Made by a program: the position numbers and the translations under genes. A stretch of 64,000 bases of DNA, from contig NZ_FXTD01000010.1 in the NCBI RefSeq assembly GCF_900182635.1, positions 62,001 through 126,000 on the forward strand, given 5' to 3'. This stretch comes from Halorubrum cibi (GTDB lineage: Archaea > Halobacteriota > Halobacteria > Halobacteriales > Haloferacaceae). Below, piece by piece: positions 1 through 64,000 of this stretch. Numbering within the stretch: position 1 is the stretch's first letter; each line of letters starts with the position of its first letter. The notes beneath the pieces were generated by a model. It had not been told where the DNA came from and searched no databases. It saw only the letters and a program-made list of their open reading frames with translations.

Positions 1-152
1 GCGCGCCCGCCGAGCTGTTCGTTCTTCTCGAGGAGAGTGACGTCCGCGCCGGCGTCGGCGAGGTAACAGGCCGTCGAGAGGCCGCCGAAGCCGCCGCCGA
101 TCACGACGACGGACTCGCCGGCCATGGCGTCGGTGTCGGGGGCCGCGTCCAT
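1..152 (-). CDS. Phytoene desaturase-like FAD oxidoreductase, N-terminal part only
   Basis: The first 50 codons of a leftward gene are present; the rest lies outside the window. After a short acidic lead (MDAAPDTDAMAGE) comes a typical FAD-binding Rossmann start, VVVIGGGFGGLSTACYLADA, then LLEKNEQLGGRA, the pattern of CrtI-type carotenoid desaturases and related amine oxidases. A TATA-like box for this strand lies at 174-186, about 27 bp upstream, which fits a leaderless transcript from ATG at 152. In haloarchaea the closest such proteins act in carotenoid or bacterioruberin synthesis, but the substrate cannot be read from the N terminus alone. Confidence 0.7.
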   Translation of the reverse strand, partial: MDAAPDTDAMAGESVVVIGGGFGGLSTACYLADAGADVTLLEKNEQLGGR

Positions 153-240
153 ACTCGATCCTCGGACGGGATCCGTATAAATACCACCACGACGGCCGCG
201 GTGAATACCACTAAGTCGACGCCACCCGTACGGATCCCCG

Positions 241-1014
241 ATGGAACCGACGGTCGCGATCACCGGGGCAACGAGCGGGATCGGTCGGGCGGTCGCCGGG
301 GCGTTCGTCGACGCGGGCGCGTTCGTCGCCGTCTCCGGCCGCGACGGCGCGGCCGTCGACCGGACGGTCGCCGAGTTGAACGGGGAGACGGGCGAGGACG
401 ACGAGACCGCCGGTGACATCGCCGAGATCGGCGACGACGGGGCGGACGACGCGGGCGACGCCGATCCCGCCGGAACCGCCTGGGGCGCTCGCGTCGACGT
501 CCGCGACGAGTTCGACCTCGAGCGCTTCTTCGAGCGGGTCGCCCGCGAGGCCGGCCCCGTCGACGTCGTCCTCGCCAACGCGGCCGTCTTCCACGGCGCG
601 CCCGGCGAGTCGCCGACCGACGAGGTCGGCTACCGCGAGTTCGACGACGCCATGCGGACGAACGCCCGCGGGGTGTTCGCCACGGTGCGCGAGGCGGTCC
701 CCCACCTCGCCGACGACGCGCGCGTCCTCGTTCCCTCCGGGTCGGTCGCCCACGAGTCCAAAGCCGGGATGGGTGCGTACGCGGCCTCGAAGGCCGCGGC
801 CGAGGCGGTCGCCCGCGGGTTCGCCGCCGACCTCGACGCGACGGTGGGCGTCGTCGATCCGGGTCTCGTCGCCACCGACCTCACGGGGATGGAGCGCGCC
901 CGCAACCCCGACAGCGTCGCGCCGCTCTTCGTCTGGGCAGCCACCGACGCGCCGGCCGAGGACGTCGACGGCGGGCGGGTCGGGCTCCGCGAGTGGAAGA
1001 AGGCGACGCGGTAG
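241..1014 (+). CDS. Short-chain dehydrogenase/reductase (SDR)
   Basis: 257 residues. The cofactor motif TGATSGIG is near residues 9-16, the NAA motif (VLANAAVF) is present, then the catalytic Ser (VPSGSVAHES) and YAASK. This is a complete classical SDR that should reduce or oxidise a carbonyl/alcohol with NAD(P). The substrate is not predictable. An acidic insert of about 35 residues (near residues 45-80) sits where the third beta strand is usually followed by a short loop; it looks like a halophilic surface loop. The gene is divergent from the desaturase at 152 and shares its short promoter region. Confidence 0.85.
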   Translation: MEPTVAITGATSGIGRAVAGAFVDAGAFVAVSGRDGAAVDRTVAELNGETGEDDETAGDIAEIGDDGADDAGDADPAGTAWGARVDVRDEFDLERFFERVAREAGPVDVVLANAAVFHGAPGESPTDEVGYREFDDAMRTNARGVFATVREAVPHLADDARVLVPSGSVAHESKAGMGAYAASKAAAEAVARGFAADLDATVGVVDPGLVATDLTGMERARNPDSVAPLFVWAATDAPAEDVDGGRVGLREWKKATR

Positions 1015-1222
1015 TTCGGGCGTCACCTCTTATCGGATGCCGGCACATCCCGTCGCGTGACACGCTCGACCGCCGCGCGGGGGAACGCGGGTGTGCGGTG
1101 CGGTCCCGCGCGGTTTCGGAGTGGGGAGAGATGCGGTTTCGCGACCGACGCACTCCCGATCGACACGCACCGCCCGTTCGCCACTTCCCCTTCGGTCTCC
1201 CGGCTCCTGGCCCACCGATCGC

Positions 1223-1272
1223 CCGCCGATCCGGACGCGCCCTTCGTCCGCCGATCCGGACGCGCCGTTCGG
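1223..1272. repeat. Two tandem copies of a 25-bp unit
   Basis: Two near-identical 25-bp units start at 1223 and 1248 (core CCGCCGATCCGGACGCGCC). They differ at one position near the end. They lie immediately after the stop of thiE, in the 265-bp convergent space between the SDR gene and thiE, where no gene is evident. Confidence 0.7.
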
Positions 1273-1279
1273 AGTCGGC

Positions 1280-1915
1280 TCACTCGGAGTCGACCGCTTC
1301 CCGGAGCGCCTCGGTGGTCGCCCGCGGGTCCTCGGCGGCCGTGATCGCGGAGACGACCGCCACGCCCGTCGCGCCCGCGTCGACGACCGCTCTCGCGTTG
1401 TCCGCGTCGATCCCGCCGATCCCGATGGCGGGGACGTCGACCGCCTCGGCGACCGCCCGCACGCCCTCGGGACCGATCCCGTCCCGCTCGTCGGGGACGT
1501 CCTTCGAGTCCGTCCCGTACACCGCCCCGACGCCGAGGTAATCCGCGCCGGCGTCGACGGCCTCCCTCGCCTCCGCCGGCGTCGACGCCGACACGCCAAC
1601 GACCGCGTCGGAACCCAGCTGCTCGCGGGCGACCTCGGCCGGCAGGTCCGACTGCCCGAGGTGGACGCCGTCGGCGTCGACCGCCGCCGCGAGGTCGACC
1701 CGGTCGTTGACGACGAGCGGGACGCCCGCCTCCGCGGTCAGCTCACGGAGGCGCAGTCCGAGGCGATACCGGCTCCGTGCGTCGGTCCCCTTCTCGCGGA
1801 GCTGGACGACGTCGATCCCGCCGGCCAGCGCGTCGGCGACGATCTCTGGCGTCTCCCGCCCCGCGGAGCGATCGGCTCCCGTCACGAGGTACGTCCGCCA
1901 CGACGAGTGATTCAC
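1280..1915 (-). CDS. thiE: Thiamine-phosphate synthase
   Basis: 211 residues, normal length. ThiE joins hydroxymethylpyrimidine diphosphate and thiazole phosphate to give thiamine phosphate. Family motifs are clear: the strand and substrate-binding VVQLREKGTDARSR, VVNDRVDLAAAVDADGVHLG (Mg and pyrophosphate site), GVGAVYGTDSKD and the phosphate-binding end AIGIGGIDADNA. It stands alone rather than in a thi operon; thiL, the next enzyme in the path, is 52 kb away at 53612-54553. The ATG at 1915 is chosen because RTYLVTGADR follows directly, as in other family members. Confidence 0.93.
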   Translation of the reverse strand: MNHSSWRTYLVTGADRSAGRETPEIVADALAGGIDVVQLREKGTDARSRYRLGLRLRELTAEAGVPLVVNDRVDLAAAVDADGVHLGQSDLPAEVAREQLGSDAVVGVSASTPAEAREAVDAGADYLGVGAVYGTDSKDVPDERDGIGPEGVRAVAEAVDVPAIGIGGIDADNARAVVDAGATGVAVVSAITAAEDPRATTEALREAVDSE

Positions 1916-2007
1916 GAGTGGTACGTTCGAGTGGTCACAAAAAAGCGGTCGGGTTCCGGCGGATCGAACGGCCGCCAGACTTGTGGGGAGGGCCGGGGGT
2001 TACTACG

Positions 2008-2865
2008 CTACTCGTCCGCGACGGACTCGATGACCTCGACGCTGCCGGTGAGCTGCCGGTGGACGTACGGCATGTCGATGCCGGCCTCGTCGAACGCCTC
2101 CTTCACCGCGGTCACGTACTCCGAGCGCACTCGGACGAAGTCGCCGCGGTCGGGCTCGTCGATCCACCAGCGTGACTGGAGTCCCACGGCGGAGTCGCCG
2201 AGTTCGACCACGCGAACCGACGGTGCGGGGTCCTCGAGGATCCCCTCGTGTGCCTCCGCCTTCTCGACGATGATGTCGGTCGCCTGCGCGATGTCGTCAT
2301 CGTAGCCGATGCCGAAGACGAACTTCTGGCGGAGCGTCTCGTAGGCCACGGGGTTCGTCACCGCGTTGTTCGCGAGATCGCCGTTCGGCACCGTGATCCG
2401 CTCGTTGTCAAAGGTCCGGACCCGCGAGACGCGCAGGTCGATGTCCTCGACGCGGCCCGCGTTGCCGTTCCACTCGATCCAGTCGCCGACCTCGAACGGC
2501 TTGTCCTTCAGGATGAAGATCCCGGCGACGAAGTTCCCGAGCAGGTCCTGTGCGGCGAAGCCGACCGCGAGCGCGATCGCGCCGCCGAAGACGGCGAACG
2601 CCGAGAGGAACGCGCCGTATCCCGCGAGCGTGAACCCGATCGCGATCGCCGCGACCCAGACGACCGCGTTCGCGACGCTCGATCCCAGGCTCTTCACCGC
2701 CTCGTCCAGCCCTCGGGACGCGATCGCCCGCCCCACGCCGGGCACGAAGACGAGCTTCCCGAGCAACAACACGGCGACGAAGCCGGCGACGAACAGGAAC
2801 GCGGCTTCCAGGAACCCTGCGACCGTCGCCGCGATCCCCGACAACCCGAACTGTAGTGGTACCAT
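2008..2865 (-). CDS. MscS-family mechanosensitive channel
   Basis: 285 residues. Three N-terminal membrane segments are visible (about 13-37, 60-80 and 85-105). The third is the Gly/Ala-rich pore helix (GGAIALAVGFAAQDLLGNF) typical of MscS. It is followed by the beta domain (FEVGDWIEWNGNAGRVEDI, TFDNERITVPNGDLANN) and the mixed C-terminal vestibule domain. It opens on membrane tension to release solutes during hypo-osmotic shock. A TATA-like box (AT-rich near 2884-2894) precedes the ATG at 2865. Confidence 0.92.
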   Translation of the reverse strand: MVPLQFGLSGIAATVAGFLEAAFLFVAGFVAVLLLGKLVFVPGVGRAIASRGLDEAVKSLGSSVANAVVWVAAIAIGFTLAGYGAFLSAFAVFGGAIALAVGFAAQDLLGNFVAGIFILKDKPFEVGDWIEWNGNAGRVEDIDLRVSRVRTFDNERITVPNGDLANNAVTNPVAYETLRQKFVFGIGYDDDIAQATDIIVEKAEAHEGILEDPAPSVRVVELGDSAVGLQSRWWIDEPDRGDFVRVRSEYVTAVKEAFDEAGIDMPYVHRQLTGSVEVIESVADE

Positions 2866-2910
2866 CGACGACCCTGTTTCGGCCGATATTCAAAGAGTCT
2901 GTCGGGAGGG

Positions 2911-4119
2911 TTACCGATCGTCGGAACCGCCCGCGCCGACGCGAGGGCTCGCGGGCCGCGGATCCAACGGTCCCTCGCCGCGGGCGACCGCCCGGAGCCG
3001 CCGACCGTGGACGTCGTCGTCGCGGATCCGCTCCGCGACCGCAGGAGGGATCCACGCGCCACGGTTCTCCGGCGAAGGTGTCGGCTTGACGCCGACCGGG
3101 CGGAGGTCGCTCGGGAGGTAGCGGGCGTACGTCGGGAGTCGCTCTCTGAGAGGAACCCCGCCAGCGTCGGCGACCGCCCGGAGTCCGTCGAGGTCGGGCC
3201 ACGCGTACTGGGGGTTGACGTAGTCGTCGGTGACGGGCGAGACGCCGCCGAGGTCGTCGATCCCGCAGTCGACGAGGTCGGCCGCCGGCGAGAGGTTCGG
3301 CGGCACCTGGACGGAGACTTCGGGCGGCAGCGCGGCCCGCGCCATCGCGACCACCCGCCGCATCGTCTCGAGGTCCGGCCTCGCGAAGTCCGACCGCTCG
3401 TTCGGGACGACGTTCTGGACGATGACCTCCTGGACGTGGCCGTGTCGCTCGTGGAGTTCGCGGATCGCGAGCAGGCTCTCCGCGCGGTCCCGCCACCCCT
3501 CGCCGATCCCCACGAGGATCCCGGTCGTGAACGGGACGCCCTGCCGACCCGCCGCCCGGATCGTGTTCAGCCGCTGGCCGGGCGTCTTCCGTCGGCCCCC
3601 GCTGTGGGCGTCGACGTCGGCCGTCGTCTCCAGCATCACGCCCATCGAGGTGTTCACCTCGCGCAGCCTGGCGAATCCCTCCTCGGTGAGGTCGCCGGGG
3701 TTCGAGTGCGGGAGCAGCCCCTCCTCTAGGGCGATCTCGCAGGCCCGATACAGGTAGTCGTGGATCGAGTCGAATCCCCACTCGTCGAGCGTCTCGTGGA
3801 TCCGCGTGTAGCGGTCGTCCGGCTCGTCGCCGAAGGTGAAGAGCGCCTCCGTACACCCCGCGTCCGCCCCGACCCGACACCGCTCCCGGACCTCCTCGGG
3901 CGAGAGCAGCGACGCCTCACCCGGCACGTCGTAGTAGGTACAGTACGTACAGGTGTACCGGCAGGCGGTCGTCAGCGGGACGAAGACGTTCCGGGCGAAC
4001 GTGAGCCGGTCGGCGGGGTCAACGTCGGCGGGCGTGACCGAGAGCAGCCGCTCGACCGCGCCCTCCTCGACCGCCACGTCGACGTCGTACTCCTCGGTCC
4101 CGGCGAACACGACCGTCAC
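2911..4119 (-). CDS. cofG: 7,8-didemethyl-8-hydroxy-5-deazariboflavin synthase subunit 1
   Basis: 402 residues. The radical SAM cluster motif C-x3-C-x2-C is at about residues 53-60 (CRYTCTYC), followed by CofG features such as EALFTFGDEPDDRY and NPGDLTEEG. CofG with CofH builds the deazaflavin chromophore (Fo) of coenzyme F420 from tyrosine and a ribityl-uracil. cofC, another F420 gene, lies 1 kb further on the same strand (5162-5818), separated by an unrelated membrane protein. cofH is not in the window. Confidence 0.93.
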   Translation of the reverse strand: MTVVFAGTEEYDVDVAVEEGAVERLLSVTPADVDPADRLTFARNVFVPLTTACRYTCTYCTYYDVPGEASLLSPEEVRERCRVGADAGCTEALFTFGDEPDDRYTRIHETLDEWGFDSIHDYLYRACEIALEEGLLPHSNPGDLTEEGFARLREVNTSMGVMLETTADVDAHSGGRRKTPGQRLNTIRAAGRQGVPFTTGILVGIGEGWRDRAESLLAIRELHERHGHVQEVIVQNVVPNERSDFARPDLETMRRVVAMARAALPPEVSVQVPPNLSPAADLVDCGIDDLGGVSPVTDDYVNPQYAWPDLDGLRAVADAGGVPLRERLPTYARYLPSDLRPVGVKPTPSPENRGAWIPPAVAERIRDDDVHGRRLRAVARGEGPLDPRPASPRVGAGGSDDR

Positions 4120-4218
4120 TCGCGGTCGGCGTTCAAAAAGGATCGCGGTTGCGGATCCCCCGAAGATACCGGATCCGGTTACGTAACGGGCGGTCGGCGC
4201 GGTCGGACGCTTACGGAA

Positions 4219-4264
4219 AACACGAGGCGAGAGCCTCGCGCTTCAGCGAGCGGGGGGATGTCAA
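4219..4264 (+). mobile_element. Remnant of an IS200/IS605-type right end
   Basis: A compact hairpin region in the gap between cofG and the next gene. CGAGGC-GAGA-GCCTCG lies at 4222-4237 and overlaps a second possible stem CTCGC/GCGAG (4234-4249) with loop GCTTCA. It is followed by a G run and the ending GGATGTCAA. This order (hairpin, CGCTTCAGCG, G run, ATGTCAA) is how right ends of haloarchaeal TnpB/IS200-IS605 elements look. No tnpA or tnpB is present, so this is a solo end or a very small derivative. Confidence 0.45.
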
Positions 4265-4308
4265 GCTTCGTCGGCACCGTCGGGGTTCGCCGGCGGCGAT
4301 CGTGCGGT

Positions 4309-5046
4309 TCAGTTCCCGTACTGGAGCCCGATTTCGAACCGGTCGTTCCGCAGCCACACGCTCGCGGCTCCGACGGGGACGACGTACGTCAGCAGCACGA
4401 TCGTGTCCCCGTACGGGAGGGCCGCGGTCGACTCGACGTCGAGCAGGAGGATCAGCGTGAACCCAAGCGCGGCGGTGATCGGTGCGATCACGTACAACGC
4501 GATGACGACCAGTCGGCCGATCGGACGGAGGGCGACCTCGATCGCGTCCCCCGGCGACCGGTCCCGGTACGACCCGTCGGCGAGGAACTGACGCCAGACG
4601 CGCATCAGCTGAGAGCCGCAGACGGCGAGTATCGCGACGCCGACCGACGTCGAGAGCAGCGACGAGAGCGTCCACTCGAAGAGCGAGAGCGCCATCGCGG
4701 CGAAGAAGCAGAAGAAGAACCCGCCCCTGAACAGTTCGCTCGCGACCAGTCCGACGTTTCGCTTGTAAAGCGGCGGGAGGAACGGAGCTACCTCGAGCGG
4801 GGTCGGCTCCTCTCGCCACTTTTCGGCTTCGCCGTCGTCGACCGGCCGTGCCGCGAACAGCGCCACGGTTCCGAACAGGACGAAGGTGACGGCGACGTCG
4901 ATCAGGTAGACCAGTACGACCTCGCGGAGGTCCCAGCGAAAGAACACGATTCCGACGGCGAGAAACAGGTGCGTGACGAGCACGGAGCCGTCGTCCGAAG
5001 CGACGCCGAGCCCGTTCGACAGCGTCTCCTCGACCTCCGTCGGCAT
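4309..5046 (-). CDS. Polytopic membrane protein, DUF6498-like
   Basis: 245 residues with about six hydrophobic segments: VLVTHLFLAVGIVFF, VVLVYLIDVAVTFVLFGTV, a Phe-rich GGFFFCFFAAMALSLF, VGVAILAVCGSQLM, VVIALYVIAPITAALGF and IVLLTYVVPVGAASVWL. The overall pattern matches haloarchaeal DUF6498 proteins of unknown function. It sits between cofG and cofC but shows no sign of an F420 role. The ATG at 5046 is followed by a soluble acidic lead, then the first membrane segment. Confidence 0.7.
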   Translation of the reverse strand: MPTEVEETLSNGLGVASDDGSVLVTHLFLAVGIVFFRWDLREVVLVYLIDVAVTFVLFGTVALFAARPVDDGEAEKWREEPTPLEVAPFLPPLYKRNVGLVASELFRGGFFFCFFAAMALSLFEWTLSSLLSTSVGVAILAVCGSQLMRVWRQFLADGSYRDRSPGDAIEVALRPIGRLVVIALYVIAPITAALGFTLILLLDVESTAALPYGDTIVLLTYVVPVGAASVWLRNDRFEIGLQYGN

Positions 5047-5161
5047 GCTTCCAGCGTACGACAGGGACCTCGCTCACTTGTCAGTATCGGCGGTGAACGG
5101 CGGAGACGCACGGTAAGCCCGCCCTCCGCGTTCGAGGTCGGCCTCGGTGGGGCCGGTTCGC

Positions 5162-5818
5162 TCACTCCCGAACGACCGCGACCCGCCCCTCCGACGCGTC
5201 GAGCGCGAATCCGGCCTCCCGGAGCCACGTCGCCGCTTGTCCCTCGCCGTGGATCAGCACCTCGGCGAGGTCGTCGGTCTCGTCGATGTCGGTACCGAGG
5301 CGATGGGAGTCGACCGCGGCGAACCCCGCCCCGACGTCCGCAGCGATCCGTCGGTGGTCGAGGTACGACGCGCCGTGGTAGTCGACGCGGAACCGCGGAT
5401 GCGAGACGACGAGGGCGTTCGTGCCGCCGCCGCGACCGGGTACGACCGCGACGTCGGCGTCGCGGCCGGCCGCGAACAGCTCCCGGAGCGCCGCCGGAGT
5501 CGCGAGCGCGAGGTCGGCCATCACGACCGCGAGCGGGTCGCCCTCGCCGCCCGGTCGACGTTCCTCGAGGACGGCGTTGACCGCGTCTGTGAGTGGTCGG
5601 TCGTCGACGGTGACCGGCGGATCGAGGGGGACCGTCGGCTCGTCGGTCGGATCGAACCCGTCGGTCGCGAGAATTCGAGGACTGCCGCCGGCGTCGCCGA
5701 TCGCCGCCAACACGTCGGCGAGCATCGTCCGGGCGAACGCGGCGCGCTCGGAGGGAGAGAGGGTGTCCGCGAGCCGCGATTTCGGACGATCGGCGGAGAA
5801 GGGGACGAGGACCTCCAT
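5162..5818 (-). CDS. cofC: 2-phospho-L-lactate guanylyltransferase
   Basis: 218 residues. CofC transfers GMP from GTP to a three-carbon phosphate (2-phospho-L-lactate or phosphoenolpyruvate) to form the activated precursor of F420. It starts MEVLVPFSADRPKSRLA, the usual CofC nucleotide-binding opening, and contains VVMADLALATP (metal-binding Asp), PGRGGGTNALVV and the TDIDETDDL end motif. It is 11 bp downstream of the cetZ stop on the same strand, so the two may share a transcript. Confidence 0.92.
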   Translation of the reverse strand: MEVLVPFSADRPKSRLADTLSPSERAAFARTMLADVLAAIGDAGGSPRILATDGFDPTDEPTVPLDPPVTVDDRPLTDAVNAVLEERRPGGEGDPLAVVMADLALATPAALRELFAAGRDADVAVVPGRGGGTNALVVSHPRFRVDYHGASYLDHRRIAADVGAGFAAVDSHRLGTDIDETDDLAEVLIHGEGQAATWLREAGFALDASEGRVAVVRE

Positions 5819-5829
5819 TCGGCGGCCGC

Positions 5830-7008
5830 CTAGAACAGCGACTCGAGCTCGTCGCTGTCGTCACTGACGAGGTTGTCGAGGTTCTCGTCGCTCTCCTCGC
5901 GGATCTCGTCGAGGTTGTCCTGCGCCTCGATGGCGACTTCCTGGAGCTCCTTGATCCGCGGGACGTTCGTGACGCCCGCGAGCAGGATCACGGTGGCGAC
6001 GAAGCCCGCGCCGCGGTACGGGTAGTCGCCGCCGCGGACCTCCATCGACCCGGTCTGCTCTTCGAGCCACTTGCGACCGCGCTCGATTCCCTTCCGGTTG
6101 AGGTACTCCGGCGGTCCCGCGAGCACGAGCAACGCGCGCTCCGCGCCCTCGATCTCACAGGGGAGCGTGAGCCGGCCGAGCGCCGCCTTGCGGACGAGGC
6201 TCGTGATCCGGTTGGTGGTGTGCGCGCTGTCGAGCTCGTCGCCGCCGTCGTCGTTGCGGAGCCGCGAGAGGAGCCCGCCGGAGCTGCGCTCCTCGACCTC
6301 CTCTTCGGCGTAGCCGACCGTGGAGACGCCGCCGCCCGACAGCGTGTTGATGATCTCCGAGGAGTCGACGACGCTCTCCGCGATCTCCTGGCCCTGCTGG
6401 ATCTCGCCCGCACCGAAGAGGATCCCGAAGCGCCGGACGATCTCCTCGTTGATCTCCTCGTAGCCGCCCTGGACGGACTCGCCCGTCTTCCGCCAGGCGT
6501 CGTTGTCGAACACCATCAGGTTGTCCACCTCGCGGACGAACGTCTGGAACGATCGAGCCGCGTTCAGGGTGTAGATGCCGCCCTCGTCGCTGCCGGGAAG
6601 CACGCCGAGCCCGTAGACGGGTTCGGTGTAGATCCGCTTCAGGTGTTTGGCCAGCACCGGCGCGCCCCCGGAGCCGGTGCCTCCGCCGAGCCCCGCCACG
6701 ACGAGGAACGCGTCTACCTCGTGGACCGGGATCGAGTCGATAGCCCCCTGTACCTCGTCGATGTCCTCCTCGGCGATCTCCGCGCCGAGCTCGTTGTCCG
6801 CGCCGACGCCGTGTCCCTTCACGCGGGACTGTCCGATGAGCACGCGCTGGCCCTCGGGGACGTGTTCGAGTCCCATGAGGTCGGCCTTGGCCGTGTTCAC
6901 CGCCGCGGCGGCGCGCACGATCTCGGACCCCGTTCGTTTGTCGTACTCCAGGAACTTGTCGACGACTTTCCCACCCGCCTGTCCGAATCCGATCATTGCC
7001 AGTTTCAT
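5830..7008 (-). CDS. cetZ1: Tubulin/FtsZ-family cytoskeletal GTPase CetZ
   Basis: 392 residues from the ATG at 7008, which follows a GGAGG ribosome site and begins MKLAMIGFGQAGGKVVDKFL. An upstream in-frame start (7083) would add 25 unrelated residues and is rejected. The tubulin signature GLGGGTGSG is at about 107-114. The family controls cell shape and rod transition in haloarchaea and polymerises with GTP. The C terminus ends in an acidic tail and a short DDSDELESLF tip, as in CetZ1 proteins. The symbol rests on overall similarity to CetZ1; the exact paralogue is uncertain. Confidence 0.88.
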   Translation of the reverse strand: MKLAMIGFGQAGGKVVDKFLEYDKRTGSEIVRAAAAVNTAKADLMGLEHVPEGQRVLIGQSRVKGHGVGADNELGAEIAEEDIDEVQGAIDSIPVHEVDAFLVVAGLGGGTGSGGAPVLAKHLKRIYTEPVYGLGVLPGSDEGGIYTLNAARSFQTFVREVDNLMVFDNDAWRKTGESVQGGYEEINEEIVRRFGILFGAGEIQQGQEIAESVVDSSEIINTLSGGGVSTVGYAEEEVEERSSGGLLSRLRNDDGGDELDSAHTTNRITSLVRKAALGRLTLPCEIEGAERALLVLAGPPEYLNRKGIERGRKWLEEQTGSMEVRGGDYPYRGAGFVATVILLAGVTNVPRIKELQEVAIEAQDNLDEIREESDENLDNLVSDDSDELESLF

Positions 7009-7240
7009 ATTGAACTCCCTCCGTCTTTGAAACGAGCAGAGTGGGATCTGGGATATAAGGCTTCTGGTGACGTTACCAGACATGAGATCCGCACTCGCCG
7101 CGGATCACCCCCCATCACCTCGCCGTCGGTCGATCCGCCGGACGTCGTCGGCGGGTCCGTCGGGCTCGCCGATCGGCTGCCGACTCCCGTCGTTCCGCGT
7201 CCGTCGGTACGCCCGGCAACGGTCGCGGCAGAGGCGACGG

Positions 7241-8137
7241 TCATTCGACCCCCAGATACGCCGCGAGCGTGGTCATCTCCGAGGGGTCGAAGCCGAACGC
7301 GCCCGCGTCGTTGTCGGCGGTCGTGTTGTCGAACTTCAACGACCGGTACTGGTCGCCGCCCATCGGGAACCCCGGTACGGCCCCGAGCACCGTGAGCCCG
7401 ATTCGCGCCAGCGGCATCGGCAGCGGGACGATCGTGATCCCCTTCCGTTCGGCCTCGTAGACGAGGTTCGTCACCTCTCGAAGCGTCAGCGTCTCGGGGC
7501 CGCCCACCTCGTAGACCTCCCCGACGTGTTCGTCGGACTCCAACGCGGCCGCGAGCATCGGGACGAGGTCCTCGACGTGGATCGGTTGGAACCGCGTCTT
7601 GCCGCCGCCGGGAAGCGGGTACAGCGGGACGCCCGGCGCGAACATCCCCTTGAGCCGCTTCGTGAACGAGACGAACTCGCCGCCCTCGCCGAAGACGACC
7701 GAGGGCCGGAACACCGTCCAGTCGAGGTCGCTGCTCCGAACGATCTCCTCCGCCTCTCCCTTCGAGCGGATGTAGGCGGTGTCGCCGTCGGGGTCGGCTC
7801 CGAGCGCGCTCATCTGAAGGAACCGATCGGCGCCGGCCTCCTCGGCCGCTCGGACGAGGTTCTCGGTCCCGGCGCGGTGGACCCGATCGTGCATGACGTT
7901 TCCGCCCTTCGGCTCGAAGAGCGGCGAGAGCGCGACCAGATTCACCACTGCGTCGTGGCCCTCGACCGCGGGTTCGACGGAGTCGTACGCCGTGACGTCG
8001 CCGACGGCGGAGTCGACCCCCTCGGGGGTCTCCGCCGGCGACCGGGACATCGCGGTCACCTCGTGGTCGTCGTTGACGAGCGCGCGACAGAGGTACGACC
8101 CGATGAAACCGGTTCCGCCGGCTACCAGGACCTTCAT
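7241..8137 (-). CDS. NAD-dependent epimerase-like protein, complex I NDUFA9 type
   Basis: 298 residues. The N-terminal Rossmann motif GGTGFIGSYLCRAL is followed by DAVVNLVALSPLFEP and FLQMSALGADPDGDTAYIRSKGEAE, so the family Tyr and Lys are replaced by a YIRSK variant. This is the extended atypical SDR group that includes the NDUFA9 subunit of respiratory complex I and NmrA-like proteins. In haloarchaea these genes stand alone and their substrate is unknown. A 230-bp space without a gene separates it from cetZ. Confidence 0.8.
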   Translation of the reverse strand: MKVLVAGGTGFIGSYLCRALVNDDHEVTAMSRSPAETPEGVDSAVGDVTAYDSVEPAVEGHDAVVNLVALSPLFEPKGGNVMHDRVHRAGTENLVRAAEEAGADRFLQMSALGADPDGDTAYIRSKGEAEEIVRSSDLDWTVFRPSVVFGEGGEFVSFTKRLKGMFAPGVPLYPLPGGGKTRFQPIHVEDLVPMLAAALESDEHVGEVYEVGGPETLTLREVTNLVYEAERKGITIVPLPMPLARIGLTVLGAVPGFPMGGDQYRSLKFDNTTADNDAGAFGFDPSEMTTLAAYLGVE

Positions 8138-8242
8138 ATCCCCACGATTGGCGAGGAACGAACGTAAACCTACCGCGGCGTCAGACGTTCAGACGACACG
8201 AGTGAACGCACACCACAGAGATCGATCCGGTCCCCGCCGGAC

Positions 8243-9220
8243 TCACGTCCAGCGGTCGAGTCCCGTCTGGACCTGTGACTCCCGGATGCGCTCGAAGCCG
8301 CGGGAGACCTCGTCGGCGTCGACGCCCCACTCGTCGACCACGTAGGTCCGGGCCGCCTCGACGTCGGGTTCGATCGTCGAATCGAAGTCGACGTCGGCGA
8401 CGGGCGGATCGAGGAAGAACTCGCGGACCGCCTCGGCGTTCGGGATCGAGGCGTCGCGCGACTCGAGGACGCCCCACAGGTCCCCGTGTTCGCGCACCGC
8501 CGACACCGCCGTCTTTGGACCGATCCCCCGGACCCCCTCGTTGAAGTCGGTGCCACACAGCATGGCGACGTCGACGAGTCCCTCGCGGTCGAGTTCGAGC
8601 GCCTCGAGCGTGGCCTCCAGGTCCATCAGCTCGGGGTTCCCCTTGCTCGTCAGCTGGCGGAGCGTCGTCGGCGCGCCGAAGAGCAGGGTGTCGTAGTCCT
8701 CGCTGCCGGCGTGGTCGACGCTCCCCGTCGCGGCCATGTGGGCACACTGGGCCTCCCCCTCCGCCGGGGCCTCGACGACCGGCACGTCCAGCAGGTCGAA
8801 CAGCTCCCGGGTCGTCTCCTGGATCGTGTCGGTGAGTCGCTGGGTCCGCGCGGAGAGGCGGGCGGCCTCGACTGCGTCGCCCCGCTCCGCCGCGGCCGCC
8901 TGTCGTTCTTCCGCGCGCTCGCGCTTCTCCCGCCGCTCGGCCACCTCGTCGGCTTTCATCTCGGTCACCTCGCCGTCGAACACCATCACCGGCGTCAGGC
9001 CGTGTTCGAAGAACTTCGGGAGGCCCTGAACGACCCCGAGCAGGTTGGCGACCTCGGTGCCGTCGGAGGTCGTGTAGGCGTCGTCGTTCGTCCACTTCAC
9101 CGTCGTCGTGAGGTAGCGGTACAGCCAGTTGTGCGCGTCGACGGCGACGACGCTCCCCTCGAGTTCCTCGAAGGCGACCTCCCGTATCGACGCGAGGTCG
9201 CGTAGGTCCGCGTTTCCCAT
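8243..9220 (-). CDS. fen: Flap endonuclease 1
   Basis: 325 residues, the normal archaeal FEN1 length. It begins [20 protein letters not shown] and has the N-terminal metal site [14 protein letters not shown], the internal region [20 protein letters not shown] with its acidic residues, and [20 protein letters not shown] (metal ligand Asp and helix-hairpin-helix). It removes 5' flaps in Okazaki fragment maturation and repair, acting with PCNA. The very C terminus ([10 protein letters not shown]) is a PCNA-interaction-like end, as in the family. Confidence 0.93.
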
Positions 9221-9287
9221 TACCCGTCTGATCGGAGTTCCGGGGTATTAAACGGTCGAGACCGGCGTCGAGGACTCGGCCCCCCGT

Positions 9288-10052
9288 TCACGCCTCCCGA
9301 TCGGTCACGTCGGTGTAGATGGCGAACCCGCCCGAGTCGTCGTCGTAGACCGCGTTCTGTAGGAGGAACTCCCGGTCCCCCTCCGTCGTCCGGCGCACGA
9401 CTTCCACCGATTCGAGGCCCTCGCCGGCCTGAACGCGCTGGTTGATCCGCGACGCCCCCTCCTCTCTTCCCGGCGGAACGATGTAGGCGTCGAGGGAATC
9501 GTCGACGATCTCGGACGCCTCGTAGCCGAACACCTCCTCGAAGGCGGGATTGACGCGTCTGACGATCGGCTCGTCGTCCTCGTACTCGACCTCGACGGTC
9601 GGCTGGGTGAGCCGTTCGAACAGGAGCTGAAACCGCCGGCGCTCCTCCTGGAGTCGGCGCTCGGCGCGAGCCTGATCGACGGCGTTACTCACGCGGTTGG
9701 CCAGGACGGCGTACTGATGGGTTCCGGACTGTTTTCGGAGGTAGTCGGTCACGCCGGCCGAGATGGCGTCGCTCGCGACTTCCTCGCTGCCCTTTCCGGT
9801 GTAGAGGATGAACGGCAGATCCGACCGGTCCTCACGGACGGCTCGCAGGAACTCGATCCCGTTCATGCCGGGCATCTCGTAGTCCGAGACGACGCAGTCG
9901 GGCGGCCGCTCCTCGATCAGGTCCAGTCCCCGTTCGGGACTCGTCGCCGTCTCGACGGCGAATCGGCCGTTCCGACGTTCGAGATAGGTCGCCGTCAGAT
10001 CCGCGAAGTCCGGGTCGTCGTCGACGCACAGGACCCGGATCGGGTTCGGCAT
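9288..10052 (-). CDS. Response regulator receiver plus PAS domain protein
   Basis: 254 residues from ATG at 10052 (MPNPIRVLCVDDDPDF). The receiver domain spans about 5-125 with the acidic pair DDD, the phospho-acceptor Asp in CVVSDYEMPGMNG near residue 57, and the Thr/Lys pair in LYTGKGS. A short coiled linker (RAERRLQEERRRFQLLFERL) leads to one PAS domain (about 140-250). No output DNA-binding or kinase domain follows, so it probably passes signals to a separate histidine kinase or senses a ligand. An upstream TTG at 10076 is unlikely, because a TATA-like AT-rich box at 10073-10081 would then overlap the gene start. Confidence 0.82.
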   Translation of the reverse strand: MPNPIRVLCVDDDPDFADLTATYLERRNGRFAVETATSPERGLDLIEERPPDCVVSDYEMPGMNGIEFLRAVREDRSDLPFILYTGKGSEEVASDAISAGVTDYLRKQSGTHQYAVLANRVSNAVDQARAERRLQEERRRFQLLFERLTQPTVEVEYEDDEPIVRRVNPAFEEVFGYEASEIVDDSLDAYIVPPGREEGASRINQRVQAGEGLESVEVVRRTTEGDREFLLQNAVYDDDSGGFAIYTDVTDREA

Positions 10053-10141
10053 GGTGTAGCATGGGATAACGGACAATTATGTGTTGCGATGACACACCCG
10101 ACGAACCCACCGGCGATCGATCGGGTCGGCGACCGGGCCGA

Positions 10142-11566
10142 CTACGTCGAACTCGCGGGGGCCAGCTCCGCCGCCTTCGAGCGCGCGCGAGAGACGATGG
10201 AGGGCTTGGCCTCGAAGGCGAGGGTCACGTGCTCGTCGGCGTACGTCTCCTCGTCGACGTGCGCGTGGTCGTGGACCCACGAGACGAGGCTCATCGCGTC
10301 GTCGGAGACGGGAAGCATCAGTCGCTCGTGCTCCCACTCCGGAAGCTCGGCCTCCACGCGGTCGCGAAGCTCCGCGACGCCCGCGCCGGTCCGCGCCGAG
10401 ACGGCGACCGGGTCCGGCGCGAGCCCCGAGAGCGCGGCGCGTTTGTCCGCCAGCTCGCCGGGGTCGAGCCGGTCGATCTTGTTGAAGACGGTGACGATGG
10501 GGGCCTCGTTGCGCTCGTACAGGGTGTCGTGGCTCGTGACGAGTTTCTCGCGCATCTCCGGGACCGGTTCGCTCGCGTCCACCACGAGCAACACCAGGTC
10601 CGCGCGGTACACCGAGTCCAGCGTCGACTCGAACGACTCGACGAGCCAGTGGGGCAGGTCCGCGATGAATCCGACCGTGTCCGTTAACAGCACGTCCCGT
10701 TTCTCCATCTCCGCCCGGCGGGTCGTCGTGCCGAGCGTGGTGAAGAGCATGTCCTCGGACTCGGCGGTCCGCGCGAGGTCCGGGTGGCGATCCTCGTTCT
10801 CGTCGACGTCGAGCTCGGCGGCCAGCTGCCGCATCAGCGTCGACTTCCCCGCGTTGGTGTAGCCCGCGAGCGCGACGAGATCGAACCCGGAGTCGCGGCG
10901 CTGCTCGCGGCGGGCCTGCTCCTTCTCCGCGATCGACTCGAGCTCGTCGCGGATCTCGGAGATCTGGCGTTTGATGTCCCGCTCGACGCTCTCGTCGTAC
11001 TCCCCGAGCCCCATGAACCCGGGACGCTCGTCGCGTTTCGCCAGGCTGGCTTTCGCCTCCGCGCGCGGCAGCTCGTATCGCAGCTCCGCGAGCTCGACCT
11101 GGAGCTGGGCCTTCCGCGTGTTCGCGCGCTGTCCGAAGATCTCGAGGATGAGCGTGAAGCGGTCGATCACCTCGACGCCCTCGGGCATTTTTCCCCCGAT
11201 GTTGAACGTCTGGTAGGGTCCCACGTCGTTGTCGATCACGACGCAGTCGGCGTCGCGCTCGCGGACGAGGTCGCGAAGCTCCGCGACCTTCCCCTCCCCG
11301 AACATGAACGCGGCGTCCTCGGTGCGCGTCTGGGTGAGCCCGCCGACGACCTCGTAGCCCGCGGCCTCCGCGAGCCGAGAGATCTCGGTCAGGTCGGCGT
11401 CGCCGGCGTCGACGCGCTTGGCGACGATCGCCCGGCCGTCGCCGGTCCGATCGCCGTCGGTTCGCCCGTCGCCGGCTCGTCGGTCCCCGGCGGCGGCTCT
11501 TCCCCCGTCTTCGGCTCCTCGCTCCGGTCGGCCCGTCGAAGCCTCCCGGTCGGCGCTCCCCGTCAC
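10142..11566 (-). CDS. hflX: GTPase HflX
   Basis: 474 residues. It has the HflX N-terminal domain (GGLTQTRTEDAAFMFGEGKV), a coiled linker, then a G domain with GYTNAGKST (G1), FTTLGTTTR (G2), DTVGFI (G3) and FNKIDRLD (G4). HflX binds ribosomes and helps to split or rescue stalled subunits. The start is GTG at 11566, which overlaps the TGA stop of the gene before it (GTGA), so the two are translationally coupled. The first 50 residues are Asp/Gly/Arg-rich and poorly conserved. Confidence 0.9.
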   Translation of the reverse strand: MTGSADREASTGRPERGAEDGGRAAAGDRRAGDGRTDGDRTGDGRAIVAKRVDAGDADLTEISRLAEAAGYEVVGGLTQTRTEDAAFMFGEGKVAELRDLVRERDADCVVIDNDVGPYQTFNIGGKMPEGVEVIDRFTLILEIFGQRANTRKAQLQVELAELRYELPRAEAKASLAKRDERPGFMGLGEYDESVERDIKRQISEIRDELESIAEKEQARREQRRDSGFDLVALAGYTNAGKSTLMRQLAAELDVDENEDRHPDLARTAESEDMLFTTLGTTTRRAEMEKRDVLLTDTVGFIADLPHWLVESFESTLDSVYRADLVLLVVDASEPVPEMREKLVTSHDTLYERNEAPIVTVFNKIDRLDPGELADKRAALSGLAPDPVAVSARTGAGVAELRDRVEAELPEWEHERLMLPVSDDAMSLVSWVHDHAHVDEETYADEHVTLAFEAKPSIVSRARSKAAELAPASST

Positions 11567-11931
11567 AGGAGCAGCCTCCGAGCGGCGTACGCGGCGTGGT
11601 GTGCGGCCTGCACTGTTTCGCGTTCACCTATGCTCTCGACGTATTTAAAATCGGGCTGGAAGCTCAACCCGATCCGCGCCGCGGGCTCCTCGTAGAACTC
11701 GCCGTGTTCGGAGACTATCGGGCAGGCCGGCGGCTCGGGGAGGTTCCCCACCGCCTCGGCGACGAGGTCGACCGTCGCCTCGAGGGTCGGTCCCTCCCGC
11801 GCGCTGGCGAACCCGATCCCTTCGACCGAGCGGATCCGGCTGGAGTCGACGCTGGCGTGGACCGCGGCCGCGACCATCAGGTACTCGCCGTCCTCCTCGT
11901 GGCGGCCACTGATGTCGACGCCGACGACCTC
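11563..11931 (-). CDS. DUF2209-like protein with unresolved start (possible frameshift)
   Basis: The readable protein begins EVVGVDISGRHEEDGEYLMVAAAV and ends HHAAYAARRLLL, about 122 residues, resembling small archaeal DUF2209 proteins of unknown function. An RNase H-like fold is possible from the VDISG opening. No ATG, GTG or TTG exists in this frame between the conserved core and the divergent carrier gene. In another frame ATG at 11986 opens 18 codons (MVRTHAVDAPTRVDGSRP) and hits TGA at 11930-11932, directly before the core. Either a one-base shift breaks the gene or a non-standard start is used. Its stop overlaps the hflX start. Confidence 0.55.
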   Translation of the reverse strand, partial: EVVGVDISGRHEEDGEYLMVAAAVHASVDSSRIRSVEGIGFASAREGPTLEATVDLVAEAVGNLPEPPACPIVSEHGEFYEEPAARIGLSFQPDFKYVESIGERETVQAAHHAAYAARRLLL

Positions 11932-12058
11932 AGGGGCGGGAGCCGTCCACCCTGGTTGGCGCGTCGACCGCGTGCGTTCGAACCATGCCCGCTCGTACGT
12001 CGCCCCTCGGCTTGAATTTCCCGCCGTATTATGTGTCCCCGACAGCGTCGTGGACCGT

Positions 12059-13384
12059 ATGTCGAAACCGTGGCTGTACGCGTGGGGGCTCGCCGCGGTC
12101 GCCTTCGGGGGCGCGTCGCTCGTCGTCCCGCTGTACGTCGTCGAACTCGGCGGGTCGGCGGCCACGCTCGGGACCCTCGCGGCGGTCGCGGCAGCGGTCG
12201 GCGTTCCGGGCGCGCTCGTCTTCGGCCGGCTCGCCGATCGGACGGGACGGCGACGGGGGCTCGTGCTCGGCGCGCTCGCGCTCCTCGCGGCGACGCTCGC
12301 ACTCCTTCCCGCCCTCGAGTCGATCCCGGCCGTGATCGCGGCCAACGGCGTCGTCTGGTTCGCGTTCGCCTCCGCGACGCCCGTCGTCACCCTGCTCGCG
12401 GTCGCCGGCGCACCAGAGAACGAGTGGAGCGCGCGGATCGGCGAACTGAACGAGTACCAGGGAGTCGGGTGGGCGCTCGGGCTTCTCCTCGGAACGGTCT
12501 GGACCGGAGCGGCGGCCCGCCTCGGCGACGCGAGCGGGATCGGCGGGCTCGTCCTCGCCCTCGCCGCCCTCGCGGGCGGCGGGCTCTTCGCCTCGGTTCG
12601 GTGGCTCCCGCCCGACGCCGATTCGGCGGACGTGTCGCCGCGACGGCTTCGACGCGCGCTCCGGCGGGCGAATCGCTTCAGCGTCCGGGCGGCGACGTTC
12701 CCGTTCGCGGTCGGTCGTGCCGACTTCCGGCGACTCCACCCGGAGCGGCTGACCGAGCGGTTCACCCCGACGCTCGCGCTCTACTTCGGCGCGCTCTCGC
12801 TGTTTTTCACCGGCTTCTCCGCCTTTTTCGCGCCGCTTCCGGCGTTCCTCACGGACGTCGGGATCGGATCGGACGGCGTGTTCGCCCTGTATCTCGTCAG
12901 CAGCGTCGCCTCGGCGGTCCTCTTCGAGCGGGCGGGGACGCTCTCGGGGCGACACGACCCGATGTCGCTCCAGGCCGCGGGACTCGCGGTTCGGGGCGTC
13001 GCGTTCCCGCTCGTCGCCGTCGTCGGGGCTGTCCTCGGCGCGTCCCTGTTCGGGCTCGTCGCCGCGGGCGTCGTGTTCGGCGTCATCGGATTCACCTGGG
13101 CGGTGATCGCCGTCACGGCGGGAACGCTCGTGACCCGGCTCGCGCCGACGTCGATCCGCGGGGAGGCGCTCGGCGTGTACGCCGCGCTCAGCGCGCTCGC
13201 CGGGGCCGTCGGGAGCGTGATCGGCGGCCGGCTCGCCGCGACGAGCTACGAACTGGGGTTCGCCGTCGCCGGCGGGCTGGTGCTCGTCGGCGCGGCGGGC
13301 GTGCTCTGGCTTCGGCGGTGCGTCCGCCGGGACGAGGTGCGCCCTCACGAGGAGAAGGGTCGGCGAGAGGAGAACCGGAGCTAG
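12059..13384 (+). CDS. MFS transporter
   Basis: 441 residues from ATG at 12059 (MSKPWLYAWGLAAVAFGG) with about 12 membrane segments and the MFS loop motif GRLADRTGRRRG after the second segment. The two six-helix halves are joined by an Arg-rich cytoplasmic loop (RRLRRALRRANR). A TATA-like sequence near 12026-12032 is about 30 bp before this ATG, which supports it over upstream in-frame codons. The substrate cannot be told. Its TAG stop sits inside a CTAG shared with the stop of raSEA on the other strand. Confidence 0.88.
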   Translation: MSKPWLYAWGLAAVAFGGASLVVPLYVVELGGSAATLGTLAAVAAAVGVPGALVFGRLADRTGRRRGLVLGALALLAATLALLPALESIPAVIAANGVVWFAFASATPVVTLLAVAGAPENEWSARIGELNEYQGVGWALGLLLGTVWTGAAARLGDASGIGGLVLALAALAGGGLFASVRWLPPDADSADVSPRRLRRALRRANRFSVRAATFPFAVGRADFRRLHPERLTERFTPTLALYFGALSLFFTGFSAFFAPLPAFLTDVGIGSDGVFALYLVSSVASAVLFERAGTLSGRHDPMSLQAAGLAVRGVAFPLVAVVGAVLGASLFGLVAAGVVFGVIGFTWAVIAVTAGTLVTRLAPTSIRGEALGVYAALSALAGAVGSVIGGRLAATSYELGFAVAGGLVLVGAAGVLWLRRCVRRDEVRPHEEKGRREENRS

Positions 13385-14475
13385 CGGGCCAGCGGCATGT
13401 TGTAGCTCGTCTCCTCCGCCATGACGAGATCCCACGTGTCCTCACACGCACAGGAGACCTGCTCGAAGACGCTCGGATCCTGGCGTTTGTCGAAGTCCTT
13501 GATCGCGGTCTGGACCCGGTCGTCACACTCGCCGCAGTTGTGTGCGCCCCGGTCCGAGCCGTGCCCCACCGGGTCGGAGACGACGATGGCGTCGACGTCG
13601 GCGGTCTCCTCGAGCACGTGCGCGACCGTCCAGAGCCACGGCGGGCGGTAGCCGCCCTCGAAGAACAGCTCGTCGACCATCGTGTACCGCTGGACGTTCG
13701 TCGGGTTCATCGAGACGGTGTGACAGCCGTCGACGGCGGCACAGCGGCGGATCGAGTCGACCATGTCCGCGGCGGCCTCGGGCTCCGCGAGGAAGGGCGG
13801 CTTCAGGAGGAGGTACGCCTTCACGCCCACGTCGGCCTCGAAGGCGTCGTCCGCGGCGGCCGCCTCCGCGCAGGCGTCCTCGAAGTCGGCGAAGTCGAAG
13901 TACTTGTTCACGCAGTCGCGGCGGACCCGGTCGGTCGCGGTCTCCAGCCCGACGGCCACGTCCGTCGCGATCCCGTGTTCGGCGAAGTCGCCGACCTTCT
14001 CGCGGTCGACGAAGTCCGGCAACGACTCGACGACGATCCGGTCGCGGTCGGCGAACGTCTCGGCTATCGCCCGCCGCGTCTCGGCGGGGACCTCGCGCTC
14101 GTCGAGGAAGGACCCGGAGGTGTAGATCTTGATCAGTTCGGCGGGCTCCTCGGCGTTCTCGCGCTCGTGGTCGAGACACGCCTCGATCTGGGTCAGCAGG
14201 TCCTCGTGGCTCACGCTCCCGCCCTCGACGGACTCGGCGACGTACCCGCACATGGTACAGCCGCCGGCGCGGGCCCAGCGGCAGCCGCCGGTGTTCAGGA
14301 TGATCGTGAGCGAGTTCACCACCCCGTCGGGGGTGTTGTCCTCGTCGATCCAGACCCTGGTCGGCTCCGTCGGGTCGTACGTCTCGGACCGCTCCGCGCG
14401 GATGTCGCGCATGACCGCGTTGTGCGCGTCCATGCCGCGCCCCTGCTCGTACGCCTCGGGGCTCGGTTGACTCAT
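13381..14475 (-). CDS. raSEA: Archaeosine synthase radical SAM subunit RaSEA
   Basis: 364 residues from ATG at 14475. The cluster motif C-x7-C-x2-C is visible as GCRWARAGGCTMCGY, with TSGSFLDEREVP and MNPTNVQRYTMVDELF further on. RaSEA works with ArcS to convert preQ0-lysine-modified tRNA into archaeosine at G15 of archaeal tRNAs. A Cys-rich C-terminal part (HNCGECDD, VSCACEDTWDLV) suggests an additional metal site. An in-frame reading continues upstream of 14475 but has no family similarity. It is convergent with the MFS gene and the stops overlap. Confidence 0.87.
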   Translation of the reverse strand: MSQPSPEAYEQGRGMDAHNAVMRDIRAERSETYDPTEPTRVWIDEDNTPDGVVNSLTIILNTGGCRWARAGGCTMCGYVAESVEGGSVSHEDLLTQIEACLDHERENAEEPAELIKIYTSGSFLDEREVPAETRRAIAETFADRDRIVVESLPDFVDREKVGDFAEHGIATDVAVGLETATDRVRRDCVNKYFDFADFEDACAEAAAADDAFEADVGVKAYLLLKPPFLAEPEAAADMVDSIRRCAAVDGCHTVSMNPTNVQRYTMVDELFFEGGYRPPWLWTVAHVLEETADVDAIVVSDPVGHGSDRGAHNCGECDDRVQTAIKDFDKRQDPSVFEQVSCACEDTWDLVMAEETSYNMPLAR

Positions 14476-14566
14476 TGTCGGGGAGAGCGGCCGAGCGCGT
14501 AAAGCCGTGTCGTCACGGCGAGGACCGTCGAGGGCGCTCGTCGATCGCGGCCGAGACCGCGCGGTG

Positions 14567-15025
14567 TCACGTCGGCAGGTTGGCGAACATGATCCCGAGC
14601 GCGAACGCGAGGAAGGTCGCCGACGCGACGACGGCGTACCAGCCGACGCCGACCGCGAGCGCGATCCGCCCGTCAAGTCCGGATCGCGAGTCGGGCGACC
14701 AGACGTCGCGAGCGGGGAGGAGCCGCAGACAGGCGACCGCGGCCGCGCCCGGTACGAGGAGGTTCGCGGCGACGACGCCGGCGACGATCCCGGCCGCCTC
14801 ACCGCCCGTGACGGAGCCGGTTCCGGCGACGAGCAGGACCACGCCGAAGTACGATGCGACCTGAACCACGGCCACGACCGCCCCGATGACGAGGTAGTTC
14901 GCGAGGAGGGTTCGCGTCGGCCACGCGAACAGCGCGCGGAGCCGTTCCACGGCCAGGAGCGGTGACCAGGCGAACAACACGACGGCGGCGAACGCGGAGA
15001 GGACGGTCAGCTCGGTGGGGACCAT
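14567..15025 (-). CDS. Small four-helix membrane protein, function unknown
   Basis: 152 residues from ATG at 15025 (MVPTELTVLSAFAAVVLF). Four hydrophobic segments are apparent: residues 5-20, 43-67, 75-101 and 122-145. It is not recognised as a known family. The first codons overlap the end of the VanZ-like gene by 19 bp, so the two are cotranscribed. A longer upstream start would add an Arg-rich stretch in the coding region of the neighbour and is rejected. Confidence 0.6.
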   Translation of the reverse strand: MVPTELTVLSAFAAVVLFAWSPLLAVERLRALFAWPTRTLLANYLVIGAVVAVVQVASYFGVVLLVAGTGSVTGGEAAGIVAGVVAANLLVPGAAAVACLRLLPARDVWSPDSRSGLDGRIALAVGVGWYAVVASATFLAFALGIMFANLPT

Positions 15026-15477
15026 GCGTCGGCGTCTCGTCGGGACGGCCCAAATATCCACCTCTCGACGACGCCCACGATCGCCCCGACCGCGTTGACG
15101 AGCGAGTCCCGCCACGCGAACGTCCGCCAGGGGATCGCCGTCTGGACTACCTCCACGCCGAAGCCGAAGGCGACCGCGACCGCCGCGGCGACGACCAGTC
15201 CCCGGACTCCGTAGCCCGTCGCGCGCGCCGACAGCGCGGCGAGGACCGCGTAGCCGACGAAGTGGAACGGATCCGTCGGAGCGATCGCGGCGGCGACGGG
15301 CCCGAGGAGGCCGAGGCCGAGCCCGGAGCCCCCGCTACCCCCGCCCGGAACGGGGACGACCGACGCGGTGAGCACGACGGCGGCGAAGGCGATCGCCGGG
15401 CGCCAGCGATCCCGGGGACTCCCGCGTGACGGGTCCCGGTGCGTGCCCGAGGCTCCGTCGCGATTCGAGTCGCTCAC
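15007..15477 (-). CDS. VanZ-family membrane protein
   Basis: 156 residues. After a polar N terminus come AIAFAAVVLTASVVPVP, DPFHFVGYAVLAALSARATGY and VAVAFGFGVEVVQTAIPWRTFAWRDSLVNAVGAIVG. The HFVGYAVLAAL, EVVQ and RDSLVNAVGAIVG motifs are typical of VanZ-like proteins. The family lines are known from glycopeptide resistance loci, but haloarchaeal members have no assigned function; a role at the envelope is likely. It forms a two-gene unit with the following membrane protein. Confidence 0.8.
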   Translation of the reverse strand: MSDSNRDGASGTHRDPSRGSPRDRWRPAIAFAAVVLTASVVPVPGGGSGGSGLGLGLLGPVAAAIAPTDPFHFVGYAVLAALSARATGYGVRGLVVAAAVAVAFGFGVEVVQTAIPWRTFAWRDSLVNAVGAIVGVVERWIFGPSRRDADAWSPPS

Positions 15478-15783
15478 GGCCCCCCTTCGACCGGGGGTCG
15501 GATAGCTCTTCGCGAGGTCCGCGACCGGCCCGTCCCGACCGGAGCGCGGCTACGTCCGTCGCGATCGCCGTGGATCGCTCGCGAAACCACCCATGTGAAC
15601 GTCCGTGCGCCGGGAACGTTCCCGGAGCGTCTCCGGTCCGAAACGGGAGATGGGTTCGTGTCGGCGCGTCCGTTCCTCCCGGCGGAGCGGTCCGAATCTC
15701 CGGGACCCATGTAACTGATATAGGTTTCGTCGAGACGTGAAGACCTAACACGCTGTGGGCCGTTTATAATGAACGAGCATTAC
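15478..15783 (+). promoter_or_regulatory. Control region of the aldehyde ferredoxin oxidoreductase gene
   Basis: About 300 bp without a gene. A strong TATA box TTTATAAT lies at 15763-15770. A perfect 16-bp palindrome CCGGGAACGTTCCCGG lies at 15610-15625, about 145 bp before the TATA box, and a short hairpin CGTC-GA-GACG is near 15729-15738. The palindrome could be an operator, but it is far from the core promoter. Confidence 0.55.
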
Positions 15784-17709
15784 ATGACTGAAATGGGCGG
15801 CTACAGAGACCGAGTTGCACAGGTCGATCTCGGCGAGGGAGCGGTCGAGTACCGCGGGATCGACGACGAGGACGCCGAGAAGTACATCGGCGCGCGCGGG
15901 CTGGGCGTCAAGTACGTCTTCGACGCCGGCCCCGACGTCGACCCGATGGGTCCGGACAACCGGCTGGCGTTCATGACCGGGCCGCTCACGGGCACGCAGA
16001 CCGTGATGAGCGGGCGGATCGCGCTGGTGACGAAGTCCCCGCTGACGGGGACGGTCACCGACTCGCACCACGGCGGCTGGTCGGGCGCGCGGCTCAAGTG
16101 GGCCGGACTCGACGGGATCCTGCTCGACGGCGCGAGCGACGACCCCGTCTACCTCATGGTCGAGGACGGCGACGTGGAGGTCCGCGACGCCTCCCACGTC
16201 TGGGGGAAGGGCGTCCACGACACGATCGACACGCTCGGCGAGGAGGTCGAGGGGTCGGTCGGGAAGAACCTCTCCGTGATGGCGATCGGCCAGGGCGGGG
16301 AGAACGGCGTCCGGTACGCCTGCGTGATGAACGAGGACGACCGCGCCTCGGGCCGCGGCGGCACCGGCGCGGTGATGGGCTCGAAGAACGTGAAGGCGGT
16401 CGTCGTCAAGAGCGGCACGGACATGCCGAAGCCGGCGGACCCCGAGACGTTCAAGGAGGGGTACCAGCAGGCGATGGAGGTCATCCGGGAGTCGGACGTC
16501 ACCGCGCCCAACGAGGGCGGGCTCTCGATGTACGGCACGAACGTCCTGATGAACGCGACCGAGGAGATGGACGGGCTGCCGACGAAGAACGCGAAGTACA
16601 CCTCCACGGAGGCGTACAACGGGACCGAGGGGATCGACGTCGACGCCGAGCGCGTCTCCGGCGAGAACGTCCGCGAGAACATCCTCGTCGACGAGCCGAC
16701 GTGTCACTCCTGTCCGGTCGCCTGTAAGAAGGAGGTCGAGGTACAGCTCCACCACAAGGGCCAGGACATGAACGTCCGCACGGAGTCGTACGAGTACGAG
16801 TCCGCGTGGGCGCTCGGCCCGAACTCCGGGCACACCGATCGCGACGAGATCGCCCTGATGCTCGAGCGGTGTAACGACGTGGGCGTCGACACCATCGAGG
16901 TCGGCAACACGATGGCGATGGCGATGGAGATGACCGAGGAGGGGAAACTCGACGTCGGCATCGACTGGGGCGACTCCGAGCGGATGATCGACCTCATCGA
17001 CGAGATCGGCAACCGCTCGACCGAACTGGGCGACCTCCTCGCGGAGGGTCCCGACCGGGTCGGCGAGCGCAAGGACGCACACGACAACAAGCTCTCGGTC
17101 AAGGGCCAGAGCATCGCGGCGTACGACCCGCGCTGTATGAAGGGGATGGCGATCGCCTTCGCCACCTCGAACCGCGGCGCGTGTCACCTTCGCGGGTACA
17201 CGCCCGCGGCGGAGATCCTCGGGATCCCCGAGAAGGTCGATCCCTACGAGTGGGAGGGGAAGGGCGAACTCACCGCCACCTTCCAGGACCTCCACGCGAT
17301 CTCCGACTCCTTCGACATCTGCAAGTTCAACGCGTTCGCGGAGGGGATAGAGGAGTACGTCCTCCAGTACAGCGGCATGACCGGTCGCGAGGTCACGGAG
17401 GACGAGCTGTTCGAGGCGGGCGAGCGGATCTACAACCTCGAGCGCTACTTCAACAACCTCGCGGGCTTCGACGGCGAGGACGACAGCCTCCCCGGCCGGT
17501 TTGTGGAGGGTCACCCCGACGCGATCCCCGGTCAGGGCGCGAGCGAGGGCGAACTCGCGGAGCTCGACCTCATGAAGGAGGAGTACTACGAGCATCGCGG
17601 CTGGGTCGACGGCGTCGTCCCCGACGAGAAGCTCGACGAGCTCGGGATCGACATCGGCCCCGGAACCGGCGTCTCCGCCGGCGACTCGGCAGCGCCCGCC
17701 GACGACTGA
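15784..17709 (+). CDS. Tungsten-type aldehyde ferredoxin oxidoreductase
   Basis: 641 residues from ATG at 15784 (MTEMGGYRDRVAQVDLGEG). The protein oxidises aldehydes to acids and passes electrons to ferredoxin, using a tungstopterin cofactor and a 4Fe-4S cluster. Cofactor-binding regions include YIGARGLGVKY, PLTGTVTDSHHGGWSGARLKWAG and RGGTGAVMGSKN. The cluster ligands are in CHSCPVACKKEV (C-x2-C-x3-C) and the later Cys in RGACHLRGYTP. The first possible ATG at 15769 lies inside the TATA box TTTATAAT, so it cannot be the start of a transcript made from that box; the second (15784) or third (15793) Met is preferred. Confidence 0.9.
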   Translation: MTEMGGYRDRVAQVDLGEGAVEYRGIDDEDAEKYIGARGLGVKYVFDAGPDVDPMGPDNRLAFMTGPLTGTQTVMSGRIALVTKSPLTGTVTDSHHGGWSGARLKWAGLDGILLDGASDDPVYLMVEDGDVEVRDASHVWGKGVHDTIDTLGEEVEGSVGKNLSVMAIGQGGENGVRYACVMNEDDRASGRGGTGAVMGSKNVKAVVVKSGTDMPKPADPETFKEGYQQAMEVIRESDVTAPNEGGLSMYGTNVLMNATEEMDGLPTKNAKYTSTEAYNGTEGIDVDAERVSGENVRENILVDEPTCHSCPVACKKEVEVQLHHKGQDMNVRTESYEYESAWALGPNSGHTDRDEIALMLERCNDVGVDTIEVGNTMAMAMEMTEEGKLDVGIDWGDSERMIDLIDEIGNRSTELGDLLAEGPDRVGERKDAHDNKLSVKGQSIAAYDPRCMKGMAIAFATSNRGACHLRGYTPAAEILGIPEKVDPYEWEGKGELTATFQDLHAISDSFDICKFNAFAEGIEEYVLQYSGMTGREVTEDELFEAGERIYNLERYFNNLAGFDGEDDSLPGRFVEGHPDAIPGQGASEGELAELDLMKEEYYEHRGWVDGVVPDEKLDELGIDIGPGTGVSAGDSAAPADD

Positions 17710-17777
17710 ACGCTCCGCCCGCGCGGCCGGGGCGTCCGCCTTCACTTTTTAAGTAGCCGGCCGCGGTAGCCCCGGGC

Positions 17778-18086
17778 ATGGCCCACGACCCGCTCTCCCC
17801 TCGCGAGGCCCTCCGAACGCGAACCGGGGCCGTTCTCGCCGCCGTGAGCCTCCTCGCGCTCGTGTACGGGGTCCTGATCGTCGCCGAATTGCTCCTCGGC
17901 GTCCTCGTCGCCGGATCCCTGTCGGTCGGCGCGTACCTCTCGTACCGGACGTTCGCCGTCCTCGATTCGATCGCCGACGCGGCACAGCGGTTCGCCGACG
18001 CGGCGGAACGCGAGTCGGGTGAAGCCGTCGCCCGCGACGCGTCGAGCGGGACGGATCCGAACCGTCTCACGGAGCGCGAGCGGTAG
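17778..18086 (+). CDS. Small two-helix membrane protein
   Basis: 102 residues. Two adjacent hydrophobic segments (about 17-34 and 36-52: AVSLLALVYGVLIVAELLLG, VLVAGSLSVGAYL) are followed by an amphipathic helix and an acidic tail. It is not a family I recognise. A TTTTTAAG box at 17746-17752 is about 27 bp before the ATG, so a leaderless transcript is expected. The neighbours are unrelated. Confidence 0.65.
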   Translation: MAHDPLSPREALRTRTGAVLAAVSLLALVYGVLIVAELLLGVLVAGSLSVGAYLSYRTFAVLDSIADAAQRFADAAERESGEAVARDASSGTDPNRLTERER

Positions 18087-18134
18087 CCGGCCCTCGCGGG
18101 ACAGTTTATATGCGATCACGGCGAACCCGACGGT

Positions 18135-18506
18135 ATGACCGGTCGATTCGTCGCGACGTTGGGGACCGCGTTGACGACGTTCCTCGTCGTCACTGCGGTC
18201 CTCACGGAGGTGCTTTCGGCCCGGATCGCCTTCTCGGCGCTCGTCGGGCTGCCGATCGGCGTCGTCGCGGGCGCGGTCGCGGGAGTCGCGACGTGGGTCC
18301 GCCTCTGGGATCGTCCCGGCCTGCGTCCAGTCCTCCTCGGCGTCTCGGCGGTCGGCTACGCGGTGCTCGCCGCGGCCGCGGTGTCGTATTCCGTCCCGCC
18401 GGCGCGTCCGTTCGTGAGCGCCTCGGGCGCGGTCGGGTTCGGGGTCGTCTGCGGCGTCGTCATCTTCCTCCTCGCCCGGCGGGATCCCGAACGGCTCTCC
18501 GGGTGA
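18135..18506 (+). CDS. Small four-helix membrane protein
   Basis: 123 residues, almost entirely hydrophobic: TLGTALTTFLVVTAVL, FSALVGLPIGVVAGAVAGVATWV, PVLLGVSAVGYAVLAAAAV and AVGFGVVCGVVIFLLA. It resembles small DUF-type haloarchaeal membrane proteins without assigned role. A TATA box (GTTTATATGC, 18105-18113) lies about 25 bp before the ATG at 18135. The stop is separated by 12 bp from the convergent azlD stop. Confidence 0.65.
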   Translation: MTGRFVATLGTALTTFLVVTAVLTEVLSARIAFSALVGLPIGVVAGAVAGVATWVRLWDRPGLRPVLLGVSAVGYAVLAAAAVSYSVPPARPFVSASGAVGFGVVCGVVIFLLARRDPERLSG

Positions 18507-18518
18507 AAATTGGGGAGG

Positions 18519-18875
18519 TCACGCGAGGACGACGAACCGGAGCAGCCACAGCGCGCCCATGCCGGCCGCGATGGTCGCGAACACGTTCTCCGTCCGCCAC
18601 GCGACCGCGCCGGCGACGAGCCCGGCGATCAGCCGCTCGTCGAAGAGCGTCGCGGCGACCGAGGGGCCCACCGTCACCAGGTCGGGGAGAACGAGCGCCG
18701 CCAACACCGCGGGCGGGACGTACCGCAGCGGCCGCTTGACTCCCGACGGCACCTCGTCGATCCGACCGAACAGGTGGATGAAGGAGAGCCGGATCCCGTA
18801 GGTGAACGCTCCGATCACGACGATGGCCACCCAGACGCGCGGGTCGCTGACGACCGCGCCGACCCCGCCCGTCAC
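18519..18875 (-). CDS. azlD: AzlD-type small subunit of branched-chain amino acid exporter
   Basis: 118 residues from GTG at 18875, which overlaps the stop of azlC (GTGA). Four membrane segments: VWVAIVVIGAFTYGIRLSFI, then the typical PLRYVPPAVLAALVLPDLV, LIAGLVAGAVAWRTENVFA and GMGALWLLRFVV. AzlD pairs with AzlC to export branched-chain amino acids or analogues; the substrate in haloarchaea is not proven. Further in-frame upstream sequence lies inside azlC and is rejected. Confidence 0.85.
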   Translation of the reverse strand: MTGGVGAVVSDPRVWVAIVVIGAFTYGIRLSFIHLFGRIDEVPSGVKRPLRYVPPAVLAALVLPDLVTVGPSVAATLFDERLIAGLVAGAVAWRTENVFATIAAGMGALWLLRFVVLA

Positions 18876-19570
18876 GACGCCGTCACCTCCGTCGCCATCC
18901 CGGCGGCGATCCCGCACAGCGCGCCGACCAGCAGGCCGAGGTTGAGCGGGAGTCCGCCGGCGACGACCGCGATCGCGCCGCCGATGATCCCCGCGGCCGT
19001 CGTCGGACGGTCCTTCATCGCGGGGACCAACAGCGCGAGGAACACGAGTGGCACGGCGAAAGTGAGTCCCCACGCGTCGGGAACGCCCGCGCCCACGACG
19101 ACGCCGACCACCGTTCCGATCTGCCAGACGACCCACAGCGACGCCGCCGCGCCGAGGTAGTAGCGCCACCGGCTGCGGTCGTCGTTCCGCTCGTACTCGG
19201 CGATCGAGAGCGCGTACGCCTGGTCCGTGAGCAGGTACGCGAGCCCGGCCCGCGTCCGGCGGGCGTAGTCGGCGAAGTACGGCGCGATCGACGCCGAGTA
19301 CATCATCATCCGGAGGTTGATCACGACCGCGGTGCCGATCACGACCGCGAGCGGCGCGTTCGACCCGAGGAGGTCGATCGCGGCGAGCTGGGACGCGCCC
19401 GCGAACACGATCACCGATAGCCCGACCGCCTCCGCCAACGTGAGCCCCGCGTCGACGGCGGCGATCCCGGCGACGAGCGCGAACGGGACGATCCCGAGCA
19501 TGAGGGGCGTCACGTCGCGCATGCCGGCGATCAGGTCCTCGTCGAGGACGCCCCCGTTCATGCCGGTCAT
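18872..19570 (-). CDS. azlC: AzlC-type large subunit of branched-chain amino acid exporter
   Basis: 232 residues. Family motifs are GMRDVTPLMLGIVPFALVAG near the start, FAGASQLAAIDLLG, INLRMMMYSASIAPYF and LLTDQAYALSI. It forms the membrane core of the AzlCD exporter. The ATG at 19570 overlaps the TGA of the RNA methyltransferase gene (ATGA); another Met at 19561 is equally possible. The stop overlaps the azlD start, so azlC and azlD form a tight pair downstream of the methyltransferase. Confidence 0.88.
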   Translation of the reverse strand: MTGMNGGVLDEDLIAGMRDVTPLMLGIVPFALVAGIAAVDAGLTLAEAVGLSVIVFAGASQLAAIDLLGSNAPLAVVIGTAVVINLRMMMYSASIAPYFADYARRTRAGLAYLLTDQAYALSIAEYERNDDRSRWRYYLGAAASLWVVWQIGTVVGVVVGAGVPDAWGLTFAVPLVFLALLVPAMKDRPTTAAGIIGGAIAVVAGGLPLNLGLLVGALCGIAAGMATEVTAS

Positions 19571-20397
19571 TCGCGGGGGTAGGCCGGCTCGTCGTGTTTG
19601 GCGGCGAGGTAGTCGGCGTGTTCCAGCTTCGTCGTCGCCTTCCGCACGGTGCCGAGAAGCGAGTGGACCTCCCGCTCGGTCGGGTGCGCGCGGCCGAGCA
19701 GCCGACGCAACAACAGCGCGTTCTTCTCGCGGCGGTGCTCACGCTGGCCCGTCGACTCGAGGAAATCGCCGAAGAGGTCGTGGAGTCGCTCCACGTCGGC
19801 CTCGGGCGCGCGAGTGACCGCGGTGTCCGGAAGCTGCGTCTCCTCGACGGTGAGGTCGCGGAGCTCGTACAACAGCACCGTCGCCGCCTGCCCGAGGTTG
19901 AGGACCGGGTAGTCGTCGGCGGCGGGGATCGAACACACCTCGTCGAGCCGGGAGAGCTCCTCGTTGTTGAGTCCGCGGCCCTCGCGGCCGAAGACGATCG
20001 CGGTCGGCGCGTCGACGGTCGCGAGCGACTCGCGAAGCTCGACGGGCGTCTTGAACGGCCAGCGCTCGTGGCTCCGGTCGTCCTCTCCGGTGATCGCGGT
20101 GGTACCCACGGTGTGGTAGTTCTCGACGACCTCCTCGAAGGTCACCTCGTCGGCGTTCGGTAGGACGTCCTCGCGGGCGTGGCCGGCGAAGCCGTACGCC
20201 TCGCCGTCCTCGTCCAGTTCGGGTGGATCGACCAGCTTGAGATCGTGGAGGCCGAAGTTCTTCATCGCCCGCGCGATGGTGCCGACGTTGCCCGGCGTCT
20301 CCGGCTCCACGACGACCACGACCGGCTTTCGGCGCGTCGACGAGTCCTCGACGGCCTCGTCGGCGCGCTCCGTGTCTCCCGCGTTCCCCTCGCTCAT
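19567..20397 (-). CDS. SpoU-family RNA 2'-O-methyltransferase (TrmJ-like)
   Basis: 276 residues from ATG at 20397. The SpoU (SPOUT) motifs are complete: motif 1 PETPGNVGTIARAMKNFG, motif 2 AIVFGREGRGLNNEEL and motif 3 YPVLNLGQAATVLLYEL. The length and the C-terminal helical extension (SLLGTVRKATTKLEHADYL) fit TrmJ, which methylates the 2'-O of C32 in tRNA; the target is inferred. It overlaps both neighbours by 4 bp, so it is the middle gene of an operon of four: Cys protein, methyltransferase, azlC, azlD. Confidence 0.88.
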   Translation of the reverse strand: MSEGNAGDTERADEAVEDSSTRRKPVVVVVEPETPGNVGTIARAMKNFGLHDLKLVDPPELDEDGEAYGFAGHAREDVLPNADEVTFEEVVENYHTVGTTAITGEDDRSHERWPFKTPVELRESLATVDAPTAIVFGREGRGLNNEELSRLDEVCSIPAADDYPVLNLGQAATVLLYELRDLTVEETQLPDTAVTRAPEADVERLHDLFGDFLESTGQREHRREKNALLLRRLLGRAHPTEREVHSLLGTVRKATTKLEHADYLAAKHDEPAYPRE

Positions 20398-20993
20398 CGG
20401 TTCGATGGGTACTCCGTCGAGAGGTCGACGTCGGAGTCGGCCAGCTCTTCCTCGCTGAGGCGGTCGTCCTCGTCGTCCTCGTCGGACGTCTCGCCGGCGA
20501 GCGCGCGGATGTCGATGCGGTCGCCCTCGAAGTTCTCCTCGAGGCGCTTTTGAACCTCGTGCTGGTCCGGGAGGTCGGGAAGCCCCTCGGGATCCTCCTC
20601 GACGTGCTCGACCGACGCGTAGCCGTCGGGGGCCTCGTTGCCGGCGGCGACCCACTCGTGGAACCGGTCGCCGAACTCCTGGCTGCCCTTGTGCTCGCTG
20701 CCGCCGGCCTCGCGGAACCAGTAGATGAAGTCGGGCTCGTGGTCGGCACAGAGCAGGACCTCCCCGCCCGGTTCGCCGTACACGATCTCCGCCTCCTTGC
20801 TGCGGTGAACCTCCTCCTCGCCGTACTCGAGATAACAGACGTCACACGGCTCCTCGAGAAGTCCGACGAGTCGCACGAGCCGCTCTCTGGGCTCCTCGGG
20901 GATCTCCTCGAGGGGGCGCAACTCGCCGTCCTCGGAGATGATCTCCTCCTCGTCGAACCGCCAGCCGCGGAGGCCGATGCTCACTTTCGCCAT
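20394..20993 (-). CDS. Conserved acidic haloarchaeal protein with a Cys/His cluster
   Basis: 199 residues. CDVCYLEYGEEEVHRSK followed by LLCADHEPDFIYWFRE gives a C-x2-C ... C-x2-H pattern that could bind zinc. The C-terminal third is very acidic (DEDDEDDRLSEEELADSD). I do not recognise a family with a known job. Its stop overlaps the start of the methyltransferase gene, which hints at an RNA-related role, but this is inference. Confidence 0.65.
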   Translation of the reverse strand: MAKVSIGLRGWRFDEEEIISEDGELRPLEEIPEEPRERLVRLVGLLEEPCDVCYLEYGEEEVHRSKEAEIVYGEPGGEVLLCADHEPDFIYWFREAGGSEHKGSQEFGDRFHEWVAAGNEAPDGYASVEHVEEDPEGLPDLPDQHEVQKRLEENFEGDRIDIRALAGETSDEDDEDDRLSEEELADSDVDLSTEYPSNR

Positions 20994-21054
20994 GTCCGGG
21001 GCTTGTCGCGGCGGCGATAAAAGCGCGTCCTTCCGGGCCTGTGGTTCCGGAATC

Positions 21055-21504
21055 TCAGGATCGGTCGCGATCGAGCGCGTGCTCCCGGTCGTGCTCCCGC
21101 TCCCGCCACTCCGCCGCGTCCTCCGGCGTTTCGGTCTCCAGAAGTTTGTCCAGCTTGCGCTCGAACTGCTCGTCGGTCAGGTCACCCTCGGCGTATCGGG
21201 TTCTGAGGCGGTCGATCGCGTCGGCGTTGCCCTCGCCGGCGTCCTCGCTTTGATCCCGGTCAGTCGCGGGTTCGGTCCGGTTCGCTTCCGATTCGCTCTC
21301 CGCCCTCTCGTCGGCTTCCTCTTCCTCTTCGTCGTCGAAGAGCATCGAGACCATCGGGACGACCACGACGTAGCCGAACAGCATGAGCGGGAGCCACCAC
21401 CCGAAATCGAGGAGGAGCGCGGCCAGCCAGACGCCCGTGACCACGGTCGAGGCGATCTCGGTCGCGTTCTCCTTCGCGCGATCGAGCGGGGACGAGTCGG
21501 TCAT
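21055..21504 (-). CDS. Membrane-anchored SHOCT-domain protein
   Basis: 149 residues from ATG at 21504. Two hydrophobic segments (IASTVVTGVWLAALLLDF and WLPLMLFGYVVVVPMVSML) are followed by a very acidic linker and a SHOCT-like motif near the C terminus (IDRLRTRYAEGDLTDEQFERKLDKLLE, residues about 105-131). Such proteins are common in haloarchaea and probably oligomerise at the membrane; the function is unknown. The upstream Met nine residues before is possible but lacks conserved residues. Confidence 0.75.
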   Translation of the reverse strand: MTDSSPLDRAKENATEIASTVVTGVWLAALLLDFGWWLPLMLFGYVVVVPMVSMLFDDEEEEEADERAESESEANRTEPATDRDQSEDAGEGNADAIDRLRTRYAEGDLTDEQFERKLDKLLETETPEDAAEWREREHDREHALDRDRS

Positions 21505-21633
21505 ACGCCCGGGTTCGGCGGAGACGGACAAAACGGTACCGTCGGTACTAGAAGGACGATCCCGTTTCTGCCGCTGTATTCTCGTTCACGACCGCTACCG
21601 CTCGGCTGAACACGGGAACCGTGACCGCGGAGA

Positions 21634-21970
21634 ACGTCCACAAAGCCCCAGTCCCTCGGCCATACACAGTTGCTAACGCGGTGAACACGTCCAAAGCCCC
21701 AGCCGCGACGACTCGCGCGGTTCGTTGCGGTCCTCGGTCGTTCGCTTCGCTCACTCCTTGTGGTCCTTACGTCACCGTGCTTCGTCCTCGCGGCAGCGAG
21801 GCGCTACGCGCCTCTGGCAGCCGGCGGCGGAGCCGCCGGGACTGCCCCTTTGAGTCCCACCCGACCACACAGCCCCGCACCTCACGCCTCCCCAGCCTCG
21901 TCGACCGTCCTCCGCGTTGCTCCGGCCGGTCGACTCCCTCGCGCGCGTCGTTCGCGGCCCGGTGGGCCGC
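21634..21970. repeat. Dispersed intergenic repeat, copy A, with triloop palindromes
   Basis: This fills the gap of about 580 bp between the SHOCT gene and the pteroate synthase gene. Blocks shared with copy B (36267-36439) in the same order are AAAGCCCCAGCCG (21693), GCGGTCCTCG (21727), GGTCCTTACGTC (21762), a 23-bp block at 21840-21862 containing TGCCCCTTTGAGTCCCACCC, and a 28-bp block at 21873-21900 that is identical in both copies. A partial duplicate of the first block lies at 21641. Perfect palindromes with 3-nt loops are inserted at 21798-21814 and 21821-21839, and another lies at 21954-21970. No convincing gene is present. Confidence 0.75.
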
Positions 21971-22085
21971 TCACGGCACGCGCCGACCGCACGACGGATC
22001 GTTACGGTGGATCGCTCTTCGTCTCGCCCGTCCCCTCGCCCGCCGGTTTCGGGCGGGCTTTAAGAGTCGCGACCCTCGATCCGGT

Positions 22086-23267
22086 ATGCGAAACGTGGAC
22101 GCCGCGGGGCTCGGGATCGGCGACGACCACCCGCCCCGGATCATGGGCGTGTTGAACGTCTCGGCGGAGTCGCCGTACGACCCGAGCGTGTACGACGACC
22201 CGGGCGAGGCGGCGGAGTACGTCGACGAGGAGCTGATCGACGAGGGCGCCGACATCGTCGACGTGGGCCTCGAGTCCGCGAACAAGGATCTCGACGTACT
22301 CTCCGCGGAGGCGGAACTGGAGCGGCTCGACGTCGCGGTCGAGACGCTCGAGTCGACCTCCGGCGACGCGGTCTGGTCGATCGAGACCCGGTACCACGAG
22401 GTCGCCGACGAGGCGCTCTCGCGCGGGTTCGACATGGTCAACGACGTCTGCGGGTTCGCCGACCCGGAGATGCCCCGCGTCTGCCGGGAGCACGACGCCG
22501 CCGTCTCGAAGATGGCCTCGCCGCCGGATCTCGAACGGCCGGGCGCGATAGAGGACGTGGAGGAGATCTACGACGCGCTCTCGATGAACGGGTTCACCGA
22601 CAAGACGATCCTCGACCCCGCCTTCGGCGGCTGGTCGGAGGCCAAGACCCACGCCGACGACCGCGAGACGTTTCGCCGCCTGCGGGAGTTCCGCGGTTAC
22701 GGCCGCCCGCTTCTCGTCTCGATCAACCGCAAGAGCTTCCTCAAGACGATCGCCGGCCGAACCACCGAGGAGGCGCTCCCGGTCTCGCTCGCGGCCACCT
22801 CGATGGCCGTCGAGCGCGGCGCGCACGTGATCCGAACCCACGACGTGGCCGAGACGCGGGACGCGGCCCTGATCGGCGAGGCGTTCTCCAGGAGACGACA
22901 CCGCCGCGACGGCCCGGTGGCGGTCGAGGAGCTGGACGTGACCACGGTCCGCGAGGCCGAGCGCCACCTCGACCGGCTCGGTGCCTCCCGCGAGGTCGCC
23001 GAAGAGTCCGTCGTCCACACCTACGAGCTGTCGGGGCTCCCGGCCGAGGCCGTCGGCGCGCTCCGAACGGCCGCCGACGGGGACGCCGCCGCGTTCGCGG
23101 TCGGGCGAGCAGACGACGGAGACCACGGGAGTCGACACGCCGCCCCCGGGGCCGCGACTCGGGGCGTCCTCGTCGGCACGACCGCGGGGATCTCGTCGGT
23201 CGTGTCGGCCGTTTCCGGGGTTTCGGAGGCGCTCGACGCCACTCTCACGACGATCGGCGACACCTAG
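22086..23267 (+). CDS. Dihydropteroate synthase-family protein
   Basis: 393 residues. A TIM barrel similar to FolP is seen in RIMGVLNVSAESPYDPSVY, GADIVDVGLESANKDLDVLSAEAELERL, DMVNDVCGFADPE, and the end RPLLVSINRKSFLKTIAGR with AHVIRTHDV, which holds the phosphate-binding Lys/Arg and the final Arg-His. The usual DxGGEST loop is replaced by DVGLESAN, so substrate binding may differ. About 100 extra residues follow the barrel. A TATA-like TTTAAG box at 22058-22066 precedes the ATG. The next gene, mptE, makes the pterin diphosphate such an enzyme would use, which supports a folate-type role. Confidence 0.8.
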   Translation: MRNVDAAGLGIGDDHPPRIMGVLNVSAESPYDPSVYDDPGEAAEYVDEELIDEGADIVDVGLESANKDLDVLSAEAELERLDVAVETLESTSGDAVWSIETRYHEVADEALSRGFDMVNDVCGFADPEMPRVCREHDAAVSKMASPPDLERPGAIEDVEEIYDALSMNGFTDKTILDPAFGGWSEAKTHADDRETFRRLREFRGYGRPLLVSINRKSFLKTIAGRTTEEALPVSLAATSMAVERGAHVIRTHDVAETRDAALIGEAFSRRRHRRDGPVAVEELDVTTVREAERHLDRLGASREVAEESVVHTYELSGLPAEAVGALRTAADGDAAAFAVGRADDGDHGSRHAAPGAATRGVLVGTTAGISSVVSAVSGVSEALDATLTTIGDT

Positions 23268-23283
23268 AAGTAAGAGAAAGTTT

Positions 23284-23448
23284 ATGCCGTCGTGTGGACA
23301 ACGCTTCAACCGGACGCCGAAGGGGCACGCGGGTAGGGGTACTCTGTGCCACTTCGGCCCATACCATATTCACCACCGTGAGCGGCTGCGCCGTCCCGAC
23401 GACGCGACCCGCCGACCGATCGACGCGACGCCGGAGGTGATCCCGTGA
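23284..23448 (+). CDS. Possible 54-residue leader ORF coupled to mptE
   Basis: ATG at 23284 opens 54 codons (MPSCGQRFNRTPKGHAGRG...) that end in TGA at 23446-23448, overlapping the GTG of mptE. It contains two Cys and a His cluster (CHFGPYHIHH). Against it: the ATG lies within a TATA-like sequence (AAAGTTTATG, 23277-23286), from which a transcript would begin further downstream, and a stable hairpin covers the middle. It may be a real small protein, or just the structured leader of mptE. Confidence 0.3.
   Translation: MPSCGQRFNRTPKGHAGRGTLCHFGPYHIHHRERLRRPDDATRRPIDATPEVIP
23316..23358 (+). promoter_or_regulatory. Stable hairpin in the leader of mptE
   Basis: GCCGAAG at 23316-23322 pairs with CTTCGGC at 23352-23358, and GGCAC (23324-23328) with GTGCC (23346-23350), with one G/A mismatch between the helices and a 17-nt G-rich loop. 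It lies about 85 bp before the mptE start, downstream of a TATA-like box at 23277-23284. It may regulate mptE; no known riboswitch class is recognised. Confidence 0.45.
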
Positions 23449-24149
23449 ACTTCGACACTTTCGAACCGGTCTACGAGGCGATACTGATCGATTTCGGGTT
23501 CGATCGCGACGCTGACGAGCGAGCCCGCGACGTCGCGGCCGAGTCGTCGACGCCGTTCGACCTCTCGCGGTTCGACGACTGGGAGGGTCGAACCGTCGCC
23601 GTCGCGGGCGGCGCGCCGCGCCTCCGCGAGGACGCGGAGATCCGAATCGCCCGCGAGGCCGACGTCGTCGTCGCCGCGTCGACGGCGGCGGACGTGCTCC
23701 TCGAGGCGGGCGTCGCCGTCGACTGCCTGGTCACCGATCTCGACAAGAACCCCGAGACTGCGGTCGAACTGACGGAACGGGGCGTGCCGGTCGCGGCACA
23801 CGCGCACGGCGACAACGTCCCGGCGGTCCGCGAGTGGCTCCCCCGGTTCGACGCCGACCACACCCTGACGACGACTCAGGCGGCTCCCGTCGGTCCGGTC
23901 CGCAACGTCGGCGGGTTCACCGACGGCGACCGCGCCGCGTTCCTCGCGGACCACGTCGGAGCGGGACGGCTGACTTTCCCGGGCTGGAACTTCGACGATC
24001 CGGACGTAGACCCGATGAAGACGCGGAAACTGGAGTGGGCCGCCCGGCTGCTGGGCTGGTTGGAGCGGCTTCGCGGCGAGCGGTTCGCCGTCCTCGACGA
24101 CCGGCGCGAGCGGGTCCGTCACGAGGTCGACGCGCTGCTCGCGGAGTGA
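23445..24149 (+). CDS. mptE: 6-hydroxymethylpterin diphosphokinase MptE-like
   Basis: 234 residues from GTG at 23445. A perfect GGAGGTGATC ribosome site (23433-23442) precedes it, unusually strong for this mostly leaderless genome. The DUF115/MptE pattern is clear: VAVAGGAPRLREDAEI, VDCLVTDLDKNPET, HAHGDNVPAV, VGPVRNVGGFTDGDRAAFLA and DVDPMKTRKLEWA. MptE transfers diphosphate from ATP to 6-hydroxymethyl-dihydropterin, the step before pteroate synthesis. It follows the pteroate synthase homologue by 177 bp on the same strand. Confidence 0.9.
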   Translation: MNFDTFEPVYEAILIDFGFDRDADERARDVAAESSTPFDLSRFDDWEGRTVAVAGGAPRLREDAEIRIAREADVVVAASTAADVLLEAGVAVDCLVTDLDKNPETAVELTERGVPVAAHAHGDNVPAVREWLPRFDADHTLTTTQAAPVGPVRNVGGFTDGDRAAFLADHVGAGRLTFPGWNFDDPDVDPMKTRKLEWAARLLGWLERLRGERFAVLDDRRERVRHEVDALLAE

Positions 24150-24171
24150 GTCGAGCGCGGGAGGGGCCGTC

Positions 24172-24363
24172 TCAGAGCTCGAAAACGAGTCCGTAGCCGA
24201 AGAGCGCCAGGAGCCCGGTGAAAAGCGCCAGGAGCACGCGACGCTTCGTTATCCACGATCGCGTCCCGAGCGAGGACGGTCGTCCGGGTCGGTGACCGTT
24301 CCGCCGTCGAAAGGAGGTCCGGCGACCCTTCGGAACGCAGCGCTCCTCACGCCGATCGCCCAT
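24172..24363 (-). CDS. Small basic single-pass membrane protein at the end of the SipW locus
   Basis: 63 residues from ATG at 24363. A strongly basic first two thirds (RREERCVPKGRRTSFRRRNG) is followed by one hydrophobic segment (VLLALFTGLLALFGYGLVF) that ends the protein. It overlaps the acidic protein gene by 17 bp in another frame and is last in the leftward locus. The basic charge is exceptional in a halophile and could bind the acidic partner proteins. No family is recognised; the call rests on position and membrane pattern. Confidence 0.45.
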   Translation of the reverse strand: MGDRREERCVPKGRRTSFRRRNGHRPGRPSSLGTRSWITKRRVLLALFTGLLALFGYGLVFEL

Positions 24364-25447
24364 CGTCACCTCCGGTTTCGTCGCCGGTATCATCGCTGGT
24401 GTCGCCGGTGTCGTCGTCGCTTTCGTCATCGTCCGCGTCGGCGGTTCCGCCGTCGCTGCCGTCACCGTCGTCGTTCCCGTCCTCGGACGTCCCCGTTTCG
24501 TCGTCACCGCTCTCGTCGTCACCGCTCTCGACACCGTCGCCGTCGGTGGTATCGATCCCTTCGGTCTCACCGTTTTCGGTGTTCGTCGTCCCGTCATCAC
24601 CGCTCTCGTCGTCCTCGCCGTCGATCCCATCGGAGTCGTCCTCCGGTTCTGGGTTCTGCGCGTCGTCCGTTCCGTCCGTCTCGTCATCGGCGTCGTCTCC
24701 GTCGCCCTCGTCGCCGATGTCGTCGCTTTCGCTTCTTTCGTCGGGGCCATCACCGGAATCAGAGTCGTCACCGGCGTCGGAGTCATCACCGGCGTCAGCC
24801 CCGTTGCCTCCGTCTTCCCCGCCGTCACCGGCGGCGTCCTCGTCGCTTCCGGCCGTCCTCTCGTCGTTCTCGACGTCGCCGTTCTCGTCGCTCTCCGTAT
24901 CGTTCTCCGGCTTCGTCGGTTGCTCCGATTCCGTCTCGGAGGCCGTCTCGTTCGTCGATTCGTCGTCGCCGGCGGCTCCGTCGTCGGGATCGCCACCGGT
25001 GTCGGCGTCGGCATCGCTGGCGTCACTATCGCCGTCGGCGTCGGCATCGTTGGCGTCACTATCGCCGTCGCCGACGTCGTTGCCGTCTATCTCGGGGGTC
25101 TCAGCGCCTCCATCGACGGAGGTTCGGGTGGTTCCGACGCTGTTGCCCTGGCCGACGCCCTTCTTTTCACCCCGGTCGGCACCGTTTCCGTTGCCCCGAC
25201 TGGTGTCATTCTCGTCGTCACCCTCGGCCGTCTCGTTCCCGACCGTGGAGTCGTTCGTCTGCGTCGTCTGCGATCCGTTCTCCACGGAGCTCTCCTCGGA
25301 TTCGAGTTGCTCGAACTCGTCGACGCTCGCGAAGTTCCCCTGGACGGTGACCTCGTCCGAGAACACTGCGAGCGTCCCGGCTCCGCCGCCGAACCCCGCG
25401 AGTAACACGAGAACGGCGACCGTCACGACCGACGCGGGGCGGGTCAT
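24347..25447 (-). CDS. Highly acidic SipW-type surface protein with low-complexity tail
   Basis: 366 residues. One N-terminal hydrophobic segment (SVVTVAVLVLLAGFGGGAGTL) runs into LAVFSDEVTVQGNFAS, the A-x-FSDE-x-(V/F)-x-N pattern of SipW-type signal regions. There is no twin-Arg motif. The remaining 320 residues are almost only Asp, Glu, Gly, Asn, Ser and Thr in short repeats (such as DSDAGDDSDSGD and ADADGDSDASDADADTGG), so they should be disordered and strongly negative outside the cell. It overlaps the signal peptidase gene by 4 bp (ATGA). A role as a matrix or salt-binding component is inferred. Confidence 0.72.
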   Translation of the reverse strand: MTRPASVVTVAVLVLLAGFGGGAGTLAVFSDEVTVQGNFASVDEFEQLESEESSVENGSQTTQTNDSTVGNETAEGDDENDTSRGNGNGADRGEKKGVGQGNSVGTTRTSVDGGAETPEIDGNDVGDGDSDANDADADGDSDASDADADTGGDPDDGAAGDDESTNETASETESEQPTKPENDTESDENGDVENDERTAGSDEDAAGDGGEDGGNGADAGDDSDAGDDSDSGDGPDERSESDDIGDEGDGDDADDETDGTDDAQNPEPEDDSDGIDGEDDESGDDGTTNTENGETEGIDTTDGDGVESGDDESGDDETGTSEDGNDDGDGSDGGTADADDDESDDDTGDTSDDTGDETGGDDGRSA

Positions 25448-26655
25448 CGTCCCTCCTCGTCGTCGGCCTCGGCGGCCTCGGCGATCTCGTCGGGCTCGCC
25501 GGCCTCGACGACCGCCTCCGACCCGCCGTCCGCGGCGGGCGCGATCAGGGGCCGCTCGAAGATCCCCATCGGATTTCCATCGTCGGTTCCCCTCGATCCG
25601 CCGGGGCGATCGTTCTCGTGATCGTCGAAGTCCTCGAGGTCGTCACCGTCGGCGTCCGATCCGGCGTCGTCGCCCTCGGCGGGGGCGTCGCGGTCGGCGT
25701 CGCGGTCCCCGTCGTCCCCGTCGGCTCTGCCGTCTCCGCCGTCTCCGCCGTCTCCGCTGCTTCCGTCGCCCGTGTCATCTCCGCCGTCGTCCGCCGAGCG
25801 GGACAGGTCGTTGGACGGTCCCTCGCCGTCGCCGGACGTGACGAGGAGTACGCCGGCCATCAGGAGCGTCATGCCGGTTCCGACCGCGACCGCGATGGAG
25901 AGAGCGGTCTGAAGCGTGTACGCCGTGTACGCCGCGTACGGGACGAACGCCAGGAGGACGCCGACGGCCCCCTCCACCGTCCGGTTCGTCACGACGAATC
26001 CCGGCTCGTCGGCCGCGTCGGACTCGCTTTGGGCGGATTCTGTCGCGGCCGCGGCAGTCGTAGCCGTCGTCTGCGTGTCCATCGCTTCCGCGTCCGCGTC
26101 GGCGTCGACGACGGCCGATCCGGCCGCCGTCGAGTCCCCGCCGCGCCCGGTTCGAGAGCCGTAGAGGCTCCAGACCTCCGAGAGCGCGAGCAAGGCGAAC
26201 GGCAGGACGACGAGCAGGGTGAACCCCGCCGGCGAGTCGGTGAACTGGATCACGTACCCGATGTACGGGATCGAGAACGCCACCGCGCCGAGGACGTTCG
26301 AGGCGGGCACCAACGCGGAGTCCGGCCCTTCGTTGGCGTCGCCCTTCGTCTCGAAGGCGACCTCTCCGCCGGTTCCCGTCACCCCGATCACGCGGTGTGT
26401 CACCGGCACCTCGCTCTCGCCGCGGACGAACGTGATCACGTCGCCCTCGCCGATCGCCGCCGCGTCGCGTTCGTCGACGACGACCACGTCGCCGGGGGCG
26501 ATCGCGGGCGTCATGCTCGCCGTCAGGACGACGAAGCTGTACTCCGCCCCGACGACCGCCGGCACCGCGTACACCACGAAGGGCGCGACGACCGCGATCA
26601 GCAGGGCGATCCCGAGCAGGTTGGCAAAGCGTTTGAACGTGATAGGTGAGTTCAT
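25444..26655 (-). CDS. SipW-like signal peptidase I (ER/archaeal type) with membrane and acidic extension
   Basis: 403 residues. The peptidase domain covers about 1-170: an N-terminal membrane anchor, the catalytic Ser47 in VLTASMTPAIAPGD, His87 in VPVTHRVIG (His in place of bacterial Lys), and Asp106 in KGDAN. That is the Ser-His-Asp pattern of the SipW and ER group. More membrane segments follow (142-162, 228-245 and 250-275), then about 130 disordered acidic residues. It is embedded in the operon of its presumed substrates and overlaps both neighbours by 4 bp, so it is probably the dedicated processing enzyme. Confidence 0.9.
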   Translation of the reverse strand: MNSPITFKRFANLLGIALLIAVVAPFVVYAVPAVVGAEYSFVVLTASMTPAIAPGDVVVVDERDAAAIGEGDVITFVRGESEVPVTHRVIGVTGTGGEVAFETKGDANEGPDSALVPASNVLGAVAFSIPYIGYVIQFTDSPAGFTLLVVLPFALLALSEVWSLYGSRTGRGGDSTAAGSAVVDADADAEAMDTQTTATTAAAATESAQSESDAADEPGFVVTNRTVEGAVGVLLAFVPYAAYTAYTLQTALSIAVAVGTGMTLLMAGVLLVTSGDGEGPSNDLSRSADDGGDDTGDGSSGDGGDGGDGRADGDDGDRDADRDAPAEGDDAGSDADGDDLEDFDDHENDRPGGSRGTDDGNPMGIFERPLIAPAADGGSEAVVEAGEPDEIAEAAEADDEEGR

Positions 26656-28163
26656 CGTAGGTCCTCCGAGTCGCAGAGCGCGTTTTCGTCGGTAAACGTC
26701 CCGCCGACGAGTTCGTAGAGCGTTCCTCCCGATCCGTCGGAGCCGAACGCGTCTCCGATCGTAAGGACCTCCGAGCAGCTGGTGTGGATCTCCACGCTCT
26801 CCGAGGCACCTTCATCGTCGCCGTCGACGATCTCGATCGTCGTGTTCTGTCCGAGGCTCGTTCCGACGTTCCCCCACGCTTGAGAGACGTCGCTGCCGTC
26901 GGCGGTGAACGTTCCACCGGGCGCGATCGTCGCGTCCTCGAACACGACCTCGTTTCCGCCGCCCGTCCGCTGGGTGGTGACCCGGATGGTGGCGTCGGAT
27001 CCGCCGTCGTATCGGAACGTCAGGTCACGGTACCGGACGTTTCCGCCGCACTCGCAGTCGCCCGGATCGTCGTGGTCGTCATCGCCGTTCTCGCCGTCAT
27101 CGTCGACGCAGACGTCGATCTGGATGTTGCTGATTCCGGCGAGACCACCATTCCCCGGACCCTCCGGCGAGTACAGTATCTCACTCGTGTCGTTGCTCGG
27201 CGGCTCGATCGGGTACGTCTTCGTGTCGTTTCCGCCCTTGATACGGACCTCACAGAGCCGTCCGGCCGGGTCGCCGTTCGCGTCCACGAGCTCGAAGCTG
27301 ACGCCGACGGCCTCGCCGCCGTCCTTGTCCTCGACGTCGGTGACGAAGAGGTACGCGTTGCCGGCGAGTTGACCCTCGTCGATCGGGAGCCACGTCGAGA
27401 CGTCGTCGATGTCGCTGATGACGACGTCTCCGTCGATGTTGGCCTTCCCAACCGGGTCACAGTTCGGACACTCCTCCTGCGGCTCGTCACACGGTCCGAA
27501 CTCCGCGTAGGGGTTCGATCCCGCGGCGTCGTCCTCGGAGACGTGCCGGCACTGTTCGGTATAGAGCAAGAACTCGAACTCGGTCGTCCGCCCGGCCGCG
27601 GCGGCCGGCGCGTCCTCGGGAAGCTCCCAGGCGAGTTCGATCTCGATACCGTCGCCATCGGGGTCGAGACACGCGTCGCCGTCGAGGTCGTCAGCCCGGA
27701 GTCCGCCGGCGAACTCGCGGCGGAGCTCCGAGAGCGACCCGGACGGGAACACCCAGTCGTCGCCGATCTTGAGTGAAACCTCCAGCGCGTTGCCGAGCGG
27801 GTCCTGCGTCCGGGGGCAGGTCGTCGCGAACCAGAGGCGCGCCGGGTTGGTTCGAACGGAGACGTCGAACGTGACGTCGCCCCAGTCGCCGCGGTCGATC
27901 GGGTTCTCGGGCGCGTAGCTCACGGTCCCGTTCGAGACGGCACAGCCCGCGTCCCCGTTCGAATCCGAACACGACACGTCGAGTTCGACCTCGCCGGCAC
28001 CGATCTCGTTGCGCGGCAACGTCTCCCCGTCGGAGAGGTACGCGAACGTGCCCGCGCCGCTCGCGGCACCGATCGCGCCCAGTCCGCCGAGCCCGGCGAG
28101 GAGCCGGCGGCGGCTGAAGTCGGCCGGTCCGGAATCTCCTCGTCCGCTCCCGTCGGTGGTCAT
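26652..28163 (-). CDS. Tat-exported SipW-dependent protein, large Cys-containing variant
   Basis: 503 residues. The twin-Arg motif SRRRLLAGLGG (about 17-27) is followed by GAGTFAYLSDGETLPRNEIGAGEVELDV, the camelysin/TasA-type cleavage and first strand region. The first 220 residues form the beta fold ending FLLYTEQCRHVSEDDAAGSNPYAEFG. A Cys-rich joint (CDEPQEECPNC) leads to a second domain of about 270 residues (GKANIDGDVVISDIDDVSTW onward) with its own Cys cluster (CVDDDGENG, DCECGG) that I do not recognise. The ATG overlaps the stop of the previous gene and the stop overlaps the peptidase start. Confidence 0.8.
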   Translation of the reverse strand: MTTDGSGRGDSGPADFSRRRLLAGLGGLGAIGAASGAGTFAYLSDGETLPRNEIGAGEVELDVSCSDSNGDAGCAVSNGTVSYAPENPIDRGDWGDVTFDVSVRTNPARLWFATTCPRTQDPLGNALEVSLKIGDDWVFPSGSLSELRREFAGGLRADDLDGDACLDPDGDGIEIELAWELPEDAPAAAAGRTTEFEFLLYTEQCRHVSEDDAAGSNPYAEFGPCDEPQEECPNCDPVGKANIDGDVVISDIDDVSTWLPIDEGQLAGNAYLFVTDVEDKDGGEAVGVSFELVDANGDPAGRLCEVRIKGGNDTKTYPIEPPSNDTSEILYSPEGPGNGGLAGISNIQIDVCVDDDGENGDDDHDDPGDCECGGNVRYRDLTFRYDGGSDATIRVTTQRTGGGNEVVFEDATIAPGGTFTADGSDVSQAWGNVGTSLGQNTTIEIVDGDDEGASESVEIHTSCSEVLTIGDAFGSDGSGGTLYELVGGTFTDENALCDSEDLR

Positions 28164-28966
28164 TGTGACACCCCCGAGTCAGCCGAGTCAGCCGAGTCCG
28201 CCGATTCCTCGTGGTCCGGCACCGGTTCCGCGAACGGGTTGCCGTCCCACGCGCAGTCGACCGCGTAGAACTTCACGTCGAAATCGACGGAGCCGCCCTT
28301 CCCGGCGTTGCCGCCCTCGCCGATCGGGAATCTCCAGTTGAACGCGAGACAGCGGCTCTCGTCGGGTCGTAGGCAGCCGTTGTCGAGGACACCGGGATCG
28401 ACTTCGATCCCTCCGACGAGGTCGTCGTCGTCGAGTTCCGCGAGAGTTCCCGAAAAGATCCCGTCGCCGAAGGTCGGAAAGTTCGGAAAGCTCTCGACGT
28501 TCTCCGCGCCGGCACAGCCGCCGACGCCGAGGAACCCGGTGTCGTAGCGAACGGACATCTCGATCCGTTCCGCGAGCGCCTGACTCGCCGCGTCGTTTCC
28601 GATCTCCGGATCGATCTTCATCCACACCCGGACGCCGTCCGGGACGTTCTCGCCCGGATCGTCGATCCGGAGGCCGACGCTCGTCGAGCCCGCGTCCATC
28701 GGGAGGACGTTCTCCTGGTCGATGAGGCGGACCGACGCGTCGGTGACCTCGTCGCTCGGGCTCTCCCGGACGAGCTGACCGTTGTATCTGCTGCGCCAGC
28801 CGACCAAGAGCTGCGTGGGGACGTCCGACTGCGCGTAGGTATAGCTCGTGTACTGGTCCGGCGTGCTCGTCGGCCGGCCGCCGGCCATCCCGAGGGTGGC
28901 GAAGCCGACGGCTCCGATGCCCGCGAGTGCCTGCCGCCGAGTCAGATGTGTGTCTCGTTTCGTCAT
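28160..28966 (-). CDS. Tat-exported surface protein of the SipW locus
   Basis: 268 residues from ATG at 28966. The twin-Arg signal LTRRQALAGIGAVGFATLG is at about 8-26. The AYFSDE motif of its neighbours is not conserved, but the domain keeps NVPDGVRVWMKIDPE, a central beta region, CLAFNWRFPIGEGG and a degenerate C-terminal signature FYAVDCAWDGNPFAEP. The last residues are a Ser/Asp repeat (ESADSADSADSG). It is probably a divergent member of the same fold and is first in the tightly overlapping part of the operon. Confidence 0.7.
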   Translation of the reverse strand: MTKRDTHLTRRQALAGIGAVGFATLGMAGGRPTSTPDQYTSYTYAQSDVPTQLLVGWRSRYNGQLVRESPSDEVTDASVRLIDQENVLPMDAGSTSVGLRIDDPGENVPDGVRVWMKIDPEIGNDAASQALAERIEMSVRYDTGFLGVGGCAGAENVESFPNFPTFGDGIFSGTLAELDDDDLVGGIEVDPGVLDNGCLRPDESRCLAFNWRFPIGEGGNAGKGGSVDFDVKFYAVDCAWDGNPFAEPVPDHEESADSADSADSGVSQ

Positions 28967-29288
28967 TCGTGTTCCGTGGTCGGCTCCGGACGGCCGGTTC
29001 GTCGATCGTCTCCACGCGTCCTCGGTACGTATGTATGCGCCTCCTACCCAAGCGGTTCGGATACCGAACCACATTGATTGGGCCATTGAACGACCGTCAA
29101 GGGATGCCTATCAGGTAGGTCGTCCCCCGCTCTCGTCGTCGATCGTCTCCGAATCCCGTCGTCGGTCGCGTCCGTCGCGATCCGATACGGGAATCCCACC
29201 GGCGGAGTCGAACCGCCGTCTCGACCGTTCCAACCGAGGAATTCGGGTGGGAGGGGGAATCAGGTTCCGAAGAACCCGTTGTGCGTGA
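28967..29288. promoter_or_regulatory. Intergenic control region inside the SipW locus
   Basis: 322 bp without a gene. It contains a perfect inverted repeat GGTTCGG-ATA-CCGAACC at 29054-29070, a TATA-like TACATACG stretch near 29025-29035 for the leftward gene starting at 28966, and the tRNA-like element listed separately at 29194-29252. It probably starts a second transcript for the genes to its left. Confidence 0.5.
29194..29252 (-). other. tRNA-like intergenic element, site 1
   Basis: Read leftward, TCCCACC (29252-29246) pairs with GGTGGGA (29200-29194) in a perfect 7-bp acceptor-like stem. Inside are a small hairpin TTCC-TCGGTT-GGAA and a T-arm mimic GGCGG-TTCGACT-CCGCC (29217-29201) with a canonical T loop. 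No anticodon arm is present. Similar elements occur at 30927-30981 and 33740-33782, always in gaps of this locus. Confidence 0.6.
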
Positions 29289-30902
29289 TCAGGCGGTCCC
29301 GGTCGCGTTCCCTCCGTTCGTCACGTTGCCGTCGTTCGTTCCGTTCGAGTCGTCGGGGGCGTACGGATTCGTTTCGCCGTCGTTGTGGCGGCACTGTTCC
29401 GCGGCGAAGCCGATCGCGAACTCCACGGAGTCGGTCTGAATCTCGTTGCCGACCGTCGTGGGAAGTTCCCACTCGAAGCCGAAACAACGGGTCACGGAGT
29501 TGGTGAAACAGATCCGTTCTTCCGACTGTACGTTGGCGTCCAGTTCGATACCCGCTTCGAGCGCGGTCATCACCTCGCGTAGCGTACCCTCGGCGATGAC
29601 CTCCTCGCCGGTGAGGATGACCGAGGAGATCTGCGAGTAGATGTCGTCGAGATCCGTGCCGGTCGGCGAGTCGTAGTAGAGTGTGGTTCCGTTGCTCGAA
29701 CTCGCCATGTCTATGAGCGTGTTCTGGGCGGTGCTTCCGTTACTGACACCCAACCCGATCGTGAACACGGTGATTCCATCGTTTTTCGCGTCCGTTGCCG
29801 CGTCCTTCGCGTTCTGGACGTGGTCGGAACCGGCACGATCCGACTCGTTCGGCTCGCCGTCGCCGAGCAGAATGATGACCTCGTCGACGCCACTTCGACC
29901 GTTGTCGTTGAGCTCGTCGGCCGCCAGATCGACACCGGCGTCCATCATGGTGCGTCCGGCATCGGAGATCCCGGCGGGCTCGGGCTGGAGATACGTTTCG
30001 ACGTTCGAGTGGGTACTCGTGAGGCCCTGTCGGAGCTGCCCGGTCGATTCGAACGTCACGAGGCCGACTCGGTCGTTGGGGCCGAGGTTCTCGACGAAGT
30101 CCAGCGCCGCCGCCTTCGCCTGTTCCATCTTGCTCCCGGGACCGCCTCCCATGGAGCCGGAGTTGTCGATCGAGAGCATCACGTCGACGCCCTCGCTCTC
30201 CTCGTCGCGCTCTCCCTGGTGGACGTTGTCGCAGTTGTCGTCGTACCAGATCTTCGCCCGGATCGAGTCGGCGAGCTGCCCGTCACCGTCGGGGTCGTCC
30301 GTGGGATCCCCCATCTCCTCGAGCGCCTCGATTTCGGGTTCGGTGTAGCCGTTCTGGTTCTCGTCCGTGAGCATCCCGCCCATCCACATGTAACCGGGAT
30401 TGTCGTACAGGTGGGTGCTGAAGGTGACCTCGCCGTAGTCGCCGGGTTTCACGTCGCCGATGCGGATGAGCGCGTCCTCGAGGTCTCCCGCGTCGATCAG
30501 CTCGTCGCGCTGGAATCCCTCACCTTCGCCGGTCTCGGGGTCGTAGACGCCGTTCGCGCCGATGACCCAGTCTTCGGCTCCGGGGTACTCGGTCCGGTTG
30601 GGAACCTGATCGAGGAGGTACACGCCGGTGTCGTCGTCGGTCGGTTCCATGTCCTCGTCGACGAACGTGGCGTTCGGGTAGTTCTCCTGGAGCTCCCCGA
30701 GACGTCCGGGACCGCCCCGGTACGTCATCCGGTAGTCCATTTTCAGATCCAGCTCACCGGCGGTGAGCGTGTTGCCTTCGAACGACTCGTCGTCGCTGAA
30801 GTAGGCGGTCGTTCCGAGTCCTGCTCCCGCGGAGGCGACGCCCACGGCCCCGAGGCCGGCGAGCATCTTGCGCCGCGAGAGTCCGATTCCTTTGTCAGTC
30901 AT
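29289..30902 (-). CDS. Tat-exported SipW-dependent protein with inserted vWA domain (1)
   Basis: 537 residues from ATG at 30902. Twin-Arg motif LSRRKMLAGLG (8-18), then GTTAYFSDDESFEGNTLTAG (30-49), the SipW/TasA-type signature. The beta fold runs to KIWYDDNCDN near 217-226. A vWA domain is inserted at about 239-430, with MIDAS DNSGS at 246-250, the Thr region AGRTMMDAG near 315-323 and ILLGDGEPNES. The fold then resumes (RCFGFEWELPTTVGNEIQTD) and ends with FAAEQCRHNDGETNPYAPDD. The tail is Asn/Gly/Thr-rich with N-glycosylation-like sites. It is likely an adhesive or capping subunit of a surface filament. Confidence 0.82.
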   Translation of the reverse strand: MTDKGIGLSRRKMLAGLGAVGVASAGAGLGTTAYFSDDESFEGNTLTAGELDLKMDYRMTYRGGPGRLGELQENYPNATFVDEDMEPTDDDTGVYLLDQVPNRTEYPGAEDWVIGANGVYDPETGEGEGFQRDELIDAGDLEDALIRIGDVKPGDYGEVTFSTHLYDNPGYMWMGGMLTDENQNGYTEPEIEALEEMGDPTDDPDGDGQLADSIRAKIWYDDNCDNVHQGERDEESEGVDVMLSIDNSGSMGGGPGSKMEQAKAAALDFVENLGPNDRVGLVTFESTGQLRQGLTSTHSNVETYLQPEPAGISDAGRTMMDAGVDLAADELNDNGRSGVDEVIILLGDGEPNESDRAGSDHVQNAKDAATDAKNDGITVFTIGLGVSNGSTAQNTLIDMASSSNGTTLYYDSPTGTDLDDIYSQISSVILTGEEVIAEGTLREVMTALEAGIELDANVQSEERICFTNSVTRCFGFEWELPTTVGNEIQTDSVEFAIGFAAEQCRHNDGETNPYAPDDSNGTNDGNVTNGGNATGTA

Positions 30903-30926
30903 GATTGGTCCCCCGGAGGGGAACGT

Positions 30927-30981
30927 CCCACTGGCGGGTTCGAACCGCCTGATCGACCGCTCGTTCGGAGCTTCGAGTGGG
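30927..30981 (-). other. tRNA-like intergenic element, site 2
   Basis: Read leftward, CCCACT (30981-30976) pairs with AGTGGG (30932-30927). Between them are a D-arm-like hairpin GCTC-CGAAC-GAGC (30971-30959) and a T-arm mimic GGCGG-TTCGAAC-CCGCC (30949-30933). It lies in the 119-bp gap between the two vWA genes. After it, the leader of the next gene folds as GTTCCCC-TCC-GGGGGAC just before the ATG at 30902; this stem needs one G-U pair, which works only in leftward RNA. Confidence 0.6.
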
Positions 30982-31021
30982 GTAAGCGACGGAAGTCGCT
31001 CGCGTCTGGATGTTCGTCGCT

Positions 31022-32758
31022 CTATGCGGGACTGATCGTCTCGTCGGCGAACGGATTGTACGTGCCGTCGTTGTGGCGGCACTGCTCCGCGTAGAAGTCC
31101 AGGTCGAAGACGACGGAATCGCCCTGGATCTCGTTGCCGACTTCGTAGGGGAGGTGCCACTCCAACGCGATACAGCGTGTGTCGGAGTTGGGGTAACACT
31201 GCCGCCCCTCGCGGTTGCGGTCGGAGTCGAGCGGATAGCCGCCAGCGATGCCGTCGACCACGTAGTCGTCGAGGAACCCGTCCGAGGTAACGTTCGGACT
31301 CTCCGTGAGGAGGTCGTACAGCGACCCCTCGAATATCGGCTGTTCGCCGCCCGCGGTGAAGCCGATCTCCTCGGCGACGCTCGTGATCGGATCCGTGTTC
31401 GGGTCGGTCGGTCCGTTGATAGCCGCATCGATGTCGGTGTCGAGCACGAGCATGAACCGGTGGTTTCCGGGGAGCGTGCTGATCTCCTCGAGGACGTCGA
31501 CGGAGTTCGGCGGCGTCCCGAACCCGACGATCAGGTATCTGTCGACCTCTCCGCCCTCCGATCGGAGATTGTCGCTGGCCGCAGCGAGGAACTGGCTCGT
31601 ATCGACGTTGATCCCGTTCGTGATCAGGACCATTACCCGTTCATCGTCCTCGGAACATTCGGCGAGCGCATCGGCCCCCGCCTGGATCGCGTTCGGTAGG
31701 TCGGTACCGCCCTGTATCTCGTCCTGATAGTCGATCGTCTGAAGGCCCGTGGAGTCGTTGTAGCTTCCACCGTCGGTGCCGACGACGTCGTTCACGTCGC
31801 TCGTCGGCAGGAGGACGGTATCCGCGGTCGTCGTCCAGTTGGTGAGTCCGACGCTGAACGGGGCGGTGTCGCCATCGCTGCTTTCGGCTCCGTTTCCGGT
31901 GTCGAGTCGATCGACGTACGTTTCGAGCGCCTCGATCAGGAGTTTATCCTTATACTCGGTGACGGATCCCGTGGGTGCCGAACTTCCCATCGAATCGGTG
32001 TTGTCGACGACGAACTGGATACAGACGTCGCTCCCCTCGTCGAAGAAGTTGTCACAGTCGTCGTCATACCAGAGCGTGGCCTCGATCTCCTTCGCGAGCT
32101 GTGCTTCCGCCTCCGCTAACGCGATCACGTCGTCGTCGGTGAACTCCTCGCCGAGTTCCTCGGCGTACCGCTCGACGAGCGCCTCGCGTTTGGGGTCGTT
32201 CAATTCGCCGACGGTGTGTTCGAAGCCGCTCGCGTTGAGCCAGAGGTACGCCGGGTTGTCGAAGACGTGTTTGCTGATCGTGATCTCGCCGCGGTCTCCG
32301 GGCTTGACGTCGTCGAGGTCGATGACGGGGCCCACGAACTCGTGATTTCCGCTTCCGTCGGTGTCCTCGAAGCTCGCGAACTGGCCGCGGTAGGCCTCCT
32401 CGATCGCGTCCTCGTCGGCATTGGCCGGAAGTCCGACCAGCGTCGGGTCCTCCTCGAGCTGGAATCGCGTGTAGATCGGGTCCTGCCGGTCGTCGCCGTC
32501 CAGGTCGGGGTAGGCGTTGACCGGCTCCCACGTCGTGTGGTCTTCGGGGTCTTGCCCCTCCAGACCCATGTAGTAGCTCTGTTGCCAGTCCATCCGGAGC
32601 TCGACCGCTCCGGCCTCTATCGTGTTGTCGGTGAAACCCTCCTCGTCGCTGAAGAACGCGGTGGTGCCGAGGCCCGCGCCGGCGCTCGCGACGCCGATGG
32701 CCCCGAGGCCGCCGAGCAGCGTGCGGCGGGAGAGTCCCGTGATTTTCTTGTCTGTCAT
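31022..32758 (-). CDS. Tat-exported SipW-dependent protein with inserted vWA domain (2)
   Basis: 578 residues. Twin-Arg LSRRTLLGGLG (9-19) and GTTAFFSDEEGFTDNTIEAG (31-50) open the protein. The beta fold contains DDVKPGDRGEITISKHVFDNPAYLWL and reaches EATLWYDDDCDN near 227-237. A vWA domain follows directly (about 246-445) with MIDAS DNTDS at 252-256, a Thr variant of DxSxS, and GGTDLPNAIQAG as the second metal loop. The fold then resumes (RCIALEWHLPYEVGNEIQGD) and ends FYAEQCRHNDGTYNPFADE. The insertion point is the same as in the gene at 29289, so this is a paralogue. Confidence 0.82.
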   Translation of the reverse strand: MTDKKITGLSRRTLLGGLGAIGVASAGAGLGTTAFFSDEEGFTDNTIEAGAVELRMDWQQSYYMGLEGQDPEDHTTWEPVNAYPDLDGDDRQDPIYTRFQLEEDPTLVGLPANADEDAIEEAYRGQFASFEDTDGSGNHEFVGPVIDLDDVKPGDRGEITISKHVFDNPAYLWLNASGFEHTVGELNDPKREALVERYAEELGEEFTDDDVIALAEAEAQLAKEIEATLWYDDDCDNFFDEGSDVCIQFVVDNTDSMGSSAPTGSVTEYKDKLLIEALETYVDRLDTGNGAESSDGDTAPFSVGLTNWTTTADTVLLPTSDVNDVVGTDGGSYNDSTGLQTIDYQDEIQGGTDLPNAIQAGADALAECSEDDERVMVLITNGINVDTSQFLAAASDNLRSEGGEVDRYLIVGFGTPPNSVDVLEEISTLPGNHRFMLVLDTDIDAAINGPTDPNTDPITSVAEEIGFTAGGEQPIFEGSLYDLLTESPNVTSDGFLDDYVVDGIAGGYPLDSDRNREGRQCYPNSDTRCIALEWHLPYEVGNEIQGDSVVFDLDFYAEQCRHNDGTYNPFADETISPA

Positions 32759-32806
32759 GTTTGTGTGATATGAATGGGGAGATTCCCCCGTCGGTCAGGT
32801 CTTCGT

Positions 32807-33715
32807 TCAGTTCCCGCCGTCGTCACCGGAGACGTCGCTCTCGTTGGCCGTATCGTCGCTCTCCGCCTCCTCCGCGAACGGGTCGTCGTTGTGGCGGCAC
32901 TGCTCGGCCGCGAAGTGGACGTCGCCGCTGAAGGAAGCGCCCTGGACGAGGTTGCCGGGAGACATCGATTCCGTGATATCGAAGGAAGTTCCGTCGACTG
33001 CGACCTCCTCGCCGATGTCCCCGTGCGAGGGTAAGTAGAGGTAGACGCAGACCTCGACGGAGTCGGCCGCCAGCTCCGCGCCCTCGACGTCGGACTCACA
33101 GGGGAGGTGACAGTACTCGACGACCGGCTCGTCGTTTTCGACGCCGGCGTACGCGTGGATCAGTCCGCCCTCGTCCCACTCGTCGATGAGTTCGCCGAGG
33201 GTGCCCTCGAAGACGATCTCTTCGCTGTCGCCCGCCTGCTGGTCGTCGATCGTGACGACCGCGAGCATGTACTCGCTGAGCAGACCGGAGGCGTCGACGT
33301 GGTCCACACCGTTCTGGTTGCCCGTCGACTCGTCGCCGTCGAGCGTGATCTGGACGTAGCCGGGGTTGTGTTTCACGCAGACGTCCCAGCAGTACTTGTA
33401 GGAGTCGCCGGGCTTCGCGTCCGTGATGTCGAGGAAGCCGTCGACGACTTCGATCGTGGCGTCGTCCTCTTGGGCCGCAGCCAGCATCGCGTCGAACGTC
33501 TGTTCGTCCGGCCCGATCCCGTCTTGGTCGACGACGTGGGTCGACTGCGTGACTTCGAGCTCGAACTGCCCCGCGGTGATCGTGTTGTTCTCGAAGCTCT
33601 CCTCGTCGCTGAAGTACGCGGTCGTCCCAAGGCCCGCACCGGCGGAGGCCACGCCCATCGCCCCGAGCCCGACCAGCATCTTACGCCGCGAGAGTCCGAT
33701 TGTATCGTTTTCCAT
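32807..33715 (-). CDS. Tat-exported SipW-dependent surface protein
   Basis: 302 residues. Twin-Arg LSRRKMLVGLG (8-18) and GTTAYFSDEESFENNTITAG (30-49) give the TasA/camelysin-type start. A single beta fold follows with DAKPGDSYKYCWDVCVKHNPGYVQI, a central EIVFEGTLGELIDEWDEGG and an unusual C-terminal FSGDVHFAAEQCRHNDDPFAEE. There is no vWA insertion. Six Cys residues could form disulfides. The leader between this gene and the one before contains tRNA-like site 3 and a TCCCC-ATT-GGGGA hairpin. It is a likely main filament subunit. Confidence 0.8.
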   Translation of the reverse strand: MENDTIGLSRRKMLVGLGAMGVASAGAGLGTTAYFSDEESFENNTITAGQFELEVTQSTHVVDQDGIGPDEQTFDAMLAAAQEDDATIEVVDGFLDITDAKPGDSYKYCWDVCVKHNPGYVQITLDGDESTGNQNGVDHVDASGLLSEYMLAVVTIDDQQAGDSEEIVFEGTLGELIDEWDEGGLIHAYAGVENDEPVVEYCHLPCESDVEGAELAADSVEVCVYLYLPSHGDIGEEVAVDGTSFDITESMSPGNLVQGASFSGDVHFAAEQCRHNDDPFAEEAESDDTANESDVSGDDGGN

Positions 33716-33739
33716 GATGTGTCATCCCCATTGGGGAAG

Positions 33740-33782
33740 TCCCACCGACGGAGTCGAACCGTCGTAACGCGCCCGCGTGGGA
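33740..33782 (-). other. tRNA-like intergenic element, site 3 (minihelix form)
   Basis: Read leftward, TCCCAC (33782-33777) pairs with GTGGGA (33745-33740), enclosing a 13-nt linker and the T-arm mimic GACGG-TTCGACT-CCGTC (33763-33747). No D-arm hairpin is seen, so it is a minihelix of acceptor plus T arm. It stands in the 94-bp gap between the first and second genes of the locus. Confidence 0.58.
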
Positions 33783-33809
33783 GGTAACCGAAATACAGGA
33801 TCGTCCCGA

Positions 33810-35174
33810 TCAGCGGAAGTCGATCCCCATCCAGTCTTGCGTGGTGTAGTCGCCCTCAGAGCCCTCGAATCGGACGTTCCCGGTCACAGTCACGCCAGTG
33901 GTCGTGTCCACGCCCGGAATGGCGAGGTACATCGCGCCACCCGAGGAACTGACCATCGACGGCGAGGCGGGAGACCCGTTCACTTGAACGTCTTTAACGA
34001 CGGTTTCGACGCCGTTCCCGCTCGCACTGTACGCAGTGAGTGCGACGTCGACGGTCGACGGGACGCCACCCTGCCACTCCGGATCGCCGGTGGCTGAACC
34101 GTTCGCCGTGCCGTCGGTGACATCAGTGTCAACTACGGTCCGACCGTTGATCTCGAGCGAGGCCGTGGCGGGTGAACTGCCGGTGTCGATCTGAGCGACG
34201 AACCCGACGTCCTGGTTCGCGGGGAATACGTCTCCGAGGTTGCTACCGAACACGTCCTGGTCTTCGACGCCTGGGCTGTCACCGTGGACCTGGATCTCGC
34301 CGCGTCCGGATCCACCGCGAGCGAGTGCCTGCATGTTCAGCGCCTTCTCGAAGGAGATCGACGAGAACCCGTCACCCGTCGCGTACGGGCTCGCCGGGTT
34401 CGCGTTGTGGCGTTCCTGTTCCGCGTAGAACTCGAAGTCGAACTCCACGGCGTCGGTCTGGATCTCGTTTCCGACCTCGGTGGGGAGCACCCAGTCGATA
34501 CAGAGGCACGGGCCCTGCTGGGTGCTTCCGTCCTCGCTGGGCGGGTACGCGCCGGAGTCAGTCCCGCCGTCGACGAAGAATCCGAACTCGAGATCGTCCG
34601 CGAGGTCCGCGAGCGTGTACCCCTCCGGGTTGTTCATCTCACGGATCACGGTGTAATCCTCCGTTTCCGTGTCGTATTCGCAGTACGAGACCGTGACCAG
34701 AATCGACTCGCTCAGTTCACCCTCCCCCTCGCCGTCGTTCGGCGAACCGATCGTCCCGGCTCCGGTAGCGTCATCTTCCGCCTCCGGCTCGGTTTGGCCG
34801 TTCTCGTAATCGATCGCTCCGCTTTCGCTACCGATCCAGAGCCACGCGGGGTTGTCGACGACCTTCGGACAGAACACCAATTGGCCGCTGTCGCCGGGTT
34901 TGACGTCGGAGAGTTCATATGAGTAGTCGGAGGGCATCCCGTTGATCGTGCCCGAATCGCCGCCGCTTCCCAGACGGTTACCCTGATCATACGAAGTCTC
35001 GTAGTCGACGATCAGGTCGAGTTCGCCCGCGGTGAGCGTGTTGTCGGTGAAGCTCTCCTCGTCGCTGAAGTACGCCGTCGTTCCGAGTCCCGCACCCGCG
35101 GAGGCCACGCCGATCATGCCGAGGCCGCCGAGCATCTGCCGCCGCGAGAGTCCGAAGTTGTTGTTATCGTCCAT
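33810..35174 (-). CDS. Tat-exported SipW-dependent protein with extra C-terminal beta domain
   Basis: 454 residues. Twin-Arg LSRRQMLGGLG (9-19), then GTTAYFSDEESFTDNTLTAG (31-50). The first domain shows SDVKPGDSGQLVFCPKVVDNPAWLWIG, then CIDWVLPTEVGNEIQTD and FYAEQERHNANPASPYATG, where the Cys of the family motif is replaced by Glu. A second domain of about 185 residues (from SSISFEKALNMQALARGG) is rich in beta-type repeats and has no recognised family. It is the first gene after the main promoter and probably the most expressed surface subunit. Confidence 0.8.
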   Translation of the reverse strand: MDDNNNFGLSRRQMLGGLGMIGVASAGAGLGTTAYFSDEESFTDNTLTAGELDLIVDYETSYDQGNRLGSGGDSGTINGMPSDYSYELSDVKPGDSGQLVFCPKVVDNPAWLWIGSESGAIDYENGQTEPEAEDDATGAGTIGSPNDGEGEGELSESILVTVSYCEYDTETEDYTVIREMNNPEGYTLADLADDLEFGFFVDGGTDSGAYPPSEDGSTQQGPCLCIDWVLPTEVGNEIQTDAVEFDFEFYAEQERHNANPASPYATGDGFSSISFEKALNMQALARGGSGRGEIQVHGDSPGVEDQDVFGSNLGDVFPANQDVGFVAQIDTGSSPATASLEINGRTVVDTDVTDGTANGSATGDPEWQGGVPSTVDVALTAYSASGNGVETVVKDVQVNGSPASPSMVSSSGGAMYLAIPGVDTTTGVTVTGNVRFEGSEGDYTTQDWMGIDFR

Positions 35175-35561
35175 TGGTTATCCCTGGCGTCTTCGGCCAG
35201 TACCCCTCCCTTAGCGGAAGGGGGGATAGTTACGACTCGACACGTCGGATCCTAACGCCGCCATCGGCCGACCGAACCCGACCATCGACCGATATAATCG
35301 CCCGTTCGGCCGAGATGCGCAGATTTTCGGGACTTTAGAAGATCGACCGAAGAGAACGGATGGCGGGCCATACCGGCTGCCTCGGACTGCCTACCGGACT
35401 CGTCGGTACACCCTACCGCTCTCTCTGACACTCCCTACCGGATCCCGTGGGATCGCCTACCGTGGATCGGGGCGGATCGGCCGTTTTCGATAGGTAACAC
35501 GTGACAGACAGTATGGCGCGCATACATATCCTCCCAGTTGTCGTTTACGTTCTCGAACGAG
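35175..35561. promoter_or_regulatory. Divergent promoter region between the SipW locus and its neighbour regulator
   Basis: About 390 bp without a gene. For the leftward locus there is a TATA box ATTATAT (minus strand, 35298-35292) and a leader of about 90 nt with two hairpins (35203-35225, and CTGGC/GCCAG at 35184-35200). For the rightward gene a CATACATATC box lies at 35520-35529. Between the two promoters is the phased array at 35371-35462. Confidence 0.6.
35371..35462. repeat. Five TACCG motifs spaced 21-22 bp apart
   Basis: TACCG begins at 35371, 35392, 35414, 35436 and 35458. Spacings are 21, 22, 22 and 22 bp, two helical turns, and four of the five are CCTACCG. The rest of each unit is only weakly alike (GGAC and CCC near the end). 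It lies about 75 bp upstream of the leftward TATA box. A regulator binding one face of the helix is the simplest reading. Confidence 0.65.
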
Positions 35562-36101
35562 GTGTTTCCCATTTCCCTACAGATCCGATCCGACTCGCTC
35601 CCGGAGACCGTCATCCACGACGTGCTCTCGAACAGCCGCCGGAAGAACGCCCTCCGCGAGCTGCGGACGCGTGGCGGGGCGGTCTCGGTCAGGGAGCTCT
35701 CCGAGGCGATCGCCGCCGACGAGACGGGCGAGTGGCCCGCCCCGCGCTGCGTGCGCGAGAGCGTGTACGCCTCCCTCCACCAGACGCACCTGCCGCGGCT
35801 CCACGACCTCGGCGTCGTCGAGTACGACCGCACGCGCAAGGAGGTCCGCGCGTGCCGGGGCGCACGCGACGTGGAGCGGTACATGACCGTCGTGGCCGGC
35901 TACGGGTTCACCTGGACGGAGCTGTACCAGATGCTCGGCGTCGTGACGCTCTGTGTCGTCCTCGCGGCCCAACTCGGCACTCCGGTGATCGGCGCGATCG
36001 ACCCGCTGCTCTGGACGAGCGGCGCGCTCGCGGCGTTCGCGGTCGTGACCGTCGCCCAGCTCTGGGCGGCCTACCGGCTCTCGATGCCGCTCCCGCGGTG
36101 A
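35562..36101 (+). CDS. Winged-helix regulator with two membrane helices (DUF7344-like)
   Basis: 179 residues from GTG at 35562, chosen because the TATA-like box at 35520-35529 would place a transcript start close to it; an earlier TTG at 35538 is possible. The first 110 residues read as a winged-helix domain (IHDVLSNSRRKNALRELRTRG, VSVRELSEAIA, SVYASLHQTHLPRLHDLGVVEYD). Two membrane segments follow (about 125-147 and 153-176). It points away from the SipW locus and shares its control region, so it is a candidate regulator of it. Confidence 0.72.
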   Translation: MFPISLQIRSDSLPETVIHDVLSNSRRKNALRELRTRGGAVSVRELSEAIAADETGEWPAPRCVRESVYASLHQTHLPRLHDLGVVEYDRTRKEVRACRGARDVERYMTVVAGYGFTWTELYQMLGVVTLCVVLAAQLGTPVIGAIDPLLWTSGALAAFAVVTVAQLWAAYRLSMPLPR

Positions 36102-36266
36102 CGTTCGGATCTGATCCCTTCCGACTCCGTCGTGCTCCGAGTGGTGGCTCAATTGGGCGCGCGTTCGGCTGAAACGGTTGTTATATTTCGAGTGCTAGTG
36201 GTACGGGTGTTTCGTGAGTGATCGGATCGATGAGAACGGGATCGTTGCTGGGGCGGTGAGTTCTTT

Positions 36267-36439
36267 CAAAGCCCCAGCCGGCTCCGGTCGAGGGCCTCGC
36301 TGCGGTCCTCGTCGCTCACTATGTTCGCTCCTGCGGTCCTTACGTCGGCCGTCTTCCCGGAGCCGACTGCCCCTTTGAGTCCCACCCCACCCCGCAACCG
36401 CCCCGCAACCGCCCCGCACCTCACGCCTCCCCAGCCTCG
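36267..36439. repeat. Dispersed intergenic repeat, copy B
   Basis: Blocks shared with copy A (21692-21900) appear in the same order and strand: AAAGCCCCAGCCG at 36268, GCGGTCCTCG at 36302, GGTCCTTACGTC at 36345, the 23-bp block at 36365-36387 and the identical 28-bp block at 36412-36439. Here no palindromes are inserted before the 23-bp block; an 11-bp tandem (CCCCGCAACCG twice) separates the last two. No gene is evident between 36102 and 36795. Confidence 0.75.
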
Positions 36440-36482
36440 CTACTCGCGGTTTCACCGCTCGCAGCGTCCCTCGCGGGCTCTC

Positions 36483-36655
36483 GCCGGCGGCGTTGCCGCC
36501 GGCTGTCAGAGGGACCTCCGGTCCCTCGCTACTCGTGCCCTGTCGGGCACTCGGAGGCGCAGGGCGAGAGCGAAGCTCTCGCTTGAAGCCGGCGGCAGAG
36601 CCGCCGGCGACAGCGAGGCGCTACGCGCCTCTAGCAGCCGGCGCAAAGCGCCGGC
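36483..36655. repeat. Array of seven perfect short hairpins
   Basis: Seven perfect inverted repeats follow each other in 173 bp (stem length; loop): 36483-36503 (9 bp; GTT), 36509-36527 (8; TCC), 36535-36550 (6; TGTC), 36564-36582 (8; GAA), 36588-36608 (9; AGA), 36615-36631 (7; TAC) and 36637-36655 (8; AAA). The sixth plus its flanks (36611-36643) repeats 33 bp of copy A (21794-21826) with a single difference. The stems differ in sequence from each other, so it is not a simple tandem repeat. Confidence 0.8.
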
Positions 36656-36795
36656 GACGCCACCGCGATCGCTCGTTGCTTAGGCTATACTGAGCGATCG
36701 CGATCCGTCATCGGTTCACCGGTGAGCGAACGCACCCATCAGCCGGAAATATCAGAGATGTCCCGTCAGCCGAGATCGATCCGCTCGGCTCCCGG

Positions 36796-37461
36796 TCACG
36801 CGTCAGTGGGATCGTCCGGCTCCGCGTCGGTTTCGGCGACGGCCCGGATCGGTGCGCCGTCGGCGTCGATGGCCAGCGGATACGCGTGGAGGGTGACTCG
36901 TCGGGGGAGTCGTTCGAGACCGGTCAGGTTCTCGATGATCAACCGCTCCGCGCCGAGCAGGGCGTGGTGGGCCGGCACGCCCGGGGGCTCGTCCGAATCC
37001 GCGCGCTCGGTCGGCGTCGGATCGGGATTGAGCGTGTCGGTGGCTACGTGATGACCACCCTCCACACAGCGTCGAGCCGTCTCGGAGTCCAGGTACGGGT
37101 GATCGAGGTACCTCTCGGTCCCCCAATGGTCGTCCCAACCGGTTCGAAACGCCAGCAGCTCCGCGTCGGTCTCGGGGACCACGTCCGGAGGGATCGCCTC
37201 GCGTGCCCCGACGTCACCGCAGTCGACGATCCGGGCGTCGAACCGGAACCGATCGATGCCGTAAGAGCCGAGCGTCCGCCCGTCGGGTTCGGTGTGGCGC
37301 GGGGCATCGACGTGCGTCCCGGCGTGACTCCCCAGTTCGAGAGCGGTCACCTCGTAGCCGTCCGCTTCGTGGGTCGCGTGAGAGGAAAGCGACACGTCCG
37401 GATCACCGGGATACGTCAGCGTTCCCGTCTCGATCCGATGCGTACAGTCGTACAACGGCAT
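36796..37461 (-). CDS. Cyclase-family protein (kynurenine formamidase-like)
   Basis: 221 residues. The metal-binding motif HAGTHVDAPRH near 46-56 is the hallmark of the cyclase/formamidase family, and it opens with MPLYDCTHRIETGTLTYPGDP, also typical. The members hydrolyse N-formylkynurenine or isatin-like compounds with a divalent metal; the haloarchaeal substrate is unknown. It is divergent from the iron-uptake island, with the iron boxes in between but closer to the other gene. Confidence 0.85.
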   Translation of the reverse strand: MPLYDCTHRIETGTLTYPGDPDVSLSSHATHEADGYEVTALELGSHAGTHVDAPRHTEPDGRTLGSYGIDRFRFDARIVDCGDVGAREAIPPDVVPETDAELLAFRTGWDDHWGTERYLDHPYLDSETARRCVEGGHHVATDTLNPDPTPTERADSDEPPGVPAHHALLGAERLIIENLTGLERLPRRVTLHAYPLAIDADGAPIRAVAETDAEPDDPTDA

Positions 37462-37548
37462 GGTTCACCTCCCGCAACGTGCCGGATAACCCTGTCCCCG
37501 ATTCCGAAACCGTCCGCGAACGAAGCGGGTGGTTCGCCGACGATCTTT

Positions 37549-37599
37549 TTAGGCCCGCCTAAGATTCGAAAGAGGTTTAATCCTTTAGGGAGGCCTAAA
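37549..37599 (+). promoter_or_regulatory. Iron-regulator box pair 1 with TATA between
   Basis: TTTAGG-CCCG-CCTAA at 37548-37562 and TTTAGG-GAGG-CCTAAA at 37584-37599, centres 36 bp apart, with a TATA-like GGTTTAAT box between (37574-37581). The second box ends 5 bp before the ATG at 37604. The palindrome resembles DtxR/IdeR-type iron boxes, so DtxR-family repression under iron-rich conditions is expected. Confidence 0.75.
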
Positions 37600-37603
37600 C
37601 CAC

Positions 37604-37783
37604 ATGACGAGACACACCGATGGGGTCGGAACGCCTCGCCACGACGCGGTCGAGTACGGCGGTGCGGTCATCGGTTCGGCCCTCCTCGCGGGCTGTATCG
37701 GCGACGAGTCCGACGGGACGGTCGGCGAGGAGTCGTTCGACCGCGAGGAACTCGCAGGCGTCGTGAACGGGGGCGAGGAGTGA
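37604..37783 (+). pseudogene. Collapsed iron-binding lipoprotein gene, 59 codons
   Basis: ATG at 37604 to TGA at 37783, open throughout. The N-terminal part (EYGGAVIGSALLAGCIGDES) matches the lipobox regions of the two binding proteins at 41029 and 42274 (GGLLAGCTGG). The last residues (FDREELAGVVNGGEE) match their C termini (FDRQRIADVINGEF and FDRERVAEIINGDA). About 360 residues of the binding domain are missing, so this looks like an in-frame internal deletion. The twin-Arg is lost (PRHDAVEYGG). It keeps an intact iron-box promoter and overlaps the next gene by GTGA, so it may persist as a leader peptide for translation coupling. Confidence 0.65.
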
Positions 37784-38814
37784 CCGTCTCGTTCGACCGC
37801 GACGTCGTCGTGATCGGCGGGGGTCCGGCGGGTTCCTCGGCCGGCGTCTTCCTCGCCCGCGGCGGACTCGACGTGGCGGTCTTCGACCGCGGCCGGTCCT
37901 CGCTCGCCCGGTGTGCCCACCTGGAGAACTACCTCGGATTCCCCGCCGGGATCGACGTCGGGACGTTCGCCGATCTCGCACACGACCACCTGCGGCGAGC
38001 GGGCTGTACGGTCGTCGACGACCTGATCGAGTCGGTCGAGCGTCGGGATGCGACCGGCGGCTCCACCGCTGACGACGAGATCGCATCGGATGACGCCGAC
38101 GGGTGCATGGGCTTCCGAATCGTCCCACAGGAGGGCGCTCCCGTCACGGCCCGACGCGTCGTCGCGGCCACGCGATACGGCGGCGAGTACCTCCGCGGAC
38201 TCGACGACGGTGCGGCGATGTTCGAGACTCGCGAACACCACGGAGAGACGACCGAACACTTCGACCGCGAGTACGCCGACCGCGACGGCACGACCCCGAT
38301 CGACGGGCTCTACGTCGCCACTCCGTCCGAGGCCGACCGACAGGCGATCACGGCCGCCGCTCGCGGGGCCCGCGTCGGCAAGCGCGTCGTCGCCGACGCC
38401 CGGATCGACGAGGGATGGTGGCGCGCGGCCGCCGAGGGGGTCGACTGGCTCCGCCGCGAGGCCGAACTCGGCGAGGAGTGGGCAGACCGCGACCGCTGGG
38501 TCGAGTGGTTCGACGCGCACCACGCCGATGCCCCGGTCGACTCCGACTCGGAGCGGTACGCGCGGGTCCGGGAGGCGGCGATCGACGACGCGCTGTCGGC
38601 GTACGTCGACGCGGAGGAAATCGAGTCGCGGGCGGCGGCCGGCCGGCGGGCCGTGGCCGAGCGTCTGGACCCGGACTCCGTCGTCGACGCCCACGACCCC
38701 GACGCGCTGCTCGACGCGATGGACGACGAGGCGATCGCCGCGTACGCGACCGAGGAGGTCGGCGGCATCACGCGGGAGAACGCCCCCGAAACCGTCGATG
38801 GAGGGTGCCGATGA
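37780..38814 (+). CDS. Thioredoxin reductase-like flavoprotein of the iron-uptake island
   Basis: 344 residues from GTG at 37780, overlapping the previous stop. The FAD motif VVVIGGGPAGSSAGVFLARGG is at the start; RCAHLENYLGFPAGIDV follows, and PIDGLYVATPSEAD closes the flavin domain. The active-site CxxC of thioredoxin reductase is absent. An extra helical acidic domain of about 130 residues follows (from WWRAAAEGVDWLRREAEL). It is in the same operon as the permease and ATPase, so reduction or release of iron from a ferric chelate is a reasonable inference. Confidence 0.75.
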   Translation: MTVSFDRDVVVIGGGPAGSSAGVFLARGGLDVAVFDRGRSSLARCAHLENYLGFPAGIDVGTFADLAHDHLRRAGCTVVDDLIESVERRDATGGSTADDEIASDDADGCMGFRIVPQEGAPVTARRVVAATRYGGEYLRGLDDGAAMFETREHHGETTEHFDREYADRDGTTPIDGLYVATPSEADRQAITAAARGARVGKRVVADARIDEGWWRAAAEGVDWLRREAELGEEWADRDRWVEWFDAHHADAPVDSDSERYARVREAAIDDALSAYVDAEEIESRAAAGRRAVAERLDPDSVVDAHDPDALLDAMDDEAIAAYATEEVGGITRENAPETVDGGCR

Positions 38815-40010
38815 GCGGCGAAGGATCGACGGTCGGTGGCGGCGGATCGTCGATCGACGGCGAGACCGCGCGGAGACGGTCGACGGACCGGAGCCCGATC
38901 GGGTGGCTTCTCGATGCGAAACTCGTCGTCGTCGCGCTCTCCAGTCTCGCGGTGATCGTCGCCGCCGGGCTCGTCCAAGTGAGCTTCGGAGCGTACTCGA
39001 TGACGGTCGGACAGGCCTGGCGCGCGGTCCTCGACCCCGCCGTCCTGCTCGATCCGCGGTGGCTGCTCAACTTCGTCGTCGGCGAGGGGCTGATGCGGGC
39101 GGTCACCGGATTCCAGGGAGAGCTTCCTCAACTGACTCACGAGACGCTCATCGTCTGGAACATCCGGCTGCCGCGGGTGCTCGTCGGCGTCCTCGTCGGG
39201 GCGAACCTCGCGGTCTCCGGGGCGATCTTCCAGGCGGTGACGCGGAACGAGCTCGCGAGCCCGTTCATTCTCGGCGTCTCCTCGGGCGCGGGGTTGACCA
39301 TCCTGTTGACGCTCGTCGTCTTCGGGAGCCTCTCCGCGTTCCTCCCGCTGATCGCGGCACTCGGCGGGTCGATCGCCTTCCTGATCGTGTACGCGATCGC
39401 CTGGAAGAACGGGACGAGCCCCGTGCGGCTCGTGCTCGCGGGCGTGATCGTCGGTACCGTCTTCAGCTCGCTCCAGACGGCGCTGTTCTTCTTCGCCGAC
39501 GACATCGGCGTCGTTCAGTCGGCGATCGCCTGGACCACGGGGTCGCTCACCGGGACCGACTGGGAACAGGTCCGGCTTGCGCTCCCGTGGTCGTTCGTCG
39601 CGGTGACGCTCTCGATCGCGGGGGCTCGACAACTGAACCTCCTGCTGCTCGGCGAGGGGACCGCGAAGGCGCTCGGGATGTCGATCGAGCGGGTGCGGTT
39701 CGCGCTGTCGGGCGTCGCGGTCCTCGCGGCGGCCGCCAGCATCGCGGTGGCGGGGATCGTCGGCTTCGTCGGCCTCATCGTCCCCCACATGGTCCGGAAC
39801 CTCGTCGGAACCGACTACAAGCGACTGATCGTCGGCTGTCTGTTCGTCGGCCCGGCGCTGATGGTCGCCGCCGACGTCGGCGCGCGGCTCGGCATGAGCG
39901 TGATCGCCGGCACGGACGCGCAGATCCCGGTCGGTATCGTGACGGGGCTGGTCGGCGGGCCGTACTTCCTGTATCTGATGCGGAAACAGCAACACATGGG
40001 GGAGATCTGA
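38811..40010 (+). CDS. FecCD-family ABC transporter permease
   Basis: 399 residues from ATG at 38811, overlapping the previous stop (ATGA). About ten membrane segments are visible after a polar 30-residue lead. The FecCD/BtuC hallmarks are WNIRLPRVLVGVLVGANLAVSGAIFQAVTRNELASPFILGVSSGAG and the C-terminal GIVGFVGLIVPHMVRNLVGTDYK with a PHMVR coupling region. It should move ferric chelates or a corrinoid across the membrane together with the ATPase at 40011. Iron boxes upstream support iron. Confidence 0.92.
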   Translation: MSGEGSTVGGGGSSIDGETARRRSTDRSPIGWLLDAKLVVVALSSLAVIVAAGLVQVSFGAYSMTVGQAWRAVLDPAVLLDPRWLLNFVVGEGLMRAVTGFQGELPQLTHETLIVWNIRLPRVLVGVLVGANLAVSGAIFQAVTRNELASPFILGVSSGAGLTILLTLVVFGSLSAFLPLIAALGGSIAFLIVYAIAWKNGTSPVRLVLAGVIVGTVFSSLQTALFFFADDIGVVQSAIAWTTGSLTGTDWEQVRLALPWSFVAVTLSIAGARQLNLLLLGEGTAKALGMSIERVRFALSGVAVLAAAASIAVAGIVGFVGLIVPHMVRNLVGTDYKRLIVGCLFVGPALMVAADVGARLGMSVIAGTDAQIPVGIVTGLVGGPYFLYLMRKQQHMGEI

Positions 40011-40907
40011 GTGTCGACCGACGGACTCGAGAGGGCCTGGTCCGACGGGACGGACGGGGCGTCCGATTCGAACGGAACGAGCGGTTCGGCGGCCGCGAAC
40101 CCGACCGACGACCCTGCGAGCGACCTCGACGGCGAGGGGCTCGTGTTGGGCTACCCGACGGCCGAGGAGCCGGTGGTCGACGGCGAGTCGATCGCCGTCG
40201 AGGCCGGCGCGGTCACCGCGCTCGTCGGCCCGAACGGGTCGGGCAAGAGCACCCTCCTGAAGGGACTCGCGAACCAACTCACGCCCGAGGACGGGTCGGT
40301 GTTGCTCGACGGTCGCGACGTTCACTCGATGGACACGAAGGCGCTCGCGCGGAAGCTGGGCCTGCTCTCACAGGAGAGTACCTCGCCGAACGGCATCGCG
40401 GTCGAGGACCTGGTGTATCACGGGCGGTATCCGCACCGTGGCTTCTTCGAGCGGACGACCGAGGCGGACGCGAGGGCGGTCGACCGCGCGATCGAGCTGG
40501 CCGGCTGTGACCACCTGCGCGACCGGGAGGTGGGCAGCCTCAGCGGCGGCCAGAAGCAGCTGGCGTGGATCGCGATGGTCCTCGCACAGGACACCGACGT
40601 CCTCTTACTTGACGAGCCCACGACGTTCCTCGACCTCCACCACCAGATGGAAGTGATGGAGATCATCGAGACCCTCCGCGACGAGAGCGAGGTCACCGTG
40701 GTCGTCGTGCTCCACGACATCGAACAGGCCGCGCGGCTCGCCGATCGCGTGGTCGCGCTCAAGGACGGCGAGATCCGCGCTCGCGGCCCGCCCGAGGAGG
40801 TCGTCACCGAGGACCTGCTCGCTGACGTGTTCCGCGTCGACGCCGAGGTCGTCGCCACGGAACGCGGCCCGCGGGTGACGCCGATCCGCGCGCGACACGA
40901 GGAGTGA
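40011..40907 (+). CDS. ABC transporter ATP-binding protein, FepC-type
   Basis: 298 residues, starting GTG directly after the permease stop. After a disordered Ser/Asp/Gly-rich lead of about 45 residues come Walker A GPNGSGKST, Q-loop LSQE, signature SLSGGQKQ, Walker B VLLLDEPT and the H-loop VVLHDIEQ. It powers the FecCD permease. The ending VVATERGPRVTPIRARHEE is usual for the family. Confidence 0.93.
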   Translation: MSTDGLERAWSDGTDGASDSNGTSGSAAANPTDDPASDLDGEGLVLGYPTAEEPVVDGESIAVEAGAVTALVGPNGSGKSTLLKGLANQLTPEDGSVLLDGRDVHSMDTKALARKLGLLSQESTSPNGIAVEDLVYHGRYPHRGFFERTTEADARAVDRAIELAGCDHLRDREVGSLSGGQKQLAWIAMVLAQDTDVLLLDEPTTFLDLHHQMEVMEIIETLRDESEVTVVVVLHDIEQAARLADRVVALKDGEIRARGPPEEVVTEDLLADVFRVDAEVVATERGPRVTPIRARHEE

Positions 40908-40973
40908 TCCCGCATCCGGCCCGACACGGGATGACTCCGATCGGCACCCGGACGCGGCGATCGGGCGGATCTT

Positions 40974-41025
40974 TTTAGGCTGACCTAAAGATCGGAACGG
41001 TTTTATTATTTTAGGCCAGCCTAAA
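40974..41025 (+). promoter_or_regulatory. Iron-regulator box pair 2 with TATA between
   Basis: TTTAGG-CTGA-CCTAAA at 40974-40989 and TTTAGG-CCAG-CCTAAA at 41010-41025, centres again 36 bp apart. A TATA-like GGTTTTATTATTT box lies at 40999-41011. The second box ends 4 bp before the ATG at 41029. The geometry is identical to pair 1, so both operons should answer to the same iron regulator. Confidence 0.78.
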
Positions 41026-41028
41026 CAT

Positions 41029-42270
41029 ATGCTCAACGGCGACGAAGCACCTGACGGACCGACTCGTAGAGCGTTCGCGAAGTACGGCGGTACGGTGGCT
41101 CTCGGCGGCCTGCTCGCCGGGTGTACCGGCGGTGGCGATAGCGGCGGCGTCACGGCGAGTGGCGACGGCACAGAGACCGGTGACGGCGACGGCGACACAG
41201 AGGCCAACTCGACGACATCGAACGGATCGAACACCGAGGGTGAAGCGTCCGCCGGGCTCCCGTACACCGCCGCCATGGAACCCGTCGGTGAGGTGACCTT
41301 CGAGGCGGTCCCGGAACGGTGGGTCGCGTACGACGGCGGCTTCGCCGACATGGCCGTCGCGCTGGGGAAGGGTGACGGAGTGGTCGGGATCGGCAACGCC
41401 GACCGGTACTACACGTACGTCTACGACGAGCTTTCCGGAGTCGACGTCGATCGAAGTCCGATCGAGGCACACCCGGATGTCAGGACGAAAGAGCAGTTCT
41501 ACGAGCTCGATGCTGACGTCCACCTGTACGATCCACAGATGCTCGTCAACTGGTTCGACTGGGGGGAAGACGACGTCACGGAGATCCGCGACAACGTCGC
41601 CCCGTTCTTCGGGAACCTGATCTTCAGACGATCGGATGAGTGGCACGATTACCGGTACTACACGCTGTACGAGGCGTTCGAGCGAGTCGCAGCGGCGTTC
41701 AACGAGCGCGAGCGCTACGAGGCGTTCGCCGAGCTTCACGAGTCGTTCATCGCGGACGTACAATCGCGCCTTCCGGCGACTGACGACCGGCCGAGCGTAT
41801 TCCTGACGTTCGAGGGAACGGACGAACCGGAGACCTTCTCGCCGTACCGACTGATCGACAAGGGAACGAGCAAGAAGCAGTGGCTCGACCTGGGTGTGAC
41901 CGACGCGCTCACGGGGACGGACATCGAGAACCTCAGCACCACGAACCGCGGCGAACTCGACTACGAGAACCTGATCGAGGTGGATCCCGACGTCATCCTC
42001 GTTCGCGGACACGAACGGAAATCGTCGACGGAGTTCCGCGACACTGTGCTCGCGTACATGGAGGATCATCCAGTCGGGAGCGAGCTTACGGCGGTCAAGG
42101 ACGGACGCGTGTACCGCGGCGGCTACCTGTATCAGGGACCGATCCACAACCTCTTCCTGACCGAACGGGCCGCAAAGCAGCTGTATCCGGACGAGTTCGG
42201 CCCCGTCACCGGCGACGAGGAACTGTTCGACCGCCAGCGGATCGCGGACGTCATCAACGGAGAGTTCTGA
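41029..42270 (+). CDS. Iron-type ABC transporter substrate-binding lipoprotein (1)
   Basis: 413 residues. A twin-Arg-like TRRAFAKYGGTVALGGLLAGCTGG gives a Tat lipoprotein signal with lipobox LAGC near residue 27. A Ser/Asp/Thr-rich spacer follows, then a class III (FhuD/BtuF-type) binding domain: GEVTFEAVPERWVAYDG, VDVDRSPIEAHPDVRTKEQFYELDADVH, IEVDPDVILVRGHE and DRQRIADVINGEF at the end. It hands a ferric chelate to the permease. It is first in the second iron-controlled operon. Confidence 0.88.
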   Translation: MLNGDEAPDGPTRRAFAKYGGTVALGGLLAGCTGGGDSGGVTASGDGTETGDGDGDTEANSTTSNGSNTEGEASAGLPYTAAMEPVGEVTFEAVPERWVAYDGGFADMAVALGKGDGVVGIGNADRYYTYVYDELSGVDVDRSPIEAHPDVRTKEQFYELDADVHLYDPQMLVNWFDWGEDDVTEIRDNVAPFFGNLIFRRSDEWHDYRYYTLYEAFERVAAAFNERERYEAFAELHESFIADVQSRLPATDDRPSVFLTFEGTDEPETFSPYRLIDKGTSKKQWLDLGVTDALTGTDIENLSTTNRGELDYENLIEVDPDVILVRGHERKSSTEFRDTVLAYMEDHPVGSELTAVKDGRVYRGGYLYQGPIHNLFLTERAAKQLYPDEFGPVTGDEELFDRQRIADVINGEF

Positions 42271-42273
42271 ACC

Positions 42274-43536
42274 ATGACGAGCAACACCGACGCCGTCGAA
42301 CCGGACGAATCGGCGACGAAACGGACGCGGCGCGACTACCTGACGTACGGCGGCGCGGTCGCCGTCGGCGGCCTGCTTGCCGGCTGTACCGGCGGCGGCG
42401 CGGAGTCCGATCCGGCCGGATCCGACGGAAACGGGACCGATCCGACGGACGGCGGATCGGGTGACTCGGACGACTCCACGGCGGACGACGCCGGCGACGA
42501 GAGCTACACCGCTTCGATCTCGCCGGTCGGCGAGGTAACGTTCGAGTCGCCGCCGGAGACGGTGTTCACGCGGCTCACGCATCACGCCGACATGGCGTTC
42601 GCGCTCGGTCGCGGCGACGGGATCACCGCGATGCACGCGCCCGACTACTACGACGGGCTCTGGAACCAGTACATCGAGCGGCTTCCGGGCGTCTCGCTCG
42701 ACTGGTCCGGTCTGTACTCCTCGTGGGAGCCGGACAAGGAGAAGCTGTACGAACTCGACAGCGACGTCCACCTCGCGGATCCGGCGTGGATAACGCAACT
42801 CGAGAGCTGGGACCGCGAGGGCGTCGACGAGATCGCGGAGCGCGTCTCGCCGTGGTTCGGCAACTCGCTCAGCGACCGCCACCAGGAGCCGACGCCGGAG
42901 TGGGCCGACGGCTACGAGTACTACGGGCTCTGGGAGCAGTTCGAGCGTGTCGCCGAGGCGTTCGGCGAACGCGAGCGCTACGAGGCGCTCGCGGCCGTCC
43001 ACGAGGAGATCCTCGGGACGATCGAGACGCGGCTGCCGCCGGAGGAAGAGCGCCCGACCGCGGTCATGATCGCCGCCGCCGACATCGAGGAGATCTACGC
43101 GTACACCCTGAGCAATCCCGGCTTCCTCACGTCGCACACGCGTCCGCTCGGCCCGCGAGACGCCTTCGAGGGTAGCGTCGAGTCCGGCACGGTCGTCGAC
43201 TTCGAAACCATACTTGACGCCGACCCCGACGTGATCCTCTACCTCGGCGGCATGGAGCCGGGGACGGACATGGCCGGACGACGGGCCGCCTTCGAGGAGG
43301 ACCCGGTCGGCTCGGAGGTCACCGCGGTTCGAAACGACCGCATCCACCCGCAGGGCGCCCGATACCAAGGGCCGATCCTGAACCTCTTCCAGTTGGAGAT
43401 GACGGCGAAACAGCTCTACCCCGACGCGTTCGGCGAGTGGCCCCGATACGAGTCCGGGCCGTACCCGGAGATCCCCGAGGACGAACGGCTGTTCGACCGC
43501 GAACGGGTCGCGGAGATTATCAACGGTGACGCGTAG
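42274..43536 (+). CDS. Iron-type ABC transporter substrate-binding lipoprotein (2)
   Basis: 420 residues, a tandem paralogue of the gene before it: RRDYLTYGGAVAVGGLLAGCTGG (Tat lipoprotein), an acidic spacer, then SPVGEVTFESPPETVFTRLTHH, YELDSDVHLADPAWI, LDADPDVILYLGG and FDRERVAEIINGDA. It differs in the ligand-facing region, so it may bind a different ferric chelate through the same permease. Only 3 bp separate it from the previous stop. The adjacent flavoprotein start follows its TAG directly. Confidence 0.87.
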   Translation: MTSNTDAVEPDESATKRTRRDYLTYGGAVAVGGLLAGCTGGGAESDPAGSDGNGTDPTDGGSGDSDDSTADDAGDESYTASISPVGEVTFESPPETVFTRLTHHADMAFALGRGDGITAMHAPDYYDGLWNQYIERLPGVSLDWSGLYSSWEPDKEKLYELDSDVHLADPAWITQLESWDREGVDEIAERVSPWFGNSLSDRHQEPTPEWADGYEYYGLWEQFERVAEAFGERERYEALAAVHEEILGTIETRLPPEEERPTAVMIAAADIEEIYAYTLSNPGFLTSHTRPLGPRDAFEGSVESGTVVDFETILDADPDVILYLGGMEPGTDMAGRRAAFEEDPVGSEVTAVRNDRIHPQGARYQGPILNLFQLEMTAKQLYPDAFGEWPRYESGPYPEIPEDERLFDRERVAEIINGDA

Positions 43537-44334
43537 ATGAGCGGCATGGAGTACGACGTGCTCGTCGTCGGTGGCGGCGTCGCGGGACTGTCCGCGGGAA
43601 CGTTCACGGCCAGACACGGGCTGGAGACGCTCGTCTGTGACGCCGGCGGGTCGCTGCTCCGGCGCAACGCCCACCTCGAGAACGTCCCCGGATTCCCCGC
43701 GGGGGTCAACTCGCGCCAGTTCCTCGCGCTGCTCGGAGAACAGGCCGAGAACGCCGGCGCCGAGCGTCGCGAGACTCGCGTGACGACCGTCCAGCCCACG
43801 ACCGAGGACGGTCCTGAAGGCGACGGTGGTTCCGATGGCGACGATGGTTCCGACGGCCCCGACCGGAGACGGTTCCGAATCGAGACGATCGACGGGGACC
43901 GACTCGGTGCCGACTACGTCGTCGCCGCCACGAAGAACGCGACCGGCTACCTCGAGGAGGTCGACGGCGTCGACCTCCTCGATCGCGGGAAGACGTTCGT
44001 CGACGCGGACGAGCGCGGACGGACCGGCGTCGACGGCCTGTACGCCGCGGGTCGACTCGCGAGGAAACCCCACCAGGCGGCGGTGGCCGCGGGCCACGGC
44101 GCGGAGGTCGGCGTGACGATCCTCGAGGACGACGACCGGCCGTTCTACCACGACTGGGTCGCGCCCGAGGGGTACTTCTCCGACCGGGATCGGCCGATCC
44201 CTCCGGGGTGTGAAGAGATCGGCGAAGCGGAGCGCCGGGAGCGCGAGGCGGCCTCCCTCGAGGCGATGCGCGACCGATTCGCGGAATCGCATCCGGACGA
44301 CCAGGAGACGCACCCGAGTCTCCGGGAGGAGTAG
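43537..44334 (+). CDS. Thioredoxin reductase-like flavoprotein, second copy
   Basis: 265 residues. FAD motif VLVVGGGVAGLSAGTFTARHG, then RRNAHLENVPGFPAGVNSRQ and GVDGLYAAGRLARKPHQAAVAAGHGAE. It is the shorter paralogue of the protein at 37780. It lacks CxxC and the long C-terminal domain, and ends with a basic/acidic helix. It closes the second iron operon. The twin presence next to two binding proteins suggests a role in ferric-chelate handling, not in thioredoxin reduction. Confidence 0.78.
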   Translation: MSGMEYDVLVVGGGVAGLSAGTFTARHGLETLVCDAGGSLLRRNAHLENVPGFPAGVNSRQFLALLGEQAENAGAERRETRVTTVQPTTEDGPEGDGGSDGDDGSDGPDRRRFRIETIDGDRLGADYVVAATKNATGYLEEVDGVDLLDRGKTFVDADERGRTGVDGLYAAGRLARKPHQAAVAAGHGAEVGVTILEDDDRPFYHDWVAPEGYFSDRDRPIPPGCEEIGEAERREREAASLEAMRDRFAESHPDDQETHPSLREE

Positions 44335-44342
44335 GAGGGACC

Positions 44343-45518
44343 TCAGGCGCCGTCGAAGCCCTGTTCGGCGAGCGCGTCCTCCATCGTCGCCAGCAGGAAT
44401 TCGACGTTCTGCGGGCGTGCGGAGTAACCCATACAGCCGATGCGCCAGATGTCGCCCGCGAGGTCGCCGAGCCCGGAGGCGATCTCGAGGTCGTACTCCT
44501 CGAGGAGGTAGTCGATGACTGCGGCGTCGTCGACGGCGTCGGGCACGCGGACCGCGTTGAGGCTGGGCAGCCAGTACTCGTCGGGCGCGTTCATTTCGAG
44601 GCCCATGTCCTGGAGGCCGGCCTTCAGGTCGCCGGCGACGTCGAGATGCCGCTCCCATCGGCTCTCGATTCCCTCCTCGGCGACGAGCCGGAGCGCCTCC
44701 CGGATCGCGTACACGTTGGTGATCGGCGCGGTGTGGTGGTACGCGCGCTCGTCGCCCCAGTACCCCTCCAGAAGCGAGAGGTCGAGGTACCACGACCGGG
44801 GCTGCTCCTCGCGGTCGAGCACCTTGTCCATCGCCCGGTCGTTGAGCGTGAGCGGGCTCGCGCCCGGCGGACACGAGAGACACTTCTGTGGTCCGGAGTA
44901 CGCCACGTCGACGTCCCACTCGTCGACGCGCATCTCGACGCCGCCGAGCGACGTGACGCAGTCGGCGATGACGTACGCGTCGTGGGCGTGCGCGATGTCG
45001 GTAAGCTCCGGGACGTGCGGCTGGAGGACGCCGGTCGAGGTCTCCGCGTGAACGAACCCGAACACGTCCGGCTGGTGTTCGTCGAAGGCCGCCTCGACGT
45101 CGGCGGGGTCGAGCGGCTCACCCCACGGCGCGTCGACCTCGACGACCTCGCCGCCGGCGCGCTCGGCCATCGAGGCCATCCGCCCGCCGAAGTAGCCGTT
45201 CGTCGGGACGAGCATCGTGTCGCCGGGTTCGACGAGGTTGCCGATGGCGGCCTCCATCGACGCCGACCCGGTCCCCGAGACGGGGATCGTCCACTGGTTG
45301 TCGGTCCGGAACGTGTACCGCAACAGTTCCTGGACCTCGTTCATTATCTCGACGAACGAGGGATCGAGGTGGCCGACGAGCGGCGTGCTCATCCCGCGGA
45401 GCACCCGCGGGTGGACCTCGCTCGGGCCCGGCCCCATCAGCGTTCGGTTCGGCGGCGAGAGTTCCCCGAATTGGGGCGCTTCGTCGTCCGCGACAGTCTC
45501 CAACGATCGATCGGACAT
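44343..45518 (-). CDS. Class V aminotransferase (alanine-glyoxylate/serine-pyruvate type)
   Basis: 391 residues from ATG at 45518. Family motifs: NRTLMGPGPSEVHPRVL, PVSGTGSASMEAAIGNLVEPGD, the PLP lysine in VAYSGPQKCLSCPPG, and SGLGDLAGDIWRIGCMG at the end. It exchanges amino groups between alanine or serine and glyoxylate or pyruvate. It is convergent with the iron island. Several in-frame codons upstream of 45518 lack family similarity. Confidence 0.9.
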   Translation of the reverse strand: MSDRSLETVADDEAPQFGELSPPNRTLMGPGPSEVHPRVLRGMSTPLVGHLDPSFVEIMNEVQELLRYTFRTDNQWTIPVSGTGSASMEAAIGNLVEPGDTMLVPTNGYFGGRMASMAERAGGEVVEVDAPWGEPLDPADVEAAFDEHQPDVFGFVHAETSTGVLQPHVPELTDIAHAHDAYVIADCVTSLGGVEMRVDEWDVDVAYSGPQKCLSCPPGASPLTLNDRAMDKVLDREEQPRSWYLDLSLLEGYWGDERAYHHTAPITNVYAIREALRLVAEEGIESRWERHLDVAGDLKAGLQDMGLEMNAPDEYWLPSLNAVRVPDAVDDAAVIDYLLEEYDLEIASGLGDLAGDIWRIGCMGYSARPQNVEFLLATMEDALAEQGFDGA

Positions 45519-45693
45519 ACAGGGCGTTCTCGCGGCGGACGTAAAAAACACGACGGAACCCGAAACGTGGCGGGAGCCGAAATGTGACCGAACCCGAATG
45601 GCGGAGTCGACGTCCACGACCACACGGTCGCCGTCGGTCTTTCGGCTCCGTTCGCCCGATCTCCGGGAGAGCGACGAGAGGGGGGTTCGGTCG

Positions 45694-47646
45694 CTACTCC
45701 GCGTTCGTCACGAAGTCCGGCTCGACGCGCTTCTCCTCGTACTCCGCGACGAGATGGTCGACGAACACGTCGAGGTCGACGTCGCCGCGCTGGTTCTCGA
45801 AGCGGTCGCGCACGGAGACGGTGCCGGCCTCGGCCTCGTCATCGCCGACGACGACCATGTACGGGAGCCGGTCGTCGTGGCCCTGGCGGATCTTCCGGCC
45901 GACCGTCCAGTCGCGGTCCTCGACCTCGACGCGAATGCCCACGTCCGCGAGCGCGTTCTTCACGCGATGGGCGTACCCGAGCGTCTCGTCGGAGACGGGG
46001 AGGATCCGCACCTGCTCGGGCGCGAGCCACAGCGGGAAGTCGCCGTCGAAGTGCTCGATGAGCACCATGAAGAAGCGTTCGTAGCTTCCGTACAGCGCGC
46101 GGTGGATCATCACCGGCTGATGCTCCTCGTTGTCCTCGCCCGTGTAGGTCAGCCCGAAGCGCTCTGGCATGTTGAAATCGAGCTGGACCGTCGGACCGTC
46201 CCAGACGCGACCCAGGGCGTCCTCGAAGCCGAAGTCGATCTTCGGCCCGTAGAAGGCCCCGTCACCCGGCTCGACGTCGTAGTCGTAGCCGCCCGACTCG
46301 AGCACGTCGCGAAGCTGGTCCTCGGCGGACTCCCAGATCTCGTCGCCGCCGACGGACTTCTCGGGGCGGGTCGCTAACGCGACCTCGACCTCCAGGTCGA
46401 GGGTCTCGACGACCTCGAAGATCATCTCGATGACCGACTCGATCTCCGCCCGGATCTGGTCGGGTCGGACGAAGAGGTGGCCGTCGTCGATGGTGAACGA
46501 CCAGACCCGAGAGAGCCCCGACAGCTCGCCGCGCTGCTCCTTGCGGTACACCTTCCCGTTCTCGAAGTAGCGCTGCGGGAGGTCGCGGTACGACCAGTTC
46601 TGCTGGTCGAAGATCGTCGCGTGGCCCGGACAGTTCATGGGCTTGAGCCCGTACTCCTCGTCGTTGACGTCGAGGAGGAACATGTCGTCCTTGTAGTTCT
46701 CGTAGTGACCGGATTGCTTCCACAGCTCCGTCCGGAACACGTGGGGCGTCTCGACCTCCTCGTAGCCGTTCTCGCGGTTGAGCGCGTTCGCGAACCCGGA
46801 GAGTTCGTTCAGGACGGTCTTGCCCGGCGGGTGATACAGCGGGAGGCCCGGCCCCGTCACCGTCGGGATCGAGAAGAGGTTCATCTCCTGGCCGATCTTC
46901 CGGTGGTCGCGCTCCTTGGCCTGCTCGCGCATCTCGAGGTGTTCCTCGAGGTCGGACTCGGAGGCGAACGCCGTCCCGTACACGCGCGTGAGGGTGTCGT
47001 TTTCCTCGTCACCGCGCCAGTAGGCCGCCGACACCTCGAGTAACGCCGCCGCGCCGACCTCGCCGGTCGACTCGACGTGCGGCCCCCGACAGAGGTCCTG
47101 CCAGCCGTCCTGGACGTAGAAGGTCACCTCGTCGTCGTCCGCCTCCTCCTCCAAGATCTGGCGTTTGTACTCGTTGTCGGCGTAGATCTCCATCGCGTCC
47201 TCGCGCGAGCGGACGACCCGCTCGACGTCGTAGTCGGCCGCGATGATCTCCTCCATCTCGGCCTCGACGGCGTCGAGGTCGTCCTCGTCGAGGTCGACGT
47301 CGGTCACGTCGTAGTAGAACCCCTCGTCGGTCGGTGGACCGATCGTGAGGGTCGCCTCGGGATGGAGCCGCTGGAGCGCCTGTGCGAAGACGTGCGCGGC
47401 CGTGTGGCGCAACACCGTCAGGTACTCGTCGGACTGGTCGGTGACGATCTCGATCCGATCGCCGTCCGTTACCTCGGCGTACTTCTCGACGAGTTCGCCG
47501 TCGATCTTGCCGGCGACCGTGTCGCTCCCGAGCCCGGGGCCGATCTCGTACGCGACGTCCTCGACGGTCGATCCGGCCGGTACGGAGAGCTCCGACCCGT
47601 CCGGGAGGACGACCGTCACGTCGCCGCGCGCGTCCGTCTCGCTCAT
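45694..47646 (-). CDS. thrS: Threonine-tRNA ligase, bacterial-type domain layout
   Basis: 650 residues from ATG at 47646. A TGS domain (about 9-70) leads to a SAD editing domain with HTAAH at 81-85 and GPHVES, then the class II catalytic core ([14 protein letters not shown] with the zinc Cys, [31 protein letters not shown]) and an anticodon-binding domain ([15 protein letters not shown] onward). The TGS/SAD arrangement is that of bacterial ThrRS, as in other haloarchaea, rather than the archaeal editing domain. A TATA-like AACACTTATG box (47680-47671) fits a leaderless transcript. Confidence 0.95.
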
Positions 47647-47793
47647 ACCCTCGGAAAACCGGACGAGCGGCATAAGTGTTGTTCGATCCGCGCGGAACGT
47701 GACCGGCATCCTCACGGACTCCCGGAGCCGTATCCCGACACCGCCATCCCGCCGATGGAAACACACAAACCGACCGGCAACCCTTGCCCCTAC

Positions 47794-48774
47794 ATGACCA
47801 CCCATCGCGAGCCCCTCCCGTCGGTGCTGGAGACGATCGGCGAGACGCCGCTCGTCCGGGTCCACGACTCCCCGGACGCGGCGCCGGTGTACGCGAAACT
47901 CGAGTCGTTCAACCCCGGTGCGAGCATCAAGGACCGCATCGGGAAGTACATGCTCGAACGCATGCTCGAGCGAGGCGACCTCGAGCCCGGGGGAACGGTG
48001 ATCGAACCGACCGCCGGCAACACCGGCATCGGGATCGCAGTCGCCGCCGAACAGCTCGACGTGAACGCCGTTTTCGTCGTCCCCGAGCGGTTCTCCGTCG
48101 AGAAACAACAGCTGATGCGGGCGCTCGGCGCGGACGTGATCAACACGCCGACCGAGGACGGGATGGGGTTCGCCATCGAGCGCGCCCACGAGATCGCCGA
48201 GGAGCTGGACGGCGCGGTGGTTCCCCAGCAGTTCTCGAACCCGCTCAACGCCGAGGCGCACTACGAGACGACGGCCCCGGAGATCGACGACGCCCTCGAC
48301 GGCGAGGTGGGAGCCGTCGTCGCCGGCTGCGGCACCGCCGGGACGCTGATGGGAACGGCCCGGTACTTCCGCGAGCGGCACCCCGACGTCCACGTCGTCG
48401 CCGTCGAGCCCACCGGCTCCGCATACCGCGAGTTCTTCGGCGAGGACGTCGACCACGAGGAGTACAAGACCGAGGGCATCGGCACCCACGAAATCGAGAC
48501 CAACGAGCTGTTCGAACCCGACCTCGTCGACGAGATCCACGCGATCCCCGACCGCGAGGTACACGAGGAGATGGGCCGACTCGCGAGCGAGGAGGGCCAC
48601 CTCGTCGCCTCCTCGTCGGCCGCGAACGCGCTCGCCGCGAAGCGGGTCGCCCGCGGGATCCACGACGGCGATGTCGACGCCCCCCACGAGAGCGTTGTGA
48701 CCGTCTTCGCGGACTCCTCCGAGCGCTACCTCTCGAAGGGCGTCTATCGCGACTTCGAGGAGTGGGAGGGCTGA
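47794..48774 (+). CDS. cysK: Cysteine synthase (PLP-dependent)
   Basis: 326 residues from ATG at 47794. The PLP lysine sits in [16 protein letters not shown], with [17 protein letters not shown] (substrate loop), [18 protein letters not shown] (phosphate-binding) and [16 protein letters not shown]. It makes cysteine from O-acetylserine or a related acceptor. Cystathionine beta-synthase is the alternative, but the length and lack of CBS domains favour CysK. Divergent from thrS, whose promoter lies in the same gap. Confidence 0.9.
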
Positions 48775-48829
48775 CCGTCCTGACCTTCGGGGGAGATCCG
48801 GGGAGCGACGGATCGCGTCGCGTCCGGTG

Positions 48830-49252
48830 TCACCCGATCAGCCGCCCGTGTTCGACCTTCATACACCGGTCCTGTATCACGTCGATCCCGTCGGCCTCCG
48901 CTTCGGCGGCCGCCTCGTCGTGGTTGATCCCCAACTGGAGCCACGCGGTCCCCGCGTCGCCCCGTTCTGCGTGTCGCTCGCGGACCGCTTCGAGGATCTC
49001 CGGCACCTCCTCGCTCGGCCGGAACACGTTCACGACGTCGAGATCCTCGTCCACCTCCGCGAGTTCGTCGTAGGCGGGCTCGCCGAGCACCTCGTCGGCG
49101 AACGGGTTCACCGGGATCACCCGGTAGCCGTGTCGCTGGAGGTACGCCGGCACGTCGTGAGCCGCCTTCCCGGCGGTCGTCGAACAGCCGATCACGGCGA
49201 CCGTGTCGGCCGAGAGCGCGCGCTCGAGTCCCGCGTCGTCGGTGATGGGCAT
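48830..49252 (-). CDS. CoA-binding domain protein
   Basis: 140 residues. A small Rossmann protein: [76 protein letters not shown] and the end [13 protein letters not shown]. It is the YccU-type CoA-binding family of unknown role. ATG at 49252 is followed by the usual acidic lead. It is followed by the KaiC-like gene on the same strand but with a 40-bp gap. Confidence 0.88.
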
Positions 49253-49292
49253 GCTCGCGCTTGGTCGGCGAGGGTCCTAAACGTTGGCTGGC

Positions 49293-49892
49293 TCAGGCCA
49301 GCCGGATCTCGATCTCCTCGTCCTCGGAGATCGTCACGATCCCGTCGAACAGCTGTTTGAGGGTGTTCAGGCTCTGGTCGTCGTGGGCCGTCGAGTCGAT
49401 ACTGAACAGCCCGAGGCCGTCGACGCTCTGGACCCGGCCGGTGAACACGTGGAGGAACCGGAAGACCGTCTGGAGGTCCGAGTACATCAGCAGCGTCGAC
49501 AGCGAGTGGACCATGATCCGGTTGCGGTCGAACCCGCGGTCGCCGAACGCCTGGAGGAACTCCGAGAGATTGATCCCGATACCCGTCATGTCGACCGGCG
49601 AGGAGGCGTACTTGATCCGGTCGGAGTCGCGAACGTCAGACCCCTGCTGTCGGGTGACGCAGTCGACGACTGCGACGGGTTTCCCATCGTAGGAGACCCG
49701 CTTCTCGTAGTCTTTCAACACCCGATCCGCACCGTCTTTCGTCGTGACGACGATGGCACCGTCGCCGCGCTCGGTCCCGTCCGCGAGGACGTCCATCGCG
49801 AGCGACCGCTTCCCGGTGAGTGGCGGTCCGGTGAGAAGCAGGTTCGTTCCCGGTTCCACCTCCGCGTCGAGGTGGGGGGTCAAATCATACAT
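49293..49892 (-). CDS. KaiC/RadA-like ATPase of the DUF7504 type
   Basis: 199 residues. A P-loop-like GPPLTGKRSLAMDVLADG near 21-38 and a RecA-type core (GAIVVTTKDGADRVL, NRIMVHSLSTLLMYSDLQTVFRFLHVF) identify it as a small RecA-superfamily protein; the second strand TVFRFLHVF replaces Walker B. Such proteins are frequent in haloarchaea, often near signal proteins. The substrate is unknown. The following tRNA-Arg gene is on the other strand. Confidence 0.72.
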   Translation of the reverse strand: MYDLTPHLDAEVEPGTNLLLTGPPLTGKRSLAMDVLADGTERGDGAIVVTTKDGADRVLKDYEKRVSYDGKPVAVVDCVTRQQGSDVRDSDRIKYASSPVDMTGIGINLSEFLQAFGDRGFDRNRIMVHSLSTLLMYSDLQTVFRFLHVFTGRVQSVDGLGLFSIDSTAHDDQSLNTLKQLFDGIVTISEDEEIEIRLA

Positions 49893-50089
49893 GAGTGTAC
49901 CTCGATCGCGGGGGGATCGACGCGGACCGCTCGTTCGACGACCGTCTCCGACCGGGATACATCGACTACGGAAAACATCTCCAGTCCCGGTAATATTCTT
50001 TTTGATCGGTCGCCGGCACGACGAGAGCGTCGTCGCCGATCAATTCGGATCGCGGGACTTAAAACCGTCAGCGGGATACCGATCGGTAC

Positions 50090-50164
50090 GGGCGCTTAGC
50101 TCAGTCTGGATAGAGTGCTTGGCTTCGGACCAAGTTGTCGCGGGTTCAAATCCTGCAGCGCCCA
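50090..50164 (+). tRNA. tRNA-Arg (anticodon UCG)
   Basis: Complete cloverleaf: acceptor GGGCGCT/AGCGCCC, D stem GCTC/GAGT, anticodon stem CTTGG/CCAAG with loop CTTCGGA (anticodon TCG in DNA, reading CGA), 5-nt variable loop, T arm GCGGG-TTCAAAT-CCTGC, discriminator A at 50164. No CCA is encoded, so it is added after transcription. It is the only clear tRNA gene in the window. Confidence 0.97.
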
Positions 50165-50207
50165 TCCTTCTTCACCACACTTCAGATTCACACGACAGCA
50201 GGGGTTC

Positions 50208-50326
50208 AATATAAAACACCCCCGCAAACATGGTCTGGATTCCAACCCGTTACGGGTTGGGGGGCTCTGCTGTCTGCCATTCGGCAGAATGACCTCTAAC
50301 AGACACGATCTGTTGGCAGGGGTGTA
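50208..50326 (+). ncRNA. Candidate small structured RNA after tRNA-Arg
   Basis: A TATA box AATATAAAA at 50208-50216 would start a transcript near 50238-50242, exactly where a perfect hairpin CCAACCCG-TTA-CGGGTTGG begins (50242-50260). It is followed by TCTGCC-ATTC-GGCAGA (50273-50288) and AACAGA-CACGA-TCTGTT (50298-50314). The flanks ACACCCC (50216-50222) and GGGGTGT (50319-50325) are also complementary. No protein is convincing here: the one start codon inside (50230) gives 20 codons. Alternatively it is a remnant of an element inserted at the tRNA. Confidence 0.38.
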
Positions 50327-50391
50327 GGCGGTGTTCGGAGCGGATCGAGAGTGAGGCGGGTGCTTTCGAAGTGATATCTCCGACTCTCCGA

Positions 50392-51525
50392 CTACTCGAC
50401 CGAGACCCACTCGCCGCGCTCGTCGGAGCGTTCGATCGCATCGAGGGTTCGCTGGACGCGGTAGCCGTCCTCGAACGACGGCGAGAACTCGCCGCCCTCG
50501 GCGACCGCCGAGAGGAACTCGTAGTTCTCGTGAACGAACGTGTGCTCCCAGCCGAGGACGTGACCCGGCGGCCACCAGTGATCGACGTACGGGTCCGACT
50601 CGTCGGTGACGAGCACCGTCTCGTAGCCGCGGTCGCCCTCGCGGAGCACCTCGAGCTCGTTCAGTCGCTCGAGCGAGAACCGCAGGCTCCCCTTCGATCC
50701 GTGGACCTCGATCGTGTGGTCGTTCTTGTGGCCGGTCGCGAACCGCGACGTCTCGAAGGTGCCCATCGCGCCGGATTCGTAGGCGACCTGCGCCGAGAAC
50801 GCGTCGTCGACGGTCACGTCGCGGTACTCCTCGACCTCGCCATCGTCGTCGAGGACGGGGCGCTCCTCGACGAACGTCTCGAGGTGTCCGGAGACGCGGT
50901 CGATCCCGCCGACGGCGTTGCCGACCAGGAACCCCGCGAGGTCGATCGAGTGTGCGCCCAGGTCGCCGAGCGCCCCGGAGCCGGCGAGGTCGGCGTCCAT
51001 CCGCCACGCCCAGGGCGCGTCGGGGTCGACGAGCCAGTCCTGGAGGTACCGCCCGCGGACGTGCCGTATCTCGCCGATCTCGCCGTCCGCGATCAGGTTC
51101 CGCGCGTGCTGGATCGCCGGGACGAACCGGTAGTTGAACGCGCAGCCGGAGGGGACGTCGGCGTCGGCTGCCGCCTCGCGCATCCGCTCGGCACCCTCGA
51201 GAGTGGGCGCGAGCGGCTTCTCACAGAGAACGGGGACGCCCGCCTCCAGAGCGGCGACCGAGGGATCGACGTGGACGTGGTTCGGCCCGAGGTTGTAGAA
51301 GACGTCGACCGCCTCGATGGCGTCGGCCCAGTCGGTCTCGGTGTGAGAGAAGCCGAACCGATCGGCCGCCTCTGCGAGCGCCTCCTCGTCGCGCCCGACG
51401 AGCGTGTGCCGCTCGATGGCGGGCGCGTCCGGGAAGAACATCGGGAGCCGCGCCATCGCGTTCGCGTGCGCGTTACCCATGAATCGATACCCCAGAACGC
51501 CGATCTTCAGTGGTTCGTCGGTCAT
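50392..51525 (-). CDS. Gfo/Idh/MocA-family sugar dehydrogenase
   Basis: 377 residues from ATG at 51525. NAD(P)-binding N terminus KIGVLGYRFMGNAHANAMARL, the family motif CEKPLAP near 102-108, then the C-terminal beta-sheet domain with GDLGAHSIDLAGFLVG (catalytic Asp and His). It oxidises a cyclic polyol or sugar. The partner gene directly upstream encodes a sugar epimerase/isomerase, so the two act in one sugar or inositol degradation path. Confidence 0.9.
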   Translation of the reverse strand: MTDEPLKIGVLGYRFMGNAHANAMARLPMFFPDAPAIERHTLVGRDEEALAEAADRFGFSHTETDWADAIEAVDVFYNLGPNHVHVDPSVAALEAGVPVLCEKPLAPTLEGAERMREAAADADVPSGCAFNYRFVPAIQHARNLIADGEIGEIRHVRGRYLQDWLVDPDAPWAWRMDADLAGSGALGDLGAHSIDLAGFLVGNAVGGIDRVSGHLETFVEERPVLDDDGEVEEYRDVTVDDAFSAQVAYESGAMGTFETSRFATGHKNDHTIEVHGSKGSLRFSLERLNELEVLREGDRGYETVLVTDESDPYVDHWWPPGHVLGWEHTFVHENYEFLSAVAEGGEFSPSFEDGYRVQRTLDAIERSDERGEWVSVE

Positions 51526-51581
51526 CGTTGTCGTGTTCCGTGTGTTCCGCGTCGAGCCGGCGTTGACGCCGGCTCGCTTCT

Positions 51582-52553
51582 TCACTCCGCCCAGTACGCG
51601 TCGCCCGGCCGCGTCTCGAAGACGGCCCGCGAGAGAACGTCGACGGCCTTTTCGAGTCCCTCGCTCGGGGACGTGAGCGAGTCCTCGTGTTCGATCGAGA
51701 GCGCGCCCTCGTAGCCGACCATCCGGAGCGTCGAGACGACGTCCTTCCAATGGGACTCGCCGTGGCCGTAGCCGATCGAGCGGAACAGCCACGAGCGGTC
51801 GGGCTCCTCGGTGTAATCGGTGGTGTCGAGAACGCCCTTCACGCGGGCGTTCGACTCGTACACCTTCGTGTCCTTGGCGTGGACGTGGTGGATGGCGTCG
51901 TGCTCGCCGAGGAAGCGAATCGCCTCCGTCACGTCGATCCCCTGCCAGTAGAGGTGTGAGGGGTCGAAGTTCGCGCCCACGCGCTCGTTCGTCGCCTCCC
52001 GGAGCGCGAGCATCCCGGTCGGCTCGTAGACGAGCATGTTCGGGTGCATCTCGATGGCGATGTCGACGCCGTGGTGGTCGGCGTGTTCGGCGAGGTCGCT
52101 CCAGTAGGGGATCGCGACCTCGTCCCACTGGTACTCGTGGGCCTCGGCGTGTTCGGTCGGCCACGGGGCGGTGACCCAGTTGGGCGTCGAGTCGCCGGGC
52201 GCGCCCGCGGGCAATCCGGAGAAGCAGGTGACGGTGTCGACGCCGAGCAGGTCGGCCAGCTCGATCGCCTCGCGCAGCTCCCGGTCCGCCTCCGCGGCGC
52301 GGTCCTCGTCGGGGTGAAGCGGGTTGTTGTGGGTCGCCAACGCGGAGACGCGCAGGTCGTGCTCGTCGAGCAGGTCGGAGAGTCCCGCCCGCTTCGACTC
52401 GTCAGCGAGGTACGCCTCGCGGTCGACGTGGTCCTCGCCGGGGAAGCCGCCGACGCCGAGTTCGACCGCGTCGACGCCGAGTCCCGAGAGGTACGCGAAC
52501 GCGTCCTCGATCGATTCCTCACCGAGCGGAACGGTCAGTACGCCGATGTCCAT
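51582..52553 (-). CDS. Xylose isomerase-like TIM barrel sugar epimerase
   Basis: 323 residues. MDIGVLTVPLGEESIEDAFAYL opens a TIM barrel with metal-binding residues in VDAVELGVGG, AIEMHPNMLVY (Glu and His), RVGANFDPSHLYWQG (Asp and His), IHHVHAKDTKVY and LSIEHEDSL. It belongs to the AP-endonuclease-2/IolE-like family, likely an isomerase or dehydratase. A TATA box (GGTTTATTC, 52586-52578, minus strand) lies 27 bp upstream. The next gene follows after a 56-bp gap, forming an operon. Confidence 0.88.
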   Translation of the reverse strand: MDIGVLTVPLGEESIEDAFAYLSGLGVDAVELGVGGFPGEDHVDREAYLADESKRAGLSDLLDEHDLRVSALATHNNPLHPDEDRAAEADRELREAIELADLLGVDTVTCFSGLPAGAPGDSTPNWVTAPWPTEHAEAHEYQWDEVAIPYWSDLAEHADHHGVDIAIEMHPNMLVYEPTGMLALREATNERVGANFDPSHLYWQGIDVTEAIRFLGEHDAIHHVHAKDTKVYESNARVKGVLDTTDYTEEPDRSWLFRSIGYGHGESHWKDVVSTLRMVGYEGALSIEHEDSLTSPSEGLEKAVDVLSRAVFETRPGDAYWAE

Positions 52554-52669
52554 GCGTGTGAATCTAACTACATCCCGAATAAACCTTTAGGATACGGTCA
52601 GCCCGTCGACGCCGACGCTCTGGGATCGAACCACATGAGGTTTTAACGGATGGAGCGTGTATGACGCCC

Positions 52670-53578
52670 ATGGGAATCCTCTCGCGCGCCTCCTACGTCA
52701 TCCGCTCCAAGGTGAACGCCCTCCTCAATCGGGCCGAGGACCCGACGGAATCGCTCGACTACTCCTACGAACAGATGCGCGACGAACTTCAGGACGTCAA
52801 ACAGGGGATCGCGGACCTCACGACCCAGAAGAAGCGCCTGGAGATCCAGAAGCGCAAGCTCGAGGAGAACGTCGAGAAGCACAACCGACAGGCTCGGGAG
52901 GCGGTCCAGCAGGACCGCGACGACCTCGCGCGGAAGGCCTTAGAGAAGAAGAAGTCGAAGATGACTCAGATCGAGGAGCTGGAGGGACAGATCGCGAAGC
53001 TGAACGACACCCAGGATCAGCTCGTCGAGAAGAAGAACAAGCTCCAGAACCGCATCGAAGAGTTCCGCACGAAGAAGGAGACGATGAAGGCCCGCTACGA
53101 GGCGGCGGAGGCCTCCTCGCGCGTCTCCGAGGCGATGACCGGCGTCGGCGACGAGATGGAGGACGTGAGCCGTTCGATCGAGCGCGCCGAGGAGCGCACC
53201 GAGGAGATGGAGGCGCGCTCGGAGGCGATGGACGAGCTCGAGGAGACCGGCGCGTTCGAGGACGCGCTCTCCGATAAGGACAACATCGACCGTGAGCTCG
53301 ACGAGCTCTCGACGAACAGCGAGGTCGACGCCGAACTCGAGACGCTCAAGGGCGAGCTCGGGAAGTCGGACGCCTCGAGCGGGGACGTGAACGGCGCGAC
53401 CGAGAGCACGGACGAGGAGATCGACGCCGAGCTCGACGACCTCCAGGCGGACGTCGACGGCGCAGACCTCGAGGCGGACCTCTCGGACGACGACGTGGAG
53501 GTCGACCTCGAGGAGGACGTCGAGACCGACGTGGAACTCGAGGAGTCCGAGGTCGACGCCGACGAACAGCGGAGCTGA
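52670..53578 (+). CDS. pspA: PspA/IM30-family membrane stress protein
   Basis: 302 residues from ATG at 52670 (MGILSRASYVIRSKVNALL), preferred over ATG at 52661 because the TATA-like GGTTTTAAC box at 52639-52647 would put the transcript start at 52670. The N-terminal amphipathic helix and long coiled coil (about 25-190) are standard for PspA/IM30/ESCRT-III-like proteins, which polymerise on damaged membranes. The final 90 residues are acidic (DDVEVDLEEDVETDVELEE), a halophilic extension. It is divergent from the sugar operon. Confidence 0.9.
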   Translation: MGILSRASYVIRSKVNALLNRAEDPTESLDYSYEQMRDELQDVKQGIADLTTQKKRLEIQKRKLEENVEKHNRQAREAVQQDRDDLARKALEKKKSKMTQIEELEGQIAKLNDTQDQLVEKKNKLQNRIEEFRTKKETMKARYEAAEASSRVSEAMTGVGDEMEDVSRSIERAEERTEEMEARSEAMDELEETGAFEDALSDKDNIDRELDELSTNSEVDAELETLKGELGKSDASSGDVNGATESTDEEIDAELDDLQADVDGADLEADLSDDDVEVDLEEDVETDVELEESEVDADEQRS

Positions 53579-53611
53579 GGACGCTTTTCCGAATCGTCTC
53601 TCCCCGCCGAC

Positions 53612-54553
53612 TCACCCGTGGGTGTACCCGCGATCCGGGAGCGAGTCGCCGTCGACGGTCACGCCCTCGTCCGCCTCACGAACCGTTCCAACCCTGACGA
53701 GCCCGGCCGGACACGCCTCGCGAGCCCGGTCGAGGGTCGGCTCCGGCACGGTACACACGAGCTCGAAGTCCTCGCCGAAGTGTGCGGCGAGCTCGAACCG
53801 TTCCCCCTCGTCGGCCACGTCGTCGACGGCGAGGTGGACGGGGACCGCGTCGCTCTCGAGTGCGAATCCGACTCCGCTCGCCTCCGCGAGCTGGTGGAGC
53901 GAGCGCGCGAGCCCGTCCGAGGAGTCCATCATCGCCGTCGCGCTCCCCGCGAGCGCGCGGCCGTCCGCGACCCGCGGCGTGAACCGGAAGAGGTCGTTCG
54001 CACGCTCGAGGGCGTCGTCGGTTCCTCGCTCGAAGAGCCGGAGCGCCGCCGCCGACCGTCCCCACTCGCCGGTGACACAGAGCGCCTCGCCCGGCGACGC
54101 ACCTGACCGGGTGACCGCGCCGGAGGCCTCGGGAGAGCCGGAAGCGGAAGCGTCGGAGTCGTCGCGGGCGGCGTCATCGACGACGCTCCCGATGGCGGTC
54201 GTCGCGGTCGTGAACTCCGGGTGCGTGTCGAGGTCACCGCCGACGTACTCGGCGTCGACCGCCGCACAGACGTCGACCGCGCCGGCGATGAACTCGTCGA
54301 GATCGTCGGGGTCGAACGCCTCGTCCGCGTACACCGCCACTGCGGCGGTCGCCTCCGCACCCATCGCCGCCACGTCCGAGAGCGACGCGCCGACCGCGCG
54401 CCAGCCGGCGGTGTAGCGGGTCGTCCCCGGCGGGAAGTCGGTCCGCTCGTGGAGCATGTCCGTGGTGATAACGGTGCCGTCCACGACGGCGGCGTCGTCG
54501 CCGGCGCGGGGGAGGTCGGCCGCGAGTCTCCGGAGGGCGTCGCGCTCGTTCAC
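53612..54553 (-). CDS. thiL: Thiamine-monophosphate kinase
   Basis: 313 residues from GTG at 54553. It phosphorylates thiamine phosphate to the active diphosphate. Motifs: DDAAVVDGTVITTDMLHERTDF (Mg and substrate Asp), GWRAVGASLSDVAAMGAEA, AEYVGGDLDTH, ALCVTGEWGRSAAALRLF and MDSSDGLARSLHQL. An internal acidic insert (SDASASGSPEASGAVTRSG) is halophilic. It completes the pathway in which thiE (1280) acts. Sequence in this frame upstream of 54553 belongs to the divergent gene's opposite strand. Confidence 0.92.
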   Translation of the reverse strand: MNERDALRRLAADLPRAGDDAAVVDGTVITTDMLHERTDFPPGTTRYTAGWRAVGASLSDVAAMGAEATAAVAVYADEAFDPDDLDEFIAGAVDVCAAVDAEYVGGDLDTHPEFTTATTAIGSVVDDAARDDSDASASGSPEASGAVTRSGASPGEALCVTGEWGRSAAALRLFERGTDDALERANDLFRFTPRVADGRALAGSATAMMDSSDGLARSLHQLAEASGVGFALESDAVPVHLAVDDVADEGERFELAAHFGEDFELVCTVPEPTLDRAREACPAGLVRVGTVREADEGVTVDGDSLPDRGYTHG

Positions 54554-54682
54554 GCTCCCCGAACGGGCCGGCGAGGGGTTAGATGGTTCGGTCGCCGGCG
54601 CGGGACGACGCCGACGCATGCGACGAGGTGACGGATCGACACGGAGCGGCGGAGTTTTCCCGCTGCCGCCCGGCCTGCGGGT

Positions 54683-55996
54683 ATGGACGACGACCTCATC
54701 GACCAGGCCGGGACCTCGCTGTCTCGGTACACTAAGCTCCCCGGCACGGGGTTCTTCTATCCCGACTCGCTCGACGACGAACGTGCGGAGCGCCGCGCTC
54801 GCGAGACCATCGAGGACAGCGAGGCCGTCGTGATCGCCGACGGCGACGCCGACGGTCTCGCCTGCGCGGCGATGGTCCGCGAGGCCCACGACGCCGCCCT
54901 CGACGTGGCCGACTTCGAGGCCGACATCGCGGAGCGCAGCGCCGAGGACGACGAGACCGAGACGGAGGAGAATGTCGAACACGACGGCGACGACGGCGAT
55001 GACGGCAGCGACGACGTCGACAGCGACGACGCCGACGACCCCACGGCGGACGCCCACGCGCAGTCGCCGGTGGGGCTGGTTTCCGCCGGGCCGTACTCGC
55101 TCGACACCGCCCTCGAGCGCGTCGTCGCGTACGCGGACGACGGGATCGACCTCTACGTCTGTGACCTGTGTCCCGACGAGTTCGAGCCGATCGCGGACGT
55201 GCTGGACGCGCTCTCGGAGTCGTGTGCGTCGATCCGGTGGTTCGACCACCACCAGTGGGACGACGCGGTCGCGGCGGCGGTCCGCGAGCGGGGCGTCGAC
55301 CTCGTCGTCGGCGAGTCCGACGAGGAGTGTACGGCCGACGTGACCCTCCGGTCGCTGGAGCACGACTTCGAGGACCGGTGGACCGAACTCGCCGCCGTGA
55401 CCCGCGATCACGACCTCTGGATCAAGGACGACCCGCGGTCGGACGACTTAGCCGACTACTCCTACTGGTCGGGGGGTGAGGAGTACGCGACCGTGATCGG
55501 CGCGTACGGCGCGGACCTCCCCGAGGTCGTCCGCGAGTACGTCGAGTCGCGCCGGGTCGAGAAGGCCGCGCGGATCGACGCCGCCGTCGACCGCGCCGCC
55601 GTCCACGAGGTCGGCGACTGGCGCGTCGCGGTGACGTACGGTCGGTGTTCACAGAACGAGGTCGCCGAGGCGCTACGCGAGCGGGGAGCCGACGCCGCCG
55701 TGATCGTCAAGCCGGCGGGGTCGGCGTCGATCCGCGGCTCCGAGGACTTCCGGCACGCCCACGAGGTCGCCGGGAGGGTCAACGGCGGCGGCCACCCCCA
55801 GGCCGCGGGGTGTAAACCCGACATCTACGACGACATGCTGGATTACGCCCACCACTGGACGACGGAGGGACAGGCGTGTAAACGCGTGATCCTCGCGGCC
55901 TTCGAGGCCGTCGCGGAGGAGGTTGAGGCGGGCGAAGCCGAGGAGGCCGACGAGGCCGGCGAGGCAGACGAGTCGGTCGCTGACGACGACCAGTAG
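54683..55996 (+). CDS. DHH-family phosphoesterase (RecJ/Pde-like)
   Basis: 437 residues. DHH motifs: EAVVIADGDADGLACAAMV (motif I), the diagnostic FDHHQWD near 185, CTADVTLRSLEH and the C-terminal DHHA1 signature RVNGGGHPQAAGCKPD. It should cleave short RNA or DNA or cyclic dinucleotides with Mn. An acidic insert (about 95-130) separates the first motifs. It is convergent with the DUF106 gene. Archaeal relatives are split between RecJ-like nuclease and phosphodiesterase roles, which I cannot tell apart. Confidence 0.88.
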   Translation: MDDDLIDQAGTSLSRYTKLPGTGFFYPDSLDDERAERRARETIEDSEAVVIADGDADGLACAAMVREAHDAALDVADFEADIAERSAEDDETETEENVEHDGDDGDDGSDDVDSDDADDPTADAHAQSPVGLVSAGPYSLDTALERVVAYADDGIDLYVCDLCPDEFEPIADVLDALSESCASIRWFDHHQWDDAVAAAVRERGVDLVVGESDEECTADVTLRSLEHDFEDRWTELAAVTRDHDLWIKDDPRSDDLADYSYWSGGEEYATVIGAYGADLPEVVREYVESRRVEKAARIDAAVDRAAVHEVGDWRVAVTYGRCSQNEVAEALRERGADAAVIVKPAGSASIRGSEDFRHAHEVAGRVNGGGHPQAAGCKPDIYDDMLDYAHHWTTEGQACKRVILAAFEAVAEEVEAGEAEEADEAGEADESVADDDQ

Positions 55997-56038
55997 GGCG
56001 ACGAGAAACTCGCGCTGCGTGGACTCGCGGAACGTCGC

Positions 56039-56950
56039 CTACGACGAGGACGGCGACATCGAGATGTTGAGGCTCTTCTGGACCAGCTGGGTGAACGCCA
56101 TCGAGCAGAGGAAGTACCAGACGATCCACATCTGGATGGGGCCGACGAGGCCGGCGTCCCACGTGACCGTGCCGGCGAGCGGGACGACGAGCTCCTGGGC
56201 GGCGATCGCGGGGTATGCGGGGTCGGAGCCGCGGTAGCCGATGACCCAGAACATCCAGAGGAACGCCGGGATGGTCAGGAACATGATCCACACCATCGGG
56301 CGGAACTGCTCTTTGAACATCCCGAGCTGGTCGCCCATCGCGTCCATCTGCTCCTCCTGGATCGCGTCGAGCGCCTCCTGGTCGTCGCGCTCTTTGGCCT
56401 CCTTGCGACGCTCCTGGATGTCCTTCATCCGGTCCTGGTACTGGCTCATCTTCTCCATGTCCATCAGCCCCGCCCGCAACAGCGTGGAGTAGAGGCCCGT
56501 CCCCAACGCGATCACCATGATGATGACGTAGAAGGGGACGAGCTCGATCAGCGGCCCCAACACCAGGTCGATCGCGCCGGCGATGACGTTCCGGACGGGC
56601 GGGACGGCGTAGCCGACGAACGCGCCGACGGTCGCCAGCGCCGCCAGCTTGTCCCACTTCGTCCACGAGGTGGTCTCGGGTGTCTCGACGTCGCCGCCGC
56701 CTCCGGAACTGCCGTCGTCGGACAGTCCCGCCTCGATCCCTTCGCGATCGGCGAGCGCGAACCCGGTCTCGCCGTCGACGAGAACCTCCTTCTCGATGAG
56801 CCGTCCCCACTGCCCGCTCGTGATCTCGTCGCGGACGTCGACCCACTGGACCTCCCCGTCGGTGGCTCGGTCGAGGACCGTTTCGAGCGCGTCCCGCATC
56901 TCGCCGTCCTCGGTGACGAGCGAGCGGACCCGCCGTTCGACCTTACTCAT
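56039..56950 (-). CDS. DUF106 protein, archaeal Oxa1/EMC3-type insertase
   Basis: 303 residues from ATG at 56950. After a soluble lead of about 100 residues there are membrane segments at about 104-122 (AALATVGAFVGYAVPP), 135-157 (ELVPFYVIIMVIALGTGLYSTLL), a cytoplasmic coiled coil (EKMSQYQDRMKDIQERRKEAKERD), then two segments toward the C terminus (RPMVWIMFLTIPAFLWMFWVIGY and IQMWIVWYFLCSMAFTQLV). The arrangement of three core helices with a cytoplasmic coil is the Oxa1 superfamily (EMC3, TMCO1, archaeal DUF106). It helps to insert membrane proteins. A TATA-like TTCTTAACC lies about 27 bp upstream. Confidence 0.9.
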   Translation of the reverse strand: MSKVERRVRSLVTEDGEMRDALETVLDRATDGEVQWVDVRDEITSGQWGRLIEKEVLVDGETGFALADREGIEAGLSDDGSSGGGGDVETPETTSWTKWDKLAALATVGAFVGYAVPPVRNVIAGAIDLVLGPLIELVPFYVIIMVIALGTGLYSTLLRAGLMDMEKMSQYQDRMKDIQERRKEAKERDDQEALDAIQEEQMDAMGDQLGMFKEQFRPMVWIMFLTIPAFLWMFWVIGYRGSDPAYPAIAAQELVVPLAGTVTWDAGLVGPIQMWIVWYFLCSMAFTQLVQKSLNISMSPSSS

Positions 56951-57072
56951 TATCGGGCGGTTAGCGGTCGACGGTTAAGAACCTTGTAGGATCGTCGTCG
57001 CGGATCGGCGAGGGCTATCGCCCTACGACGACCGCGACGAAGGCGGCGACCGCTCCGTGACGACCCGGCCGG

Positions 57073-57696
57073 TCACTCCTCGACGACGTCGCTGATCCGA
57101 TCGAAGACCTCGTCGGGGGTCGCCTCACCGTCGACCTCCTCGAGGACGCCCTCCGCGCGGAAGTGCTCGATCACGGGCTCGGTGTTCTCGGCGAACACCT
57201 CGAGTCGCTCGCGCGCGGTCTCCTCGGTGTCGTCCTCGCGCTGGATAAGCTCGCCGCCACACTCGTCGCAGACTCCGGCCTCCTCGGGGGGCTGGAAGTC
57301 GACGTGGTAGTTCGCGCCGCACTCGGTACACACTCTGCGGCCGGTGAGTCGGTCGACGAGGACCTCGTCGTCGACGTCGAGGAGGACGACGGCGTCGAGC
57401 TCCGTGATCTGCGAGAGGTACTCGGCCTGCTCGAGGTTCCGCGGGTAGCCGTCGAGCACGAACCCGTCGGCGTCCGCCAGGGCGGCCTTCACGATCTCGT
57501 TGACGACCGGGTCCGGGACGAGTTCGCCCGCCTCCATGAACGATCGGGGCGTCCCGTACTCCGTCTCCATGTCCTTGTTCGCCCGGAGCGCGTCGCCGGT
57601 GGTGACGTGATCGACTCCGTACTCCTCGGCGAGTTTCGCGCTCTGTGTCCCCTTGCCGGCGCCCGGCGCGCCCAGAAGCAGGATCCGGTGGCTCAT
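57073..57696 (-). CDS. adk: Adenylate kinase
   Basis: 207 residues. P-loop [19 protein letters not shown] site [17 protein letters not shown] and [15 protein letters not shown], and a LID domain with a zinc pattern C-x2-C ... C-x2-C ([17 protein letters not shown]). It keeps ATP, ADP and AMP in balance. This is the long, bacterial-type adenylate kinase, also used by haloarchaea. ATG at 57696 begins [13 protein letters not shown] three-copy 24-bp repeat lies upstream. Confidence 0.95.
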
Positions 57697-57726
57697 ACCG
57701 AGGCGGTCACTCCGCGCGCATAAAGC

Positions 57727-57798
57727 CTTGAAGATCCGCGCCGGTCACCACTTGAAGGACCGAGTCGGTCATCGCTTGAAGAACCGGGCCGGTCACTC
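57727..57798. repeat. Three tandem 24-bp units before adk
   Basis: Imperfect units start with CTTGAAG at 57727, 57751 and 57775, exactly 24 bp apart. They share CTTGAAG-N2-CCG-N4-CGGTCA. They fill most of the space between the endonuclease V stop (57793) and the adk start (57696). Reading the minus strand in one frame gives an 8-residue repeat, so this may be a recent duplication of coding or control sequence. Confidence 0.6.
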
Positions 57799-58713
57799 GT
57801 CGCCGCCGAGCCGCCGTTTCACTCGGTCCGCGTGCGCATCCGCGAGGCGGGTCGGCTCCGGCAGCTTGTAGCCGGCACACAGCGCCGCGACGAGGTCGAC
57901 GGCGGTCTCCGGTGAAACCCGGTGACCCGGACTCACGTACAGGGGATTCACCCGGCGACTGTTCGGGTACTGTCGAGACTGGTACGCGTGCCCGACGACG
58001 GGCAGGTCGGTCCCCGGCGGATCGGTCCCCACGTCGGCATCGTCGCCGGTCCGGTCCTCGTCGAGCCCGCCGACCCGCTCGACCGAGTCGTCGGCGCGGA
58101 TCGGGGTCGACCACCCCTCGGGCCGCTCTCCGACCGGCTCGTCGGGCTCGCCACAGAGGAGGCTCTTCGCGACGCCGACGCTCGGCAGGTCGCAGATCAC
58201 GCCGATATGCGTCGCGATCCCGGCCTGCCGGAAGTGGATCCGCCCGGAGCCGTCACAGACGAGGAAGTCGGGCGCGACGGAGAGGTCCTCGAGCGCCGCG
58301 AGCATCGGTTCGCCCTCGCGGAACGCCAGGAGTCCCGGCACGTACGGGATCGAGAGCGGCGTGACCGCCTCCGCGTACTCGACCACGCGCCCGCCGCGGA
58401 ACGCGACCGCGGCCGACACCGCCTCGTCGCGCTCGGGACGGAACGCCTGGTCGACTCCGACGACGACCGGCGCATCGGGGTTGGCGTCGAGTTCCCCGAG
58501 AGCTTCGGTTCTCGCGGGCGGCAGGCCCGCGGAGAGGTCTGCGGGCTCGTCGAACGCGACGGCGTCGGGTCCGAAGCCGAGGTCGTCCACGAACGTCGCC
58601 GACGCCGCCAACTCGCGCTGGAGCGACTCCATCTCCTTGCGCGACCGATCCGGATCGGGGAGGAACTCCGGTCGCGCGAGGGCGTCAGTGTCGATCCCCG
58701 CCGGCGGCGACAT
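57793..58713 (-). CDS. nfi: Endonuclease V
   Basis: 306 residues. It cuts DNA next to deaminated bases such as inosine. Motifs: VVGVDQAFRPE (first metal Asp), IPYVPGLLAFREGE, FLVCDGSGRIHFRQAGIATHIGV (second Asp and the wedge region) and SVGVAKSLLCG. An acidic insert of about 40 residues (GLDEDRTGDDADVGTDPPGTD) interrupts the core after the LLCG segment. ATG at 58713 directly follows the rhomboid stop (58714), so both share a transcript. Confidence 0.9.
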   Translation of the reverse strand: MSPPAGIDTDALARPEFLPDPDRSRKEMESLQRELAASATFVDDLGFGPDAVAFDEPADLSAGLPPARTEALGELDANPDAPVVVGVDQAFRPERDEAVSAAVAFRGGRVVEYAEAVTPLSIPYVPGLLAFREGEPMLAALEDLSVAPDFLVCDGSGRIHFRQAGIATHIGVICDLPSVGVAKSLLCGEPDEPVGERPEGWSTPIRADDSVERVGGLDEDRTGDDADVGTDPPGTDLPVVGHAYQSRQYPNSRRVNPLYVSPGHRVSPETAVDLVAALCAGYKLPEPTRLADAHADRVKRRLGGDE

Positions 58714-59670
58714 TCAGAACCGCCCGCCGGGGCCGCCCGGACCGCCGGGGCCACCCGGTCCGCGGACGCGGCCGCCGCCCATCGAGACCCCGCCGGGACC
58801 GCCCGCGCGGCTCGCGAGGTCCTCGTTGCGCGCGCCGAACGCGAGGCCGATCGCGAACCCGATCAGGTGGGCGACGTGGGCGATGCCGCCGACGCCGCCC
58901 GCGCCCGTCGATATCACGAGGAACGCGGAGATCAGCGCCACCCCCCACGTGAGGTACTTGAGCTTCATCGGGACCACGAAGAACAACAGGATCTCGAGGT
59001 TCGGCCGCCACACCGTCAACACGCCGAGGATCGCGAACGTCGCGCCACTGGCCCCGAGCACGCCCACGAGCCCGCCCGTTCCCAGCACGAACAGCACGTG
59101 GCCCAGCCCGGCGAGGACGCCCGAGACGAGGAAGAAGCCGAGGAACTTCCGCGAGCCGACCGCGCGCTCGACGAGCGGGCCGAAGAAGAACAGCACGATG
59201 CTGTTGCCGAGGATGTGGTACAGCCCGCCCCGCGAGTGCGAGAAGACGGAGGTGACCCACGTCCAGACGTTGCCCAGCGCGTCCGACCGCAGCACGAATA
59301 TCTGGCTGTGGGCCGCCTCGCCGAGCGTGAGCGTCACCGCCCACTGCGCCACGAAGGTGAGCCACATGAGCGCGAGCAGCACGTACGTGGCGTTCCCGCG
59401 GAAGTAGCCGAGCAGGCCGCCCGTTCCCGTCTCGCGTTCGATCCGCCGTTTCACCCGACCCGCGACGCCGTCGTCGGCATCGGCGCGGTTGCCGCCCTCG
59501 ACACCGTCGTCGAAGCCGCTGTCGAAGACGCCGCCGGGGTCGTTCCACTCGGCAAGCCCCGGACAGTCGTGGTTCTCCGGCAGGCGGTGGTCCGCACAGA
59601 ACGTCCGCCCACACCGTCGACACTGGTACGGGAGGTTCTCGTACTCCCCGCACTTCTCGCACGTCGCCAT
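58714..59670 (-). CDS. Rhomboid intramembrane protease with AN1-type zinc finger
   Basis: 318 residues. An N-terminal zinc finger of eight Cys/His ligands (MATCEKCGEYENL, CRRCGRTFCADHRLPENHDC) precedes an acidic linker and six membrane segments (from YVLLALMWLTFVAQW). The catalytic Ser is in LGASGATFAILG and the His in HVAHLIGFAIG. It cuts membrane proteins inside the bilayer. The AN1 finger fused to rhomboid is a haloarchaeal arrangement. The C terminus is Gly/Pro-rich (GPGGPGGPGGPGGRF). Confidence 0.92.
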   Translation of the reverse strand: MATCEKCGEYENLPYQCRRCGRTFCADHRLPENHDCPGLAEWNDPGGVFDSGFDDGVEGGNRADADDGVAGRVKRRIERETGTGGLLGYFRGNATYVLLALMWLTFVAQWAVTLTLGEAAHSQIFVLRSDALGNVWTWVTSVFSHSRGGLYHILGNSIVLFFFGPLVERAVGSRKFLGFFLVSGVLAGLGHVLFVLGTGGLVGVLGASGATFAILGVLTVWRPNLEILLFFVVPMKLKYLTWGVALISAFLVISTGAGGVGGIAHVAHLIGFAIGLAFGARNEDLASRAGGPGGVSMGGGRVRGPGGPGGPGGPGGRF

Positions 59671-59775
59671 TACCGCCCCTTACGGGGGCGGTCCTAAAGC
59701 GGTTTGGCTCTCTATCGGGTCGGGGACTTCCCTTTCCGACCCCGGAGGCGACCTCCTTCGCGACTCCGAACTCGT

Positions 59776-60312
59776 CTACTTCGCGATCTTCGCCTCGAAC
59801 TTCTCGCGCACTTTCTCGACCTTCGGCTGCGCGTGGAAGGTACAGTAGGCGTCGTCGGGGTTCTTCGCGAAGTAATCCTGGTGTTTCTCCTCGGCGCGGT
59901 AGAACGTCTCCAGCGGCTCGAGTTCCGTCACGACCTCGTCGTCGTACTCCTCGTCGAGCGCCTCGATGTACGCCGCGGCGCGCTCGCGCTGGTCCTCGTC
60001 GTGCGCGAGGACGATGGAGCGGTACTGGCTCCCCACGTCGGGACCCTGCCGGTTGAGCTGCGTCGGATCGTGGATCGTGAAGAAGGCCTCAAGGAGGTCG
60101 TCGTAGCCGACGACTTCGGGGTCGTACTCCACCTGGACGACCTCCGCGTGGCCGGTCTCGCCGGTACACACCGCCCGATACGTCGGGTCCTCCGCGTGTC
60201 CGCCGGCGTAGCCGGAGGTCACCGACTCGACGCCGGAGAGCTCCTCGAACGCCGCCTCGATACACCAGAAGCAGCCGCCGCCGAACGTCGCCGTTTCGAG
60301 GTTATTCGTCAT
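59776..60312 (-). CDS. msrA: Peptide methionine sulfoxide reductase A
   Basis: 178 residues from ATG at 60312. The active site GGGCFWCIEAAFEEL is near residues 11-25 (Cys nucleophile in GCFW), followed by GYAGGH, GHAEVVQVEYDPEVV, and the FFTIHDPTQLNRQGPDVGSQYRS region. It repairs oxidised Met in proteins. A further in-frame upstream start adds 11 unrelated residues and is rejected. It is divergent from ribH. Confidence 0.95.
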   Translation of the reverse strand: MTNNLETATFGGGCFWCIEAAFEELSGVESVTSGYAGGHAEDPTYRAVCTGETGHAEVVQVEYDPEVVGYDDLLEAFFTIHDPTQLNRQGPDVGSQYRSIVLAHDEDQRERAAAYIEALDEEYDDEVVTELEPLETFYRAEEKHQDYFAKNPDDAYCTFHAQPKVEKVREKFEAKIAK

Positions 60313-60425
60313 GGGTCCCGATAGGGGCGCGAACCCCTTAAACACCGTCCGAGCGACCTCGGTCGAACGAGCCGGTCGCCGTCGCCGAACGGTAAACCTT
60401 TGCCGCCCCCCCTCCGAGCCGTGGT

Positions 60426-60830
60426 ATGGTCTCGCTGGGACTGGTGGTGGCGCGGTTCAACGGCTCCGTGACGGAGCCGATGGCCGAGGCCGCCAGAGAG
60501 GCGGCGGCCGAGCGCGACGCGGTCGTCGTCGACGAAGTGAGCGTTCCGGGCGCGTACGACAGCCCGCTCGCCGCCGACCGCCTGGCGCGGCGCGAGGACG
60601 TCGATGCGGTCGCCGTCGTCGGCGCCATCGTCACCGGCGACACCGACCACGACCGCGTCATCGCGAACGCGACCGCCGAGAAGCTCACCGACGTGAGCCT
60701 CGACCGCGACACGCCGGTCACCTTCGGCGTGAGCGGTCCGGGGATGTCCGGCGCGGAGGCGCGCGAGCGGATCGGCAAGGGCGCGGACGCGGCCGAGGCC
60801 GCGATCGACCTCGCGGAAGCGTTCGACTGA
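60426..60830 (+). CDS. ribH: 6,7-dimethyl-8-ribityllumazine synthase
   Basis: 134 residues, the short archaeal form. It joins the ribityl-aminouracil with dihydroxybutanone phosphate in riboflavin synthesis. Features: GLVVARFNGSVTEPMAEAA at the start, the substrate loop VSVPGAYDSPLAADRLA, AVVGAIVTGDTDHDRVIA and PVTFGVSGPGMSG. The same ribityl-aminouracil is also used by CofG for F420. It is followed after 30 bp by an aminotransferase on the same strand. Confidence 0.93.
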   Translation: MVSLGLVVARFNGSVTEPMAEAAREAAAERDAVVVDEVSVPGAYDSPLAADRLARREDVDAVAVVGAIVTGDTDHDRVIANATAEKLTDVSLDRDTPVTFGVSGPGMSGAEARERIGKGADAAEAAIDLAEAFD

Positions 60831-60860
60831 AAGACACCGGCGACCCCACCGAACACGACA

Positions 60861-62024
60861 ATGACCGACGCATACGACTACTCCGACCGGATCGGACGTG
60901 TAGAGCCCAGCGCGACGCTGGCGATATCGAACCTGGCCGCCGAGAAGGAGGCGGAGGGAGCGGACATCGTCGACCTCTCGGTCGGCGAGCCCGACTTCGA
61001 CACCCCCGAGAACGTCGTCGAGGCCGGCAAGGAGGCCCTCGACGCCGGCCACACCGGCTACACCTCCTCGAACGGGATCGCGCCGCTCCGGGAGGCGATC
61101 GCCGGGAAGCTCCGCGACGACGGGATCGACGCGAGCGCCGACGAGGTGATCGTCACCCCCGGCGGCAAGCAGGCGCTCTACGAGACGTTCCAGACGCTGA
61201 TCGGCGACGGGGACGAGGTCGTCCTTCTGGACCCCGCGTGGGTCTCCTACGAGGCGATGGTGAAACTCGCCGGCGGCGACCTCACCCGCGTCGATCTGGC
61301 CTCGCACGGCTTCCAGCTCGAGCCCGCCCTCGAGGACCTCGCCGAGGCGGTCTCAGACGACACCGAGCTCCTCGTCGTCAACTCCCCGTCGAACCCGACG
61401 GGCGCGGTGTTCTCGGAGGGCGCGCTCGAGGGCGTCCGCGACCTCGCGGTCGAACACGATCTCGCCGTCATCTCGGACGAGATCTACGAGCGGATCGTCT
61501 ACGACGCCGACCACGTCTCGCTCGCGAGCCTCGACGGGATGGCCGACCGCACGGTCACGGTCAACGGCTTCTCGAAGGCGTACTCCATGACCGGCTGGCG
61601 GCTCGGATACCTCCACGCGACCGAGGAGTTCGTCGGAGAGGCGGGCAAGCTCCACTCGCACTCGGTGTCGTGTGCGACCAACTTCGTCCAGCGCGCCGGG
61701 ATCGAGGCGCTCGAGAACACCGACGAGGCGGTCGAGGAGATGCGCGAGGCGTTCGCCGATCGACGCGACCTGCTCGTCGACCTCTTCGAGGAGCACGGCG
61801 TCGACGTCGACGTCGGCGACGGGGCGTTCTACATGATGATCCCGGTCGGCGAGCCGCGAGCGGACGACGCCGACTGGTGTGAGCGCGCGATCGAGCAGGC
61901 TGCCGTGGCCTGCGTCCCCGGAAGCGCGTTCAACGCGCCCGGATTCGCCAGAATATCGTACGCAGCGAGCGAGGAACGGCTGCGCGAGGCCGTCGACCGG
62001 CTGGTCGCGAACGACCTGCTCTGA
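60861..62024 (+). CDS. Class I/II pyridoxal-phosphate aminotransferase (aspartate type)
   Basis: 387 residues. IVDLSVGEPDFDTPENVV, TPGGKQALYETFQTL, NSPSNPTGAVFSEGALE, ISDEIYERIVYD and the PLP lysine in NGFSKAYSMTGWRLGY identify a type I fold aminotransferase, close to aspartate aminotransferases. The C-terminal Arg (GFARISYAASEERL) binds the substrate carboxylate. It is 30 bp downstream of ribH and could be cotranscribed, without an obvious common pathway. Confidence 0.92.
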   Translation: MTDAYDYSDRIGRVEPSATLAISNLAAEKEAEGADIVDLSVGEPDFDTPENVVEAGKEALDAGHTGYTSSNGIAPLREAIAGKLRDDGIDASADEVIVTPGGKQALYETFQTLIGDGDEVVLLDPAWVSYEAMVKLAGGDLTRVDLASHGFQLEPALEDLAEAVSDDTELLVVNSPSNPTGAVFSEGALEGVRDLAVEHDLAVISDEIYERIVYDADHVSLASLDGMADRTVTVNGFSKAYSMTGWRLGYLHATEEFVGEAGKLHSHSVSCATNFVQRAGIEALENTDEAVEEMREAFADRRDLLVDLFEEHGVDVDVGDGAFYMMIPVGEPRADDADWCERAIEQAAVACVPGSAFNAPGFARISYAASEERLREAVDRLVANDLL

Positions 62025-62115
62025 GCGGCCGGATTCGACCCGCCGGGGCCGTTTCACCGCCGATCTCGCCGGTGGGATTTTATATACCCGTGCGGATGAT
62101 TGGTTTGGTGACGAC

Positions 62116-62598
62116 ATGTACAAGCACATACTGTATCCCACGGACGGGAGTGCCGGCTCCGAGGCCGCGATAGCACACGTACGGGAGATCGCCGAGGCGT
62201 TCGACGCGACGGTTCACGTGTTACACGTCGTCGACACGCGCCAGTTCACGCTCGGGATGAGCGGTAACTACATCTCCGGACCGAAGAGCTACTCGAGCGA
62301 TCGACCCTCCGAGGACGAGCGGAAGCGCGAGCTCGAGGAGCGCGCCACGCCGTTCGTCGAGGAGCTCGCGGCCGACTTCGAGGGGATCGAGACGGTCGCC
62401 GCGGTTCGGGGCGGGAACCCCCACGAGGTCATCCTCGAGTACATCGACGAGAACGACATCGATATGGTCGTGATGGGGACCGAGGGCCGTTCCGGAGTCA
62501 AGCGCTACCTGTTGGGCAGCGTCTCCGAGAAGGTCGTGCGGCTCGCCGATCCGCCCGTGGTGACGGTTCGCGCCGACGCCGACGACGAGGGAGAGTAA
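62116..62598 (+). CDS. Universal stress protein (UspA family)
   Basis: 160 residues from ATG at 62116. MYKHILYPTDGSAGSEAAIAH opens it, and the ATP-binding end VVMGTEGRSGVKRYLLGSVSEKVVRLADPPVVTVR is complete (G-x2-G-x9-G-S). A Ser/Pro-rich loop (GPKSYSSDRPSEDE) is typical. A TATATA box (TTTTATATAC, 62078-62087) precedes it, leaving a short leader. Confidence 0.9.
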   Translation: MYKHILYPTDGSAGSEAAIAHVREIAEAFDATVHVLHVVDTRQFTLGMSGNYISGPKSYSSDRPSEDERKRELEERATPFVEELAADFEGIETVAAVRGGNPHEVILEYIDENDIDMVVMGTEGRSGVKRYLLGSVSEKVVRLADPPVVTVRADADDEGE

Positions 62599-62652
62599 CG
62601 GAACGGTCCGCCGTTCCGAAACCCTTACTCCCGGTCCGTCGTACCATCGCGT

Positions 62653-63018
62653 ATGACAGACAGCTCGGATCCCGACGGCGATCCGGCCGGCTCCGGCGGG
62701 GAGGAGGGTGCCGCCGGAGCGGCCGCCGTCGACGGCGGTTCCGCCGGTCCCGTCGTCGACGCCGACGAAGTAGAACACGTCGCCGAACTGGCCCGCGTCC
62801 GTCTCGAGGAGGGCGAGCGCGAGGAGTTCACGGACCAGTTCGCGGAGATCCTCGAGTACTTCGAGGCGCTCGATGAAGTGCCCGACCTCGACCGCGAGGA
62901 GGACCTCGTCAACGTGATGCGCGAGGACGATATCGAGGAGGGACTCACCCAGGAGGAGGCGCTCTCGAACGCCGCGGAGACGGAGGATGGCTTCTTCAAG
63001 GGGCCGAAGGTGTCCTAG
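62653..63018 (+). CDS. gatC: Asp/Glu-tRNA amidotransferase subunit C
   Basis: 121 residues, longer than usual (about 90) because of a 35-residue low-complexity lead (GDPAGSGGEEGAAGAAAVDGG). The core DEVEHVAELARVRLEEGEREEFTDQFAEILEYFEALDEV and the C-terminal NAAETEDGFFKGPKVS are standard GatC. It stabilises the GatA/GatB pair that converts misacylated Asp-tRNA and Glu-tRNA to Asn- and Gln-tRNA. Its TAG is followed immediately by gatA. Confidence 0.93.
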   Translation: MTDSSDPDGDPAGSGGEEGAAGAAAVDGGSAGPVVDADEVEHVAELARVRLEEGEREEFTDQFAEILEYFEALDEVPDLDREEDLVNVMREDDIEEGLTQEEALSNAAETEDGFFKGPKVS

Positions 63019-64000
63019 ATGGCGGACGAGTACGACGCGTTCATCACCGAGGAGACGATCGAGGGCGACGCCGAGGGACGGCTCGCGGGAACGACCGTCG
63101 CCGTCAAGGACAACATCTCGACGGCGGGGGTCCGGACCACCTGCGGCTCCGAGATGCTCGCCGACTACGTCCCGCCCTACTCCGCGACCGTTGTGGAACG
63201 ATTGACCGACGCGGGCGCGACGATCGTCGGCAAGACGAACATGGACGAGTTCGGGATGGGCACCACCACGGAGACCTCCGCGTTCGGCCCGACGAGGAAT
63301 CCGATCGATCCCGAGCGCGTGCCCGGCGGCTCCTCCGGCGGGTCGGCAGCGGCGGTCGCCGCGGGCGAGGCCGACGTGGCGCTCGGTTCGGACACGGGCG
63401 GCTCCGTGCGCTGTCCGGCCGCCTTCTGTGGAGTCGTCGGGATCAAGCCCACCTACGGGCTCGTCTCGCGGTACGGGCTCGTCGCGTACGCCAACTCGCT
63501 CGAGCAGATCGGACCGATCGCGGGCACGGTCGAGGAGGCGGCGGAGGCGCTGTCGGTCATCGCGGGACCGGACCCGAACGACGGGACGACGCGGGATCCG
63601 ACCGACGCCGAGGACGCCGACGCGACCGTCCCCGAGGGCGGATACGCCGCGGCCGCCGACGGCGACGTCGACGGGTTGACCGTCGGCGTTCCCACCGAAC
63701 TCTTCGAGGGGGCCGACGAGCGAGTCGTCGAGACGGTCGAGGCCGCGATCGCCGACCTGGAGGCACAGGGAGCGGAGACGATCGAGGTCTCGCTCCCCTC
63801 GGTCGAGCACGCGGTCCAGGCGTACTACGTGATCGCGACGAGCGAGGCCTCCTCGAACCTCGCGCGCTTCGACGGGGTGCGCTACGGCCACCGCGCCGAG
63901 GGCGACGGCAACTGGAACGAGTCGTTCGCGGAGACCCGCGAGGCGTTCGGCGCGGAGGTCAAACGCCGGATCCTCCTCGGGACGTACGCGCTCTCGGCGG
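63019..64000 (+). CDS. gatA: Asp/Glu-tRNA amidotransferase subunit A, 5' part
   Basis: The gene starts with ATG at 63019, directly after the gatC stop, and runs off the window at 64000, so about 327 of roughly 420-480 residues are seen. Amidase signature: catalytic Lys in [13 protein letters not shown], then [39 protein letters not shown], with the cis-Ser and nucleophile Ser both present. It releases ammonia from glutamine or asparagine for the amidation. No frame break is seen in the part available. Confidence 0.95.

Follow-up and report, generated by a model that had tools for sequence, protein, structure and literature searches.

A haloarchaeal SipW-like peptidase locus that probably encodes a TasA-type surface filament with nested VWA domains

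TasA fibres are built of subunits joined through an N-terminal donor strand (PMC9674648), and a 14-residue N-terminal stretch of TapA is enough for biofilm formation (PMC10151520). The Halorubrum cibi locus described here resembles the tapA-sipW-tasA operon of Bacillus subtilis (PMC9674648, PMC10151520) in its dedicated SipW-type peptidase adjoining the substrates, its signal and N-terminal motif, its predicted TasA jelly-roll fold and its accessory proteins. It differs in having twin-arginine signals, multiple paralogous subunits, inserted VWA domains, accessory proteins (E and F) that themselves have the TasA fold and a DUF7344 gene, not SinR, as the candidate regulator. No counterpart of TapA stood out among its genes. 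The archaeal bundling pili of Pyrobaculum (AbpA) are a TasA-related donor-strand filament (PMC9674648, PMC9715654). Our locus is likewise archaeal and TasA-related, but it belongs to another phylum. AbpA was absent from our sequence-profile and fold match lists, and AbpX (9sj2) was listed at E 0.094. To our knowledge, neither a Tat signal nor a VWA insertion is known for the AbpA pili. The sipW-bsaA operon of Clostridium perfringens also combines SipW with linked substrates, and these form extracellular filaments; that operon is bacterial, and the available portion of its description mentions no VWA insertion or Tat signal (PMC7395162). The VWA fold of protein D is closest to that of Mfa5 (type V pili) and also matches SpaC (sortase pili), but those domains sit in tip proteins of unrelated pili, whereas here the domain is nested within the TasA domain of a subunit.

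Archaeal TasA homologues were already known, as were haloarchaeal proteins bearing a SipW-type signal. The same proteins are annotated by NCBI as 'SipW-dependent-type signal peptide-containing protein' at other haloarchaeal loci, for example in Natronorubrum, Halomontanus and Halorubrum plasmids, where E, F and J are labelled hypothetical and no system is named. In the literature searched, we found no paper linking SipW or TasA with haloarchaea, and none of the TasA-type fibres described there came from Halobacteria. New here are an array of CCTACCG repeats at 22-bp spacing and the cassette-like exchange of subunit genes.

The window is the whole 64,000-nucleotide stretch analysed, from contig NZ_FXTD01000010.1 (GCF_900182635.1), and the coordinates in Table 1 are positions in it. 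The locus contains nine leftward genes, A to I, and one divergent gene, J. The first-pass annotation had listed eight leftward genes; our count comprises six Tat-type exported proteins (A to F), the peptidase G, the acidic H and the small I. Its six Tat-type exported proteins were found as described, with RR in each, and the overlapping gene order that it reported is borne out by the coordinates (E-F, F-G and G-H share 4 bp each and H-I 17 bp). Each of A to D (4/4) has a hairpin directly upstream, but this is only weakly unusual: a hairpin also forms in 34% of random 45-mers.

Table 1. Features of the locus, with window positions, strands and identifying evidence
Feature	Position	Strand	Evidence
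A, 454-aa TasA-like exported protein	33810..35174	-	RR at 11, GTTAYFSD at 31; TIGR04088 28.2 bits; PF12389 21.7 bits
B, 302-aa TasA-like protein without insertion, simplest subunit	32807..33715	-	TIGR04088 32.8 bits; AF2 model matches TasA fibre
C, 578-aa TasA-like protein with inserted VWA domain	31022..32758	-	MIDAS-like DNTDS at 252
VWA domain in C, residues 249-437	31448..32014	-	PF00092/PF13519 sub-threshold; TasA-profile segments flank both sides
D, 537-aa TasA-like protein with inserted integrin-type VWA domain	29289..30902	-	MIDAS DNSGS at 246
VWA domain in D, residues 233-433	29604..30206	-	PF00092 E 8e-19; best fold match Mfa5 VWA, Z 26.6
E, 268-aa accessory TasA-fold protein	28160..28966	-	Tat-type RR, without SipW motif; profile comparison with B family
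F, 503-aa accessory protein, TasA-like N domain and Cys-rich C-terminal region	26652..28163	-	TIGR04088 22.4 bits
DUF7467 domain in F, residues 385-475	26739..27011	-	PF24269 E 3.9e-13
G, SipW-like archaeal-type signal peptidase I with acidic tail	25444..26655	-	TIGR02228 E 1.2e-32; Ser47-His87-Asp106
H, GTLAVFSD signal without RR, then very acidic low-complexity tail (35% D+E)	24347..25447	-	N terminus kept in relatives
I, 63-aa basic protein with single C-terminal hydrophobic segment	24172..24363	-	kept in close relatives
J, divergent DUF7344 winged-helix protein with C-terminal hydrophobic segments, candidate regulator	35538..36101	+	PF24035 E 8e-26
Four CCTACCG repeats at 35390, 35412, 35434 and 35456, candidate operator	35390..35462	+	exact 22-bp spacing
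Conserved leader upstream of A (GGATCCGACGTGTCGAGTCGTAACTAT...)	35175..35262	-	near invariant in 7-8 related loci

The cut-off of the NCBIfam SipW-type signal profile, TIGR04088 (19 bits), was exceeded by A to D and by F, at 21-33 bits, and H fell just below it at 18.5 bits. The genome holds only nine such signals, six here and three in one other island, so their presence at the locus is not due to chance. The motif reported earlier was confirmed in its strict form, GTTA[YF]FSD, in A to D (residues 30-31) and in a looser form in F (GTFAYLSD), but H also carries a looser form (GTLAVFSD), there without RR. E has RR and lacks the motif, and the profile search gave no TIGR04088 match in it. In A to F, RR is found at residues 10-18, ahead of the hydrophobic region. 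All 154 haloarchaeal signals had RR, compared to 3/15 from non-haloarchaeal SipW loci, which supports, at the level of signal sequences, the proposal that the main subunits are exported by Tat. The Tat HMM TIGR01409 scored below its cut-off at this locus.

G is found together with SipW-type signals and is a dedicated signal peptidase of the archaeal type. It matched TIGR02228 (archaeal-type signal peptidase I) with 112.9 bits against a cut-off of 51.85. With NF046067, the Bacillus SipW equivalog, it reached 108.8 bits, below the cut-off of 190, and therefore we call it SipW-like and not the Bacillus equivalog. The Ser-His-Asp set attributed to it beforehand is well founded, since Ser47, His87 and Asp106 were invariant in 14 diverse homologues. 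G is the only SipW-like peptidase in the genome, and among 97 relatives its co-occurrence with SipW-type signals was 50/53 with vs 2/44 without, phylogeny being ignored. One relative, 82% complete, has subunits, E and J without a clear G.

Judged by sequence, A to F form one TasA-like family. E and F were placed in it by profile comparisons run alongside a negative control (E vs the B family, probability 99.8, E 1.3e-29; for the N domain of F, E 4.6e-40). Direct sequence similarity to TasA was weak, and a sequence profile reached TasA across the whole domain, weakly (E 0.02-0.03). An AF2 (AlphaFold) model of mature B (pLDDT 74, pTM 0.74) had the TasA structures 8aur and 5of2 as its top Foldseek matches in the PDB, both with a probability of 1.00 and with modest global TM-scores (0.39-0.52). 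In the VIA comparison, three TasA entries came first (Z 10.3, 9.3 and 9.2), well above all others, the next of which was unrelated (6.5). B is thus predicted to adopt the TasA jelly-roll, the kind of fold on which the first-pass annotation's reading had depended. Sialoadhesin also appeared among the PDB sequence matches (E 0.006), spanning 45 residues only, and was taken as a chance match.

The first 56 residues of A to D are 66-76% identical and the remainder 28-42%. Codon identity was similar in the two parts, so this conservation acts at the protein level; gene conversion was ruled out as the source of the conserved 5' ends, same-codon use being no higher there than elsewhere. Across 42 homologues, residues F2, D4, E6, F8, N11 and G16 of the mature protein were invariant.

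D and C each carry a VWA domain of the integrin type inside their TasA domain. Among VWA-bearing homologues, 80/102 had TasA-profile segments on both sides, joining at about the same profile position. The MIDAS residues are conserved and are intact in D. Fold comparison of the D domain gave Mfa5 as the closest match (Z 26.6), with SpaC at Z 23.2. Since VWA domains filled the PDB match list of the D model, its TasA part rests on the sequence profiles and the B model. A phage origin was rejected because the only matches, at 28%, were VWA-only and lay in two unannotated phage contigs.

The order J, subunits, E, F and G recurs across Halobacteria, also on plasmids, and the gene set is kept together in many of them, where the first-pass annotation's reading had required this of at least one relative. 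The N terminus of H is kept in relatives and I in close relatives. The subunit genes are exchanged between species in a cassette-like manner, while J and E-G stay.

We put the probability that the locus produces a TasA-type heteropolymer, either a surface filament or a matrix fibre, at about 0.78; its assembly by donor-strand exchange is inferred from homology. A to F would fold in the cytoplasm and leave through Tat. G would cut A to D behind GTTA, and F behind GTFA, which would expose (Y/F)FSDEESFxxNTxxAG as the new N terminus. This segment is the best-conserved part of the mature proteins, at a position equivalent to the TasA donor strand (residues 28-38). Its insertion into the neighbouring subunit would allow every paralogue to enter the same fibre, along which the VWA subunits would display metal-dependent adhesive domains. 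The roles of E, H, I and J are suggestions. E, without a clipped donor segment, could be an acceptor-only end or anchor. H, which would be exported without RR, may consist after clipping of an FSDE peptide joined to an acidic tail that is probably disordered; it is a candidate TapA-like initiator. J may control expression, perhaps through the 22-bp repeats. Species would swap the subunit cassettes and retain J and E-G. The fuller proposal is a diversifying adhesive surface fibre: a donor-strand filament of Tat-exported folded subunits, with integrin-like VWA adhesive domains in repeating subunits, whose whole cassettes move among haloarchaeal species and families while the regulator, accessory and peptidase genes stay fixed. 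We hold this tentatively, at close to even odds.

Another possible explanation is that A to F have the TasA fold and act at the surface without polymerising, as monomeric S-layer-associated adhesins freed by G and binding through VWA. The intact MIDAS in the integrin-type domain of D fits such a role, as do the great variation of A in size and in its additional C-terminal region and the standing of the filament as a prediction from genes and models. However, the segment equivalent to the TasA donor strand would be needless for a monomer and yet, in each mature paralogue, is conserved more strongly than any other part, and an operon with several paralogues and accessory proteins of the TasA fold is consistent with a polymer. 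We therefore regard monomeric adhesins as unlikely. The Pfam name Peptidase_M73 (PF12389) would instead suggest secreted metalloproteases of the camelysin type, and borderline matches exist: hmmscan gave 21.7 bits for A and 21.9 for B, just below the cut-off of 22.5, and a six-frame search gave 23.4, above it. The protease reading is very improbable, as the match spans mainly the signal and N terminus (residues 19-70 of B), the structural matches point to the TasA fibre, and HExxH is absent from all of A to J, on which ground a metalloprotease reading was rejected.

The control of the proposed filament operon is less certain. The divergent winged-helix protein seen in the first pass is J, a DUF7344 protein (Pfam PF24035, E 8e-26), a family of which no mention was found in the literature searched. 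The divergent pairing of J with the operon is conserved, J being divergent beside the lead subunit gene in 53/65 loci, and four of the other DUF7344 genes in the genome, which has 11, flank its sole other TasA-like island. These observations make J a candidate regulator of the operon. The CCTACCG array between J and A is unique in the genome, but its repeats are nearer to J, 216-288 bp ahead of where A starts, and they are missing upstream of most of the wider homologous loci that retain J. It is quite plausible, at somewhat less than even odds, that J and the repeats do not control the operon, and that J regulates just its own gene or acts as a membrane sensor, with a different factor binding the repeats.

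If the filament reading is true, Halobacteria have a widespread donor-strand fibre system whose subunits must pass through Tat already folded and assemble outside the cell with no ATP-driven machine. How self-complemented TasA-type subunits stay apart before export would then become directly testable. The nested VWA domain shows a way of building an adhesin into the fibre itself, and the DUF7344 family gains a concrete candidate target. The cassette exchange suggests diversifying pressure on the fibre from partners or viruses.

The source genome is 3.18 Mb and 99.5% complete, and the window, from its contig 10, is Halorubrum-like chromosomal sequence; among named organisms, its nearest relatives are Halorubrum. 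The first-pass annotation was right in outline about the locus and correctly placed the leftward genes, which number nine (A-I), and the divergent DUF7344 gene, J. TIGR04088, the NCBI model of the SipW-dependent signal, scored over its cut-off in A, B, C, D, and F and just under it in the acidic protein H. Nine such signals were found genome-wide: six at this locus and the other three on contig 3, in a second island. There, four DUF7344 genes flank three TasA-like genes, one of which has a VWA domain, and the island lacks a peptidase; the peptidase G presumably serves it in trans. On contig 11, a DUF7344 gene is divergent from genes for DUF1102 proteins, a signal peptidase I, and a DUF5305 protein, which may form a secreted beta-sandwich system of its own with similar logic. 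F has a DUF7467 domain in its C-terminal part and 14 cysteines, many for a haloarchaeal exported protein.

Coordinates of sequence features at the A-J locus and in other loci
Feature	Coordinates	Remarks
CCTACCG repeats	window 35390, 35412, 35434, 35456	between J and A; exact 22-bp spacing, two helical turns
Leader upstream of A	window 35175-35262 (~90 bp)	nearer A than the repeats; almost invariant across related species; imperfect C-run/G-run inverted repeat
DUF7467 domain	window 26739-27011	C-terminus of F
Second TasA-like island	L016:5662-13857	own genome, contig 3
DUF7344/DUF1102 cluster	L017:223-7317	own genome, contig 11
Rearranged or misassembled locus	L085:5079-14897	relative, 82% complete
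Plasmid neighborhoods	L173:4601-5920, L174:18223-19389	TnpB and transposase genes near operon copies

Mature B (269 aa) was modelled by AlphaFold2 with 44 homologues, giving a mean pLDDT of 74 and a pTM of 0.74. The TasA kinship proposed in the first-pass annotation was borne out: Foldseek against PDB chains ranked the TasA fibre 8aur first and the TasA crystal 5of2 second (both probability 1.00), and VIA-align gave TasA entries Z scores of 10.3 (170 residues), 9.3, and 9.2, with the next entry at 6.5. The B-family sequence profile matched TasA weakly (E 0.02-0.03) over the whole domain in a sensible register, and both end alike, with a conserved strand N-E-I-Q-G-x-S ... F-x-A-x-Q. E and F had been regarded as looser cases, but profile-profile comparison makes E and the N-terminal half of F clear members of the TasA-like family (an unrelated control profile gave 0.2%).

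D contains a strong VWA match (PF00092, E 8e-19) and C a weaker one. TasA-profile segments flank the VWA on both sides in 80 of 102 VWA-bearing homologues, and, among the matches listed, the left segment stops about where the right resumes (at about profile positions 167-182). The equivalent region falls between strands 118-125 and 131-139 of the B model, and the VWA of the D model (205-400) sits between strands 182-187 and 402-407. Together, these positions indicate that the VWA is inserted in a single loop of the TasA domain. The MIDAS residues of mature D (D213, S215, S217, T285, and D315) are invariant or nearly so in homologues. The closest fold is that of the VWA in Mfa5, the tip protein of type V pili, and the pilus adhesin SpaC also ranked high; we infer that the D domain mediates metal-dependent adhesion.

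G is the only SipW-like peptidase in the genome; three other signal peptidase I matches elsewhere are weaker. Among 97 related genomes, SipW-type signals were present in 50 of the 53 with a G homologue and absent from 42 of the 44 without (Fisher p 2e-21, with genomes treated as independent of phylogeny). Within the genus, the signals occurred in 37/39 genomes with G versus 1/13 without. Two of the three genomes with G but no signals match only a G fragment. Since G scored 108.8 bits on the Bacillus SipW equivalog model, where 190 are needed, it is called SipW-like on the strength of its linkage and its type of substrate; by family it is an archaeal signal peptidase I.

Tat export is established for many haloarchaeal secreted proteins. 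RR preceded the motif in every one of the 154 haloarchaeal homologues whose motif could be recognised, compared to 3 of 15 from other groups, and Tat is probably the export route here. Cutting at GTTA would give the mature N terminus (Y/F)FSDEESF--NT--AG, with F2, D4, E6, F8, N11, and G16 unchanged across 42 homologues. In TasA fibres, each next subunit is completed by a strand formed by the mature N terminus, residues 28-38 (PMC9674648). Pairwise identity among A-D is 66-76% over the first 56 residues and 28-42% over the remainder. Recent copying of the 5' ends was ruled out because codon divergence is similar in both parts, which points to constraint at the protein level. Such conservation is expected if every paralogue can connect to every other.

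The predicted recurrence of the gene set in other Halobacteria also held: it is found together in many genera, including Halorubrum, Halobellus, Halopenitus, Natronorubrum, Haloarchaeobius, Halolamina, and Natronomonas. The usual order is J divergent, two to five TasA-like genes, E, F, and G, although E or F was not recognised at every locus. In 53 of 65 loci, J lies next to the lead gene; some of these loci come from two records of the same genome. In L085, from a relative, subunits, E, J, and I are present, E is mid-operon, and no clear F or G was found in this 82% complete genome; the locus is rearranged or misassembled. Plasmids of Natrialbaceae and of Halorubrum carry the operon too. In public annotation, its products there are named 'SipW-dependent-type signal peptide-containing protein', 'VWA domain-containing protein', and 'signal peptidase I', and E, F, and J are listed as hypothetical. 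The TnpB and transposase neighbors there are consistent with a mobile locus.

Exchange of subunit genes between species is well supported by sequence comparison. Against a relative's genome (G019, locus L050), J is 93% identical, E 82%, F 85%, and G 79%, whereas B, C, and D find only paralogues at 30-41% identity, and the match to A (43%) spans half its length. Against H. aquaticum (L053), identity is 96-97% for B, C, and D, compared to 60% for G and 65% for F. In DNA alignments, continuous flanks surround a middle (about 29-35 kb) that either does not align or is more similar than the flanks themselves. D shares 76-77% identity with plasmid proteins of Natrialbaceae, another family, versus 42% with a protein from a Halorubrum megaplasmid.

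Of the 11 DUF7344 genes in the genome, J is one and four others flank the second island. At least six related loci have repeats at the same 22-bp spacing, and the repeats are absent from most wider loci with a J homologue. Elsewhere in the genome, no two CCTACCG copies have this spacing, and the reversed control pattern gave zero. It is a guess that J binds these repeats. A short GC-rich hairpin lies in the 45 bp upstream of each start of A-D; as 34% of random 45-mers have one, these are only suggestive.

In the proposed mechanism, A-F would leave the cell already folded via Tat, G would clip A-D and F, the freed N-terminal strand would join subunits, and the VWA subunits would supply adhesion. 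E lacks a clipped donor segment and may serve as the end or the anchor of the fibre. H has no RR and carries its motif on an acidic tail that is probably disordered; it may initiate the fibre, by analogy with Bacillus TapA, whose N-terminal peptide suffices for biofilm formation (PMC10151520). The roles of E, H, and the basic protein I are the weakest steps. The SipW-type signal family was already annotated in haloarchaea, and TasA homologues are known in archaea (PMC10151520). New here are the signals of Tat type, the VWA nested within the TasA domain, the two accessory proteins with a TasA fold, the pairing with DUF7344, the repeats at 22-bp spacing, and the cassette exchange.

Follow-up and report, generated by a model that had tools for sequence, protein, structure and literature searches.

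Three tRNA-like elements lie in the gaps of an operon of SipW-type secreted protein genes within the window (the whole 64-kb stretch of DNA analysed), and comparison of their sequences with those of related genomes identifies them as members of a conserved haloarchaeal RNA family. We consider it likely that they are intercistronic t-elements, each marking a cut in polycistronic SipW/TasA-like mRNA. An earlier, sequence-only reading of this DNA had proposed tRNA-like processing sites that separate the messages of the operon, and this is the best-supported explanation of the data presented here, in which structure, covariation, position and the adjoining hairpin are observed directly and cutting would follow from them by analogy with known substrates.

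Three tRNA-like elements in a SipW operon

The operon is read from the reverse (-) strand, on which all features described here lie. Its first gene (33810-35174) encodes a SipW-type signal peptide (TIGR04088) and has a weak camelysin/M73 match, as does the gene of the SipW-type secreted protein that follows (32807-33715; TIGR04088). Two further SipW-type secreted protein genes carry a VWA-like domain (31022-32758) and a VWA domain (29289-30902). Transcription runs from the SipW-type secreted proteins to a secreted, Tat-like protein (28160-28966), a SipW-type protein with DUF7467 (26652-28163) and finally a SipW-like signal peptidase I (25444-26655). Elements, termed here E1 to E3, occupy three of the four gaps among the first five genes. 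The remaining gap, between genes 32807-33715 and 31022-32758, spans 48 nt (32759-32806) and has no tRNA-like element, and neither does the leader of the first gene. The 3' genes of the operon overlap, the DUF7467 gene by 4 nt with its neighbor, and no element is found between them.

E1 (29194-29252, -), recognized by inspection and folding, comprises a 7-bp acceptor stem (TCCCACC/GGTGGGA), a D-arm-like hairpin and a T arm (GGCGG-TTCGACT-CCGCC). It sits 36 nt past the stop of gene 29289-30902, upstream of the Tat-like protein gene, whose ATG at 28966 is 227 nt away. E2 (30926-30982, -) fills the gap between genes 31022-32758 and 29289-30902 and likewise contains a D-arm-like hairpin; its acceptor has 6 bp and a terminal C.A, its T loop reads TTCGAAC, and its 3' end precedes the ATG of gene 29289-30902 by 23 nt. 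E3 (33740-33782, -), in the gap between genes 33810-35174 and 32807-33715, is a short form with a 6-bp acceptor, a GG-containing linker and a 6-bp T arm closed by the loop TTCGACT. E1 and E2 share the pattern CGA-A-[4-bp stem]-(C)GG-TCG, whose inner stem shows compensating changes between them (TTCC/GGAA in E1, GCTC/GAGC in E2). The MFE fold of each element features the acceptor, a middle hairpin and the T arm, and in none of the three folds is there an anticodon arm.

The sequence-only reading had described three such elements on the leftward strand, with acceptor stems of 7, 6 and 6 bp, T loops of TTCGACT or TTCGAAC, a D-arm-like hairpin with a common flanking motif in two of them, and no anticodon arm; inspection, folding and a structure scan agree on all of these points, the hairpin-bearing pair being E1 and E2, with the stem compensated. 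Its limits for E1 and E3 are those given above, while E2, although real, had been placed at 30927-30981 and is 1 base longer at each end. The scan, which demanded a 5/5 T stem, a TTCRANY loop, an acceptor with 6 or more Watson-Crick pairs and a linker of at most 30 nt, returned exactly three matches in the 64-kb window, E1, E2 and E3, whereas 100 dinucleotide shuffles averaged 0.11 matches each, with at most 1 in any shuffle. The exact T-arm/acceptor string also occurs in the window at these three sites only. An Rfam search of E1-E3, at the gathering level and with E values up to 10, detected neither tRNA nor any other family, and ARAGORN called no tRNA at these sites. Folding energy is not exceptional relative to shuffles for either E1 (z -0.6) or E3 (z -1.0); the case for the elements is therefore made by form, position and conservation, and not by stability.

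Conservation and covariation of the family

A covariance model built from E1-E3 (R1) was run on haloarchaeal genomes, as had been suggested for the three copies, and recovered a conserved family. In the genome to which the window belongs (the host genome), R1 scores strongly at E1-E3 only, while sites in a further SipW cluster, located on a different contig, are ranked weakly; the two gaps of that cluster, when inspected, held a good element and a degenerate one. In genomes of the same genus, significant R1 matches come in runs on one strand, spaced 1.5-3 kb apart and nearly all between SipW-type genes. R1 also finds two t-elements of 5S rRNA loci (L066 and L068), which were included in the training set of a second covariance model (R2), and R2 recovers additional 5S copies from other genomes. 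R2 matches were detected in 101 of the 245 genomes of the order, and a 197-genome sample of the phylum gave zero matches outside it. Where a genome encodes at least three SipW-type genes, R2 finds a match in 34 of 40 cases, the SipW-rich genomes without one being G034, G189, G227, G177, G205 and G258. The family is conserved in at least 28 genera and 7 families. A search of 84,980 species for the exact T-arm/acceptor string identified 102 DNA stretches; among the records listed, only one Pediococcus and one Spirochaetes MAG are non-haloarchaeal, and the others come from Halorubrum, Halobellus, Halobacterium, Natronomonas, Halomicroarcula, Natronococcus and many more.

The proposal had been staked on compensatory changes in homologous loci, and covariation proved strong. 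In 140 distinct sequences, aligned by fitting to the covariance model and therefore biased towards the modeled structure, 95% of pair cells hold standard pairs and 148 cells are doubly changed, compared to 40.5 in shuffles; every control in which the structure was slid along the alignment is at most 62% paired. Compensatory changes occur in all helices. The T stem is fixed by its loop alone, yet it features G-C/A-U swaps in several genera: its second pair is G-C in 131 copies, A-U in 36 and C-G in 5, with G-C and A-U each present in at least 7 genera. Fitted alignments and slid controls were used in place of free MAFFT alignments, which misplace the 5' acceptor strand of the short forms because linker length varies, so that RNAalifold recovers the T arm from them and not the acceptor.

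Folding of each gap, also called for by the earlier proposal, shows that the elements form acceptor and T arm on their own and that the acceptor is weaker in its full surroundings. The mean pairing probability of the acceptor is 0.86 for the element alone, 0.43 with the whole leader and 0.04 when the letters are shuffled, and thermodynamic folds of whole gaps often prefer competing pairs with the downstream hairpin. Nearly all short forms (96 of 100) contain GG in the linker, which we liken to the D loop and which may contact the T loop. In one Halorubrum subclade the element of one gap is retained though its canonical T loop has been lost (TTCGCGA).

Position within operons and the downstream hairpin

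The fetched loci were chosen for holding an element, with no selection on position inside the cluster, and within them an element is present in 112 of the 130 gaps between SipW-type genes that measure 60-200 nt, in 0 of 36 gaps shorter than 60 nt, and in 5 of 72 first-gene leaders (Fisher p = 3e-30). The long gaps of one locus (L134) feature no element. The 186 R2 matches in these loci comprise 129 immediately upstream of a SipW- or AFTSV-type gene, 44 elsewhere in the same neighborhoods, 9 before 5S rRNA and 4 in neither setting; many 5S-looking matches were left out of the fetched loci, and these proportions do not describe matches genome-wide. The last four (L163, L117, L153 and L164) have no SipW neighbor, and L153 is a true tRNA-Lys. 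From the 3' end of the element to the next start codon the distance is typically 20-26 nt, with a mode of 22-24 nt. E1 is an exception, with 227 nt rather than 23 nt, and the predicted cut falls 4-8 nt ahead of the ATG in loci of the Haloprofundus type and in some others.

A hairpin adjoins each element of the window. Just past E3, folding predicts a 5-bp hairpin (TCCCC-AAT-GGGGA; 33725-33737, -) at the predicted new mRNA 5' end, with a G-rich, SD-like 3' arm 9 nt upstream of the ATG at 33715. Just past E2 lies a 7-bp hairpin (GTTCCCC-TCC-GGGGGAC; 30908-30924, -), again by folding. The MFE fold places a long hairpin with an outer stem of 6 bp (TCCCGT/ACGGGA; 29154-29192, -) one base past E1, larger than the others and of the same kind. 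Across 107 copies, one free base follows the 3' strand of the acceptor and a hairpin of the form TTCCCC..GGGGA starts 0-3 nt past the element, which puts its start at the predicted tRNase Z cut or within about 2 bases of it. The order CCC..GGG is present in 95 of the 107 spacers and in 6 of 72 first-gene leaders, and a stem with 4 or more G-C pairs forms in 66% of spacers versus 6% of shuffles.

Other readings were weighed against cutting. The tRNA mimic could instead be an uncut cis-regulatory structure at which a tRNA-binding protein or a modification enzyme docks, gating the G-rich, SD-like arm and with it the translation of internal genes. The fixed spacing to the start codon, the placement of the SD-like arm within the hairpin, and the predicted competition between acceptor and leader pairing are all consistent with such a regulator. 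However, first genes encode the same kind of protein and carry the element in just 5 of 72 cases, the form of the elements is identical to that of 5S t-elements, whose role is processing, and the hairpin starts near the site where the cut is predicted; we therefore regard an uncut regulator as unlikely.

Alternatively, the elements could mainly define 3' ends or attenuate transcription by stopping 3' exonucleases or polymerase, thus protecting the upstream message, with downstream genes transcribed from starts of their own. In keeping with this, the 40 nt upstream of elements are moderately rich in hairpins (58% versus 32% of shuffles), and E1 lies much nearer to the preceding stop codon than to the start codon that follows. 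What speaks against it is that no promoter signature is seen upstream of the elements, where TATA-like matches number 6 in 107 and AT content is flat at ~0.35, compared to 0.38-0.48 at 50-150 nt before first genes; nor is there a T-run after the elements, and their spacing to the downstream start is tight. This makes such a main role improbable, and the same flat AT content and 6/107 TATA-like matches led us to reject promoter-bearing leaders, that is, independent transcription units. That the elements are functionless relics of tRNA genes or integration (att) sites, copied by tandem gene duplication, would suit the presence of paralogs in tandem and the full agreement of the T arm with the tRNA consensus, but we reject it as barely credible given compensatory changes in all helices, the breadth of conservation (at least 28 genera, 7 families), the absence of elements from short gaps and their rarity in first-gene leaders (5/72), and the lack of a tRNA match in Rfam at E = 10 or in ARAGORN.

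Relation to known tRNA-like systems

The closest likeness is to the haloarchaeal 5S t-element, with which the SipW elements share their architecture: an acceptor stacked directly on a T arm, a TTCGANY loop, a GG-bearing linker (TGG in the 5S t-elements of L066 and L068), no anticodon arm, and one free base ahead of the RNA that is to receive its 5' end there. In the host genome, the Rfam 5S match begins within ~1 base of the position analogous to the hairpin start. The SipW elements differ in that a single operon has several of them between its protein genes, in that they often carry an extra D-arm-like hairpin or two hairpins, and in that a CCCC-GGGG hairpin and a start codon follow in place of 5S rRNA; by analogy, they too would be cut. 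The 5S t-element of Haloferax (H. volcanii) is a tRNase Z substrate (PMC4326828), and when t-elements were engineered to flank a crRNA, RNase P and tRNase Z processed them at both ends in vivo (PMC4946936). Since the host genome encodes both tRNase Z and RNase P, this precedent makes cutting of the mRNA the most likely mechanism. Other tRNA-like elements (TLEs) were reportedly predicted in Haloferax by Holzle et al. in 2012, and those tested are said not to have been cleaved in vitro; resemblance alone is thus no guarantee of cutting.

tRNA genes resemble the elements in acceptor stem, T arm and T-loop consensus, but the elements lack an anticodon arm, a full D arm and an encoded CCA, and tRNA models (ARAGORN, Rfam) miss them. 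A tRNA-like fold within a longer transcript that is cut by tRNA enzymes is also found in mRNA-embedded RNase P substrates such as MALAT1 mascRNA and bacterial intercistronic RNase P sites; these are non-archaeal, form no repeated intercistronic series, and are set apart here by description. In plant mitochondria, t-elements and tRNA punctuation define mRNA termini by RNase Z/RNase P-type cutting (PMC8003010). The plant elements are likewise tRNA-like structures between genes, but they belong to an unrelated lineage and are scattered and individual, whereas the haloarchaeal ones comprise one homologous-looking family in one operon type; the two sets of loci show no sign of common descent, and the parallel is one of functional analogy only.

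To our knowledge, and within the literature searched, archaeal mRNA processing by tRNA enzymes has so far been represented only by the 5S t-element and engineered constructs. A paper on the Halorubrum lacusprofundi biofilm proteome makes no mention of SipW or camelysin proteins. The t-element itself is thus already known; its apparent lineage-wide use on mRNA in SipW-type operons would be new.

A proposed model for tRNA punctuation of haloarchaeal mRNAs

tRNase Z recognizes the acceptor/T-arm half of tRNA. We propose that each element acts as a minimal tRNA mimic, in which the acceptor is stacked on the T arm and a GG linker or small hairpin replaces the D and anticodon arms. The 3' strand of the acceptor is followed by one unpaired base, and tRNase Z would cut just past it; RNase P would probably cut on the 5' side, releasing a stub of 39-60 nt. 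Cut in this way, the downstream mRNA would have its 5' end no more than a few bases from the short CCCC-GGGG hairpin, ~23 nt before the start codon, and this hairpin may both shield the new 5' end and present the SD-like G-rich arm. In Haloprofundus-type and some other loci, cuts at 4-8 nt before the ATG would yield nearly leaderless mRNAs. The purpose of such processing may be to provide each abundant fiber-type subunit with its own stable mRNA, while the operon tail, encoding the DUF7467 protein and SipW peptidase, would stay overlapping and coupled.

Extended to the whole order, the model becomes one of tRNA punctuation for haloarchaeal mRNAs, in which a cassette of mimic plus hairpin is placed between SipW/TasA-like and AFTSV-type subunit genes, general tRNA enzymes cut and cap the messages and so tune subunit stoichiometry, and some genera make almost leaderless messages; we hold this broader scheme to be somewhat probable. 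If true, it would represent a natural, repeated and lineage-wide use of t-elements on mRNAs, offering hundreds of testable sites with base-exact predictions of RNA ends, as well as ready-made processing cassettes for haloarchaeal genetics. It would also explain how separate, presumably unequal amounts of fiber-type proteins could arise from one operon, and would tie the activity of tRNase Z and RNase P to the biology of the haloarchaeal cell surface.

Distribution and structural variants of the tRNA-like elements

A second SipW-type cluster in the Halorubrum cibi genome holds tRNA-like elements in both of its gaps, at 7716-7778 and 5932-5984 of the fetched locus L276 (G000:C3:60001-76000), one of which is well formed and the other degenerate. 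No element was detectable in the SipW-type gene arrays of genomes G034, G189, G177, G205, G227, and G258, nor in that of locus L134, which includes gaps of ~300 nt that may feature a different intercistronic structure.

In four loci, the element ends 5-9 nt before the ATG (L106, 6438-6477; L128, 7229-7268; L168, 6085-6125; L169, 6685-6725). Because of this proximity, a cut at these elements would leave an almost leaderless mRNA.

The window also contains an ordinary tRNA-Arg gene (50090-50164, + strand). Separately, a GC-rich tRNA-like sequence with the form of the elements is found in Pediococcus acidilactici, a low-GC bacterium (L181, about 5154-5197, - strand). This sequence is intergenic, with two flanking genes and an ATG ~35 nt downstream; it received no tRNA call, and is possibly the remnant of a tRNA gene at an att site.

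The elements also vary between acceptor and T arm. The 5S t-element of the Halorubrum cibi genome, located in the 5S rRNA leader (L277, about 1173-1244), features an additional middle hairpin and scores below the threshold of the covariance model. Long forms of 85-90 nt, in which two additional hairpins separate the acceptor from the T arm, approach a cloverleaf (L043, 11615-11704; L047, 8563-8650; L055, 7779-7865; L050, 8668-8752).

Within one orthologous Halorubrum gap, represented by nine loci, the element carries a TTCGCGA loop (L042, 11002-11056; L052, 8809-8863; L056, 8783-8837; L058, 10299-10353; L063, 381-435; L046, 10470-10526; L054, 9890-9946; L060, 9051-9107; L057, 2707-2761). In this variant the acceptor and the middle arm are preserved, whereas the T stem is extended; its GC content is ~80%. 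It constitutes a natural T-loop mutant, suited to probing tRNase Z dependence.

Follow-up and report, generated by a model that had tools for sequence, protein, structure and literature searches.

An array of five short words (35371-35462 of the window, that is, of the whole 64,000-nucleotide stretch of DNA that was analysed) lies in the gap that separates a DUF7344 gene from a divergent operon of SipW-type genes. Judging from its sequence and conservation, this array is very probably a real strip of docking sites for a regulator. The best explanation, and one that we consider probable, is that it is an operator with its sites on one face of the DNA, which would be bound cooperatively by the DUF7344 protein and would control the SipW/TasA-like operon and probably the DUF7344 gene too.

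The TACCG array

On the + strand, the word TACCG starts at 35371, 35392, 35414, 35436 and 35458, at steps of 21, 22, 22 and 22 bp, as the preliminary description of the window had correctly reported. The five words occupy 35371-35375, 35392-35396, 35414-35418, 35436-35440 and 35458-35462, and the whole array 35369-35462 (+). Copies 2-5 read CCTACCG, and copy 1, where CCA precedes TACCG, reads CCATACCG. The word itself is not enriched, with 101 matches in the 64-kb window versus 95 expected; a chain of five copies at 21/22-bp steps is, according to a simple word-frequency estimate, expected 1.5e-10 times per 64 kb. In effect, what is improbable is the phased chain and not the frequency of TACCG itself.

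It had also been suggested that phased arrays be sought elsewhere in the genome. In the 3.18 Mb of this genome, three copies of TACCG separated by gaps of 14-20 bp are matched three times, by overlapping matches that all lie at the array, and the reversed control word is matched seven times. With tighter gaps of 15-17 bp, the same three matches are obtained and none for the control, and such three-copy arrays are found at this site only. In an ordinary tandem repeat, the whole unit is alike between copies; here, the identity of the spacers between units has a mean of 0.49.

The flanking genes

The array sits in the 387-bp gap that separates the divergent DUF7344 and SipW-type genes. On the − strand, an operon runs from 35174 down to about 24347 and encodes at least five proteins with a SipW-dependent-type signal peptide, together with a signal peptidase I. 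Its first gene (33810-35174; TIGR04088) is followed by others of the same type at 32807-33715 (TIGR04088, with a weak camelysin match, PF12389, that is under the cut-off), 31022-32758 (TIGR04088, with a weak VWA match) and 29289-30890 (with a VWA domain), by a secreted-protein-like ORF without a family match at 28160-29086, and by a further SipW-dependent-type gene at 26652-28163 (TIGR04088, DUF7467). The signal peptidase I gene lies at 25444-26655 (TIGR02228; a SipW-like model comes second, under its cut-off), and an ORF with no family match, whose N-terminus appears SipW-like when read by eye, at 24347-25447. None of the operon proteins matches a known DNA-binding family, and the DUF7344 protein is the only one of DNA-binding type that was recognised in the locus.

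The DUF7344 gene occupies 35562-36101 on the + strand; its GTG start was chosen by conservation, with an alternative TTG at 35538. In Pfam, the protein matches PF24035 alone (E 7e-26, 90.8 bits versus a curated cut-off of 27.8, residues 19-96). Its AF2 model, with a mean pLDDT of 72 and mostly 73-87 in the winged-helix part, comprises a winged helix and two C-terminal helices; according to the model, the winged helix ends near residue 97 and the first transmembrane helix begins at about residue 118. The C-terminal helices are hydrophobic, with hydropathy peaks at 125-143 and 149-167. Structurally, the model is most similar to haloarchaeal RosR (Z 12.0), with Z 9-10 for many other winged-helix proteins. 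Foldseek alone gave weak winged-helix matches only, and a sequence search of solved structures returned no relative. The region downstream of the gene (36150-36700) contains many direct and inverted GC-rich repeats, as read by eye.

DUF7344 genes are present in 96 of the 99 genomes sampled of this haloarchaeal family, where a single genome often has many of them, and no mention of DUF7344 was found in the literature searched; neither was a paper that links SipW with haloarchaea. All 18 SipW clusters with visible flanks, from 14 genomes, adjoin a DUF7344 gene, and one more lies at a contig edge. In addition, six genomes of the same genus without SipW hits are also without the close DUF7344 type, and they keep other DUF7344 genes.

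Conservation of the array in close orthologues

Eleven close orthologues, with proteins 75-99% identical and the divergent SipW gene kept, were compared in their intergenic regions, and the phased array is present in all of them. Four (L004, L005, L006 and L190) have five copies at 21, 22, 22 and 22 bp, and a fifth (L192) has the same pattern with one word changed to TACTG. Two others (L189 and L191) have four copies, that is, exactly one 22-bp unit fewer, and the intergenic gap and the distance to the DUF7344 gene are also shorter by 22 bp. In the remaining four (L193, L194, L195 and L196), the copy number varies and the steps are 21-23 bp, with one of 45 bp across a degenerate copy in L194. 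Loss of the phase or motif in such relatives, which the preliminary description had named as the observation that would speak against it, is not what is found: the phase is retained in all 11, with the reservation that one or two words are degenerate in a few.

Among the four orthologues with the unchanged pattern, the positions of the CC and TACCG letters are identical in 168 of 168 comparisons, while the spacers are identical in 230 of 354 (65%) at a constant length. At the level of sequence, a motif that stays fixed while its spacers drift at a set length is a phylogenetic footprint. Other genera have arrays of their own at the same place, with six copies at two loci, five at a third and seven at a fourth, and one locus (L015) carries a set in inverted orientation at 22 bp. 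The proposal that the motifs lie on one DNA face, as expected for a regulator array, is strongly supported by this maintenance of phase in close orthologues and distant clades alike.

Helical spacing in regions shared by DUF7344 and SipW genes

A total of 127 DUF7344 loci were collected, 76 of them with a SipW-type gene divergent upstream. In a motif-free analysis, identical 5-mers were counted lag by lag in a non-redundant set of 63 paired regions. The counts peak at lags of 21 (160), 22 (173) and 31-33 (102, 91 and 71), and again at 42-44 (64, 109 and 80) and 63-65. The shuffled background has a mean of 38 and a standard deviation of 8, which gives peak z-scores of up to 17, these simple scores being inflated by phylogenetic non-independence. 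The peaks persist when a single locus is taken from each cluster of DUF7344 proteins at <60% identity (19 loci; z 15.5 at 21, 11.2 at 22 and 6.4 at 43). The regions upstream of 48 unpaired DUF7344 genes show multiples of three only, as in coding DNA, and no helical lag peaks. In 141 other intergenic gaps of the same genome, lags of 22, 32, 43 and 44 are not raised, and an excess at 21 bp is due to coding sequence (multiples of 3) and to one 21-bp tandem repeat. This repeat (CGAG...; L364:1574-1661) lies in an intergenic gap and is unrelated to DUF7344.

At least four identical 4-mers at steps of 20-23 bp occur in 22 of the 76 paired regions versus 0.3% of shuffles, and in six of the 141 control gaps, which are shorter on average. 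In the paired regions, TA words other than TAC/GTA are phased as well, and so are words without any TA (z 9.8 at 21).

Across 293 genomes, the phased three-copy pattern matches 76 genomes and an off-phase control with 25-27-bp steps matches 51. Most of what such raw counts pick up is tandem repeats and coding sequence, so only arrays with diverged spacers are informative; of the seven arrays of at least four TACCG copies picked on this basis, six are located immediately upstream of a DUF7344 gene that is paired with SipW. An array in another genome (G019) was rejected as a tandem repeat, as its spacers are alike (0.73) and neither DUF7344 nor a SipW motif is found nearby, and one in genome G172, with diverged spacers (0.41) and steps of 21, 21 and 20 bp, may be coding. 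A scan of genome contigs for four copies gave, among the matches listed, mostly bacterial records and one Halorubrum, and is uninformative on function.

A recognisable TACCG array is missing from some SipW-DUF7344 regions. For instance, the paired regions of one clade (L021, L022, L027 and L239) have no TACCG arrays and instead contain other words in phase, such as TAATC; the recognition word may have shifted in this clade. The genome of the window has, in addition, a second SipW cluster with a DUF7344 gene of its own (G000:C3:63882-65082), and in its intergenic region AACG, present four times at 20-23-bp steps, replaces TACCG.

A lattice anchored at the SipW promoter

Upstream of the SipW genes, a conserved block at 35227-35248 (− strand; TAGTTACGACTCGACACGTCGG on the + strand), with the conserved sequence TAGTTACG at 35227, is probably the SipW core promoter and serves here as the anchor from which distances are given. 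TATAAT at 35294-35299, although a TATA search would pick it first, was rejected as the SipW TATA box, as it is not conserved. For the DUF7344 gene, the conserved CATACATA at 35521-35528 (+) is a probable TATA box. Between 35172 and 35226 (− strand), what is probably the 5′ leader of this operon is predicted to fold into a pair of neighbouring hairpins immediately ahead of the start codon (-23.5 kcal/mol, z -2.4), and its sequence is mostly conserved in orthologues.

The preliminary description gave the five TACCG words correctly and overlooked a second phased array, of [TG]AAC[GC] words, closer to the SipW genes. Its sites are TAACG at 35253-35257 (+26 from the core block), GAACC at 35274-35278 (+47) and a degenerate TAATC at 35295-35299 (+68) that is TAACC or TAACG in orthologues, all on the + strand. 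Words of this class are found at +26, +47/48 and +68/69 both in orthologues and in paralogues.

Measured from the SipW core, TAC[CT] words are found at offsets of 102, 123, 134, 144, 154, 165, 176, 187, 198, 209, 221 and 231. Individual clades use different subsets, for instance 102-134-166-198 in a three-turn clade, 102-123-144-165 in a two-turn clade and 144-165-187-209-231 in the clade of the window. Over 116 such sites, the vector strength R relative to the core is 0.81 at 10.66 bp, with 89% of the sites within 1.5 bp of one lattice versus 28% expected; the AAC sites follow the phase of this lattice to within 1 bp. When whole loci were rotated at random as blocks, which keeps the relatedness within each locus, the lock to the core promoter had a p of about 0.004-0.005 with seven or four clades. 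TACCG-class words rank at the top of all 5-mers for phase relative to both promoters, the phasing to the DUF7344 TATA box being somewhat looser (nR2 30 versus 36 for the SipW core). As read from these sequences, the TAC[CT] sites and the [TG]AAC[GC] array are one lattice of about 205 bp, with a period of about 10.7 bp, that is anchored at the SipW core promoter. At +12 there is a weak half-site in inverted orientation (0.45 versus 0.27 expected); it is perfect in only one of 72 TACCG sites, hints at dimers and is not decisive.

A membrane-held regulator as the probable reader of the array

The preliminary description had put forward the adjacent membrane winged-helix protein as the first candidate for binding. 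This candidate fits, as the DUF7344 protein is the sole one of DNA-binding type recognised at the locus, is encoded divergently from the SipW genes and has a predicted winged-helix fold; the interpretation as a whole is partly supported. We consider it likely that DUF7344 binds the array words. The likely recognition helix is almost invariant in paired and unpaired members, and for this reason an attempt to name the binder from covariation between motif and helix was abandoned.

The CCTACCG words are all on the same side of the helix, and in the mechanism that we propose, copies of DUF7344 would bind them side by side and cooperatively. The two C-terminal helices would hold the protein at the membrane, from where mainly the membrane-facing side of the DNA could be reached, and this tether would be the reason for sites on one face. 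Less certainly, binding would activate the operon of SipW/TasA-like surface proteins and would also adjust the DUF7344 promoter itself, in a form of autoregulation. Activation is favoured over repression, with modest confidence, because all of the sites are upstream of the SipW core promoter.

A broader reading can be offered tentatively. SipW-paired DUF7344 proteins may be regulators that are tethered to the membrane and keep promoter DNA aligned lengthwise with it, so that the operator would be a lattice, about 19 helical turns long and locked to one face, in which the number of sites and the step (two or three turns) are free to evolve and the side of the helix is not. Several haloarchaeal genera would share this grammar.

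The array could instead be a one-face operator for an unlinked regulator, for instance of Lrp/AsnC or RosR/PadR type, that controls both the SipW operon and DUF7344, with the latter merely a target. Archaeal Lrp operators do show the same one-face pattern at two or three turns (PMC2995911), unpaired DUF7344 genes are without upstream arrays, and the weak inverted half-site would suit a dimer. Nevertheless, TACCG arrays with diverged spacers are nearly confined to SipW-DUF7344 pairs, which would leave a global regulator with this single type of target, and each visible SipW cluster has a DUF7344 neighbour of its own. We regard an unlinked regulator as unlikely.

It is much less likely still that the words position or bend the DNA, through a histone, another chromatin protein or phased TA steps, without any sequence-specific regulator. 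The helical period, the TA steps within the words and the phasing of TA words outside TAC/GTA are what bending would produce, but words free of TA also show the phasing, what is conserved is a 7-bp word repeated at two or three whole turns instead of a one-turn TA rhythm, the spacers drift freely, and the pattern is not seen in the other intergenic regions of the genome. Finally, a functionless relic of a 22-bp tandem duplication, or chance, is hardly credible and is already contradicted by the footprint in the orthologous sequences. The equal units and the 22-bp losses are what slippage would give, but spacers differ between units (0.49) and between orthologues (down to 65%, with the motif at 168/168), independent clades hold the lattice with other steps, and the chance expectation is about 1e-10.

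If DUF7344 is indeed the protein that reads the array, a concrete operator sequence, its geometry and a likely target operon are now proposed for one branch of this family. This would open to experiment the old question of how a transcription factor anchored in the membrane locates its promoter and holds on to it, and would provide a way into the control of archaeal clusters for TasA/camelysin-like surface fibres. The lattice, which is kept across clades by helix face and not by position, is also a clear example of selection acting on helical phase.

Comparison with known systems

The closest winged-helix fold to that predicted for DUF7344 is RosR of Halobacterium salinarum (PDB 6qfd and 6qh0; Z 12.0 over 89 residues, rmsd 2.2). 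The identity is 16%, and the match is to the winged helix only and leaves out the membrane part of DUF7344; a shared fold is not membership of the RosR family. EarA of Methanococcus is, as far as the available parts of its descriptions go, also an archaeal winged helix-turn-helix protein with four copies of a short word at a surface-structure operon. That word is TACATA, and these parts do not mention a membrane anchor (PMC6396743, PMC13286277). CsmR (PMC13286277) was rejected as a related regulator, as it is Lrp/AsnC-like and binds TATCA-N4-TGATA.

ArnR and ArnR1 of Sulfolobus acidocaldarius are membrane-held HTH regulators of a surface-structure operon, for which both boxes are needed (PMC6396743). 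Like the modelled DUF7344 protein, they are one-component regulators with an N-terminal HTH and two C-terminal transmembrane helices. They differ in having a HAMP and sensor region and in their TCGAC-N5-GTCGA inverted-repeat boxes (PMC6396743). In DUF7344, the winged helix is separated from the membrane by only about 20 residues, too few to accommodate such a region, and the presumed sites are CCTACCG direct repeats.

As for the DNA, archaeal Lrp-type regulators such as Ss-LrpB and Ptr2 bind cooperatively to, and wrap, operators in which several sites on one face are spaced by two or three turns, the arrangement that is also found here. In targets that Lrp proteins activate, the sites lie upstream of the core promoter, as they do here, and the autoregulation of these regulators is also proposed for DUF7344 (PMC2995911). 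Lrp sites are imperfect palindromes for Lrp dimers (PMC2995911), in contrast to the direct repeats of CCTACCG, with their weak inverted half-site, next to a DUF7344 gene. By the features compared, the present case appears to belong to neither class and, by analogy, would work like an Lrp operator and ArnR combined.
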